Source of the DNA: Crambe crambe
Taxonomy: Eukaryota; Porifera; Demospongiae; Poecilosclerida; Crambeidae
DNA length: 64,000 nt
Assembly (NCBI GenBank): GCA_963924555.1
Contig: OZ004597.1
Location: forward strand, 1,240,001 to 1,304,000
Direction of reading: 5' to 3'
The translations under genes were made by a program, and so were the position numbers. The notes below the pieces were generated by a model, which was not told the DNA's origin, did no database searches, and was given only the letters and a program-made list of their open reading frames with translations. Below, one piece after another: positions 1-64,000 of this stretch; the stretch's first letter is position 1; every line of letters begins with the position of its first letter.

Positions 1-547
1 CATTATTTTTTTCTTTTTCTTTTTCTTTGACTTCCTTAGAGGTCTGCAGTTCTTGGTGGTGAGCTAGGACCTTGTCACGAAAGGGTTTGCAGAAGTAGAG
101 GGCTTGTAGTACAGAATTAGCATAACAGGTATTACCAAACTGGAGAGAAAGTCGTATAACTATAATGATATAGTTTTAGTCCACTGTAGCTCTATCAGCT
201 CACGTTTGCCAGTCCAAGATAGTGTTCTCCTACGGGTAGAGGGTCCCCAGTTGCTGTTCCGTCCACGTGCGACTGGTCTTGTCCCTAGAAGTAAACCATT
301 ATTATACCCCACTTCACCATTAATTCTGTAGCCTTACCATCTTTATCCGCTTCGTGTATCTAGGACTAGCTGGATATCGATGTCGTAAGCTTTGGTGCGC
401 ATTATTTGGAAGCAATAATATTTTTCTAATTGATACACACCTAATTAATTTTGTTTACCTGGTAGCCCCACCTACCTTTTCTGCAGCGCATAGGTGACAA
501 TTATTATTTCAGCCTTAGCAACTGTGCAAGATAAAAAAAAACCCTGA
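1..547. other. Upstream non-coding stretch, no gene seen
   Basis: I see no convincing exon in the first 547 bases. A pyrimidine run opens the window and the rest is AT-rich sequence with stops in all frames. It probably holds the promoter and 5' UTR of the VWA gene that starts at 548. Confidence 0.5.
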
Positions 548-3500
548 ATGATGTCGGCAGCAGGAGAGGTTGGGCGAGATAACTACCCTAGCCCTGAGGG
601 AAATTCTGCAATAGTTGAAGCCCAGCTTCAAGTCCCTTCCAAGGACTGGCTAGAAGTGAGGCCAAAGTTGCATTCTAGCGTTGAAATATTTTTCTGTATA
701 TACACAGGTGTACGGATTAGCAGCCAAAAATCTAACTTTAGATCAGATCCTCCCAACTATTGGTTTTCAACAGAGCACAGGTGTGTATACGAAAAAAAAC
801 TCGAACCATCACTAACTAAATATATTTTTGCTGCAGGACATGTTCCTGCTCTCCAGCATAGTGTGCCTTCACAGTATGCAGATGGTCTCTTTATTCAGCA
901 TCCAGATTCTACAGGCAAAATCTATAATGTACATTGTTTTATGACAATAGTTATTTTGCTACCAGTAGTGATTTAATGCTCTCTTCTCTAGTTGTGTGGT
1001 GCCAACTTAAGTAGCCTCAGAGCAATAGAGAAGGACTTGCAGGAAATGTTAGCCAGACTAAAAGCAAGATGTGAATGGTTGAATACTGGAAGGTGCATAA
1101 AAACAGTAACTATGGACTGATAATTACTTCCTATGTCACATATTTCAGCCGTTTGAGTTCTGGAGTGATATATGGAAGAAAAATTGTTATCTTGATGGAC
1201 ACATGTGTTTCTGAGCATGTGCAGTTGGAGCCCTTTTTGGATGTGCTCACTTCTACCATTCAAGATCAATTGAGTCACGTAGATGAGTTCAATCTCATCC
1301 GCTGTTCCAACGGGATGGAGGTGTGGCAGGAATACCTCACACAAAACAGTGAAGAAAATATAGCCAGTGCTGTAGAATGGGTCAAACAAACCACACCCCA
1401 GACCACACCCTTCAAAACAAATGTGGTCGAAGGACTAGTGAAAGCACTGGCTCACTCATCAGCTGACCATATATATCTTTTTGCTCATCATGAAGGAACT
1501 TTGAGAGCTTTTGATCTACTTATGGAGAAAGTAAGATGAATGTGTAGTTAACTAATGTTGATGTGACAGTGAATATGTAGGTGACTCCTTCCCTTGTCCC
1601 TGTTCATCTGGTGGTCTATGATTGTAAGTCCCCGCAAGCACTAGAGCAGTACAAACAGTTGGCAACTGGATCTGGAGCAAGGTATATTAGCTATAGCCGG
1701 CATGTTGCAAATGGTGTAGGTTTGAATTTCTTTTTGTCCATGCAATGTAGATGCCATGCATACTGCCCTCCAGCACCTGTTCCCTGCGACTCCAGGAAGA
1801 ACCCTCTGCTCTCCTCTCTATCCAGCCTCTCTTCCATTGGGAGCAGTTCCCCTCCTCAAAGGAGACCAGCAAGTGGGAGGAGCACATCCTCCGTCAATAC
1901 TAACAAGTCACGCCCACAATCAGCTATCGCAAGTATGAAGACTATCCTCCAACTTTATTCACACTCTTCTCCTTCACTCTTCCCCCTTCACTCTATCTCC
2001 TTCACTGTTAGGTGCAGCACCTCCCTTTAGTCCAATCCCAACTCCACTACCGAATGACGACCTTCTTTTAGTCATGGCCGAGACTGAGGCAACCCGCGAT
2101 GTGCTAGCAGAGATCCAGGCTCTGTGTCTTGAAGTGGATGCAGTAAGACGTCCTTATACTCCAACTGAGGAAGCAGACCTGAACGAAGAGAGCTTGACTT
2201 CTCAGCAATGGCTGGAGGTGCTGGAGTCTGTCTCAGAGCACATACCCTGTAAATCATTATGATTCCACTTGTTCATTGCTTTAGATTCATGGGATAGTGG
2301 CCAAGAAGCTCCGATATGAAGATCTCGTCGCATCCCTGGCCTTCCAGCACTGCAATGGCACTATCCAGATCCCAGTTCCAAAGTATAAACATGCCACTCA
2401 AAAGATTGAATTGGTAAATCTCTTGTTAATATGTGGAATGATACTTAATGGCTATGGATTTTCCAGGTCCCCCACACTCGTGTTGTGCATGCCCTTTACT
2501 GCAAGGACTTTGTACACATACGGTAATTGCCACATCCTTAAACTCCCAATCCTCAATCCCCATGTCATCATGATACTTTGGTTCCAACTTAAATTAAAAG
2601 GTGGAATGGAGAAAAGACTGTGCACGTCCAGTTAACCAGCCGTGCCCATAGGACTTACCGAGCCAAAGTGGAGGGTGTTATCAGTAAGTGCGAGAAACGT
2701 CTCACGTGGCTGAAGAAAGGGAGCAGGCAACTGTTTGGCACACTTCTCGAGTCTAGGGTGGTGGTTGTCATTGATACCTCATCATCTGTCAAGGAGAGAC
2801 TCGGCCTCATTAAAGAAAAAGTCAAGGAGCTCCTTCAGGTACATTCACACCATACCACTAATCATACCTTGTTTGTTTGTTGTTTTGTTTTGTTTGTTTT
2901 TTGTTTTGTTTATTTTTTGTTTTGTTTGTTTATTTTGTTTTATTTGTTGTTTTGTTTTGTTTGTTGTTTTGTTTTATTTGTTTTGTTTTGTTTGTTTATT
3001 TTGTTTTATTTGTTGTTTTGTTTTGTTTTTTGTTTTGTTTGTTGTTTTGTTTTGTTTTTTGTTTTGTTTGTTTTGTTTTGTTTTGTTTTTTGTTTTGTTT
3101 GTTGTTTTGTTTTGTTTTTTGTTTTGGGTGTTTTTTGTTTTGTTTGTTGTTTTATTTTGTTTGTTGTTTTGTTTTGTTTTTTGTTTTGTTTTGTTTTTTG
3201 TTTTGTTTGTTGTTTTTTGTTATTCCATTACTTTTTCAAATCACAGGAGCAACTCTCTTTTAAGAAGGAGTTTACTCTGATACACTTTAACTCGGAGGTA
3301 CATCCATGGAGGAGTTCCCTGGTCCCCACATCCCCTCAGAACTTGGATGCTGTTGGGCAGTGGGTGGAGGGCTTGCTGGCCGAGGGAAGCACCAACACAC
3401 TGGGAGCTTTGGAAGTGGCCATGTCTGTTCGGGAAGTGGAGGCAGTGTATCTCCTCACCGATGGTCGACCAGACCAACCCCTGGAGGAGATCTTGAAAAG

Positions 3501-6500
3501 AGTCCAACAATTGCCTTCCATTCCAGTGCACACCATCTCTTTCAACTGTGCTGATTCCAAAGCTAACTTCTTTCTATCTCAGTTGGCAATGAACACAGGA
3601 GGCAGGTGAGAGAATAGCACAGTTACACTCCTTTTCACTATTAGCACACACAGGAATCACACTCTTTCACTATCATATTAGCTGAATATTCCTGTAGATA
3701 TTATTACTTTTCTGAGGATGCCAGTGATCCTGAAGGTCCTAATTCCTACCAGGCAAGGAATAGTTTTCGGTCCTTTCCTTTCTCACCTTACATATGCTTC
3801 ATGGTGCCTGTTTAGGGTGAGGATATCGAGAAACTGGAGAACGAGATTGTGTCTTGCCGAGAAGAGCTCCAATTGGCAGATCACCTCCTGTCTGAGTGCA
3901 ATGCTGTGAGGAAGAGAGGGAAGAAGAAAGTGAGGTGTGGTGAGAAAGGTGCTCCAACAAGAAGAGGGCGAGCTAAGAGAACACAGAAGACTGCCATCAC
4001 TGAAAAGAAATTGATATCTTCTAAAAGGTTTATTTGTGCAAAGGTTTTGCTTCTGTCACTAAAGAAAGATGCATTATCAATAATATCTTTATAGGTGGTT
4101 GGAAAAGAACAGCCTTTCAGCTCTGAATCTCACTCTGATGGATGCCTTTGGCCCTGCTACCATTCCCCACACCACCAAACATATTCCTTTGCTAAAGAAA
4201 AACGTCTCTTCCAAGGTCTTCACCTCCCTTTTTCCTTTGGCACACGTTACCCATGGAAATGAAGTGACCCTCATTCACCCCAATGGAGTTGATTTGAAGT
4301 CATACGAGGAAAAACTGGACAAACAGGTTGAGATTTATTGGGATAGACTCTCTCATCTTGCTTGGAGTGCCATATCTGAAGAAAAGAGATCCAGTTTGTC
4401 TGCAGAGCTGGGACTCAATGAAGGAGCCAAGCCCCCCTCGTACTTGAAGCACAGGGATACTCTAAGAGGACTGGTAGCTGACTGCGGCTGGACTCGTCCT
4501 CAGGCAGACTTCAATCTCTTGGAAGAGGAAATCAATTTGGCAAATAATTTCAAGAAATACTTGAAAGCAGTTAAGAAAGAGGCAGAGAGATCGAGTACTA
4601 ATTCTCTAACACGAAGGAGAAGGCAGTTCAGCTCATCTGATAATGCTTCATCATTGTCCTATGAAAGTGAGCATAATATCAATGATCATGTGATAACCAC
4701 ATGATTCCCTTTTATTGTAATTAGGTGATGATTCAGAAGTGGTGGGTCTTTACAGTCCTGCATCATCGGATAATGATTACTCCTTGCCGTCGTTGCTTGA
4801 CCACTTCAGCACTTCCAGTTTGAAATTCTCGCTTCCTCCTCTTCCCAAATTTAACACCTCCCAGAGAAAAGCACCGCCATCCCTCAAAGGATTCCCAAAA
4901 GGCCAGCAAGTGATCGTGAGGTCTCGGGACGACGGTTTTTATTATCCCGGTGAGTAACGTGGGGAATGTCAAACAGATTGTTTACTCCTTCATTTGTTTG
5001 TTTACTTGTTTACTTGTTTACTTCAGGTGTTGTGGTCAAATCTCCAGAAAGAAGTCATATTGTGGTACAACTGGTCGATAAAGAAGAAATCAACGTACCT
5101 CTGTCTGATGCCATCCTAGTGGGCGGAGCCAGTCCCTGTCCCATGTTAAATGTCAATGATTACGTCCTTGTGAGAGTCAGAAGACAAAATGGACCCCACC
5201 CCTCCAGGGAAAATGGGTTATGTGACTTCTATATCCCTGGGTTTATCAATGTTCTTCCAGAGGATGTGAGAAAGGGATACGCCTTTTATTCAGTGCTGGT
5301 TCTCAGTGGGAAATCAGTCACGTGTTCACGTCATGGAATAGTCAAGATCGGCAGATCCAAATACAAAGAAATATGCAACTTCATCAAGGACATCTCAAGT
5401 AACAGACCCTCAAAAACAAAGAAATCAGATGATCCCGAGACCTCTAGTTCTCATTCACACACTTCCATTTCTGGTTCTTCTCGGAGTTGTATCCATATTC
5501 CATGTGGTCACAACGACTCGCCACCTATCAATTCCAATTCCCAGAAAACTGGATCCACAGTGGCATCATCCCCCACCCAAGGGACTCCAACTCAGTCCAG
5601 GATGTCCTCAGGACAAAGCACTCGGTCCAGCTCCAGGGAATCTTCAGCGCAAGGGACAAGCAGATCTCAACACGAGGGAGAGGGGATTGCAGATCACTTG
5701 ACAGTTGGAGAACTGGAACAGATACTAGAACAGCAAAAGGCTCAGAGGGAACTACTAGAGCAACAGCAACGAGAGCTATCTGCCATGCAATACCGTCAGC
5801 ACCAGCTGGAGGCCGAACTAAAGCAGAAGAAAGGAGAAGAAATTGAAGAATCGGAAGAGATGGCTTCAAATGTAATCATAGAGTCACAGCTTTCAGTTCA
5901 TAATGAAAGAGGAGAACTAGAAAGTCCCATCTACCATCAGACTGAAGCCTCAACAATGACTACCGACCTCACTCAAGATCTATCTCCTGGCACTTTCCAA
6001 CCTCAGCAGAACTCTAATCGTGACCTTGCTCCTCCCTCTCATCGTTGTGACCTTGCTCCTCCTGTTGTCATGTGTGATTTAGGCATCAACACTGATGCAT
6101 GGACACAAGAGAGAGCCACTGAGACTGATCCAATCACAGAATCACGTGGAGTGGGTACGGAATGGAGTCAATCAGAATCAGAATCAGACTCTGGTGATGT
6201 CCCGGACATGCCACTAGAGAAGATGTCAAACTCACCTAATCCAGCACATTCCAACGATGCTGGGGTTAGCACGTCACCTGACCATCATCATAATATTGAT
6301 ACATCACCTGATCGTAGCCCCATGAAGACCCCAACGTTGACTCTCACCCCTATATCCAGTCTCACTCCCTCCCCTTGCCATTCTACTCCTGGTCACTTCT
6401 CACAGACCTCCATCCACCCTACATTAGTAGCCTCACCCACCACCCCTACAGCTGACCTCACAATCTCAGCCCTTGAGGGTCTCAATACTCACAATCTTGA

Positions 6501-7577
6501 AGAGGAGGATCCCCTTGTTAACCAGCATGTATTGGCCCGCTGGCCTGATGATGGGTGGTACTATCGAGGAGTGGTTGTACAGTCCCTGGGAGAGTTGTGG
6601 TATCAGGTGGAGGATGCCAGTCACGATGCAGACAAAATCCACGCTCTGGACATTATTACTGATCTGAAGGATGCTCAGAAGCCAATCCAAGTTGGAGACA
6701 CAGTAGCAGCTCTGCATCCTCATTACGACTTCAGCTATGCCCCTGGCAAAGTCACAGGAATCACTTCCGAAGGACTCCATTACTCCGTGGAGCTGTATGA
6801 TGGGACCAAGTCCTTCCTACCCCGTCAAGACCTGTACCACTTGGCACAGGCCAAGCACTTCAAAGACGTGGAGTATTTGAAGACCAAAGAAAAGGCATGG
6901 GTGGGGAAAGATGTGGTGGCCAGGAGGGATGAGACTGGGTTGTACTTGCCTGGTATGTAGTATTAGAAATACTATACAAGTGCATTTATTCGTAATATTC
7001 ATGTTGCATATTCCTTCCCTTAGGCAGTGTGGTGGAGCAGCTGGAAGGCTCGTGTCAATACTTGATTAAGTGGGCTGACAAGACCACTCAGGAACAGTCC
7101 ATTGTCCACATGTTTGGCAATTTAACCAAGAGGAGAGCCTTGCGCTTGGAGGACCACGTCTTGGCCTTGGCTGTCCCTTGTAAGTTCCCCTTTCACCCTC
7201 TTATTCTGTGTTAGTACCCTTTTCCCCCTTCCCCTTCTCTGGGTCTTCAAGGTCAGGGGGTTTACATGCCTGGCACCATTAAAGACAAAGTGGAAAACAA
7301 ATTACAAGTCGAGTTTTGTGATGGACAGAAGTAAGTTTTGATTAGTCATTCTGGATCACATGATAATTTATTGTTGTGACAACCTTGCAGTGCACTGGTG
7401 GAACCAATCGAATGCTTCTGGTTAAGTGCAGAGTATTTCCAAGAGGCAGTGGAAATGATCGCTAACAATGTCACTCCGTCTTCTTCCCAAGTTTCTCTCA
7501 AGAGCAAGCAACACAAGGCACAGCATGCAGACCAATCAGACCAGACAAGTGAATACAGTGCCAGCTATTTACACTAA
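548..7577 (+). CDS. VWA3B: VWA3B-like protein, two VWA domains plus Tudor-like (DUF4537-type) repeats
   Basis: Multi-exon gene starting at the ATG at 548 and ending with TAA at 7575-7577. The order is: a leader matching the VWA3 family (WLEVYGLAAKNLTLDQILPT); a first VWA domain (about 1150-1720, core RKIVILMDTC); a Ser-rich linker; a second VWA domain (about 2740-3720, VVVVIDTSSSV, then YLLTDGRPDQP); and a C-terminal part with repeated Tudor-like modules around 4890-5060, 6510-6960 and 7025-7430, marked by RSRDDGFYYPG, RWPDDGWYYRG and RRDETGLYLPG. A glutamine-rich coiled coil lies near 5700-5850. Splice phases agree across the joins I tested; one intron (3753-3815) has a GC donor. The exon joins near 1690-1950 are unsure. 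In vertebrates the family is linked to cilia and testis; its biochemical role is unknown. Open reading through 2845-3245 is a TTTTG repeat inside an intron, not coding sequence. Confidence 0.85.
2870..3225 (+). repeat. TTTTG/TTTGT-type simple repeat inside an intron
   Basis: About 350 bp of near-pure T and G built from TTTTG and TTTGT units with small changes. It lies between the donor after the second VWA beta strand (about 2839) and the acceptor at 3247. It is open in all three forward frames by composition, giving false Phe/Cys/Val/Leu-rich ORFs. Confidence 0.9.
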
Positions 7578-7770
7578 GTACTAAAGTTCAGAGGTCACAA
7601 CTACTGAGAACATGACATCCCAAGGAGTTTAACTTTACAATAGCAGTTCATTTTAATTACACAATGAATTCCCCACAGTGATCCTTTCAATAGCAAACAT
7701 CTTCATTCTCATTTTATCACTAGCTAATGTTCATACAAGTGAAAGATATCTTTTCCTTTTGGGTGTTTCT

Positions 7771-9649
7771 TCAGTTTCTACAAAGTGGGGGAGGGGGAAC
7801 AATCACTGTTAATAATAATAGTGTTAACCAGCTGTAGCTTGTTGATCTTAGGCTTAGATAACTAACCTTTATCTTAGTTAGAATCTTGCCATAGTTGGTG
7901 ATTGTCTCTGGGTTGGTGTCGGAAAAGTACAATCTCAAAGTAATGTGCAACTCCACACTCCTCAGACACGGACAGTTTTCTATAATTATGCATAATTCAA
8001 AAACCATATAGCTACTCTCACACTTGACAGACCGAAAAGGAGTTTCAGGGCTAAGTGAGAAGCTGGTGTGAAATTGAGGATGAGTCTTGTAAGGGATTGA
8101 AAGCCTCTCTCTATGCAGAGCTTCTCCATGGCTTCCTTGTGCAGGGAAGGTCCATGCATCACCTCCAGGTGACACAGCTTCTGGCACTTCTGAGCTGCAC
8201 CACCAGAAAAAAAAAGATGACTTTCCATGCTCAATGATTCCATGTACCCACCAATTTCCTTGAGGCCATCTGGAGTAATAGCACTTCCTCCAATTGTGAG
8301 CGATAAAAGGTGTGGCCAGGCTTGTGCTATCATTGAAAGGCAGCTGTCGTTGAACCAGGCGGCATGTGGACTGTCCAGGACTGGTGGTAAAGTCAGGTGC
8401 TGGATGTGGGGACACCCATTGGCAAGTGACCAGAGCGACTCTGAACTAGGAGGGAACTCATCACTGCAGTAGGTCAAGGAGTTTAAGTTGGGAGAGTGGA
8501 TGCTGGCCAGCCATAAAACACTAGATATGAGTAAACAGAAGTACTAAAGTAGCTAGCTAGCAGAGTGTTGTATGGGGCTCACCGTTCAGTGGCCATGAGA
8601 CTGCATTCTGTGACCACCAGAGAGCTCAGTGATGTAGAACTGGCCTCCAGCATAGCCTTCAGTCCAGGCTCCAGGCTCCCTCTGTCAATACACAATATCA
8701 TAATAGTTGTATACACAGGAATATAGCCAGTATTGACCTTGTTTTGGCGATATAGCTTTGCAGGTCTTCATCACAAGAGGCCATTGGGGGCATGAGACCT
8801 GCAATTATTGTACCAGCTATAGCTAGATGCACATTATATATATATATATATATAATATACTCACCATGAACAACTAGGCTCTCAGTGGATGTACACCAAC
8901 GTGCTATCCCGAGGAGGACCTAGTTACATGTGCATGACACATTTTAACACTTTTTTTTGCACTGTGCTATCTGATCTTCACACCTTTACCTACCTTAGGA
9001 TTCAGTAGAGTCTCAGATATCACCACTTTCCTCCAGAGTTGAGGGTGCCGACTCACCGAGTACCACTTCCGGCAGACAGGAGCCACTTGACACAACTCTC
9101 GTGCGGACAAGTAAGAGAATATAAGATATAGGGCATGGTTCTCTCGCTCTCCACTTAATAACACCTTCCAATACGCTCCATCCTGTTTTTCTTCATGTTG
9201 TCCTGTTACATTGCCAGACTTGGTTAATTGCTGTCCTATAGGACAATCAATTGCAGCATTATTTCTTGTTTCTTTTCCATTGACTGTATTGTGACTGGCT
9301 TGGATGTCCTGGGCTAACTGTTTGTAATACTGCACTTCCTTCTCTAGGCTGACTATGTATGCAGTGAGTTTCTGCCACTGAGTGTCAATATCAGAGGTAA
9401 CAGTTGCTTTCTTTCCCGTTGCTAGCGGGAGGGGAGCAGAGAGCTGCCGAGATAATGGTGGAGTAGACCTGAGGTGTGTGTGTGTAGTAGCCATGAAGTG
9501 GAGTGCATAAGCAATGAAACCCACCCCTCAATTGCAGGGGGTCTTTCAGCTTTCTTCTTGCAGGTTCTAAGAGAATTCTCCAGTAGTGTGGCCTTGTGTA
9601 GCACCGAGTCTAAGGAGATCTCTACGAAATAGTCCTCATCACACTCCAT
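7771..9649 (-). CDS. F-box / leucine-rich repeat protein
   Basis: Read on the minus strand from the ATG at 9649 (MECDEDYFVEISLDSV). An upstream open frame exists but has no ATG, and an acceptor-like gcag lies just before the start, so an upstream non-coding exon is possible. Exon 2 encodes a coiled coil (DTQWQKLTAYIVSLEKEV) and then an F-box near 9010-9150 (LIFSYLSARELCQVAPVCRKW). Later exons (about 8800-7850) encode LRR-like strands such as HIQHLTLPPVL and LRSVELHITL. F-box proteins recruit substrates to SCF (SKP1-CUL1) ubiquitin ligases; the LRR would bind the substrate. A 44-bp intron near 8000 joins LFGLS to KNCPCLRSVEL in phase. The end is either a TGA just after the last donor or the stop at 7771. 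I cannot name a specific FBXL orthologue. Confidence 0.7.
8835..8855. repeat. (TA)n microsatellite
   Basis: A short alternating TA run inside an intron of the F-box gene. Confidence 0.8.
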
Positions 9650-9737
9650 GAATTGATGGGCTGCAAGCAGCGCTAGAAGTGTAGCTATAAGAGACACGAT
9701 CAGCCACGCCTCATGAGCATACGCATGCGCAAAATTG

Positions 9738-10296
9738 CATGAAGCATATCAGCGAATAAGCTGTTGTATACATGTAGCAAAACACATATCAAAACTGACA
9801 CGTTCCCTTGGGGCGAAAACAAGGAGCTGGGGCCCTCAATAATCCCAGAACCCCATCCCACTTATCATAGCACTGCGAAATATTTCACACACAAAATTGG
9901 AGTAGCTCTAACTAACCATACCTTCTGGTTGTAGGCAATGTGGTCTGACATGACCTTTCCAAGCTTCTTCTTCTTAGCTTACTTCGGAAGCTGCTCATTA
10001 GCGATGGAGAGGTCCACACCTGCCTACAAGTAGACATACAGACACACAAAACATTTTTTGGGATCTGCAAAAACCATCATGGGAAAGATTGTAACTTCCC
10101 TTGGATTGGTAATTATAATCTATTTATAGCCTTATTTGGGTCAATTATTCAATATTGATATCTACTTGGTTGTAACTTATAATTCTAGTAGCTACAGGCA
10201 GAGTAATATTAATAAGTTGATCGGGGTGCTAGCAGTGCTCCACAAGTAGGATATAAAGTCTTGTATCCATGACCAGATGAACCAGCCCAGTTTTTG
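9738..10296. other. Intergenic gap between F-box gene (-) and kinase gene (+)
   Basis: About 560 bp between divergent genes. On the minus strand, 9918-10023 has an exon-like look (acceptor-type gtaggcag, a basic stretch reading KKKKLGKVMSDHIAYNQK, then gtatgg), but an in-frame TAA interrupts it and its phase does not match the F-box start exon. I see no other feature. Confidence 0.4.
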
Positions 10297-11823
10297 ATGG
10301 CATTCTTGAGAAGACGTGGTGTGGCTGAAACCTTCAGAAACAACCGCCATCTACAGCAGTTTATGCTGACTGATGTCACTCCAACTGGCAAGGTTCTGGG
10401 AACAGGCTCCTTCGGTTCAGTGGAAGAGGTCAGTGCTCACTGCACGGGAGGAATTCCCTGGTAATCAAAATGCTGCTTACAGGTGAAGTACCAGCATCTT
10501 GTGTGTGCTGGTAAAAAGCTCCATGAAGCTCTTGTAGTAGCTGGCAATGAAGGAGTGGCTGATGTGGTCAGAAAGTATGAGCAGGAGTGCCAGTTAATGT
10601 CCAGCCTCCGTCACCCTAACATCACCCAGTTCCTTGGTCTGTGCTTCTTCCCAGGGACTGAACTGCCTCTACTGGTGATGGAACAACTGGATACAAGTCT
10701 GGACGACCTGTTGGAACACATGCCTGGCCTCCCTCTCTCCCTCAAGCGCTCTGTCCTGGAGGATGTGGCCAGTGGACTGGTCTACCTCCACAAGAGGACA
10801 CCTCCTGTCATCCACAGGGATTTGACTTCCAGAAATGTCCTCCTCACTTCCTCTCTGGTGGCCAAGATCACTGACATGGGAAACTCCCGCATTATCAACA
10901 CAAGGCCTGGTCAGATGGCTAGGACACTCACACAGTTGCCAGGGACACTGGTATACATGCCTCCAGAGGCCATGAGTACCACTCACCGCTATGGACCATC
11001 CCTGGACATCTTCTCCTTTGGCCACCTTGCCCTCTACACTGTAACACAGGTTAGTGGCCACACTCAATATTAATATTCATTCATCATTCTTTTCATTAGA
11101 TATTCTCTGGGAACCTTCTTGAGAGCACTTTCCTCAATCCAGACAATCCTCGAGATATCCGTGCCAGAACTGAACTAGAACGTCGAGGAGAATACATCGA
11201 GCTTTTAGAAAATAAATTTGGTTTCGAACACCCTGTCCTAGTTCAGTTGATCAAGCAGTGTCTGCATAATGCTCCAACTGAAAGACCAACCACTGAAGAG
11301 GTGCTGGAGAGACTCCAGAGAATGAGGGTGGAGGTGGAAGGAAGATATGGTGGAAATCTGGTCAAACTGGACATTGATAAGGTGTTACTCTCTAAAGATA
11401 TGGAAGTGAAGGACAGAAGGATAAGAGAACTGACTCAGCATCAGGTGTGTACAGGAGGACTAACTAAAACAGCTCAATAATGTTGTTTTTTGCTTTGTTA
11501 TATCTTCAGGAAGAAATCAGAAGAGATCTCGAAGTAAGTAGCTACCTGTTGGATAGTATTGATAACTACTTGTGTATTTTAACATGAAGTTGAAGGAGAG
11601 AGATATTCAGCAGTTGCAGAGAGAAATTGTCACTAAGGATGATCAGATTCAGGAACTACAAACTGAAGTAGGAGGTCTTGATAGGCAACTCAGACAGATG
11701 CAGAGGGAGACAGAGGCTAAGGATGAACAGCTCCATCAACTGCAGAAGGAGACAGAGACTAAGGATGAACAGCTCCGTCAACTGCAGAGGGAGACAGCAG
11801 GGTCTAAGGATCAACAACTCCAG
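10297..11823 (+). CDS. TKL-like protein kinase with C-terminal coiled coil
   Basis: Starts at the ATG at 10297. The glycine loop is GTGSFGSVEE, split by an intron after GAG. The Lys region reads CAGKKLHEAL, the alpha-C region KYEQECQLMSSLRHPNI, the catalytic loop HRDLTSRNVLL, the metal motif is DMG rather than DFG (AKITDMGNSR), and the P+1 region is GTLVYMPPEA. The HRDLxxxN form and short architecture fit tyrosine-kinase-like (TKL) kinases. After the lobe come exons ending in a heptad coiled coil with near-identical repeats (QLQRETEAKDEQLHQLQKE). Without further splicing the frame reads through to a TAA at 11896-11898 and adds a hydrophobic tail. With splicing at 11824 it continues in phase into the sirtuin exons at 11938. 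No signal peptide or transmembrane segment is seen, so it is probably cytoplasmic. Confidence 0.8.
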
Positions 11824-11937
11824 GTAGAAAAAATAGCCATAAGTAACCATGTGACAACTGTTACTGCAGGCTGGTTACTGGTAATAGTACTAATTTAACT
11901 ATAGCTACTCTCTAATATAATATGATCTCATAATAAG

Positions 11938-14239
11938 AGAGAGTTCTTTGACCCTCCCGAGGAGTTGGAGAGGAAAGCAGATGTGATGGTGCAGTGGATC
12001 AGGGAGAGCAAACACATGATAGTCTTTACAGTGAGTTACTCGATGTCATTCACTAATCCATAAATCCATTTTGTGTTTGACATATTTTGCAGGGAGCAGG
12101 GATCAGCACCGCTGCAGGAAGTAAGTCAGTAGTGTGTACCTAATGATTCCTGCATGGGTATGAGGCTAATTCATGTCCACTAACTTATTAATCATTCTTT
12201 CTTGCAGTTCCTGACTCTCATAGTGGAATGCACATGGAAGTAGAATCAGGTAGAAATTGTATACATACAAGCACATATTATGTATGATGTATGGTAGGGC
12301 CTGGTGCATGGAAGTTGCGGAGTTCTAGAATCAAAACCACACAGGCTATTCCCACCCCAACTCACATGATGTTCGTAAAGCTGATGGAGGAAGGACTGCT
12401 CAAGGCTGTCATTAGTCAGAATTATGATGGACTTCACAGGAAGAGTGGCTTACCCGTGAAGCGTAAGAATACCCACTCCACTGTTTTATTTATTTACATT
12501 ATTTGCAGAGTTGTTTGAACTCCATGGCAGTGTAAATGTGGAACGCTGCAGAAAGTGCAAGAGGGAGTATCTAAGGGACTTTAGAATCACTGGAGTGTAT
12601 GGTACTGGTATGTTATTTAATTTATTCGATGTATATATGTGATCCTGCATGGTGTCTTGTTTCCAAGGGCGAAACTGTGATGACCCTATGTGTGGAGGAT
12701 TTTTGATAAAGACTGTCGTCAATTTCGGAGAGAGTCTTCCTGAAAGTAAGTAAGGAAGGAAGGAAAAGGGCAGTATCATACTAGATCATTTTCATCCCTT
12801 CCAGAAACTCTGGACGGGAGTTACAAACATGCTGAGGAAGCTGACTTGTGTCTTGCAATGGGTTCAAGTTTAACCATCACACCAGGTGCTGATATTCCCA
12901 AGGTGTGTACATTACATGCAATACATACAGACAATAGACCCCTAGGCCTAAATATCAAAATACTCTCCTACAGATTGTAGGGGAAAAGAAGAGGTTGGTG
13001 ATAGTAAACCTGCAGGCCACACCTCTCAACGATCTGGCTTCTCTTCGAGTCTTTGCAAAGTGTGACGACTTTACCAGGCTCGTGATGAGGAAACTGGGAA
13101 TGGAGATCCCACAATTTCGTCTCAAGAGGTAATAATTAGAGGAAATATCATGTAATTAGAGAAGTTATCATGACTCATCTCTCTCAGGAGGATCTTGTTC
13201 AAGACCAAGCATATGCGTAGTGTTGTCGGTGGAATCAAGGTGTGTTGATGTTTATCCCTTATCTCCCTTATTTGGAGTGAACCCCTCCATCATGATGACG
13301 TTGGAGCATTCCCCTTCATTGGAGTGAACCCTTCTAATCATCTCCCTTAATTGGAGTGAACCCCTCCATCATGATGACGTTGGAGCATTCCCTTCATTAG
13401 AGTGAACCCTTCTATTGTCATGACGTTAGAACATCTCCCTTAATTGGAGTCAGCCCCTGTATTGTCATAACATTAGGGCATCTCCCATAAGTGGAGATAT
13501 CTTCCATTAGATTTTGGCAGTGATCTACACAACTGCTTGATATAGTATGTCAGAAGTGCTTTTGGACTTGTGCAGGTGATGGTGGAGCAAGTTGACAGGG
13601 AGGGCTACTCCTTCTCTTACCTCAAAAACCTCAAATTTAGAGGTGTGGTTTCAAAGAGCTGCATTCCTGGTAAAGATTCTCTGGAGTGCGAGATAGGCCA
13701 AAAAAGGGGCGAGGTCAAAGTCGAACTGGAATTCCAGGGTCACTATGGAGAACCTAACCTGACCCTCTCTGTCAATGTTCCTCCAGCAGGTGAAGGTAAG
13801 AAGTGAATGTACACTTGGTTCTATTTCAAATGGCAGGTAATTCGAATTGTTCAAATATTTCTGAAACTATTGAGACTTCTGAGCTCAAAGTTGGAGGACA
13901 TAATCTACTTATATCTTTCAAAATAGAGCTCATAAGCTTGAGGAGTTTTGAAAATATTTGACTGTTCAGAATAGCCCTGCCATTCGAAATAGCCCCACTT
14001 TACCTTACGTAGTTCTTGCAACCATAGAAGCAGGGGAGTGAGAATTAGTGGGCCTGTGGAACTTCACATGGTTGAGGCTCTAATGGTTACTATTCTTCTC
14101 TCTCTCTCTCCCCCTGCATGCAGTTGAGAAAGACTTCAACTTGTCATACAACCCTTTCACTGGAGAATGGTCAGTTCAAGAGTCAGGCGAATCACAGGCT
14201 CTTGATGAAAAACTCCAGGCAGCCAAATTGAGTGATTAG
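11938..14239 (+). CDS. SIRT6/7-class sirtuin, copy 1, no start of its own; probable 3' part of a kinase-sirtuin fusion
   Basis: Exons match copy 2 (17775-20313) from codon 11 onward: ESKHMIVFT then GAGISTAAG, QNYDGLHRKSGLP, ELHGSVN with the catalytic His, zinc ligands CRKC and CDDPMC, AMGSSLT and IVNLQATPL. A C-terminal extension is encoded at 13577-13797 and in the last exon. All exon joins keep phase and the frame runs open to TAG at 14237-14239. Copy 1 has no ATG: homology with copy 2 breaks inside exon 1, just before AAGAGAGAGTTC, and an in-frame TGA lies upstream. A phase-0 acceptor (taataag) at 11937 would join it to the kinase coiled coil. The NAD-site motif IPDFR of copy 2 is IPDSH here, so the conserved Arg is lost. 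Family role: NAD-dependent deacylation, usually nuclear. Activity of copy 1 is doubtful. Confidence 0.7.
13255..13505 (+). repeat. Intronic minisatellite, ~55-60 bp units, sirtuin copy 1
   Basis: Imperfect tandem units built around ctcccttaattggagtgaac and atgatgacgttggagcattc, four to five copies. The same array is present at the same intron position in copy 2 (19510-19762), so it predates the duplication. Confidence 0.85.
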
Positions 14240-14596
14240 CTGCTACTCACTTTTGTACATCATGTACCAATCAACCAGTTGAATGTTTGTAATTTTACAG
14301 CACCAGTGTGTACAAATGTGTTTTTGACTCCATTACATTCCCAATTTCCCACTTGTGGACACAGAACAAATATCAACAAGTGAGAGCCTTGAGTACATGA
14401 CTATAAAAAGTACGGAAACAAGGTGGGGTACCTTGCTGGCTATGTACTGCATTTGCTCTGCTAACTGTCACAGAATTGACATAGCTAAACCTGGATGGAC
14501 TGCATTTGTGCTCTGCTAACTGTCATCACTGCTGCCATATTATCCTTTTTGGCTACACCTTGCAGCGATTTAGGGTTAATGTCAATTTTTATGACA

Positions 14597-14822
14597 GTGT
14601 GTGTGCGTGTAGTAGCCATTAAGTGCATAAGGAATGAAACCCACCCCTCAATTGCAGGGGGTCTTCAGGTTTCTTCTTGCAGGTTCTAAGAAAATTCTCC
14701 AGTAGTGTGGCTTTGTGTAGCACCGAGTCCAAGGAGATCTCTCCATGACGGGCTGCAAGCAGTGCTAGAAAGTCGTGTATTATAAAGAGGGCCACGCCTC
14801 ATGAGGATATGCATGCGCAAAA
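14597..14822 (-). pseudogene. Relic copy of the 5' end of the F-box gene
   Basis: This segment is a diverged copy of 9474-9737, the first exon and flanks of the F-box gene, in the same orientation. Shared stretches include cacccctcaattgcaggggg, agtagtgtggc and ccacgcctcatgag. The start codon region (between gagatctct and gggctgcaag) is deleted and the rest of the gene is absent, so it is non-functional. Confidence 0.85.
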
Positions 14823-14841
14823 TAAATTGTTATTAAAATAA

Positions 14842-15990
14842 TCAAAAAATGGCTTTTTTTCATGAGAACATTGCCACTCAAATGTAAATCTAACCCTTCA
14901 GCATGATGCCTAGATAAACCTAAATTGGTCAGTTAAAACCTCAATTTGACACAAAAAAATAGACCGTTTTTCACAAAATTCACCAGGTCGCCGCCTTGTC
15001 AAAAATAGTCTTTTTTTCCATGAGACCAATGACACTCAAAGGTGCATATAACCCTTCGGCATGATGCCTAGATTCATTTTAAACCTAACTTGGTCAGTTA
15101 AAACCTCAATTTGACACAAAAAAAAATTAGACTGTTAAAATTTACCAGGGCGCGCCTTGGGAAAATATCAAAAAAATGGTCTTTTTTTTCCATGAGACTA
15201 ATGACACTCAAAGGTGCACTTAACCCTTCGGCATGATGCCTAGATTCATTTTAAACCTAAATTGGTCAGTTAAAACCTCAATTTGACACAAAAAAAAATT
15301 AGACTGTTTTTCACAAAATTTACCAGGGTGCGCCTTGGGAAAATATCAAAAAAATGGTCTTTTTTTTCCATGAGACCAATGACACTCAAAGGCGCACTTA
15401 ACCTTCGGCATGATGCCTAGATTCATTTTAAACCTAAATTGGTCAGTTAAAACCTCAATTTGACACAAAAAAAAATTAGACTGTTTTTCACAAAATTTAC
15501 CAGGGCGCCGCCACCTTGGGAAAATATCAAAAAAATGGTCTTTTTTTTCCATGAGACCAATGACACTCAAATGTGACTCTAACCCTTCAGCATGATGCCT
15601 AGATTCATCTAAATTGGTCAGTTAAAACCTCAATTTAACACAAAAAAAAAAATTAGACCTTTTTTCACAAAATTTACCAGGTCGCCGCCTTGGGAAAAAT
15701 ATCGTCTTTTTTTCCATGAGACACAAATGACATGAATTGAACCCTTTTTTCATGATGCCTAGATTCATTTTAAATCTAAATTGGTCAGTTAAAACCACCA
15801 AAAAAAAATTAGACCGTTTTTCACAAAATTTACCAGGTCGCCGCCTTGGGAAAATGCTCACTTTTTTCACAAGACCAATGACACTCAAATGTGAATCGGA
15901 AATGTCTTTTTTCCATGAGACCAATGACACTCAAAGGTGAATCTAATCCTTCAGTAGATTCATTTTAATCTTAATTTGGTCAGTTAAATA
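14842..15990. repeat. Satellite array, ~180-bp units, about seven copies
   Basis: Each unit holds the same order of blocks: ttttttccatgagaccaatg, acactcaaaggtg, ttcggcatgatgcctagatt, aaattggtcagttaaaacct, then a poly-A run and a caccaggtcgccgccttg-type block. Central units are most alike; the outer ones are diverged or truncated. The minus-strand ORFs here are low-complexity by-products. Confidence 0.9.
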
Positions 15991-16326
15991 TCTATGACTA
16001 GACGATTTTAGAAGTCGCTGTAAAATGATACTGCTTTGAAGGTGTTCATGTTCATTGTTCAAGTTAGGAGTTGCTGACTGTAGGAGGGAAGTATTCTGGA
16101 AGAAAATAGTCCAATGGGGCAATCCGTGCTATCCCTACTAGCGTTATAGCAGACTTGAGAAAGTCGAAAGTGAACTCCAAGGTTGATCTTGAATGTATTT
16201 ATCATGTATGCCTACACTAGCCTAGCTTGACCAAACTTGTCTGCTAGACTGCTCAATACATAATGACGAGCATAATTAGGTCATGTCAGTACACCGATTT
16301 GAAGGGTCGTCAAATTTCACGCATGC

Positions 16327-17340
16327 GTGTTCATCTCAATTCAAAACCAGCTAGCCTTCATGCTCCAGCTGCTTTTGTCTCGCGCACTGATATCCAGAAT
16401 CCGTAACCAACCCTCCTTTTCCTCCCATCTTGCTAGAGCTGTCTCTGACCTGGCCCTAGCGGCGGAAAGACCTGACTGGTCCTCAGTGGAGGAGATTGAT
16501 GTCCCCCTTCGACAGCGACCACTTTCACGCATGATTGATGAGGCTTCATATAATTCTCTGCTGCATTTAGCTCCTGATACCCGGTCTCGGGCTCTCGCCT
16601 TATCAACTGCCATCCCTCATGCCGGTGATTGGTTGAATGTTATCCCAGCTCCTGCACTTGGTCTCCATCTTCATGACAGGGAGTTTCACTGTTGTTTGGA
16701 CTACTGGCTTGGTCTTGAAGTTTTCGGCGGAAACTCAAGATGCCCAGCATGTTCCAAAGAGGGCATTATGGATCCCTTCGGGGACCACCAAGTGGGTTGT
16801 GGAGGAAACGGAGACAGGATATACCGCCATAATGCCCTACGTGATGTCCTCTTTTCTGCTGCTCAGTCTGCCGCTCTCGATCTCGCACCAAGGAAGGAGG
16901 TCCCTTCCCTCATCCCAGACACTAACAGCCGCCCAGCTGATATCTTCCTCCCAAACTGGTCCAGGGGCCTCCCAGCTGCCCTGGATGTGACAGTTATCTC
17001 CACTCTGCAAACCTCCACTCTGTCTGGTGCTGCCAAGGATCAAGGCTGTGCCTTAAAGGTTGGTGAGGGGAGAAAGATAGCAGCACACCAAGAAGCATGC
17101 CAGGCGGTGGGGATGTCATTTGTTCCCCTTGTGGTGGAGTCGCTGGGAGGCTGGAGTGAGGAGGCTGCCTTTACCATTTCAAGAATTGGCCGCCTCCTGG
17201 GGCAGAGAACTGGTTCATCACCAGGAGAAACTACTCGTCATCTTTTCCAGAGACTATCTGTGGCCCTCTGGAGGGGTAATGCCACCCTTTGGCTTAACCG
17301 CCTTCCAACTCACTCTCCCTGGGTGGATGGTATCATCTAA
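16327..17340 (+). CDS. 3' end of a non-LTR retrotransposon ORF with restriction-like endonuclease features (5'-truncated)
   Basis: A 337-codon open frame. It contains a zinc-knuckle-like segment (CPACSKEG...DPFGDHQVGC) followed by a PD-(D/E)XK-like block (RPADIFLPNW...AALDVTVIST). This order is known from the C-termini of some LINE-type polyproteins. No reverse transcriptase domain is present, so the element is 5'-truncated, as is usual after target-primed reverse transcription. The first residues may be flanking sequence, because the reading frame starts inside the left foldback arm. An A-rich tail follows at 17410-17448. The intact frame suggests a young insertion. It is an endogenous mobile-element remnant with no host role implied. 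Confidence 0.7.
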   Translation: MFISIQNQLAFMLQLLLSRALISRIRNQPSFSSHLARAVSDLALAAERPDWSSVEEIDVPLRQRPLSRMIDEASYNSLLHLAPDTRSRALALSTAIPHAGDWLNVIPAPALGLHLHDREFHCCLDYWLGLEVFGGNSRCPACSKEGIMDPFGDHQVGCGGNGDRIYRHNALRDVLFSAAQSAALDLAPRKEVPSLIPDTNSRPADIFLPNWSRGLPAALDVTVISTLQTSTLSGAAKDQGCALKVGEGRKIAAHQEACQAVGMSFVPLVVESLGGWSEEAAFTISRIGRLLGQRTGSSPGETTRHLFQRLSVALWRGNATLWLNRLPTHSPWVDGII

Positions 17341-17455
17341 CTGTCTTTTCATCCAATATTTATTACTGTTGCTAGCTAGTCTAGCCTTTGTGATAAAATT
17401 GATATGTATTAAATAAAATTAAAAAAAAATAAAAATAAAAAAAAAAAACCAATGG
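16345..17455 (+). mobile_element. 5'-truncated LINE copy with A-rich tail
   Basis: Spans the endonuclease-type ORF and the A-rich tail. AATTCAA occurs on both sides (16338-16344 and 17456-17462) and is a candidate target-site duplication, although it overlaps the foldback arms and could partly reflect their symmetry. Confidence 0.6.
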
Positions 17456-17529
17456 AATTCAACACGCATGCGTGTAAATTGACGACCTTTTTGTGACAAC
17501 CGACCTGCAAATCGGTGTACAGTAAAAGC

Positions 17530-17592
17530 TAGCCTCGTTCCCAGGCTCTCAGTGAAACGGGAAATTTCACTGAGAGCCTGGGAACGAGGCGA
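17530..17592. mobile_element. 63-bp hairpin (foldback) element with 9-bp target duplication
   Basis: A perfect 26-bp inverted repeat (gcctcgttcccaggctctca... and its complement) with a 7-base loop at 17532-17590, flanked by direct repeats AGTAAAAGC at 17521-17529 and 17593-17601. Confidence 0.8.
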
Positions 17593-17774
17593 AGTAAAAG
17601 CGAACGCTGCATGAGCATACGCATGCGTAAGAAAATAATTCTCCACTACGTTATTTTTAGCATCATCCAATGATGATGTAGCCTAGCGCCTAGCTCAAGC
17701 TCAATGATGATGTAGCATGATGTAGCTGTATATCTGTTTACTCCAAGGATCTAGGATCGAAACACAAATCAAAA

Positions 17775-20313
17775 ATGGCGTGGACTGCAAGGGATGAGGA
17801 CGATAAGAGAGAGTTCTTTGACCCTCCCGAGGAGTTGGAGAGGAAAGCAGATGTGATGGTGCAGTGGATCAGGGAGAGCAAACACATGATAGTCTTTACA
17901 GTGAGTTACTCGATGTCATTCACTAATGCATAAACATAGGCATAGGAAGCATGGGGGCCATGGGGGCCATGGCCCCCATGCTCTTTTATTCATGGGGGCC
18001 TGGCCCCCATGCCCTCTGAGCTACCAACTATACTCATTCTGACTGCAGGTTAGATATTTTTTTATAGGCTACTCCCTTGGTGACCACAGGTTGTTACAAA
18101 GGGGGATACTTTAGAGTAGTAAGCATTTTTGGCTTTGTGGGAGGGGCCCTACCGCACCCTCCCCTGGCTCGCTGTTGGCCTATGGCCACGTGATCGGTGA
18201 ACTTCCCCCCAAGGTGAAATTCCTAGATGAAACCCTCTTATTACATGTGATTGGTGCCCCCATGCTCTAAATCATCTTCCTACGCCTATGATAAATCCAT
18301 TTGTGTTTGACATAATTTGCAGGGAGCAGGGATCAGCACTGCTGCAGGAAGTAAGTCCCATATCAAGTAGCTAGCTATTTTACATATTTTGACCCCCACT
18401 TCTTTCTCGCAGTTCCTGACTTTCGTAGTGGAATGAACACAAAAGTAGAAACAGGTATAGAGCTTGTAGAGAGCCTGTCCGTGTATATAAAAGTGCATGT
18501 GATAATAATAATTATTGTGTATGGTAGGGCCTGGTGCATGGGAGCTGAGGGCTCATGGAAAGATGCGGAGTTCTAAGATCAAAACCACACAGACTCAGAA
18601 GGCTATTCCCACCCCGACTCACATGATGTTCGTAAAACTGATGGAGGAAGGGCTGCTCAAGGCTGTCATCAGTCAGAACTGTGATGGACTTCACAGGAGG
18701 AGTGGCTTACCCGTGAAGCGTAAGAATACCCACTCCACTTACTCAATTAATCTATTTGCATTATTTGCAGAGTTATTTGAACTCCATGGCAACTCAAATG
18801 TGGAACGCTGCAGAAAGTGCAAGAGGAAGTATCTGAGGGATTTTAGAACCAGTGGACAGCATGGTACACATGTTACTGGTATGTTGTTTACTTTATTTGA
18901 TATAATCCATCATGTGATCCTGGTGTCTTGTTTCCAAGGGCGAAAATGTGACGACCCTAAGTGTGGAGGAGTTTTGGTGAATACTATCATCAATTTTGGA
19001 GAGAATCTTCCTGAAAGTAAGGAAGGAAGGAAAAGGGCAGTATCATCTTACTAGATCATTTTCATCCCTTCCAGAAACTCTGGACAGGAGTTTCAAACAT
19101 GCTGAGGAAGCTGACTTGTGTCTTGCAATGGGTTCAAGTTTGACCGTCACACCAGCTGCCGATATTCCCGAGGTGTGTGTACATTACATGACCCATCTAC
19201 TCCTAAATATCAAAAATACTCTCCTACAGATTGTAGGGAAAAAGAAGAGGTTGGTGATAGTAAACCTGCAAGCCACACCTCTCGATGGTCTAGCTTCTCT
19301 TCGAGTCTTTGCAAAGTGTGACGACTTTACCAAGCTTGTGATGGGGAAACTAGGAATGGAGATCCCACAATTTCGTCTCAAGAGGTAATAATTGGAGGAA
19401 ATATCCTGTAATTAGAGAAGTTATTATATGACTCATCTCTCTCAGGAGGATCTTGTTCAAGACCGAGCGTATGCGTAGTGTTGTTGGTGGAATCAAGGTG
19501 TGTTGATGTTTATCCCTTATCATCTCCCTTATTTGGAGTGAACCCCTCCATCGTGATGACGTTGGAGCATTCCCCTTCATTGGAGTGAACCCTTCTAATC
19601 ATCTCCCTTAATTGGAGTGAACCCCTCCATCATGATGACGTTGGAGCATTCCTTCATTAGAGTGAACCCTTCTATTGTCATGACGTTAGAACATCTCCCT
19701 TAATTGGAGTCAGCCCCTGTATCGTCATAACATTAGGGCATCTCCCATAAGTGGAGATGTCTTCCATTAGGATTTTGGCAGGGATGTACACAACTGCTTG
19801 TCAGAAGTGCTTTTGGACTTGTGCAGGTGATGGTGGAGCAAGTTGACAGGGAGGGCTACTCCTTCTCTTACCTCAAAAACCTCAAGTTTGGAGGTGTGGT
19901 TTCAAAGAGCTGCATTCCCAGCAAAGACCCTCTGGAGTGCGAGATAGGCACGAAAAGGGGTGAGGTCAAAGTTGAACTGGAATTCCAGGGTCATTATGGA
20001 GAACCTAACCTGACCCTCTCTGTCAATGTTCCTCCAGCAGGTGGAGGTAAGAAGTGAATGTACACTTGGTTACTCTGCCAAAGCAATACATAGTTCTTGC
20101 AACCATCAAGGAGAGTTAGTGGGCCACAGATGAATGTGCACATGGTTGAAGCTCTAGTAGTTAACAGTCTTTCTACTCTCTCTCCCCCTGCATGCAGTTG
20201 AGAAGGACTTCAACTTGTCATACGACCCTTTCACTGGAGAATGGTCAGTTCAGGAGTCAGGTGAATTACAGGATCTTGATGAAAAACTCCAGGCAGCCAA
20301 ATTGAGTGACTAG
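17775..20313 (+). CDS. SIRT6/7-class sirtuin, copy 2 (intact)
   Basis: Starts at the ATG at 17775 and ends with TAG at 20311-20313. Exons give the full NAD site (FTGAGISTAAG, then IPDFRSG across a join), the substrate and NAD region (PTPTHMMFVKL, QNCDGLHRRSGLP), the catalytic His in FELHGN, four zinc ligands (CRKC and CDDPKC), INFGENLPE, AMGSSLT and LVIVNLQATPL. These fit the SIRT6/SIRT7 class better than SIRT1-5. A C-terminal extension of about 110 residues follows, split over two more exons, with a beta-rich, charged composition. The family deacylates chromatin or nucleolar proteins using NAD. Copy 1 is nearly identical apart from a missing start and a changed IPDFR motif. The first intron carries a transposon that copy 1 lacks. 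Confidence 0.88.
17935..18290. mobile_element. 356-bp non-autonomous DNA transposon in intron 1 of sirtuin copy 2
   Basis: The ends are inverted repeats (cataggcataggaag at the left; cttcctacgcctatg at the right). The element is flanked by the 5-bp direct repeat ATAAA (17930-17934 and 18291-18295). Sirtuin copy 1 has the empty site, with a single ATAAA, at the same position (near 12060). It holds no ORF; an internal gggggccatggcccccatg-type palindrome is present. Confidence 0.9.
19510..19762 (+). repeat. Intronic minisatellite, sirtuin copy 2
   Basis: Same ~55-60 bp array as in copy 1, with matching unit order and a few substitutions. Confidence 0.85.
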
Positions 20314-21085
20314 CTGCTAATCTACTCACTACCCAAAAATTTTTTAACCCTCATAAACTGTCCGTCATCTATTTTATTTATAATGTTGTTTTTTTTTCTG
20401 GAATAAGTGCACATTATGTACATGTAAGACTACTAGACTACAGTGTACTTATGTAACCGCCACAAGCTTTGGGAGACTACAGTGTACTTATGTAACTGCC
20501 ACAAGCTTTGGGAGTCTACAGTGTACTTATGTAACTGCCACAAGCTTTGAGAGCAAATTAAGTTCACTCTACAACAAGTGTGTTGATCTGGTAGCCGAAC
20601 ATTCTAAATAAAAGTGATTTAGATGAACTGCCGTGTACATTACATCGTGTACCAATCAACCAGTTGAATGTTTGTAATTTTACAGCAGCAGTGTGTACAA
20701 GGACTCCATTACATTCCCAATTTCCCACTTATGGACACAGTGAATGTCTAGCGCTAGAGCATACTTGAGATTGCATGATATAATGAAAATGACATCTGTG
20801 TTGTTGTAAATAGGGTACTTAACTGATCCAACAGTAATGAATGATGAGGTTCTGTAGTGTTATGTAATGTCATGTGACAAGCACATGAGCTAGCTCCATG
20901 CATAAAGTCAGTACATAGTGGTTATCCTGTGCTGCCACCCACAGAGGTACATGAATTCAGATTGAAGGAGGTGGGAGGACTTTCCTGTGATCTGGAAAGG
21001 TGGGGGACAGGAAATATGAAATGTAGCTTTATGGAAGTAAATACAAAAAGTGAAGTCAAAATAAAGAAAGGGCATTTCCTTGCAG
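20314..21085. other. 3' flank of sirtuin copy 2 with a 39-bp triplet repeat
   Basis: 20641-20745 matches the 3' flank of copy 1 (14258-14365), so the duplicated unit runs past the stop codon. Between them is about 300 bp found only here, including three tandem 39-bp units (20436-20552) containing cagtgtacttatgtaac and gccacaagcttt. I see no gene. Confidence 0.75.
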
Positions 21086-21603
21086 TTAATATGGACAGGA
21101 TATGACAGCCAGTGCATCCAATGTTGAGTAGCCAGAGAACTGAGCATCAGTTCTTGTAATGAGGCCAGCCTCTTAGTATAGCTAACACGTGCTTAAAATT
21201 TAATTGTTACAACAGACCTACCTTTTGTGTGTGCTCTGCCGAGTGTCAGGATTTCCCTCTGATGTTCCTTGGTCATCTCCAGTACCTACATACACACAGG
21301 CACAATAAAAGAAAGAGAAAAGAGGGTGGAATGTGATCTCTAGCTGTTTTGCACTGCTCTGCCCACACTATGTGTGAAAGGGCTACTCTGTGATTTGCGA
21401 GAGGAACACTACAGTGTGATGACACTGCCAAGTATTGCTCCTTAATGAAAGTACAAGGCAAAAAACTAAGTGATCTCATTCAGTAGGTCCAAGGAGGAGA
21501 TATTGTGACTAATGACACACACACCCACTCACCCATATGACATTGGTACATTAATAGCTCTTACTCACCTTTGCTTCATGCATCTTTTGGGCTATGGAGG
21601 GAG

Positions 21604-21696
<93 letters not shown>

Positions 21697-24191
21697 AGTT
21701 ATTAATGAATACACAAAGAGGATGACCACAGCACACAACAATGCAAAAATAATAAATGAGGGCCAGAGGCTCTAAAATTGGATATTCCCAAGAGAGATTA
21801 AAAGAGAATTTTCCTTTAGGTTAGTACTTAGGGTATAGATCTGTCTGTCTCAATCTTTCTGTCTGTGTACTTATCACTTCTTTTACACACTTCCTCCCTT
21901 CTCTTTCACTTTCACTTAAAGTGGGTCTTCCCACATCATCCTACCCACTTTCCAATAACTTCTGCTTGAGTCTGGTGACCTCCCCTGAGTGTTCCTGTGT
22001 TTTCACCTGCTCCTCTTCCAGTTTGCATTGCAGATCAGCTGCAGAGGGAGGTGGGTGATCATAATAAACAAAACGGTTACCATGGAAGTAGGAGATACAA
22101 CAATCCTTATAGGAAATCACCCATGGACTGGTTCTCATTTTGGTTGCTCTAGCCATGACTATCATTAAGCAGCCAACTAACACCTCATGGTAAACAGAGG
22201 CACATCCCACACTGGAATTGTGTTGACTAACACAGGATGCCCCAATAAATAATAGATCATGTGCATGGTGTATCTTAGTGACTGCTACTTGTAGAGCTTG
22301 GTAGAGATAGATGTGTCTTCCCTTTTAGCCATTCTCTACGATCTTGATTGGCTGATACTTCACATATTAACACTTACCATTACTACTGACTTGGTGTTAA
22401 TATAATATCAGTCAATTTCAGTACCATTTAATAAACTATTTTTTTTATCATTAAATTCTTACACTCTGACCTCCAACTTACCCAAACTTGATTGCCATTT
22501 TCTTGCCTGCTGCTCAAACAACTCCACTACATTGTCAACGGATACACCTTTCAGCTGAAAAAAATGAATAATAAATTGGAAGCAATAACAATTATGCCTT
22601 TACCAGCATTTCATTTCGAAGGATTCCCATCACAAGACTAAATATTTTAGAATTCCTTTGGGCACTCTTACAGAGTAAGCTGTAGACTAACGACTACATA
22701 ATGATCTGAATTGCTGTGTACCATTCTTCATAACTACTGCAGCCATACTCACTACAAGAGAATGCCACTCTACTCACAAACACTCTAGGATGGAAGGAAG
22801 GTAGGTAGTTAACTCACCGAGCGGTTTGGTCCTAGCAACCGATCTAACAAGTGCTTCCCCTCATTGAAGATTGAGTTTGTGAGAGGGTGGGGGAGAGTGG
22901 CTGTTCCTGAGGGTCTGTTTTTGTACGATTTGGGTGTGGCGTCACAGTCTGGTGACTGCACAGACACGTATTGCAGGGAAGGTGAGGATATTTCAGTCTC
23001 CACAAACTGTCTGGCCTGTGTAGATAAGCCACAAGAGTTCTCAGTCTTGGAGGGAGGGGCCTTGTCACATTGATCCCTGGGAGTCTCTATGAAGGCCTGA
23101 TTGGCAGGACTAATTGATAGGGACTGCCTCTGTTTGGCTCTACTGTCCTCTGCTTCCTCCGGGCTTGAGCACCCATCAGGTGTTAGTTCGTCCCTACTAC
23201 CCGGTGTGGAGGTACGTGGCCATGGGTACCCATTCAAGGAGGTGTGACTGTTACTAGCAGTGGTTGAGCTCGTACAAGAGGCAGGGCTTGAACTTGGATC
23301 AGCAGCAATCAAATCAGAGCAGCTGTTGACTCGTACTTGCTTCCGTTTTGCCTTTGCAGTTGTACCACCTCCTTTGCCCTTAGCATTAGCACTAGATATT
23401 GGCACTGCTGGTGAACCAGATGACGTCTTGCCACTGTTCCTTAAATCTCGTTCCGAAGAGCTCTTTCTTGTCGGCATGTTCTGTCCAGATTGCTTGTGGG
23501 AAGCAGATTTCGTCTTGTCCTTGTCTTTCATATTTCTTAAATTCTCCGTACTAGCAGCCTTGTACATTCCTCCTGTTCTGAAAGGATACGAAGTCTTCTT
23601 GGCCTCTTTGACTTGAATTTCCTTCCCCGCTACCCCTTTAGTGGCAAAAGCCTTCATGGGCTGACGGCGATTGGAATGCTGTGCAACTGTAGTTCTCTTG
23701 ATGGGCTGAGAGAGACGATTGACAAGATCATTCTGAATGGAAAGACCAACTTTGTTCACTGAAGGAGTGACAGGGGGTGCAGAGGACTTGACGGAAGCCG
23801 GCCTTGGGGATTCCTTTCGTTCCACCGAGGGGGCTCGACTGCTAGGCTGGCTATTGGGACGGCTACGTGACCTCCGATTTGTGTCCAATTCCACTTTTGA
23901 AACGGGAACAAACACACCACAGTTGTCCTCACACATGAAATAACGGATGCCATGCACGGAGCCATTGTTCTTCCCGTTGGGTTGATCAAGCTCCACCCCA
24001 CACCACACACCCTCAGAGAACTCGGGCTCCCCCACATAGCGGAGGACACCAAATTTTTGTTTCTTGTCATTCCCTGAAGTGAAGATGATCCTCTTTCCCA
24101 GATCAGTCACCTTTGGTCGAATCTGGACAACCTTGGGAGCACCATCTGTACTGTTGCTATCATCAGAGTCCGAATAGTCGGGGGAATCCAT
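21086..24191 (-). CDS. CAP-Gly domain protein with short coiled coil
   Basis: Starts on the minus strand at the ATG at 24191 after an acidic Ser/Asp leader. The CAP-Gly domain lies at about 24110-23900: GKRIIFTSGNDKKQKFGVLR, EFSEGVWCGVELDQPNG and GSVHGIRYFMCEDNCGVFV, where GKNNG stands for the usual GKNDG. A long Ser/Lys/Arg-rich, probably disordered region fills the rest of exon 1. Then five small exons encode a coiled coil (LKGVSVDNVVELFEQQARKW; LEEEQVKTQEHSGEVTRL; EMTKEHQREILTL). Phases agree to TAA at 21086-21088. CAP-Gly domains bind the EEY/F tails of tubulin and EB proteins, so a microtubule plus-end or dynactin-type role is likely. It resembles CLIP proteins but has one CAP-Gly domain and a much shorter coil, so I give no symbol. 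Confidence 0.8.
21606..21693. repeat. (GA)n microsatellite in a CAP-Gly gene intron
   Basis: About 45 near-perfect GA units. ORFs of Arg/Glu or Ser/Leu across it are artefacts. Confidence 0.95.
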
Positions 24192-24654
24192 CTAGAACAG
24201 CCAGGAAGAAGGAGGATGAGGCTCAGTGCTGGGCTATAAAGCAATTTAGTCTCTAAAATCATAGTAGTAGCTGTTAATGACCCTCAACTTGTTCAAACCC
24301 GCATTAATTAGCTAGCAAGCAGCACAAATGGTCGATCTGATTCTCCCACTTTGCAGAGATTATCAGCCAGATCCATCTCTCTACTTGCAATGCTCTAGGC
24401 TATCTATCCATCAGCCTGCAATTCAAATTTATAGGAGCTAACCTACCTCTCGGTCGGTGGTTAAGGTTCCTTTCAATTCAGGTATACTGCTCCAAGCTAA
24501 ACTCTCCGACACTGACTCGAGCTAGTCAACTCAAGGACTACAGCACTTCAATTCAACCGCATTTATCTTAAATTGAATCTTGCGGAATAATTAATGCTTA
24601 TTATTGTCCCCGCCCCCTAATTAACTTTGACTTATTGGGCGCAAAGATGTTGGG
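24192..24654. promoter_or_regulatory. Shared divergent upstream region, CAP-Gly gene and epimerase-GT8 gene
   Basis: 463 bp separate two start codons pointing away from each other. No exon is evident. The region must hold the 5' UTRs and probably both promoters; I cannot point to specific factor sites. Confidence 0.45.
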
Positions 24655-25631
24655 ATGAAGGGTAGCAGAGGTGTGTCCTGGAGTGAGATGGTGCACTATA
24701 GGGTACTGGCAGTGCTGTTACTTGCATTACTGTGTTCCTTAGTGATGGTACTCTTGCATCCCCTACTACTCAGCTCTGCTCCAGGACGCCATAAACCCCC
24801 TGAGGCCGAGATAGGTATGGCCTGTTGTTACCTAATATCCCGGTTAGGTAAATCATACCTTAAAGTACACCCTATTTTGTATTTTCCTTTTGATTTCAAT
24901 GTAAACATATTAACAATAACACTGGTGAGTACTGAGCCAAAGGCCAAAGTTAGTAAGTTATCAAACTCTAAATATTTTAGTTTCAATATTTTCCAATGGT
25001 GTGTAACACACAGAATCTAGTCCATGGAAGTGCAATCATAGATTCTAATTAGTTCCAATCGCATCTTTGTCAATCGTCATGCTGCCGCCCCCATTTTTTC
25101 AGGTCCTCCCCCTAGATACCACCATGGCAACAGGTATAAACAGGTGGTGTTAGTGACTGGAGCAGCTGGCTTCATTGGGTTCCATGTCTCCAATGCCCTA
25201 GCAACTCAGTGGAGGGCCACAGTTGTGGGTGTGGACAGTTATACAGAGTCCTATGACGTCCAACTCAAATGGGACAGAACTAACGAGCTCATTAAAGCAG
25301 GGGTTCATATGTACAGAGGGGATGTGTGTGATCAGACACTTCTATCATTCTTGTTTGAGAAGTTCAATTTCACCAGTGTGGTACACTTAGCAGCACAGGC
25401 TGGAGTGAGGTATTCACTTGAGCATCCACTCCATTTCATCCATAGCAACATTGAGTGTTATATTACATTGCTCAACCTCATCAAAGCTCATAAGGTGAGC
25501 AGTCATTTGACGTGTTGGGGCATCCTGCTGGCTTCTTTACTGGTACTGGAGCACTGTTTGGGGTTTCTAGTGGTAGTGGATGCCTAAGGCTTCATACCTG
25601 AGGCCAAAAACAGCCCAGATCATAACAATTA

Positions 25632-25662
<31 letters not shown>

Positions 25663-28600
25663 TGTCTACACAGCACATTTCTCTAGTGTATGCCTCCTCC
25701 TCTTCAGTATACGGGCACAATTCACCCCTCCCTTTCTCGTCCTCCCTGTCCCCCCATATTCCCTCCAACATATACGCGGCTACCAAACACTCCAATGAGC
25801 TCTTTGCCAAGGCCTTCTGTTTGCAGCACAACTTGAGGGCAGTGGGGCTGAGGTTTTTCACAGTGTATGGGCCCTGGGGGAGACCAGACATGGCTGTCTA
25901 CAAATTTGCCCAGAATATGCTGAATGGTAGACCTCTCGTTATGTACAACTCTTCCCAGCCACTGGTACGAGACCTCACCTTTATCTCTGATGCTGTCAAA
26001 GGGATACTACTGGCATTGGAGTACAAGCCTTCTCAGTGTGGGGAGGTATACAACATTGGTTCAGGACAGATGGTAAACATATATGCTTTGCTGAGGCTCC
26101 TTGAAACTGAATTGAACACAACTGCCTCTTTGGTAAGTCTATGGATTGAATGGGACAATAGCAGCAGCAAGAACACACACCTTTAACATTTACTGACTGG
26201 TAAGGCTGATGAATTTGGTGATAAGAGCTAGGTACCACCTTCTGGTTGTTTCAAATACATCTAGGAATGTTTGCTTTGTATATGGAGTGGACACAGCTCT
26301 CAATTCAGCCACCATCTGTCCATTATCTGTTTACCCTCTGAGTCTTTCCCTCATCCTGTCCACTCTGCAGGCCAAAAAACTGCCTCTACCACCTTGTGAT
26401 CTGCCTGCCACTTTGGCTGACATCTCTAAGTCACAAAGAGTACTGGGTTATAAGCCTCAGGTGAGTATCCAGCAAGGAATAAGGGAGTTCGTCCACTGGC
26501 TGAAAGTGTACTTACCACTGAGGGAGATGAGGATGAAAAAGGGAATTAATGAATTGGAGTGAGTTGGTGGTTTTATGGTGTGTGGAAATTGAGGTTTTGT
26601 AATGGCTTGCATGAAGGAGGATGTTGATGCTGGAAGAGAGAGAAGTGGCTGAGATGAAGAGAAAAAAACTAGATCTAATCAACTCTGACTTCCTTAAGAG
26701 ACTGCACGTTCTCAGAAATAAGTGAGGCAACAGCTTGTATTGTATTGTGTGTGTGTGTGTGTATGTGTATGTGTGTGGGTTAATGACGCTATCACACATC
26801 AACTGTGAATGTCTCTCAGATATAAGGAATTTGCACAGGAAATCAAGAGAGAATTGCCAAGAGATCTGGGAAAGAAGAAATTCATATACTACCCAGGTAA
26901 TTTAAAACCCATTTGATCTCTGATATGCATTAACCTTTAATGTCGATCACAGTAATTGTGTCAGTGACATGCGTGTTTGTGTGTTTGTGTGTATGTACGT
27001 GTAGGAGTTGACTCTAGAGGGTCCACAATAATCAAAGGACCTCATTACCAAGGCAACAAGACAGTAAGTAGCAATGTATCTCATCCTCATGACACCTTCC
27101 TAATATTGCTCCCTCCTAGCTGCTGAAGAAGCGTTGTCAAATGACTGAACAGTGTATTGCATTCACTTCCAAGGGCGAGTTCAAAAATCATATCAATCCA
27201 CCGAAAAAATGGATAAAGAAATCCAAATCTGAGGGTCTCTATGTGGGAGGTATGTTCCTTAGTTACATGTGTTGGCCTAGCTAGCAGCTATAGAGGAGCT
27301 GGTCAGTTTATAGAATGCGGTATTTTCTGCTCTATGTTTTTATTACCCCTTGCCCACATGTGCCTGTACATGCATGCAGATATAGACATGTGCCTGTACA
27401 TGCATGCAGATATAGACATGTGCCTGTACATGCATGCAGATATAGACATGTGCCTGTACATGCATGCAGATATAGACATGTGTGCTACTGACCTGCACAA
27501 TTGTGGCAAACACCAAGACTGCATCTTTACAGGTTTGGCTCGGCTATTTTCATTTCCTGTCAGTGTCATGATTTTTTTCCCCCTCAAGGTCCCTCTAGCT
27601 ACAATTGTACTTGTCACAAATCATTTGTCAAATTGGCCTCAGGCTGCATTGAAAAGTAAGCAGTCAGTGTTTCATCATGTGACGTTATCACGTGACTGTC
27701 ATGTTCAGGTACGAAGAAGGAGTGGTTAGTGAAGCCGAAAACAACTTTCGCTTCTCCAACTACTTTGATGGACTTGACTGGGGGAAATATACACAGGGAA
27801 AGAACTTTGTTTTTTTCCAGGCATGTGCTCATTGCTATGGAGATTATGTGGTAATATTCAATCTTAATGCTAGGGGGTTGACTCACCTGGAGGGGATTAT
27901 CTAGTGGTAAAAGGTGGAGCTGATAGTGTGGAGAAGTTGAAGAAGATCTGTAGTAAGTTGGACAACTGTTTGGCATTCAATACCAATGGGATTCTGAAAC
28001 ACTCTCTCAAACCTCCTGAAAAGTGGATTCGCTGGACAAAAGACTCAAAACGTGGCATGTATGTGTTAGGTAAAGAACCAACCTCCATTTTACTGAGCTA
28101 ATAAAGTGAGGGAAAATGTTTATTGCTTATCAGATGTGGACTACTGTAGTCTTGATGGAGAGCAGTGTCCTTCACATTCCAGCTGTTTCCACCATTCCCC
28201 AGGAAACTACAGCTGCAAGTGTGTTCCTCCCTGGACCATGTCTACAGGACTGGAGTATTCTTGTGAAATTGAGGGAGAGAACATTAACAGTAAAGATATC
28301 AGAAAGAATGCCATGACAACGGTGGAGTCTGAAGTGATGGAAGTCGGATCTGACTTGAGTGCTACAAAGGAGGCTGTAATTGTCACAGAGATGGATGGTG
28401 GGATGGATCACAACATTCATGTGATTGTGTCATGTGACCAAAACCACTTGCCAGGACTTGTCAGTGTCCTTCATTCTGTTATCAGAAACACTCGCTCCGT
28501 CAAGAACCTTCATCTCCACCTCATCTTGTCTGGATTGACAAGGGAGGAATTCACTCACTACCTCCAGTGCTATCCCCCTCTCCCTGTCCACTCCCCCCTG

Positions 28601-29777
28601 GACGTGGTCCAACTGGACCCTCAGCTGCTGAAAGGACGTATTCATGTGTACTCGTCCCCAGAAGAAGTCGGGAATCTGAGCAGTCTGGCAAACTTTGGCA
28701 GGTTCTTCTTCCACGAACTATTCCCTCAATTGGAGCGAGCTCTTTACCTTGATGCTGACGTCATCGTCAAGGGAGACATTGCCGAACTGTGGAGGCAATT
28801 TTGTGCTTCAGATCAGCTGTTATTTGCGGCTCCAAGGTATTTTGAGATGTACCAGTACTTTTCCAACTAGTGCATATATTATATATAACCCATTGATGTA
28901 ACATACGTAGGACCAGGCCAACCTATGGTGACTTTTTTTCTCCCAAGGTTAGAAAAATATTCAAGGAAAGGTATTAATCATACTTGGACTGTATCTGTAT
29001 GAATATTATGCTGCATCGCTCTCTGATAAACACAAAGGTATGGAAGACACTTTAGCACTGGAGACCAGACTTTCAATTCTGGGGTGTATGGAGTCAACCT
29101 AGCTTTGTGGAGAGAAAAAAGGATCCATGATGAAGTCTTTTACTGGTTAGACCAGGTACAGTTTGACATGTCTCATATTATCCTTCTCTTAATTAAGGGG
29201 TCTTCTTAATTAAAGGGGTTCTACTCCTATACAGTATTGTTTTGTATTGCAGAAGTATTATCCTCTCTTAATTAAAGGGGTTCTACTCCTATATAGTATT
29301 GTTGTTTTGTATTACAGCAAGGACAGGAGCCTCTATGGAAGTTTGGTACTCAACCAATCATGTTATTAGTCGGCTACAAACAATGGACAGAAATGGATCA
29401 ACGTTGGAATGTAAATGGTGAGACATTGTCCTTCGATCCTGAAATTGATGCGTGATCGCTGTGTTCTCTTTAATGCACAAGGTTTGGGCTGGGATGAAAG
29501 CATACCAAAAGAGACCTTAGCAAGTGCCAAGTTGCTCCACTGGAATGGAAAGAGTGAGCATAAATAGAACTTCTTGATCGAATGAACTCATTCTTTTCCT
29601 CCTTCAGGGAAGCCATGGTTAAAGGAGGGACTTTACAGAGAAATATGGTCACAGCATGCACCCATACAGTGCACAGGACATGGTACGTGTGTGCTCATCA
29701 AAGAAGGCCAGCCGAGGTACACATGCCAATGTGAGAGGAACTACAGTGGAAACCAGTGCCAAATACATCTCTCATAA
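24655..29777 (+). CDS. Membrane-anchored UDP-glucuronate 4-epimerase-like / GT8 glycosyltransferase fusion with PAN-like and EGF modules
   Basis: One chain of about 17 exons keeps phase from the ATG at 24655 to TAA at 29775-29777. Order: short cytoplasmic N-terminus and transmembrane anchor ([18 protein letters not shown]); an SDR epimerase at about 25110-26510 with [32 protein letters not shown], catalytic YAATK and [15 protein letters not shown], the UDP-GlcA 4-epimerase signature; a coiled coil; PAN-like module 1 (about 26820-27250); EGF 1; PAN-like module 2 (27710-28070, [15 protein letters not shown]); EGF 2; a GT8 domain (28410-29640) with [12 protein letters not shown], DxD in [22 protein letters not shown] and LLHWNGKRKPW; and a last EGF (CTGHGTC...CQC). 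The GT8 part resembles GLT8D1/2 and plant GAUT enzymes. The anchor and EGFs imply a Golgi-lumen type II protein. Inference: it makes UDP-galacturonate and transfers a sugar, perhaps that one. Confidence 0.82.
25635..25663. repeat. (TC)n run near a splice acceptor
   Basis: A pure TC tract just before the acceptor (acacag) of the third epimerase exon; it probably acts as its polypyrimidine tract. Confidence 0.7.
27361..27480 (+). repeat. Four perfect 30-bp tandem repeats, each with a splice acceptor
   Basis: The unit tgcctgtacatgcatgcaga plus tatagacatg occurs four times without change. The last one supplies the acceptor (gcatgcag) and the first bases of the EGF 1 exon (from 27470). Every unit holds the same acceptor in the same frame, so use of an earlier one would add 10, 20 or 30 residues. 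Confidence 0.95.
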
Positions 29778-29866
29778 AAGCACTTTATGCAAAATTGGGA
29801 TATCATAGTTTTGTTTTCATCACATGACAAACGTTCATGATAAGTAATTGTTACTTATTCATTTTT

Positions 29867-30939
29867 TCAAAATCTCCAAGAGATTCACGCAAAGTCTGTG
29901 AAGAGGAAGTCCTACTACATTGAAATAGTCCCCTTGGATACCTTCTATCAATGTTCCCCCTAAGCCCTGGATACCATATCTGTCATACCCAGTTAGTCAA
30001 GGACAGCTAATTCCATGCAGGAAATATTACCATTTTACTTAAGGAGGATACGCACCAGCTTTGTCCCTGCATGAAGAGAGGGAAAGGTCATAGGTCAAAG
30101 GTGGGCAGAGTGGTTTCACTCACAGTGGTTCCCTAGATTGGATGTAGGACTTCATCAGATCATCATTCAGTGGGGAAAATGTGACTCGAGTCACTTCGTG
30201 AAAGCATTTCACTGTTACTCCCTTTTCCTCTGTCCTCTGCACCAGTGCCACACCTGTACACACCTGGTGGGTGTGGCCACTCAAACTGTATGTATGCATG
30301 GATCATTCAGAACCCAATAACAAGGAAATGTAATGGCATACATTTTGAGCATCTCTTGTGCTCGCTCATTGGTCCCTGGTTTCTCGAGAATTTCATCATT
30401 CATGACCTATTAAAGTGTTTCCCAGTTATTCAGTGATACATACAGTGTCAACCTACAACTATTGTGTCTGCTCCAATCACTACTTCCCAGTCATCCCGGT
30501 CCTGTGATGTGATGTGTATAATTATACATGCAATATTGATTTTACCTTACCTAGTCTAGTATTACCTAGATATATAATTATTGACGATACCTTACCTTCA
30601 GACGTTTAGCCACTTCTTCTGCTTTGCCTGCAGCAGTGGACTCTGCATACTGCCACGCTTCTTTGTATTGGGTCTTATCCAGGTTCTCTTCAAATCTGGA
30701 GGGTACTACTTCAAGGGGGAAGGCCTGCATTGATATGGCAGTGATGGCCAGTGATGGGTTCATAGCAAGCCTCTAAAAAATCTAGTTACAATATTCTCCA
30801 GTATCTGCTTCCTTCTTGGAGACCCACTGGCTAGGATAACTCTTCTTCCTTTCAGCAGTTGACAGATTGGACCAAGCATCTCGATTCTTGACTCTAGGGC
30901 TACTTGCCACACCTCCCTCATTAACAAAACTTCGCTCAT
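29867..30939 (-). CDS. Maf-family nucleotide pyrophosphatase (ASMTL N-domain-like), seven exons
   Basis: Short exons on the minus strand, assembled by eye, give a full Maf domain. From the ATG at 30939 (an internal ATG at about 30880 is also possible): [20 protein letters not shown] with the Maf SxSPRR signature; [20 protein letters not shown] (30724-30596); [71 protein letters not shown]; and [20 protein letters not shown], ending with TGA at 29867-29869. Phases match at every junction tested. Maf proteins hydrolyse dTTP, UTP and modified NTPs to monophosphates, a house-cleaning role. In vertebrates this domain is fused to an O-methyltransferase in ASMTL; here the stop follows the domain directly, so it stands alone. 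The 3' end faces the epimerase-GT8 gene, 89 bp away. Exon edges are approximate. Confidence 0.85.
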
Positions 30940-31017
30940 TAGTGTTAATTTGTTAATTTCATTATTTGGGAAGTCATGTCAGAAGGGTGAAGACACAACC
31001 ACCGTTGACTTTAAATC
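30940..31017. promoter_or_regulatory. 78-bp divergent promoter region, Maf gene and KLHL8-like gene
   Basis: Only 78 bp lie between the most upstream Maf ATG (minus) and the Kelch ATG (plus). If the downstream Maf ATG is used the gap is about 140 bp. Both promoters must overlap or sit within transcribed leaders. Confidence 0.5.
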
Positions 31018-33418
31018 ATGGAAGATTCAGATGCAGAGAAAGAAGAACCACCGGTAGCTCCTCCGCCTCTCCCAGAAAGAACTTACCAGCAGCAGCAGCA
31101 ACAACAACATCACCATCCCCACAGTAGTAATACAAGAGAAGCGAACGTGGCAGCTGAAGTTGAAGGTACAGCTATCCGTAGTGAAGACTCATCACTTGAA
31201 AAGGTCACCAAGGCCATGGAAGACATCACTATTTCGGAGGAAAGTCCCAAAGAGTCTGACACTCAAGTATTTGCCCATGGTGAGCACCCTTCTCTAGCAT
31301 TTGTACAGATGCAGCAGATGAGAGAGGATGGTAAGCTGTGTGATGTGATCTTGGAAGTGGGGGACAGCAAGATTCATGCCCACAGGCTGGTTCTGGCTGC
31401 GTCAAGTACTTATTTTTATTCCATGTTCGTCCGAGACATGTTGGAGAGTCGGCAGGATCAGATTACTCTTCAAGGGGTAGACCCAGAAGCAATGTCTCTG
31501 CTGGTGGAATTTGCTTACTCCTCTAAGCTGGAGATCACCACAGCTAATGTCCAGTCCCTGATGACAGCTGCTTCGCTCTTCAACTTTCCAGCTGCTTTCA
31601 AGGCAACTTCTAAATTTCTTTCCAAACAGCTTGACCCTTCCAATTGTATTGGGATACGGGCTTTTGCCAAGACACACGGGAGTTCAGAGCTGGTGGAAAC
31701 AGCCACAGCGTACTTCCTGGAGCATTTCATGGAGACAGTAAAGAATGACGAATATGTCAATCTTCCTGCTGAGGATCTTGCATTCATGCTGGATAGTGGT
31801 GACCTTAATGTCCAATCAGAGGAAGACGTGTACCACGCAGTGCAGATATGGCTGCTCCATGCTCCCGAGGAGAGGAAAAAGAATCTTGCTCTTCTTTTGG
31901 GGAGTGTGCGTCTCCCTCTTCTTTCCCCTGCCTTCCTTACTCAGGAGGTGGAGAGCAACCAGTTTATCAGAAAAAGTCTTGAGTGTCGAGACTTGCTGGA
32001 CGAGGCCAAGAATTACCACCTGATGCATGAGAAGTTCATCAGATCGTCACTTGATCGATTCCAACCTCGCAAGTCCACTGTTGGTTTACTCTTTGCTATC
32101 GGAGGACGGGGGGCAGTCGGGGAACCATTCAGCAGTGTGGAATGTTACAACTTCCGCACTAACACTTGGCACGAAGGTCCAGAGCTTAAATCTCGTCGGA
32201 GGCATGTGGGTGTGGCCTGTCTGGGGAACAAGATCTATGCAGTTGGTGGACACGATGGGATCCAGCACTTGAACTCAGTGGAGTGTTATGACCCAAAGAA
32301 AGGACATTGGGAGTTTGTCGAATCCATGAAGAAACTGCGGCGGGGTATAGCAGTCGGGGTGCTTGGGGGACCTCTTTATGCTGTGGGTAAGTTCCTGTAA
32401 TTAGGGGGTCTGTTGATAACATAAGCACTTTGCTCAAGTGGATATGGAATGCTCCAGGGTGTAAATCAGTGAGTGATTGTGTGTGTGGTGACAAATTTTT
32501 GTATGATCATATTAGCAAATAGCTTCTCATCTAATGTGCAGGTGGCCTTGATGACGTCAATTGCTATCGTGCTGTGGAGCGATATGACCCAGAATCCAAT
32601 GAATGGATGGAAGTGGCTAGCTTACGGTCCCCACGGGGAGGAGTGGGAGTGGCTACCTTGGGGCGGTTCCTCTATGCGGCTGGAGGTAACGATGGGAACA
32701 CATCCCTCCAGACAGTGGAGAAGTATGACCCGCATATCAATAAGTGGGTGGAGGTGGCTCCCATGGCCAAGAGACGTGCTGGAGTGGGTTTGTCTGCCCT
32801 TAATGGCTACCTCTATGCTGCGGGGGGATTCGATGATGCCTCCCCTCTTAACACAGTGGAAAGGTGTGTGTGTGTGTGTGTGTGTGTGTGGGAGGGGGGG
32901 GTGTGGAGGAAGGAAGTGTATGATGCCACATAGCCAAGAGGAAGCAACAGTAATAACAGCAAAGGCCAAAAGCAAGGAAGTTTATTTCTCATCTTGTGCT
33001 TAGATCATTGTTAATAAAATACCTAGCATGAACTATCAGAGCACTTCACCACTCAGGGGCATGAATGGTGTGATGTGATGGTTGATCTTGTTCTTGTGAA
33101 ATTGAACTTCATTTCTCTCCTTTCAGGTACGATCCGGACCAAAATGAATGGGTCTTCGTACAGTCCATGCATATCTGCCGAGGAGGAGTTGGACTGGCCT
33201 CTCTTGGGGGGTACCTCTTTGCCATTGGAGGACATGATGGGAAGTGTTACCTGCAGACAGCAGAGGTATACTGCTCCAGGACCAATTCGTGGTCCATGGT
33301 GGCTAGCATGAAGACCAGTCGAGCTGGGGCAGGTGTGGTCTCCTGTCCTCCCTCTACCCTCACACTCAACATCAGCACCAGCAATTTCTCGGTCCCAGAG
33401 TCTCTGGGTTCTCTTTAA
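31018..33418 (+). CDS. KLHL8: BTB-BACK-Kelch protein, KLHL8-like Cul3 adaptor
   Basis: Three exons: 31018-32385, about 32542-32863 and about 33127-33418, ending with TAA. A Gln/His tract (31087-31116) lies in the acidic leader. The BTB domain reads LCDVILEVGDSKIHAHRLVL and SSTYFYSMFVRDM; the BACK domain follows (IRAFAKTHGSSELVETATAY). Six Kelch blades run from LLFAIGGRGAVGEPFSSVEC to the end, with conserved GG pairs (YAVGGHDG, YAAGGNDG, YAAGGFDD, FAIGGHDG). The GRGxVGEPFxSVECY start of the first blade is typical of KLHL8. Such proteins bind Cul3 through BTB and present substrates held by the Kelch propeller for ubiquitination. The last exon ends in a short Ser/Thr tail. A TG microsatellite (32866-32890) overlaps the second donor. 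Confidence 0.9.
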
Positions 33419-33773
33419 TCACCCTTCTCGGGCCCTTCCCGGGCCTGCACCATTTCTCATTTTAACCCTCAAAAAAATTATATCATTATAGAATCATCAA
33501 ACTCCAATTACATTTCATGTTTCAGACTTGGACTCACCAGTTAACTGTCTGTTGGTAATAAACAGCTGCTGTCTACATATTTAACCCTTAAACTACTACA
33601 GTCTACATACTTAAATACACAGTTGTGTTATTGTGTGATTCAGTCACATGGCCAGGGCCGGGGCAGAAAACAATTTAACAATTTAAAAGAACTGCTTCTG
33701 TAAAATTTGAAACTGATTATAAAAATATAAATATGAATGTGAAAGTTTTAATGGTGACTGTTTGAATGGTTAT
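33419..33773. other. Intergenic gap between convergent genes
   Basis: 355 bp of AT-rich sequence holding the 3' UTRs of the Kelch gene (+) and the Rho-GEF gene (-). AATAAA-like motifs occur on the plus strand (ggtaataaac, 33553-33562). I see no gene. Confidence 0.5.
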
Positions 33774-36294
33774 TTACTTGCAAGTCCATAGAAGAATGCA
33801 GCTGGCAGTGTCAGGCACACCCTGTACAATATTGCTGCTACGAAAGTCTTCACATCCATTCCCTCCAGTAATCACCAGGGGGACCCCTTCTTTCTGCACC
33901 ACTGATAGAAAGTGGACCTGGTCTACGTGACCATGATACAGAGGGGTGGGGGTAGGTGGGAGGAGCAGTGAGCATGGTTCCAGTGAAGGTTCGATGAATG
34001 GTGAGGGAATGGCCAGCACTATGCCTGCACTGGTGCCCACCAGCAGGAGGGAGTTGCTCGACTTAATGGAAGTGATGTAGAGAGAGGCACTTTTATGCTG
34101 CCGTATGATGGGGTCATATGCTGCATGTATGTACAAGAGGGGAGTCATGTGTAGTTCTGCACGTATCCACAAGAGGGAAGAAAATCATAACACTCAGCAT
34201 GTATGCACAAGAGGGTAGTATTATCATAACATCTATTTCATGGAATGCGGTCATATTATGTTGTATAAACAAGAGGACAAACTTATACATTTCTACATGT
34301 TCTTTTGAAATGAGACCAGTGGAGCACTAGTGCTCGCTGGTGGATTCATGATCTAGCTAGCTTATGGTAGCCATAATTAAAGGTGGGTCTGTCCGGACAT
34401 TACGTAACCACAAAAATTACAAATTTTCTTGCTTTTGTCCATACATTCCCACGGCAACCTCCAGGGGAGAATGCTGTATAAAGCAGCCACTTACATTTGA
34501 GGACCTCAACTACTGGACGGGTACAGTCAACGCTGGTAATTAGGTGACCTGAGGGAGCATGGAGGAGGTGGAGTAGAGAGGACCTTCGTACCGATACCCA
34601 CAGACTGTTCCCCATTGCCACTACATCTTCAATGACTTGATCAGATGGAAGAGTACACACAACCTGAAGTGAGAAAAAAGGAACATTAGGAAGCTGACTC
34701 TTTCTATCTCCACTCTTGAAATTCTGAAAAAAAAAAGGTTTCTTTTGCCTGCACTGAAAGCTTTAAGTACTTGTGTACGTTTCAGTGATAAAAATAGCAA
34801 CAACATTTTGAAAGGCGATTTGTGTGTGTACACATGCAGATTGTGCATACAAAGTCAATGTGAAGTGGTCAGCAAATTAGCAGGTAGTTGTACGACGAGT
34901 GAAAATTCTGTGGGGACAAGATCCTGATCATTATATGAAACAGTAACACATTCTTTTTCTCCAGTACAAGTGGACAGCTGTGTCCGAGCTAAGCATGTCT
35001 AGGAGAGTCATGAGACTACTACTGCTATGCGTACCTTTACAGAGTGAGTAGCTGGATCCAGTCGGTAGAATGAGCCCTCGCATGAGACCCATAGTTCACC
35101 CATGACACTCACACAGCACCGCACTGGTTCACTCCCCACCTCCACCCGGTGGAAAGACGAAGAAGTTGTGGGATCAGATGCGTCCAACTCGGCAAGTGTG
35201 CCATCACCCAGTCCAACATACACACTGCCATTAAAGTGTCTGCAAGCATGCAAGTGAAGATCATGCTTGGCCTAGAATACTATTTAAAGTGCCCAAGTGA
35301 GTCCAAGTGCCTAGCTTAGTTGTGGCTACCAGACTCCCCAAGCTCTGGCTTCCCATCAATATGGCTTCCATTAAGGGGACATTATATGATTAGCAATAAA
35401 CCCATACCAGCTGCTTAAAGTTTGGTGGTTTCATAATTGGTGATCATATGATTATGTATTATATATATTGATAACCACAAATTTTTTTACTGTATTCATA
35501 CCTGATACAATGCACAGCCGAGCCTAAGTCTATTGTCTTGCGGCTTGTTCGGGAGCGGAGACTGTTGCCCACTCTGTAGAGGTGGATCTGTCCTCCGTCT
35601 GTCCCCAACCACATGCAGTGTTCACATTCCTTCTCCACCCCTTCCAGGGATGAGGGTCGAAGGGTGAGTGCGGGCCAGAGTCTCCTGGTACTGGTACTAT
35701 CAATACTACTACTCCCCTGAGCGGACATGTGTTGCTGTCCTGTGGCGGGGGAGGGAACTCGTCTGTCAACTTCCATTCCGATATCAGGAAAGGGAGGGGC
35801 AGAATTGGAACGGACGCGAGTGATTCCGTGAACGGTGAGAGAATCTGTGGGTAAGCTTTGAACCAGAGCATTAGCGCAAGTGGTAGGCATAATACCTCCA
35901 CCGAGATCCAGGTCCCCTTCCAGAAATATCAACTCATCATCTTTGTCACTTGGCACACTCTTGATATCACTGCTGGAGCTGAGGGTGGGGCTTAAGGTCA
36001 CATGATCTGAGTTCAAAGAGGAGGTACCAGAAGATGATGTAGAGATAGAGATATTAGGAGGCGAGGTGAGATGAGGAGGGGGCGGAGCAGAGGACGAGGA
36101 GGGGATGGCAGAGATGCAGGTGATATGTGAATCTGATATTGTGATGTTGGCTACCACTTGGGAGTGTGAAGTTGTGGGTTGGAGGTCCAAGAGTGAGACC
36201 TGGCCACCAAAGCCATCATTGCAACAAACCCAGAGACAGCTGGAGGAGTTGGAATCCACAGCCAGTCCCTCTACAGCACAAGTCAACTATTGGG

Positions 36295-36345
<51 letters not shown>

Positions 36346-36348
36346 AGG

Positions 36349-36416
<68 letters not shown>

Positions 36417-39400
36417 CTGGAATGGTGTTAGTAGTTAGTGTCAGTCTTACCTGCATTCCAACTCTGCTGGACTGGAGGATTACAGAGTTCAGGAATTCCA
36501 GGTCCTGAGAAACACCTATCCTTGTAATCTGATTGGGCAGTGGAGATGTGGGTGGGGCAACACTAGTGGTGGGTGGAGCTTCAGAGTCGGCTGTTTTTTT
36601 GGCTCGGAGGAACTCTTCCTCCCACGAATCCCTGATCTTTTGTGATGGAAAAAGCACAGTATATTGAGTAGGTGGGGCTGAGGCATAGCCAAGGAGGTCT
36701 ATACGGGTACACTCCAGTGGGAGATTGTCCAACTCTGCCTTCTTGGTTACCATACCTTCTCGGATGTCGGACTGGAGTTCTCTCAGTGTTGCCATCAGCG
36801 CCTAAAGGTATCATTATTAATTATGCAAAGAGAATCGGTCAATTAACTTGTCACAACAAGACCCCATGAGAGTTATTTGGCAGGGAGAAGAAGGTATTGA
36901 ATAGCAAAAAGAAGGAGAGCAAGTGGGTAAACAGCAAAATCACTTTGGCAGACCTTTTTGGAGTGTGAACTAGTGAGAGATCTGGCACCAGCTGGACTAG
37001 ACGTGTATACATACACACAGTGAGAGAGATGTACGAGTCGCTCTCTTCACCCACAAATATTGTGTCTGAGAGTTCTGCCAACCTCTCATTGCTACATAGC
37101 TAGAGGAGGATTTGCCGATAGTGGAGTGGGTGGGGGGGGGGGGCTGGGGGAAGGAGGGAGGGCTAGCCTAGAGATGCCACTGTTCACCAGGGGTGCTAAA
37201 CCACTAATTGTCCTGACCACAAGCCATAAAACATTAGGCTACCATGTACAGATTGCAGTGATCTTGCAACATGAAATCCAGAACAGCAAAACCAAAATTT
37301 ACATAGTCTCCCTTTCAAATGGCTTTGGAGTTGGGCTACTTGAAAGGAGGCTATGTAAATTTTTGGTTTTGGCTGTTCTGGATTTGTATTGCAGGATCAC
37401 TGCAATCTGCTGTACATACTATTCCATTGCCCTAGCTACCTGATGGGGGTGGTGGATCACTGTGCTCATGTCCAGCATCTGCTGAAGAATGCTGTCATCT
37501 TTCTGTAGGTTCTCCAACATCTTCTCAACGGTATTTTGCCGGCGTCTATCAAAGGAGAGGGCTAGTGGGAAAATTGTAAGTTGAATGTAAACCAAATCTC
37601 TTTGCAACACTTAGCATGCTCAATGGGGCCTGAAAACTAGATGCAATCACCTGATCCAGACAAAACAAACTTAGCTAACTGCATGCACAGTCTCTGATGG
37701 GGATCATGCCATAACTCATACAAGCAGAAAGTGAATGAAATCTTTTTTTTTTCTTTGCATGAAAAATTCCTTTCCATATTTGCACAAGTCACTCATTTTT
37801 TCAGTGCATAGAGGCAACACCTCATTGAACAATGTGTACCACTCCACCACCTTGGGAAATAATCTTCCCCCTTATGCTACAATTCAATAGTTAAGAGTAA
37901 TCTCCAAGGGTGTATTTTTTCCCCCAATAAACCACCTTCTATTAGATTACATGGTCAGGTGGGGGTATTATGCTGGTCACCTTGTGTCTGGGCGACTGAT
38001 ACTTTGGTGAGTGGGAGATGCCACTTGATATTGTACTTGAAACTATCAGAGAAGACAGAATTCAGGTTGAGTAAGGAGCTCCTCTTAAATCCCGAGCTCT
38101 TCCTTCGTGAGCAGGCACACACTAAAATGTCTGAATAGAGGATCAAAAATCTGTCTCTCTTTTGTACGTTTCCTTTCTGAAAGGAAGAAGAAGGAATAAA
38201 AGACTGAGTTGGCAACCTCGAAAGGATGTAACTTACAACTTCAGTGATCATGTCATATCGAAGGAAGCAGCTGTGAGGGGAAAGCAGCTGCAAGAGAGAG
38301 GAACAATGGGATACACAGTTAATTTGGTGTAGGGGAACATGGAGAGGCCCCCAGGCTACAAGGGAAATGTCCATAAAGCATGCAACAGACAAGCATGCCA
38401 AGAAGGGGACAGATGGACTAACATGCCAAGGAAAAAATAATGCATTGTGTATTATATAACCACAGACACGCAGCATTTCCCACTGATTGAAGAGTTGGCT
38501 AACGCCATAAAAAGTGTATATGCATGGGAACTGCTGCAAGCTGAAATATTTATTGTTCACCATAGAGTAACCATCCAGACACTATGACAACGATGTACCG
38601 CTGTATTAAATGACCTACAATTTTTACAGCAACAAAGTATAAACACTATAATGAAACAGTTAGCATTTTCCTCCTGCACACAAAGAAAACACACTTAGTC
38701 TTAGTGTCAGATGTTAAAGTGGCTAAGCCAATCAGAGTTGCTAATAATATCAGCAAGAAAAGGAATCAAAATGTTGGACTCACATGAGCCAATCCATCCA
38801 CAGAATTGAGTAACTCTTTATGATAGCCTATTCTCTCCCTTTCCCTCTCGCTCTCGTTGACTTTTCCTGCCAGCATGATCAATTCACCTAGGGCCTGCTG
38901 GAGGGGGGCATGATCAGGGTGGGAGGGGCCAGTGTGCTTCAGAAGGTCCTTGACAAAGAGCACATAGCGAGGAATACGTTGAACAGGTTTGATCAAAAGA
39001 TCGTCCAAAGTGAGTTTGCCTTCGCTATCTCGGGCACGTTGCTACATAAACAAAGAACATTTCCATTTATACACTAACAGATACTTTCAATGGAGAACCT
39101 GTTAACATAGTGTTCTAGATCCTTTTGATAAGAGAAAAAAATAACTTCAAAGGAGCCCATCTCATAGCTAACTCCATTACTTAATAGAAAGAATCAATAA
39201 TGTAAGCTTTGTTTGGTAATTATCCCAAGCATATGAAGCTAGTACACGCCTCATATCAAACCCACAAAATCCACACAAATCAAGCTGCCTCTTAATCAGC
39301 ATTTCACACTTATTGGCAGTTCCAAATACCCCATTACACTTCATTAGTGTAATGGAATTAACAATGGCAACGCTAGCTCTCTCCCTTAATTACTCACACA

Positions 39401-41475
39401 CCTCTAGGAACTTGGAGAAGACTGATTTTGTCTGCTTGGCTATTTCAATGCTGGACTTTGCCTTCATGAAATTCCCTATGAACTTTCTGTAGATATCCAT
39501 GAGATGACAGCGTGAGAACTGGAAGAAGACAAGAAGGCAAAATTAAGTGATGCTAATAATATGTCTTCCTAACTCACTGTATTGACAAAGATGTCTCCAA
39601 TTTTTCTCTGTGTGTCCCAGTGTTCCACTCGTTCAGTAAGCTGCTGGAGAAACCGTTCGTGCAGGGAACAGATCTCAGGGATCTGATAGAAGATGTTTTT
39701 GACAAGACTGGGTTCAACCAAGGCAGCTGCTTGCGGTTTTCTGAGGGGTTCATAATACACCTAGATGGAGGTGCAGGGGGGAGTTAATAACGTTAGAGGA
39801 TGTAACTGCAGCAGTTTAAGGTTTTCTAAAAGGAAATGGACTCATTTCTATTTACCTTCAGTATGGTCTTCAAACTCTCCACATAGGAGAGCTCAGTTTC
39901 AACTAGAAATCTGACCACATGTTGCCTCATCTCCTTCTGAAATGACCAACACAAAGAAAATGCAAATTAAGATAGTTCAATGTGTTGCTGGCTTCCCATA
40001 TTGGTCCCTTCAGGGCTTCCTCAGTGTCAAAATATTGGATCTCTGTCGCTTTGATTACCAAAAAGGACTTACTACCTGACAGTCACATCTGCAACTCAAC
40101 TCACCCATCCTGGACTTGGATTTTGTCGAGATGGCTTCACGCAAAATGTGTATCTCTTCTTCAGAGTACTTCCTTGAGGGTTTCGTCCAGTAGTTGGTGT
40201 CTTGCTACTTGCTTCTTCTGTGGTCAAGACCGTCGGGTCTGAGAGCTTTCTTGCATGTGATGCGGCGCTAACACTACTTTCCTGATTCATACACTGTTTC
40301 AAGTTGGATCTGGGGAGGTTAGGGCTCTGTCTCCTGCTGGATGGATTGCTCGCGCTGAGTCTCACCACTGGGGGGGACAGGTCACTCTTGGCACTGTACG
40401 ACAGTGAATCTGAACTGTCTTCTCTTGATAGAGTGGTAGATGTGAGGGCGGGGCTGTAGTTGGGCAGATCAGGACTGTCCCCCTCCTCCTCCTCCTCCTC
40501 TTTTTCAGTGTGGAAGAATATTTGATGACCAGTGGAGGCTGAACTGGAGAGGGCAGTCAAGGGAGGAGGACGGTGTTTGCCTCGTGAAGGGCTCTTGGTG
40601 GTGTCTTGGTAGGAGCCACTCTGTGTGGGATCATGGAACTGATCGCTGGGATGGACCTGAACCTCTTTCCACTCCTTCTGGCCCCCTGGGATAGCCAGAC
40701 CAGTGGTTCTGGTGTACGCCGGGAGAGTACTAACCTTCCTGCTGACAAGAATAGGACTGTCAGGAGTTGTCGCCGTCTTTGCCCCTCCCACCAGCTTCTT
40801 ATCACCCTTTCCAAGGAATCCTAAAGTTCGCCGTTTGCGTTCACTGCTGGAACCAAAGGAGAAGGTGAGTGACTTCCCTGGCTTTCGAGATTTCTTCACT
40901 TTGGTGGTCAACTGTGGCCCCTCATTAACACCATCACCACAAGCAGCAGATGAAGGTGTAACCACTTGTCCTTTTCTTGACTGGACTCTGCTATGATTGC
41001 TCATATTAGTGGAAACTACACTCGATTTCTCGCAATAGCTAATAGGCCTACACAATATTGGCTTATCTTTCGCTAGCTCTTTACAATTGCAGATATCTGA
41101 AGTTCCGTTCAAGGATTTCCTTTTCGAATGTTTAAGCAAACTCATGTGCGAAGAATCCCTGTTTATTTTAACTGGGGAGGTGGCTGCAACAATATCGGAA
41201 GCAACCACTTGATTTTCTATCTTCCTCGTCCTCACCGGTAGAGTATTATGAGATGCTTGCGTGAAGTTCCAAGGCAGGGTTGCCCTGGAGGCCAGCGATA
41301 CAACTGTCTTGGGTCGAGGGAGTGCTGGAAAGCCTACATCGGAATACTGATCATCGCTATAGAAAGAGTGGAGATTATGTTGCATTTCCTGCTGCAAAGA
41401 ACCCATACTCGTAGGAGTGTTCCTGGGGTATCTCTTGCGTCGCATCACTACTCCTCCGCTATCTGAGCTGTTCAT
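33774..41475 (-). CDS. Rho guanine nucleotide exchange factor, ARHGEF10/17-like (DH-PH-WD40-like)
   Basis: Starts on the minus strand at the ATG at 41475 (MNSSDSGGVV) with a long Ser/Lys-rich first exon to about 40108. The DH domain is spread over exons from 39937 to about 38765: VETELSYVESLKTIL (conserved region 1), HERFLQQLTERVEHWD, and LDDLLIKPVQRIPRYVLFVK (the conserved PVQRIPRY helix). A PH-like part follows (about 38300-36600; RDRFLILYSDILVCA and YTVLFPSQKIRDSWEEEFL). The C-terminal half, encoded from 36500 to 33774, has propeller-like segments: GLAVDSNSSSCLWVC, CMWLGTDGGQIHLYR, GSVYVGLGDGTLAEL and SLLLVGTSAGIVLAIP. This order is that of ARHGEF10 and ARHGEF17, which activate RhoA-type GTPases. 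I cannot decide between the two. Some exon borders, mainly 36900-38300, are not resolved. Confidence 0.82.
36297..36416. repeat. (GA)n microsatellite in a Rho-GEF intron
   Basis: About 120 bp of GA/GGGA units in an intron just before the exon encoding LTCAVEGLAV. Translated ORFs through it are artefacts. Confidence 0.95.
37244..37417. mobile_element. 174-bp palindromic MITE in a Rho-GEF intron
   Basis: The left arm (37244-37318) and right arm (37340-37417) are about 75-bp inverted copies with few mismatches. They share gattgcagtgatc, aaatccagaacagc and ttacatag. The ~20-bp centre is unpaired and no ORF is present. Confidence 0.85.
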
Positions 41476-41755
41476 TTTCTTCTTCACCGTCTCAAAATGA
41501 ATGTCATCTTTCTGCAGTACTGTAGTGCAAAATATGCTCTGGTACTGTTCCAGATCTGCAATGGCATTTCTTGGCTTTGTAAATTGGCCACATGGTCATT
41601 TTATTTACTAAAGCTGACCACATCCGCTTATACAATTTGTAGAATAGGAAAGGGTAGACAAGGGAGAAAACTCTTAATTTCGTCCATTGATATCCGGAAG
41701 TATCCGGAAGAAGCTATAGGCGAGGCGCATCGGAGCCAGAGGACCGCCAAGTAAA
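41476..41755. promoter_or_regulatory. Divergent upstream region, Rho-GEF gene and TMEM144-like copy 1
   Basis: 280 bp between opposed start codons with no exon seen. A small direct repeat of ccggaag-type sequence (tatccggaag twice, 41691-41710) resembles ETS-type core sites; this is only suggestive. Confidence 0.4.
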
Positions 41756-44037
41756 ATGTTGGCTGTGCTTACCTGGGTGTGCGTTGTAGCGGTGGTGATA
41801 AACGGTGCAGCCGGGAGAGAAATAAGCAGTGAAGATTTCTACCGAGTAGACACCCTTGCTGCAACAGCCAACCACACTACTACCTGGATTTGCCATGTAA
41901 AAAGTGACTATGGTGAGAGAAATTGATGGTATCTAGAATATCACATCAAGGAAACCGTCTTCTTATCAGGTGTTGGAGGAGTAGTTAACAAATCTCGTTG
42001 CAGTTCTTCCTGTAATGAAACAACAGACAGTAAGGAGTATTTAGGTTACATTGGAGCTGTTGTGGCCATTCTAATGTTTGGCTCCAATTTTATTCCTGTC
42101 AAAAAGTATGACACTGGAGATGGTAAGATGACCATTGTGTTCCACCAGTATGTCATTTGTTATCCATTGAATAGGTGTGTTCTTTCAGTGGGTCTTGTGC
42201 ATAGGCATATGGCTGGTAGGATTAGTGGTGAACTTCATCTTGGACTCCCCCATCTTCTTTCTCCCGGCTGTCATGGGTGGAGCAATGTGGACCACGGGTA
42301 TGTTTTGTGTCCATGGGTAATTATTACTTCGCATGCCACATGTGCAGCCAATCGATAGTGCCGTGTGTCAATATAATTTGTATCATTTTTAGCTTCAATA
42401 TCCCCCAAAACATGCAGGGATGGTTTCTTTAAGGGGTAGTTTCTACAAAGCTTGCATGTATATTGCTCATGAGCTTTAGTTTGTCGTGAATCCCTTATAC
42501 TTTTAGGGAATATGTTGGTTGTACCAATTATTAAAATGATTGGCATGACGATGGGTTTGACGGTGTGGGGAGTCGGCAACATGTTGAGTGGATGGATTGT
42601 AGGGAGGTGAGTCAATGCTACTTGGCATCTTATGATGTTGATAGATTTATCTAGATTTATCTTGGGTCAACCTGTTGAATGTGATGGACTCAATTATGGT
42701 GGAGTTGGCATTGTTGTGCTGAGGTGGGTGTGGCTATACACCGTCTTTCCTACTATATTCACAATATTTTCCATCTCTTAGTGTCATCATGATGGCATTT
42801 GTAAAAAGTGAAGGTAACAAATCTACCCCAAAGACAGAGAGCAAAGCTACTGAGTCCTCGCCTCTCCTTGGCAGCAATAAAAGTTCCTCTACAAATGCCA
42901 CTCTCAGCGAGAGGGTGGTGAGTTGCATTCTTTCCATATAAAAATCTTGCCATGCAGTTTTCTCCTTTAGCGTGGGTGCTGTGCCAATCTCTTCCAGACA
43001 TCCAAGGTCCATGGCTCTCCTGTTGCCTCCATCAACTCCGACAAACTCACTTTTAGTTCCAAATCCCCTCTTGGAGGAGGGACCATTGTGAATTCTGCAC
43101 CCTCTGACAATTCCTGGGTGGAAAAACTCGGGGTGTGGCAGAAAAGAATAATGTGAGTTTATAGATCGGTTCTCCAATGATCTTAAACCTCATAATATTG
43201 CAGAGGTTTTGCCTTGTGCCTGGTTTGCGGTCCTTTATTTTCATTCATCTTCCTGCCAGTGGAGTATATGAAGTTGTGTGATGATGGTCTTCATTCTTGC
43301 ACAGGTGAGTTGCATATTCCTCCTTCACATGACTCGTACTGCTATATGTACTAGACTTACTCTATGCTTACTCTCCTGTGAGTGCATTATCAAAGACAAT
43401 GACTTTCCATCATATATGGCACAAGAACACTATCACGTTCGGTTGACTTGTTCTTTTTTCTTCAGATATGAACTACATTTTTGGAGTGTATTCTGGCATT
43501 CTCTTCACTAGTACATTCTACTTCTTTGCCTATTCCGCTATCACTCTCAACAAGCCTAAAGTGTACCCCAGCGTCATTCTTCCAGGCTTGATCTCTGGCA
43601 TCATGTGGGGCATTGCAATGAGTGAGTACTCCAAACTTAATTTTCTCCCTGTTTTATTGAGTATTACATTTTACTGCTTATAGTGGGATGGTTTTTGGCC
43701 AATCAGCACTTATCACTGGCCATCAGTTTTCCACTAGTTACAGCAGTGAGTGAATTGTAGTAATAATACTTCACCATATTATTGGTACGTGGTATGTGCA
43801 TTTAATGTTCAGGGTCCTGGATTTATAAGCTCAGCATGGGGAATCCTGGTCTTTAGAGAAATCAAGGTTGGCATAAACCTTAGGTGCTGCAGATAAGACA
43901 GCTTTTATGTTGTGTCTCCTCTTTTTGTAATTGTGCAGGGGTGGAAGTACATTCTTCTCTTCTTCGTTGCATTTTGTGTTTCTTTGAGTGGTCTCATTTT
44001 GAATGGTCTCTCAAGGTGTAGAGTACAATGCAATTGA
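41756..44037 (+). CDS. TMEM144: TMEM144-like multipass membrane protein, copy 1
   Basis: ATG at 41756; TGA at 44035-44037. A signal-peptide-like N-terminus (MLAVLTWVCVVAVVINGAAG) and an extracellular stretch with NHT and NET sites are followed by the TMEM144 hallmark segment IGAVVAILMFGSNFIPVKKY, then LCIGIWLVGLVVNFIL, PIIKMIGMTMGLTVWGV, a cytosolic Ser/Lys loop and further helices (NYIFGVYSGILFTSTFYFF, YILLFFVAFCVSLSGLIL). About ten membrane segments are expected. The family belongs to the drug/metabolite or carbohydrate transporter-like superfamily; its substrate is unknown. About ten short exons. The next gene is a close paralogue in the same orientation. Confidence 0.85.
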
Positions 44038-44193
44038 TGACTATAAAAGACTTTCTGTTCATTGATTTTTTTATAGCTGTGTGATAATAATTATTTACAT
44101 ATTATTGTATCAAGAGCACGAGATATCCCCGGATACGTAGATATACGGAAACCCTTTTGGGGGCGGGGCTAAGATGAGCCCAGCCCCAAGAAG

Positions 44194-46595
<2,402 letters not shown>

Positions 46596-46780
46596 CAATT
46601 GTATAATTTATTTTACATGAAATAAACACTGTAAGATGAATAGCTATGGTTGACTAAAAACAATCAAAATATTAAAACAAAACTAAATCCAGGTGCATGA
46701 CCTGTACATAGTAACTCTGAATTATTGGTGTGCATTATTATGAACACTGCTGTATGTGCCAGAGTGGGTGTGGTTGTTTA

Positions 46781-49700
46781 TTAAGCACTGCACATGACAC
46801 AGGCTTCCTTGTTTTGAAGGGAACATGCCATGGCTTGCTCCTGGTATTCCTCACTCTTCTGCTCCTTTTCTGCTTCCCTCGAGATGGTCTGGTTCTGCTT
46901 GACCTGCTTTATCTTCTCCATGTCCACGGTGAATTGGATAGCATTAGCAGCTGGCTTGGTCCGCAAATAATACATCCCTGTCTTCAACCCCTGAAATTAA
47001 AATCCCTGTAATCCACTTCTTAGGAACTACATGATATTTCATTTACCTTTTTCCAAGCATAGAAATGCATGCTGGTGAGTTTTCCGAAGTTAGGCTCAGC
47101 AATGTGAACATTGAAAGATTGGCTCTGGTCAATGTAGGCTCCTCGGTCAGCTGCCATGTCAATCAGCGTACGCTGAGATAACTCCCACACTGTCTTGTAC
47201 AACTTCTTAAAGTCATCTGGAATCCCTTCGATTTTCTATATAATGACATAAAAGATGAAAAAATTGCAGAGAGAGAGGTGTGTATCAATGAGGGATTTAC
47301 CTGTATGGAGCCATTGTGGGCGATGAGTTGTTGTTTCATGGTTTCATCCCACAGACCGGCTTCAGTGAGGTCCTTGAGGAGATGGTGGTTGACCACTTGG
47401 AACTCCCCAGAGAGAACGCGACGGCTGTAGATGTTACTGGTGTAGGGCTCTATGGACTCGTTATTCCCCAAGATTTGAGCTGTTGATGCTGTGGGCATTG
47501 GAGCAAGAAGGAGGCTGTTTCTGGTTCCATGCCTGAGGGTATATAAGAGATGCTTGGCATATAAAATTTCGTGGTTCTGAAACCAAGAAAATTATTGCTA
47601 TCTCTCACTTTGCAATTTTTTCCTTGAGCGCAGCCCAGTCCCAAAGGTCAGTGGGTGTGACTCCCCACATGTCAAACTGGAGTTGCCCCTTACTGACAGG
47701 TGAGCCAGCGTATGTCTCGTACGTACCCTCCTCCTCTGCCAGTTCACACGAAGCAGTGAGTGCCCCGTAGTAGATGGTCTCGAATATCTGAATGTTGAGT
47801 GTTTTGGCCTCAGGGCTGTCGAATGGGTACCTCATCAAGATGAAAGCATCGGCCAATCCTTGCACACCTATTCCGATTGGTCTGTGTCGGAAATTGGACT
47901 TCCTGGCCTGGGGGGAAGGAGTACAATTATAAGATTGGGAATGAAGAGGTGGGTGTGGCCTTACTTCAGGGACAGGGTAGTAGTTGATATCAATGATTTT
48001 GTTAAGGTTTCGAGTGACAACTTTCGAGATCTCAAATAACTTCTGAAAGTCGAATTTCCTGTCGGAAACGAAGCGGTTGAGTGCAATGGAGGCAAGATTG
48101 CACACTGCCACCTCATCAGGTGATGTGTATTCAACGATCTCTGTGCAGAGATTGCTGGACTTGATTGTTCCGAGATTCTAATACAATTAACACATAATCA
48201 AGGGGCGTGTACACATTACACTAGGGGGAAGTACCTGCTGATTACTCTTCCTGTTGCAGTGGTCCTTGTATACCATATAAGGAGTTCCGGTTTCTGTTTG
48301 AGCTTGCAAAATGGCAAACCACAGCTTCTGGGCCTTCATCGTTTTGCGAGCTCTTCCTTCCTTCTCGTACCTTGTGTACAGCTTTTCAAACTCCTCCCCC
48401 CAGCAGTCACCGAGTCCTGGACACTCATGTGGACACATTAGGGACCACTCCTCATTCTTTTCCACTCGTTTCATGAAGAGGTCCGGTACCCACATCGAGT
48501 AGAACAGGTCTCTTGCTCTCTGAAGAATTAATTAAGGAGAAAAGTTTTTAAATGATAGGAGTGGTATTTCATTAAATTAAGTTACCTTTTCTTCAGAACC
48601 ATGGTTTTTACGAAGGTCAAGGAAGTCCATGACATCAGCATGCCAAGGCTCAAGGTAGATGGCAAAGGCACCTGGTCGTTTGTTGCCACCTTGGTCCACA
48701 TAACGAGCAGTATTATTGAAGACCCTCAGCATTGGTACCAAGCCATTGGATGTGCCATTAGTCTGGGGGGGGGGGGGGGGGGGGGAATATAATTGAAATT
48801 AATGGGACTTTGTTAATAAAAGAAACCTACCCCAGCTATGTAGCTTCCAGAGGCTCTGATGTTGTGTACAGCCAGCCCAATCCCCCCGGCAGACTTGGAG
48901 ATGCAGGCACATGTCTTGAGGGTGTCGTAGATGCCATCAATGCTGTCTTCCTTCATGCAGATGAGGAAACAAGAGGAGAGTTGGGCGCGACATGTTCCAG
49001 CATTAAAGAGAGTGGGAGAGGCATGTGTGAACCATCGCTCTGACATCAAGTTATACGTCTAGAGAGAGAGAGGAGAGAGAGAGATATGTTCACTTGAGCC
49101 AGACCTTTATTCATAATTATTTACCTCAATTGCCTTCTCTATGTTTTCTCCATGGATTCCAACTGCCACTCTCATCAGCATATGCTGTGGACGTTCAGCC
49201 ACTGCGAGTAAGAAGTAGGTATGTATGAAGAGTTTGGGGATGACAATGGAGAGGAACCTCACCTTTCTTGTTGATCTTAAGAAGATATGACCGTTCCAAT
49301 GTCTTGAACCCAAAGTACTGGTAACTGAAGTCTCTGTCATAAATGATGGCTGAATTGAGCCGCTAAATAGATACAAAAGATACAGATAATTAAACGGTTT
49401 CATTTGTGGTGGGAACCCTTTTTTTTCTTTTTTCACCTCGGCATTCTTCATGATGATGTCACAAGTCTCTTTGGAGATCATGGGTGAGTGCTTCTTAGTG
49501 ATTGGATGTATATAGTTGTACAGATCCTCCATCACAGCTACAGAAAATAAAAAGCATAATGTATCAGATCTTGAACTCTTAAGTTAGACAATATCAAAGG
49601 ATAATAAGAACATTGATAGATAGATAGGCTAGATCAAATTTACTGCAGGTTGGTCGTCAGGGGAATAGGTGGATACTGTATAGGACATGAAAGGATCAGG

Positions 49701-50348
49701 TCCTATTTCTCATTCCTTATGGACAACCATCCTGAATCTACACTACAGTATATGGCTGCAATTACCAGGATGTCTAGACGTCTGCTTATGTGGTGAATAG
49801 AACCTGGTCAAAAAATAAGTGAAATTTGATCTTCCTACAATCTGTGGGAGTGTTTTCCACCACATAATTGTTTGTTTCCCCACCTATTATATAAAGGGAC
49901 TTACCACTGAACAATTTCTTGGTTTCCTTGTGAAGGTTGGACACAGCAATTCTTGCAGCCAAGATGGCATAGTCGGGATGTTTGGTAGTGAGGGAAGCAG
50001 CTGTCTCTGCAGCCAAAGTGTCCAATTCCACCGTGGAGACACCACTATACACACCAGCTATCACCTTCATTGTAATTTCTGCCTACAGAAGTAGAAGGGA
50101 AAAAAAGAAGTTGATACATACAGGGGACAGGGAAGAGTAGTTTCGCAAGAGGGGGATAAATTCTTACAGGCTCAATGAACTCCATGTTGAGGCCATAGCA
50201 GAGTTTGCCTATTCTTGAAGTTATCTTGTCAAACATAACTGTCTCTTTTCTGCCGTCTGTATAGGATATAAAGAGATGTCATGGCGGGAAAAGCCCACCA
50301 AAAACAAGTCAACTCACCTCTCTTGATGACAAACATTTTTGAGGACAT
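46781..50348 (-). CDS. RRM1: Ribonucleoside-diphosphate reductase large subunit
   Basis: ATG at 50348 on the minus strand ([10 protein letters not shown]), stop at 46781. About eleven exons give the whole class I enzyme. The N-terminal ATP-cone region is [17 protein letters not shown]. The active site has [18 protein letters not shown] (first redox Cys), [19 protein letters not shown], and [10 protein letters not shown] with the catalytic Asn-Cys-Glu set. [20 protein letters not shown] holds the phosphate-binding loop. The C-terminal tail ends CVMCSA, the CxxC pair that re-reduces the active site. With RRM2 it makes dNDPs from NDPs; activity and specificity are set allosterically by ATP, dATP, dGTP and dTTP. 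An 18-base G run lies in one intron (48769-48786). Nothing looks defective. Confidence 0.95.
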
Positions 50349-50576
50349 TTTGAGATGATTTTATCGTGCTGGCTGAAGCAGGTGACAGGGAGAGGGAGGG
50401 AATCTTGAAGATACTGACACAAGTTCTGCTGCCTGGTTAGCTAGTTCGAAAACTGTTTGGCGCTTTTTTTCAATTATGGCGGGTATATTTTCTGAGCATG
50501 CTCCTTGCGCTTGTTGTGGTTGACCACATACTGACAACAAATGAAATCATTTGCTATTGAATAATGTATATATTCA

Positions 50577-51602
50577 TCATGGATTGACCACCCATACACA
50601 AATATTTTTATCATTTGATGAAGTTGCTAAATAATGTCCATCGGGGGAGAAGGTAACAGACTGTATCCAACCTTGATGAGCCTTTGCATGATAATCTGGC
50701 AACTTTCTTACAACACCCACTTTCCAGAGAGCAAAAGTTTTATCTTCAGAGCCAGTCGCCACTAGAGTTCCATCCGGACTGAAGTCACAACATAGAATAG
50801 GCTGAGCATGATGTCCCTCCAGCACATTCACCACCTCACCACGCACTGTATTCCAAATTCGCACCCTCTCCCCATCCACTACAGCTGCTATCAAAGTTCC
50901 ATCTGGGGAGAATTTGCAGGTGAGAACTCGGCTGTACTGGTCCTTGAGTTTAGTCAACCTCTTTCCCGTTCGTCGATTCCACAACATGATGGTTTTATCA
51001 TTGGAGCATGAAGCGAGCGTGACATTATCGGGGGAGAAGCATACTTGAAAAACAACACTCTTGTGGCCAGAAATTTCAGTCCGATTCATTTTGGGCCCCT
51101 TGATCTCCCAGACTCCCACGGTTTTGTCTTCAGATGCAGTAGCAAACATGAAATTATCATCATGAGAGTAAGCACAGTGCAGGATCCCACCATGATGCCT
51201 ACGAGCCTTTTGCAAAAGCTTCCCTGATTTGGTATCCCACAGCATCACCCTGCAATCTCTACCAGCTATGTAACATCAATAATATACAATCATTAATAGC
51301 TAAAACTATACCACTATACCTGAAATGAGAAGGCTTGAATCGGGTGAAAAACACACAGCTGTGACTTCAGCTGTGTGGCTGTGCTCATTCTCCAGTGTGT
51401 GCTTCTTCTTGAAGTTGTTGGTGGTGTCCCAAATAATCACACTGTGGTCAGCTGAAGAAGAGGCTAGGTATTTCCCATCCGGACTGAAGGCACAGCAGAG
51501 CACTCCGTCTTTATGCTCTGATAGAGTTTTTACATGAGCACCTCTGAATGATGTTTTCGTAGCGCCGCTACTTTTGCTGCTTTTAGACTGCTTACCTCCC
51601 AT
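50577..51602 (-). CDS. Seven-WD40 repeat protein with N-myristoylation-type start
   Basis: ATG at 51602 on the minus strand; one intron (about 51250-51320). The protein is a short basic leader, MGGKQSKSSKSSG, plus seven WD40 repeats making one propeller: LASSSADHSVIIWD, CRVMLWD, FATASEDKTVGVWE, LASCSNDKTIMLWN, GERVRIWN, VATGSEDKTFALWK and LATSSNDKNICVWV. Gly2 with Ser6 and following lysines fits an N-myristoylation site and would place it at a membrane. The upstream in-frame codons lack an ATG, so this start is likely. WD40 proteins are scaffolds; the repeats resemble POC1 and WDR38-type proteins, but I do not assign an orthologue. Confidence 0.85.
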
Positions 51603-51707
51603 CTTTGCCCACAGCAAAACGAGCCCCACCCTTTTATGACGTAATGGCTCGATTCCCGCCTTGCGCGCGCATGGTTGATGTTAATTATGACGCTATGATA
51701 TGCATTA
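51603..51707. promoter_or_regulatory. 105-bp divergent promoter region
   Basis: Lies between the WD40 gene (-) and the unknown gene (+). It contains ttatgacgtaatggct (51636-51651), whose core TGACGTAA matches a CRE/ATF-type site, and a TTGCGCGCGC block. Confidence 0.45.
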
Positions 51708-52924
51708 ATGCATAGAGAGAAGATGGACAATACTAGCCTCCAGGAAAAGACCTTAATGCCCATGAAATCCAATGAAGAGAAGGAGACTAATAATACTGAA
51801 CTGGTTCATCAAGAGGCACCCACCTCTTCGGGCGACAAAAAACTTGTACTCCCAAAAATTCCAGATGAAAATCATGGACAGAAAGAAAATAGAAATACTC
51901 TAAGTTCAGAACCAAGGAAGGATTTTAAGCGTGTATCTAGATTTGTGAAACTTGGAACAGAGAGAGTGCTACTGGATGACCTAATAAAGACAAAGAACCC
52001 AGTTCCCCCAGCAGACAAAAGATATGCACGCTTTGCTCGCTTCATAGCCCCAGGATTGATGAGAGACCCAGCAGATTACGGTGTAGGAATTCCCAATTTG
52101 AAAGAAACCATAAGAACTCAATATCATAGGAGGGAACGTTGCTTTTTGGAAACAGGTCTTGAAAAAAAGGAAGTTGAATTGCAAAAAGAGGCACGAAAGC
52201 CAAGTCCAAAGACAAAGTCATATCGTAAAGTTGAATTTAATCCACATGTAGGAGCAGAAAATATTGGGGTGAAGCATTTGATCTATAAGGATGCAGCCAG
52301 TTCTAATGAGGGACTAAAAAAATCGACTTTCAAGAAGGAATCTTTATTCGATAGAAAAACGTTTGTTCTTTTGTTCTTCTAGGTATGGTTTAAGGTTATG
52401 TGCTCTGTTATTCAGATCATCTGAGAGGCTTAAGCAAGAGAAGCAGTATGAGGAAGCAAGAGCATACATGAAGGAACGTCAGTTGATCAAAGACAAGGGA
52501 AAAATGATGCTTATTAATGAAAAGAAAAAGGTATTAGTTATAGCTATGTGGAGTGGACAAGTGAAATTAGCTGATGGTTCCTTCTTATTGTAGGATTTGG
52601 AGGATCTAGAGAACTACCCCAGTCCATGGGGAATGCCAAAATCCGTAGTCCATCAGGTATGAATAATTATTTTGTGTGGACAAACATTTAAAAATCTCTC
52701 TTTTTTGATAGAGAGCGGCAAAATTCCATGTTATGAGAGGGTGGCGGTATAAGGACGATCCTGATTATGATCTCTTTGGTAAGAAGAAGGCAGTTGGCAA
52801 ACCAAAGGATTCCTCGACAAGTAAGTCAGAAGAGATGCTTTTGGAAGAAGAGAAGGAGAGGAATTCGTATCGCTTGAAAATCCTTGGTAAGTTGTCAACT
52901 TTGTCACTCAATGATTATGGATGT

Positions 52925-52959
<35 letters not shown>

Positions 52960-53616
52960 CTCATTCTTGTGAACAGATAAGCAGAGGAAAGAGGAAGAGA
53001 TCAGAAGAAAGAATGAGCATGAAGAACTTACTTCAGTTCCTTCTAAGTTCATGTGGGGGAAGAATAACACCGTTGAGAGGAACCTCAGTGGTAAACTCAA
53101 ACCTCACGTCAGAGAGCTGAACTACCCCGACTTTGGCTTCATAGATGGCAATAGTGCCGATGGTCATGTAGGCACTGTTGCTAAGATAGGACAGGAACAT
53201 TCTCCTGGTCCATTAAAAATCACTTTGAAAGATAATAAAGGAAATGTCACAGTTGGAAGGAAACGAAGGTGGTCTCAGTCGGACGCTCACAAAGTTAGAC
53301 CCACTCAAACTCCATCTGAATTGTGTTACGAAGAGGCAATTTGGAGGAAGAAGTTACGAGGTTATAAATGTACACAGACAGGCAAGTACAGCAGAGTTAA
53401 ACAGAGAAAACCACTTCGCAGTGATAGGAGGCCCACAATTCAAGAGATACAGGTTGGTCCAACACACGAGTTTTGTATTGTATGTGAGAAATGAAATTTT
53501 GATCTTTGCAGTTCATGAGGAACTATGATCAACAAATGTGGGGGAAACCACGAGCTGGTAGTTCCCATCATACCAACACCATCCTTTTGTACTCTCAACC
53601 TGCTTGCATGAAATAA
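51708..53616 (+). CDS. Unknown Lys/Arg/Glu-rich protein
   Basis: ATG at 51708; TAA at 53614-53616. Exons join in phase through 51708-52352, then SSERLKQEKQYEEARAYMKE, DLEDLENYPSPWGMP, KFHVMRGWRYKDDPDYDLFG, a charged coiled coil (DKQRKEEEIRRKNEHEEL), KFMWGKNNTVERN, KPHVRELNYPDFGFIDGN, and a last exon ending TILLYSQPACMK. I recognise no domain. Tryptophan- and proline-punctuated charged segments with a DPDYD motif resemble structural ciliary or microtubule-associated proteins, but that is only an impression. There is no signal peptide or membrane segment. One intron holds a (GTT)n repeat (52925-52958). Confidence 0.7.
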
Positions 53617-53737
53617 ATGAGGAAAAGTCCCCCCCCCCCCCCCCAAATTAAATATGATTGTGTAATGCTTTATTATGAATAAGACTTATAAGAGAGAATG
53701 ATAGTGTTATATATTTGTCCATTTTGGCCTTCACCAA
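53617..53737. other. 3' gap between convergent genes, with C run
   Basis: Short gap holding AATAAA (53612-53617, overlapping the stop) and a 14-base C run (53631-53644). No gene. Confidence 0.6.
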
Positions 53738-55792
53738 CTACATGCCAGTATAGGCAGGGCCACCGCCCTCAGGGGGGACCCAGTTGATATTCTGATTGGG
53801 GTCTTTGATGTCACATGTCTTGCAGTGGATGCAGTTTTGGGCATTGATTTGCAGCCTCATCCCTCCACCATCTTCACGCTCTACATACTCGTACACACCA
53901 GCAGGACAGAAGTTCTGTTCTGGTCCACCGTATACTGATAAATTTTTCTCCACTGGGACCAAGTCATTATAGAGAGTAAGGTGAGCTGGTTGGTCGTGCT
54001 CATGGTTCGTCCCCGTCAGGGCCACTGAGGTTAAAAGGTCAAAACTGATTTTCCCATCAGGTTTGGGATAGTCTATTGGCTTGGAGTCAGAGGCTTGCTT
54101 GAGGAGGGAGTGGTCAGAGCCGTGGTGCTTCAGAGTCCATGGTTCCTTCCCTCGGAGGAGCCAAGTGAAGAGTCCCGTGTATGCCATCATACCCCAGTTC
54201 CTCAGAGGAGTGTTGAAAGAAGGGCGGACATTACGCACCATGGTTAACTCCTTCCAAACCCAACTATTCTTCACTCGCTCCTCATACTTCTCAAGAAATA
54301 AACCTAATGGGGAAAAAATGAATGACATAATTCATAGGGAGAGGGACTTAGGGGAGGGGAAGGGGGACCCAGGGGAAGGAAGTATACAAGCTAGTATAGT
54401 ACCTTTAGTTTCAGATGGAGTGCCAGTTTTTGTGAGAGCTTCAAAGGCAGACTCTGCAGCTAGCATTCCTGTCTTCATGGCATTGTGTGAACCTTTGACC
54501 TTTGGAACGTTCATGAAACCAGGACTGCAGCCTATCAAGGCACCTCCAGGAAATGCCAATTTGGGGATGCTCTGAATGCCACCTTCATTGAGTGCCCTGG
54601 CCCCATAACCAATCCTGTTCCCTCCTTCAAAGAGTGGTTGAATATAAGGATGGTGCTTCCAGCGCTACAACCAATATATAAAAAAATTGTAATCTTCCAA
54701 CCCCACCTTCTCTTTCTCCTCACTTGAAACTCTTTGAATGGGCTATGGTGGGGGTTGCTATAGTCCAGGCCCACCTGTGATTCATATTATAGCATTAAGT
54801 CAATGTTGCATATTCTCTCATTCATCCAGTTTGACTTACCACAAAACCAACAGATACAAGGGGGGTGTCCCCTTCGTTAAGGTGGTACATGAATGAGCCT
54901 CCATAAACATCCTTTGACTGCATGAAAAGCATTATTTATTTGTTATAAAAATTATCTTTGTCTGACCAGTGGCCACCCTAGAGTGTGCTCCACATGTCCT
55001 GGCTTGTGTTTAGAAGGCTCCACCTCCCACAGCTGTAACAGAAATACTCTCATAACAATTCTTCTCCTCTTAATTTCCATCAAACTCACTTCTTTGAGAC
55101 CAATGCCATAAGTTTGGGGCTGACAGTTTGCTCGCAGATTAAAGGTCTTATTCTGATAGAGGGTCTTGGCCAGGGAACCATGGCAACCCTCACCGAAGAG
55201 GACTAGCTTAGCATGTAACTCCATTCCACGGCAGAAAGATGGTTTGGGGGAGCCATCTTTAGCCACACCCATGTCCACAGTGGCTATCCCCTTGACACTA
55301 TTATCTTCATGATACAACACCTAGTAATGACATACATAATGATTAAAGTTAAAGAGGAGAGTGCCATTGCTTACCTCACTTGCAGCTATGCCTGGAAACA
55401 CTTCCACTCCAAGCTCCTCCGCCTGTTCCCCTAGCCATCGTACCACGTTCCCCAGACGAACAACATAGTTGCCATGGTTATTCATAGGAACCCCTATACA
55501 TAAAAATAAATGAGTGAGCTTACTACACATGTCACCAACCTGGAAGGTTAACTGGCACGGGAATTCTCCTCTTCTCTGTGAGAATGGAAAACCTGTCCTT
55601 AGTAACTGGAGTGTGAAGGGGTGCCTATCAGGGGGAGTATGTTTAGCTCATCCCACTGCAACCCACTCACACTTTTATCACTTTACTTACGCCTCGTTCC
55701 TTCCAGTCAGGAAAAAGTTCTTTCAAGGCCTTGGGATCTAACACCGCCCCTGAAAGGGTGTGAGCACCTGCAAGGAAAAAAGTATGAAATCT

Positions 55793-55845
<53 letters not shown>

Positions 55846-56249
55846 CTATTTCTGGGGCCTTCTCCACAAGGCAAACCCTGACTTCCTGCCCACTCTCTTG
55901 GGAGAGCTGCTTAAGACGAATGGCAGCAGATAGACCAGCAGGACCTCCACCCACAATCACCACATCACACTCGTCTGCCTCACGGCTCATGTCAATACCT
56001 TAATGCATGGACTGATGAGTCAATGTGTGTGATAAACTAAAGGTATGAAAACTCACCTTCCCACCTGGGGTCATTTTCACGAGAAACTATGGAGTAATGG
56101 GTGGTTATTTTTGGATTGGTGGACAGGTGTCGGGCAGAAACAGAAGACTGACAAGCAGCTACAAAAGAGTTTTTACATGGTCTGGTAACATTACTTAGTG
56201 CTCTTGTCAACTTACCCCTTGAAATCAGTCTCAGTGCTGTATTCATCAT
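53738..56249 (-). CDS. ETFDH: Electron transfer flavoprotein-ubiquinone oxidoreductase
   Basis: ATG at 56249 on the minus strand, stop at 53738. A mitochondrial presequence ([18 protein letters not shown]) is followed by the FAD-binding motif [19 protein letters not shown], then [102 protein letters not shown] and [14 protein letters not shown] (ubiquinone region). The C-terminal 4Fe-4S ligands are in [10 protein letters not shown] and [12 protein letters not shown]. It passes electrons from matrix acyl-CoA and amino-acid dehydrogenases, through ETF, to ubiquinone on the inner mitochondrial membrane. About ten exons; a (TC)n repeat at 55798-55842 fills one intron. Length and key residues are normal. 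Confidence 0.95.
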
Positions 56250-56363
56250 TGAACGGTAATAAAGACTATGGCATCATTTTTGACCTTTATCACCTTTCGA
56301 ATTTCACACTAAGTTAGAGTAAAAAGGTGTGGTCTTCTGTGGAATGGAAAGGATCGTTCTGAC
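56250..56363. promoter_or_regulatory. 114-bp divergent promoter region, ETFDH and Trm9-like
   Basis: No exon is seen between the two opposed start codons; both promoters must lie here or in leaders. Confidence 0.45.
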
Positions 56364-57470
56364 ATGGTCGAATTAGAAGCGGAGCACGTCCACAAGGTGT
56401 ATTCTGAAATAGCTGCTCATTTTAGTGATACTAGATTCAAGCCATGGCCGAGAATAGCCCACTTTTTGCAGGAACAAGCGTCAGGAAGCCTCATTGCTGA
56501 TGTAGGTATAATAAGATTACGTGATATTGACGACCCCGTACCTTATAACAATTCACTTAGGTTGGCTGTGGTAATGGCAAGTACCTAGGTGTGAATCCTC
56601 AACTCTACATGTTGGGATCAGATATCTGTCCAGAATTGATTTCAATTGGACGAAGCCGAGGACATGAAGTTATAACATGTGATTGTCTCCGTTTGCCGTA
56701 CAGGAATGACCTGTTTGATGGTATCATCTGCATTGCTGTCATTCACCACCTTTCAACAGAGCATCGTCGTGTGGCAGCAATAAGGGAAATGGCCCGGATA
56801 TTGTGTCCAGGAGGAAGGATGTTAGTGTATGTTTGGGCAATGGAACAGGAGAGAAAAAAGGTTCATTGTTGCATTGTATCATGTCTTCCTATTAATTTAG
56901 CTTTCTACAATTATTTGCATACAGTTTGACTCGCAAGATGTAATGGTACCATGGCATTTACAACCAAAATACAAGGCAGGATCCCATAAAGATTCTACTA
57001 AACAAAATAAAAGCAAAACTGGAGGGCAAGGGAAGGCTGCAAAAGCACGTACAAAGAAAGAGGAGAAAAAAAGACGCAAGAGGGAATTAGTAATGGAAAG
57101 TGGTCAAATTGAGATAGCTGCTTCAGAGGATGACGAAGGGACGCTGTTTGATGACCTGGCAGGTCTCGACCTTGAAGATGAGGACTTGGAGTGTTATAGA
57201 ACTAGACCCTCACAGTCTTCAGCCAAGCAGCTGGAACCTCATACCACAGCTGTTGTAGGTGACGATGGGACCAAGCTTGCAGAATGTGAGTCTGTACTTG
57301 GTGATCCAAAGGCAGAACTCAAAGACCTTGGTTACACCACTTACCAGAGATACTACCACGTCTTCAAGGAGGGCGAGTTAGTCGACTTGATTGGCAAAGT
57401 GTCAGAGTTGACTGTGGACAAGCATTTTTATGACCATGAAAACTGGTGCGTTCTAGCAACTAAAGTCTAA
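56364..57470 (+). CDS. Trm9/ALKBH8-type tRNA wobble-uridine methyltransferase
   Basis: Three exons in phase 0: 56364-56501, about 56562-56860 and about 56925-57470. The start reads [20 protein letters not shown] and the SAM motif [12 protein letters not shown] spans the first join. Then follow [50 protein letters not shown] and, after a Lys/acid-rich insert, a C-terminal block [15 protein letters not shown]...[11 protein letters not shown] typical of this family. The enzyme methylates carboxymethyluridine at position 34 of tRNAs with TRMT112 as partner. No AlkB or RRM domain is attached, so it is the Trm9/TRMT9B form rather than full ALKBH8. The ATG at 56344 is out of frame. Confidence 0.88.
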
Positions 57471-57981
57471 CTTAGCTATGTGGAGACACTTCTGAATAAC
57501 TATGTTTGTGAATCATTGTATTGTGGACCCCTGATTTATGATATCTTCCTTTCCATTTCGATACTGTGGTATAGCCACTAATCCTTACAGGCTCTAAAGT
57601 CCCTGCTGATATATGCATTGATCAACCCATATGCACAGCAATTTTCAGTAAGGATCATCAAGAGTGCACTGGTATGCCTATGATTGCACTCTCCCAATAG
57701 GAATGTTGATATTTCTAAAGAAACAGGAAGTAATAATATTACATTATATATCATGCATTATTATTCATGGAATCATCATGTGATTGCAAATTATTCCATA
57801 TATAGCATGCTATAGCTAATATCTACATAACTCCTATCTGATGATTGTAACGGAGCTCTGTCTTTATAAAACGTGCTGAATTGCTGGCTTGATAGTGTTT
57901 TGTTAATTATATTGTTTGCTAACTGGCCCAGTTTGGGCATTTCCCATTTGAGGATTTTGGTATTTCTGTAACTGTGTGATC
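57471..57981. other. Intergenic gap
   Basis: AT-rich sequence with no exon recognised; it presumably holds the 3' UTR of the methyltransferase and the promoter of the next gene. Confidence 0.5.
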
Positions 57982-60900
57982 ATGGCTGAGGGGTTCTCTC
58001 CGTCTGGGTTCTCTCCATCTGGGTTCTCTCCATCTACAGACTTTTATAAAGCAATCAATGTCAGTCGAAATGCAAGTCAAGAAGAGATCAGAAAGACTCT
58101 AAATTCACTCTCGAAGCAAGTGCATCCAGACAAAACACGTACCACAGCAACTGAAGGTTTAATGAAAGAATTGAACAAGATAAGGGGTGTTCTTCTGGAT
58201 GCTGTGGAAAAGAGAAAATATGATGAAGAGCTGTTGAGCCGTAAAGCAGAACCAGATGTTCCTTTGTTCATGAAAGAAAACCGAGGATCCATCCTCCTAC
58301 CACCAAGTATGTTGACTTATGATTATAGCTATATTATAAAATCATGAAGTGAGATAATTATTATGGTTAGGTGGGATTAAGCATTTTCCTTAAAATAACC
58401 GTCACAGTTTAACTTATTTATTAAACTATAGAGTTCTTTTTTTTGAACAGATGGTAGATAAAATATTCATTAACATTATGACTATATAACTTATTAGCAT
58501 TGTGAATAAATATCTTATATGGAGCATGCACTCACATAGTAATGTGCTGATACAGTCAAAATCTGCCTCTGTGTGACTATACTTGCTACAATAATATACC
58601 TAGTATAGTATAGATCACCTAACCATGCCATATAGCGCGATATTTTCGTGGGTAAAATTTTTCGTGGATTTCGTGGTTTTGAAAAAAATAATAAGGGAAT
58701 TCATATGGTTCACACATCAATATTTGCAAAACCACGAAAATTTTGACCCACGAAAAACTTGTGCTATACAGTACTAACAGTAGATGATGTAAGTGGCATG
58801 CAATCTCATGCTTGCTGGCTGAATTAGAACTTTTGTGGATTTCAGGAGGGACATTTATAATGGTTCACGTTTCCATTTTTGCAAAACCATTACCCAACGC
58901 ACACTTTTCAGCTTCCCCTAGCCCTTTACAATGTACATTACTCTGTCCACTGGTTTGTTCCCAGGAACACTTAAAACCTTTCCATTATTGGTGTGTGCAT
59001 ATTTGGACTATAATCTTGATGATAAGATTAAATAACGATGCATGCATTTGCAGCACAAAACCATTCTGCGGAGTACAAGAATCTCTTCAACGTCTCCAAG
59101 AGTAAGTTTGCTCACATGCCTAAGCCGAATTCTGAAGAAATTTGGAAGAAATTTGACCAAGAACTGCTAGCCTTGTCCAGTGAGCTTACCACCCCACATT
59201 CCAGAGATTCAAAAGTGAAATATCGTGAGAAAAATGCAAACTCATACTATGATAAAGTCAACAATGCTGCAAGCAGGTACTCCACTGTTGACGTTGATTT
59301 TTGTGATTTCCAGACCATACGTTCTCTCGTAACAAGAATGCATAAATCTTCCCACCGCACTGCAGCCTATTCTGAAGGTGACATTGTCCCTATTCTAAAT
59401 CCAGCTTCAGCATCCACTTCAGACCTTCGTACACTGCTCAGTCTTTTTATGCCCGATGTTCCTGAATCTGACACTAAAGAGCAACTGGTACAAAAGGTTT
59501 CAGATTTCATCCCAGTTACAGCAATCCAGGCACCATCAGCACCAAAATACACAAGTAAGAAATGTGCAGGATGCACACAGAAGTTGCCCTGGTACAAAAA
59601 GAAGTTCAATGCCTGTGATTGGTGTAGTCAAGGATTTTGTGCACACTGCCCACTTGAAGATTATCAGTTCTCGAGAATTGGTTTGAATTTGCGTCAACTT
59701 TGCAATCAGTGTATCAGAGATTTGACCAGAGCTGATGCTGATGATTGGGCTACAGCTAGCATGAAGTTTCTTATGAAAACTGATGATGAATCCATTTTGG
59801 CTTCTTTGGGTTGTGCCTCCATAGCAGTAGCACTGGGTGCTGGTTCTATTGATGTACTGAAGAACATGGCTAAAGAGTTACACAGGCAAGGTCTTCATGA
59901 GTTAGCATACAACATAATATCTCTCGTCATCATGGAATGTGAGAGCAAAGGAACTGACAAGGAAAAGATGAGAGTACACCATCTTGCCTCTTCAATTCTA
60001 AAGAGCTTAGCACAAGATAGCAAAAAGACTTGGGAAGAAAAGTGGAACTTTGCCTTTGCTTCCAAGGAATCATATTTGACTGCTGTCAGTACAATGCCCA
60101 GTGATACGGAATTTCTGGACACAAGAAAGCAAGAAATCGAGACCTTAGTCCAACAACTGCTTGAAGAAAAGTCCAGGGAGCATGAGAAAAAAATTATACA
60201 ATACACAATGAATTTGAAGTTACTGTGGGAGCAGAGAAATATCCTTGGAATGCTGAGCTACTTGAAAGAGACTAGTACTGAATGTAACAATTCTACAACA
60301 GTTTTGACAGAAGATGCGTCCCTGAAAGCATTTCAAAACTTTGTACGAAGCATGGAGCCATATTTATCTTCTATGCTTCCAGATGACCGTCAAGCTCTAC
60401 TCTTTCTGAAAGGTGTGCTGAAGTTGAAGGAAGAGAATATTGATCGTGCAGTTGCCGATTTTGAGTCTACAGCTTGGGACAGTTTCCAGGCCAATGTGTC
60501 AAAGGAAGTGATATTTGGTGCTTATCTGTGCTTAATGACTGAACAGAATAGTGGCCTCTATTCCTATACAGGGATGAAGGAGGTTTTTCAGTCTGGCTCA
60601 AAAGCACTGCTTTTCTCTCCACCACAAAAGGCATCAACCAAAGAAAGAAGCACGAGCCTTTTATTTGTGACTGAAGAAGAGCTATCTCCTCCTTTCAAAG
60701 CCAAATGGCCCTCAATATCAATCGTAGGACACAACACTAGGTGTCACGAAAAGTATGAAGAGGCTGTACTAGAGCTTTATAAACAAAAGAAGTGGACCAT
60801 TATGAGGGTTGCTTGGGCAATCATTGATCAACTTCCCGGCTGTGAACATCCTGCTGAAATGGCGGTCTGCTGCTTGCATGCAGCCATGTGGTTCTTGAAA

Positions 60901-63900
60901 GTGCTAGATGAAAGGCCGAAAATTGAGCCCAGTTTTCTTTTTGGTATAAAGTGTGTCATCATGAAGCTGATTGAGTTGGCTTATCCAATAGCACTGTTAT
61001 TCCTCAATCCCGGAATGGAGCTCTATGTGATTCGCTTGGCACTTGGTATTATACGAAAAATTGCTTTGATGCCAAATTCAAGGCTTGTGCTGACAGCTGA
61101 AGATGCTCGTTTCATACAAATACTTTCTATGCGACTTGTTAAAGCAAGCAAGTTATTCCCCTTTTGGAATCCTCCGCCAGTTTCAGTTTCCGAAGCTGTA
61201 ATGCTCAATTTAGTCACAAGAAATTTGTACTCCAGTTTCATTTTGGCACTCGAAGAGATAAATCCAGACCATGGGCCGTTAACAAGCCTTGATGTGAAAT
61301 ATCAACTCTATGAATATGACCTTCGCAGCATCTTACCGCTTGAAAACTCCTCTGATGCTCGCTCCAGAGCTATGGAAGAGCTGCTCCATTCTCAGAGCTG
61401 GTCCTGGAATGATGTAGTGAATATATTGTCTTCACCTCTCAGTCCAAGAGATTCAGATGGATGGCTGATCCAGTCTCCCCATTTAGGGATTCCACAGCAA
61501 TACTCGGAAATAACTGGCTTCATTATCGATACAGATTCAGAGCATCCATCCATAGAGCTGCTTGTCGTTGAAGCAGATCCAAGGAGGGGAAGGATTGGTT
61601 TGTTCTCTCAAGAAGATATCAATACCATGCTTCAGCTCAATGATTCTGATTTTCCTCTGTATTTCAGTCTTGATCCTCCTGAGCATGACCTGGACAAACG
61701 GTACCACCCTTTTCAACAGTGGAGATATGCTACGGAAAAAGTGAAAGACACAGAAGTTCTAAACACCATGTTCATTACAGATTACCTGATGAAGTCTTTC
61801 ACTGTCGGCTCTGATGTGTCTGCTCAACCCCCATTTAAACAAAGACCTTGCAAGAGGGGACTGACGAAGAATCTTCCGCCCAAACTTCAAGAAGCAATTC
61901 GTTCCATTCACGAGCGTGGAAGTGTCTGTTCTCAAAAAACCCACAGGTTCTGGATTGAGGCCAAAGAAATGAAATATGACTGTCAACAAAAGGAGTCAAA
62001 AATCGAGTTTCGTTTCAGTGAAATGGAGATGATAGTGAAGAGTCATTGTTTATTTCGGCGTGATGATGGCAAGTTAGCTGACACCGACGATGATGATGAT
62101 CCAGATAGTCCACATGCCAAGTTTGCAAGGGATATGACAGAGAACTATGAAGAGCTTGGTCAATACTTCCCACAGTTTGCCAGACTGCGACAGTTGAGCA
62201 AACTTCAAATCTTTGCTCAAATGGTTCAGTCAGTATTACAAAACTTAAAGGAATCTGCTGAAGGCAAAAATGTCACTGTACCTAAAGAGCTGGTGAAAGT
62301 AATTCAAGAAGACGCCAGAAAGCACCACTACACAAATATCTCCACTGCGTTAACCAAGCTGAAAGAAGACGTGGGTACTTGGCCTAAAGCCCAAGATCGA
62401 TCCTTTATTCAATCCAAAGTTGATGAAATAAAAAATGAAATGTACAGAGAAATGGATCGAGAAGAGCAAAGGCTGCGAAGAATTCATGGATATAACGTGA
62501 TTATCGACAACTCTGATGCAATGAGCATGCTGAATAACATTGAATCCAAAGTAATTAATGCCATTCGGAGTAATGATGAGCAAATACTCTCTCAAGTCAC
62601 AGAAGCTCTGAAAAACTCTCTGGATATAAAGCATGATTATCGTCTAAAACAATATATACGAAATTGGTTATCAGATCATGGGCGACTACGTACTTCACAG
62701 ACTCCAAGAGAGGTTCTTATTCAGTACCTTTGCTCTCATCTTCCTGTCCCAACTCATGATGATATTTTCCAGATCATTGTCGACCGTCACCACCAACGTT
62801 ACCAGGCACTCTCCAATCTAGTTGATGGGTACAAGAGTAGAAAGCCACACAAAGCGAACAGCTGTAAATGGGTCCCTGCAGCTGTATCAAGCCAAATGTT
62901 CTCAGTTTCTTATGGTGGAGTGGCCTTTACACCAAAGGTAGTATCTGTAAAAGATGGCCAAAGGTTACCACGTTCCAGAAATGAAATGACAATATGGATA
63001 CGAAGAATGTCAACAATATCAGGTAAAACGAGAAGCAATACTAATTATACCTCCCCTGTTGGTAAAGCTGAGCCTAAGAAATCTGATAGACGTTCAGGCC
63101 AAAATTCTTCGTGGAATGATGCTGACTCAGATGATGGAGGTGGTTCTGGTGGATCAGTTCGTTTTCCCAAAGAAGCTGCAGCTGCTACTGCAAATGACGA
63201 CCAAAGAAAGCGCTCTACTGCAACAAAAAAAGACACTCAAGCAACTTCAACAATGAATGAAGTCCAAGTTATAGCCAAAAAATGTCCTGCTAAAAAGCCA
63301 GTTATTGTTAGCACCTCCTTCAGAGGGAAATATTCAACAGGAGTTAACGATCAGCTGGATAAATTTTTCCATGGTTTTCACAGTGTCATATCCAAACCTT
63401 CTCAAGTCCCCCAGGCTGCTGGAGGGTCAAATCGTCCACCTAGGGGTCCACCAGGGGCTCCACCAAGGGATCCACCTGGTGGCTGTGGTGGTGGTAAATC
63501 TGGTGGTGGAGGATCGAACAAACCACCAGGTCCACCTCGAGGACGATTCATTGAAGGTTGCAAAGGTAGATTTGCTAAAGCTTGTAAAAGCCCATCACAG
63601 ATAATCAAACCCATTATTGATGGTCTGCAGTTACCGGCTGTTCCAACTGATGGAAAGCCTAGGATTGCTGATAAAGGGGAGAAAATCAATGCAATTTATG
63701 TGATGAAGAATAGAAGAACAGGAGAAGTTTATGTCGGCAGGTCATGTGATGTGTTCAGGCGCATTGGTCAGCATCAAAATGACATTCGAAAGGGGGGAAA
63801 AACAGTTGGCAAGTTCATCAAAGATGTGGAAGATGTGGAATTTTGCATTCTAGACTTACCTAAGGGTCTATCAACCACAGAAATGAGATTTTATGAACAA

Positions 63901-63999
63901 GATGTACTGATGGCACTCAAGCGAAATGGATACAAAGTTATGAACGCTATCAATGCCATGAACTTGGATACATACAATGAAATGAAGAAAAACATTTGA
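57982..63999 (+). CDS. J domain / FYVE-like zinc finger / GIY-YIG nuclease-domain giant protein
   Basis: Exon 1 (57982-58306) encodes a triple GFSPS repeat and a J domain with HPD (SKQVHPDKTRTT). A phase-1 join leads to a single exon, 59054-63999, ending in TGA; total about 1756 residues. Order in exon 2: a SAP-like helical motif (DLRTLLSLFMPDVPESDTKE, about 59410); a zinc finger with four CxxC pairs (CAGC, CDWC, CAHC, CNQC; 59560-59730) resembling FYVE but lacking its basic RHHCR patch; a long alpha-helical, possibly TPR-like region; an acidic stretch (62080-62110); a block with YFPQFARLRQLSKLQ (62165-62210) and CKWVPAAVSS...YGGVAFTPK (62865-62935); a Gly/Pro-rich linker (63420-63540); and a GIY-YIG domain (63685-63990; AIYVMKNRRTGEVYVGRSCD). 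I know no named gene with this order. A C-terminal nuclease tip behind a long scaffold recalls polymorphic effector proteins, an inference only. Confidence 0.78.
58631..58768. mobile_element. ~138-bp MITE in the intron of the J-domain gene
   Basis: The ends are inverted (tatagcgcgat at the left and its loose complement ending gtgctata at the right). The arms share ttttcgtgggt and aatttttcgtgg with the right arm ccacgaaaatttt and acccacgaaaa. No ORF is present. A degenerate relative (gtggatttca, ggttcac, tttttgcaaaacca) follows at about 58829-58900. Confidence 0.75.
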
Positions 64000-64000
64000 T

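Follow-up and report, generated by a model that had tools for sequence, protein, structure and literature searches.

The plus strand of the window, a stretch of 64,000 nucleotides from the sponge Crambe crambe, carries between positions 24655 and 29777 a gene for which an 18-exon model with agreeing phases predicts a protein of 1,076 amino acids (Table 1). From the N- to the C-terminus, the protein consists of a membrane anchor, an SDR domain of the UDP-glucuronate 4-epimerase type, a coiled linker, two units of a cysteine-rich and an EGF domain, which are 38% identical to each other, a GT8 domain and a C-terminal EGF domain. The exons for the SDR and GT8 domains are linked in phase behind a single N-terminal hydrophobic segment, in keeping with the membrane anchor proposed in an earlier note on this DNA; the linker, the two cysteine-rich and EGF units and the C-terminal EGF domain were absent from that note. 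The protein contains the motifs GPWGRPDM (residues 250-257) and AAQAGVRYS, a DxD motif within YLDADVIV (874-881) and HWNGKRKPW (1016-1024). All but one of the 17 introns are of the GT-AG type (16 GT-AG, one GC-AG), and their acceptors read CAG (9), AAG (4) or TAG (4). Contamination or an assembly chimera could be ruled out, since the exons are ordered on one contig and interrupted by many introns, and since the architecture is common to relatives.

Table 1. Parts of the Crambe crambe gene, in positions of the window
Part	Position	Strand	Remarks
Exon 1: translation start; membrane anchor at residues 14-41 (nt 24694-24777)	24655..24814	+	maximum hydropathy 2.89 at residue 17 (over 19 residues)
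Exon 2: SDR, NAD-binding GAAGFIG (25159-25179; residues 73-79), AAQAGVRYS	25103..25494	+	
Exon 3: SDR catalytic residues S193-S195, Y218, K222, T247, R254	25674..26132	+	
Exon 4: SDR C-terminus (SDR domain 25141-26514) and linker start	26371..26558	+	
Intron 4: 58 bases, skips in-frame TGA 26561-26563; join creating the fusion	26559..26616	+	exon 5 homology
Exon 5: coiled linker (overall residues about 386-454)	26617..26721	+	long helix here in Geodia model
Exons 6-8: linker end and first cysteine-rich domain (PAN-like by eye), residues 455-523	26820..27249	+	
Exons 9-10: first EGF domain	27470..27655	+	PF12947, below curated cut-off
Exons 11-12: spacer and second cysteine-rich domain, residues 598-669	27709..28069	+	intron 11 GC-AG
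Exon 13: second EGF (to about 28261) and N-terminal GT8 part with DxD (28745-28768)	28134..28836	+	
Exons 14-17: remaining GT8 core; FNSGV, GTQP, WNVNGLGW	28911..29553	+	
Exon 18: GT8 end (29624), C-terminal EGF (29658-29765), stop	29608..29777	+	
HWNGKRKPW codons	29538-29618	+	

The join between the two enzymes and its occurrence in relatives

Whether the locus encodes one polypeptide depends on the join 26558/26617. Intron 4 has the donor gtgagt, but its acceptor is weak, an aag without a clear pyrimidine tract and one of the four AAG acceptors among the 17 introns, and the unspliced frame runs into a TGA immediately past the SDR domain. This would fit two adjacent genes, an epimerase gene ending at TGA 26561 and a downstream GT8 gene, as would four relatives of the SDR clade (P0007-P0010) that lack a GT8 domain in their known sequence, at least one of which is marked partial and others of which lie on short contigs. 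However, the product of exon 5 can be aligned with linkers from relatives, Geodia among them (a 12-residue stretch versus LEQSLAEREKEV), and the same join is read through in Geodia, Dysidea, Capitella, one H. panicea model and a 970-amino acid frame on a 3,059-base contig, which is probably a cDNA. Moreover, a GT8/EGF protein begun at 26621 would presumably be devoid of a hydrophobic segment. Since relatives read through the doubtful join, the two-gene reading was rejected and is very improbable, and the fusion of SDR and GT8 in one polypeptide, as the earlier note had claimed, is confirmed at the sequence level. The cDNA check that the note had called for is thereby provided from relatives only, including the probable cDNA contig spanning the join.

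The search for relatives was restricted to the 7,992 candidates with the most words in common, and the best 120 of 143 matches were used, so that the fusion is at least as widespread as stated here. Outside Crambe, it is found in other sponges (Geodia, Dysidea, H. panicea) and in the worm Capitella and is thus not confined to sponges. Models from Owenia and Lamellibrachia contain the SDR domain, the linker and the repeats, in whole or in part, and as deposited are without GT8. Two metagenomic proteins, P0011 and P0012, carry the SDR and GT8 domains in reverse order and apparently stem from a separate fusion event; a scan of viral contigs with P0012 found no relative. P0122 has kept its GT8 domain, while its SDR domain lacks the Tyr and Lys, and in P0015, which we take from its name format to be of Chromosphaera origin, a similar SDR is fused with a C-terminal half that matches no Pfam family; the two activities are therefore not always paired. 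Modelling of the entire Geodia protein gave a pTM of 0.46, and the domain placement in this model was disregarded for this reason. Because further sponges and a worm have the same join, the fusion seems not to be an artefact but an old animal enzyme that has escaped notice.

The SDR domain

The SDR domain matches PF01370 (E 1.2e-48) and possesses the NAD-binding motif of extended SDRs. A tree was built from 37 of the 120 listed relatives, the Crambe domain and five references, omitting P0121 (partial) and P0122 (degenerate). In this tree, the Crambe domain belongs to a set of 30 rows that includes six plant or plant-alga sequences (plant GAE; support 100/100) and to a wider 38-row set (92/99). 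It stands apart from GALE and ArnA and outside RfbB/TGDS, whose branches are long; UXS itself is absent, and ArnA represents the decarboxylase side. Plant GAEs likewise have an N-terminal membrane anchor; in Crambe, however, the domain is fused to EGF-rich repeats and a GT8 domain, and this in an animal. By sequence and fold, the best solved matches are BcUGAepi (6zl6), MoeE5 (6kv9) and 5u4q. The last of these is the best PDB match, labelled dTDP-glucose 4,6-dehydratase in one listing and NAD-dependent epimerase in another, and is presumably the Klebsiella UDP-GlcA 4-epimerase. In comparison with BcUGAepi, the catalytic residues Y218, K222 and S193 are present, and S195 and R254 correspond to the carboxylate-binding S128 and the product-binding R185, whereas decarboxylases (UXS, ArnA) carry Glu at the position of S128. 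In contrast to the bacterial UDP-GlcA 4-epimerases, which are single-domain proteins, the Crambe SDR is part of a fusion, and T126, P85 and Q211 of BcUGAepi are replaced by S, A and L.

These three substitutions could also point to another UDP-sugar as substrate, for instance a UDP-GlcNAc uronate, and some bacterial fusions join this type of SDR to dehydrogenases named for UDP-GlcNAc or UDP-GalNAc. No NCBIfam model passes; the best match is dTDP-glucose dehydratase (TIGR01181, 138.6 bits, cut-off 365.1), followed by galE (132, cut-off 262.3). Despite this best match, which lies far under its cut-off, identity as a decarboxylase or dehydratase was rejected because of Ser195 and the tree position. 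A different substrate is also improbable in view of the position with plant GAEs, the conserved product-binding Arg and the fact that the best solved matches include the B. cereus UDP-GlcA 4-epimerase. The prediction that the Crambe SDR is a UDP-glucuronate 4-epimerase of the GAE/CapI type is thus supported, and the tree that the earlier note had proposed as a test of this assignment places the domain with plant GAEs and not with dTDP-glucose dehydratases, with ArnA standing in for UXS.

A search of the genome with the protein yielded 22 matches, five of which lie outside the locus: three fall on distantly related SDR genes (22-30% identity), the other two on weak EGF-like stretches. The fusion gene was found in one copy, and this search revealed no second GAE-like gene. 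The UDP-glucose-dehydrogenase family is represented by one gene, and a UXS search with ArnA as query gave one weak match. Fusions of a UDP-sugar dehydrogenase with a GAE, which account for 55 of the best 120 of 143 relatives, likewise combine a GAE-type SDR with a pathway neighbour; however, their partner acts upstream in the pathway, whereas the partner in Crambe is a transferase.

The GT8 domain and its donor

Assignment to GT8 is based on PF01501, the DxD and HxxGxxKPW motifs and the GT-A fold, which was seen in the model of a close relative. The domain retains its metal and nucleotide motifs, as the earlier note had described. Compared by motifs only, it has DxD and HxxGxxKPW in common with plant GAUTs (motifs as given in an excerpt of PMC7533613). 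Plant GAUT sequences are not named among the listed protein-search matches or the PDB results shown. No GAUT is known to carry an epimerase. A GT8 tree was calculated from 14 of 28 GT8-search matches, ten fusion or reverse-order proteins, Crambe and one LARGE, with the other 14 matches (fragments, P0143) omitted and no plant GAUT among the rows. The GT8 domains of the fusions form no single supported clade; P0005 and P0006, the latter presumably from a choanoflagellate judging by its name format, stand apart (supports 83-89). LARGE1, in which the partner domain is a second transferase and not a sugar-nucleotide enzyme, lies across the deepest split of this tree from the Crambe GT8.

The donors of GT8 enzymes vary widely, so that GalA, which we infer as the donor, is not settled by family membership and motifs. 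It is conceivable, though rather unlikely, that the SDR makes UDP-GalA while the GT8 domain transfers another sugar such as GlcA, Gal or Xyl, both sharing a compartment without channelling and UDP-GalA being left for other transferases. The polyspecificity of the family would allow this, the nearest solved GT8s including a galactosyltransferase, WbbM and LARGE1, and P0122 keeps its GT8 domain next to a degenerate SDR. In addition, the D-GalA contained in sponge triterpene glycosides is beta-linked, according to an excerpt of PMC10057720. On the other hand, the apparently separate fusion in reverse order argues for GalA as the donor, as does a difference from the alpha-1,4-galactosyltransferase LgtC, in which an Asp adjoins the active-site Gln189: by profile alignment and motif, this DQ is TQ in Crambe, and the exchange of Asp for Thr would suit a C6 carboxylate. 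A profile scan of genome contigs with a GT8 alignment (P0134, P0138, P0143) identified three loci, and frames were inspected at two of them. At L029, no SDR was seen by eye among the frames around the GT8, and at L030 an SDR frame lies about 3 kb from the GT8 but shares only 23% identity with the Geodia protein; GT8 neighbourhoods thus do not decide the donor.

A putative self-supplying galacturonosyltransferase

The protein is probably, with moderate confidence, a Golgi enzyme that makes UDP-GalA and adds alpha-linked GalA. It would reside in the secretory pathway as a type II membrane protein that crosses the membrane once and has both enzymes on the lumenal side. Using tightly bound NAD+, the SDR domain would oxidise UDP-GlcA at C4, turn the keto-intermediate and reduce it to UDP-GalA. 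At the far end of the coiled linker and EGF-rich stalk, the GT8 domain would take up UDP-GalA and, with Mn2+ and under retention, attach GalA in alpha linkage to a glycan that is secreted or exposed at the surface. With maker and user joined, the product of a reversible reaction would be supplied on the spot, in an animal for which the search revealed no further epimerase of this type. We infer the Golgi location, the activity of either domain, the alpha linkage and the local coupling. Counting against the proposal are the weak acceptor of intron 4, the three substitutions in the SDR domain, the lack of a single clade of fusion GT8s and the fact that the D-GalA reported from sponges is beta-linked, since a retaining GT8 would produce no such linkage.

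UDP-GalA synthesis is not known as a standard pathway of animals. In an excerpt of PMC6994554, galacturonic acid appears only as a constituent of plant walls. A search of open-licence literature found no description of an SDR-GT8 fusion, in agreement with the earlier note; Table 1 of PMC3220709 counts ten metazoan proteins near plant GAE, but no more than the epimerase part had been noticed there. The note had further suggested a link to the sponge aggregation factor, but nothing was found that ties the fusion to it. The excerpts available on the aggregation factor and acidic polysaccharide of sponges name glucuronic acid or a uronic acid without further specification, and not galacturonic acid.

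It is tempting to speculate, albeit tentatively, that sponges, annelids and other lineages, perhaps including choanoflagellates, inherited a self-supplying galacturonosyltransferase that builds a pectin-like acidic extracellular glycan. If true, the enzyme would make UDP-GalA and polymerise or add alpha-GalA in a glycan absent from vertebrates and the usual model animals, which would have been overlooked because its uronic acid was read as GlcA. A conserved animal fusion of maker and user would extend the animal glycan alphabet by one sugar, serve as a gene marker for where to seek GalA glycans and be a natural case of a reversible sugar-nucleotide step coupled to the transferase that consumes its product.

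Gene model and the join of the two domains

The fusion gene lies on contig C20 (window 1240001-1304000) of a 143 Mb assembly with 119 contigs. In the exon model, phases agree throughout, intron lengths range from 53 to 288 bases, and the splice sites comprise 16 GT-AG pairs and one GC-AG pair, with four AAG acceptors. Hydropathy analysis revealed a single clear membrane segment; the only other window above 1.6, at residue 68, lies inside the Rossmann fold. Between the SDR epimerase domain and the GT8 domain, a charged linker is followed by two cysteine-rich plus EGF units, which are 38% identical to each other. By eye, the cysteine-rich part is PAN-like; PF27506 is present in the precomputed annotation of some relatives and was not reported by the Pfam scans run in this analysis. 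The EGF matches are weak, every one under its Pfam cut-off; several relatives pass an EGF cut-off. Every unit of the tandem repeat holds an identical acceptor; since the 30-base unit also keeps the frame, in-frame length variants beside the first EGF domain are possible.

Features of the fusion gene, its protein and neighbouring frames
Feature	Position	Strand	Details
Fusion gene	24655-29777	+	18 exons, 1,076-residue protein
Membrane segment	residues 14-41		hydropathy
Epimerase domain PF01370	residues 69-313		Pfam, E 1.2e-48
GT8 domain PF01501	residues 765-1026		Pfam, E 1.2e-41
TGA ending the unspliced SDR frame	26561-26563
Proposed intron	26559-26616		donor gtgagt, acceptor aag
Perfect 30-base tandem repeat	27356-27482		4.2 copies, TRF 100% matches; intron 8 into exon 9
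Frame with CAP-Gly-like start (by eye)	22809-24191	-	head to head with fusion gene, ~460 bases between
Frame resembling Maf/ASMTL-type protein (by eye)	30578-30978	-
Frame resembling BTB-Kelch protein (by eye)	31015-32400	+

The exon from 26617 translates to a peptide that aligns without internal gaps to Geodia LEQSLAEREKEV. For this predicted join, the comparison with relatives is the decisive evidence: among the matches listed (120 relatives), the domain order SDR, linker, repeats, GT8 is present in P0001 to P0006. The 970-residue frame of P0002 lies on a contig of 3,059 bases and, therefore, probably derives from a spliced message. A Halichondria panicea model begins within the SDR and extends to the last EGF; the models of Owenia (marked partial) and Lamellibrachia, like P0008 and P0010, contain the SDR, linker and repeats or part thereof, without GT8 as deposited. 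The N-terminus is missing in P0003 and P0007 and a clear anchor is absent from P0002; thus, not all relatives show the membrane anchor. The earlier note's proposal that one polypeptide joins both domains is real, given phase-agreeing exons and relatives sharing the architecture, and the SDR-GT8 fusion is conserved. In P0005 (1,741 aa), a stretch past the C-terminal EGF resembles, by eye, a degenerate second GT8; Pfam reports one GT8.

Assignment of the epimerase domain

In the solved-structure search, the top sequence match was 5u4q (241.7 bits), which is labelled dTDP-glucose 4,6-dehydratase in the sequence search but NAD-dependent epimerase in the fold search. It was followed by the Bacillus cereus UDP-GlcA 4-epimerase BcUGAepi (6zl6, 146.9 bits; 6zlj form, 145.1) and MoeE5 (113.8 bits); UXS1 chains scored 62-67 bits. 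A fold search with the predicted structure of the Geodia relative likewise placed 5u4q first and the B. cereus enzyme next. All NCBIfam models stayed under their cut-offs, with dTDP-glucose dehydratase at 138.6 bits against 365.1 and galE at 132 against 262.3.

In an SDR tree of 43 rows, the domain groups with P0001-P0010 (11 rows, support 99/96); GT8 is present in the window protein and P0001-P0006 and in none of the available P0007-P0010 sequences. This clade shares a 30-row set (100/100) with six plant or plant-alga sequences, and the set lies within a GAE group of 38 rows (92/99) that excludes GalE, RfbB, ArnA and the TGDS-like and GALE-like sequences. The GALE-like gene of this genome pairs with GalE (100/100) and its TGDS-like gene with RfbB (99/94); ArnA, RfbB, TGDS and P0006 have long branches. 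The epimerase kind proposed earlier is thus borne out by the tree, where the domain falls with plant sequences, apart from RfbB/TGDS and ArnA.

Aligned to BcUGAepi, the window protein has S193, S194 and S195 at T126, S127 and S128, keeps Y149 (Y218), K153 (K222), T178 (T247), R185 (R254) and T280 (T351), and differs at P85 (A153) and Q211 (L281). According to the cited papers, Glu replaces Ser128 in decarboxylases (PMC7984243) and Arg185 holds the product carboxylate (PMC12338863). Ser, Tyr, Lys and Arg are kept in 13 of 15 relatives checked; the P0121 sequence does not reach these positions. In P0122, whose GT8 motifs are intact, His and Arg replace the catalytic Tyr and Lys of the SDR and Asn replaces T247; its SDR is possibly a non-catalytic epimerase domain. 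By sequence, the SDR part is filed as a putative UDP-GlcA 4-epimerase.

Other fusions and the rest of the genome

The metagenomic proteins P0011 and P0012 have the reverse order, GT8 N-terminal and SDR C-terminal. Their SDRs lie outside the 11-row clade and their GT8s in the same wider group as the fusion GT8s in the GT8 tree; they are read as a putative case in which the same pair of functions was fused separately. A search of a viral collection with P0012 found no relative. Among the matches listed (120 relatives), partner domains include PF03721 (at least 55), PF01501 (at least eight), PF04765 (at least seven) and PF01762 (at least three). P0015 joins a GAE-type SDR to a C-terminal half without Pfam match, possibly another transferase.

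In the genome, the only strong match of the fusion protein is its own locus; remaining SDR matches include TGDS-like and GALE-like genes, and there is one PF03721 gene. PF01501 finds two other GT8 genes, LARGE-like by eye. These are highly similar single-exon genes ~15 kb apart on contig C16 (~488 and ~473 kb). Genome searches took exons one by one with limited candidates, so absences are provisional.

Galacturonate and predicted function

Nobiloside and the sokodosides, which are triterpene glycosides from sponges, contain beta-D-galacturonic acid (PMC10057720); hence, GalA occurs in sponge extracts, here beta-linked and possibly symbiont-made. Lectins of H. panicea (HpL, galacturonic and polygalacturonic acid; PMC4557014) and Aplysia eggs (galacturonic acid; PMC5484111) bind the sugar, and the accessible text of neither paper shows an endogenous ligand. 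For the Microciona factor, the consulted text speaks of uronic acids and, by name, of glucuronic acid, and galacturonic acid is not mentioned (PMC7828597); an acidic Sarcotragus polysaccharide is described as GlcA-containing (PMC10971851).

The second enzyme is, by its predicted sequence, a GT8 without subfamily, and the whole protein is classed as combining domains from known families in a new way. The fusion protein likely makes UDP-GalA, and the best single guess is that its GT8 domain uses it.
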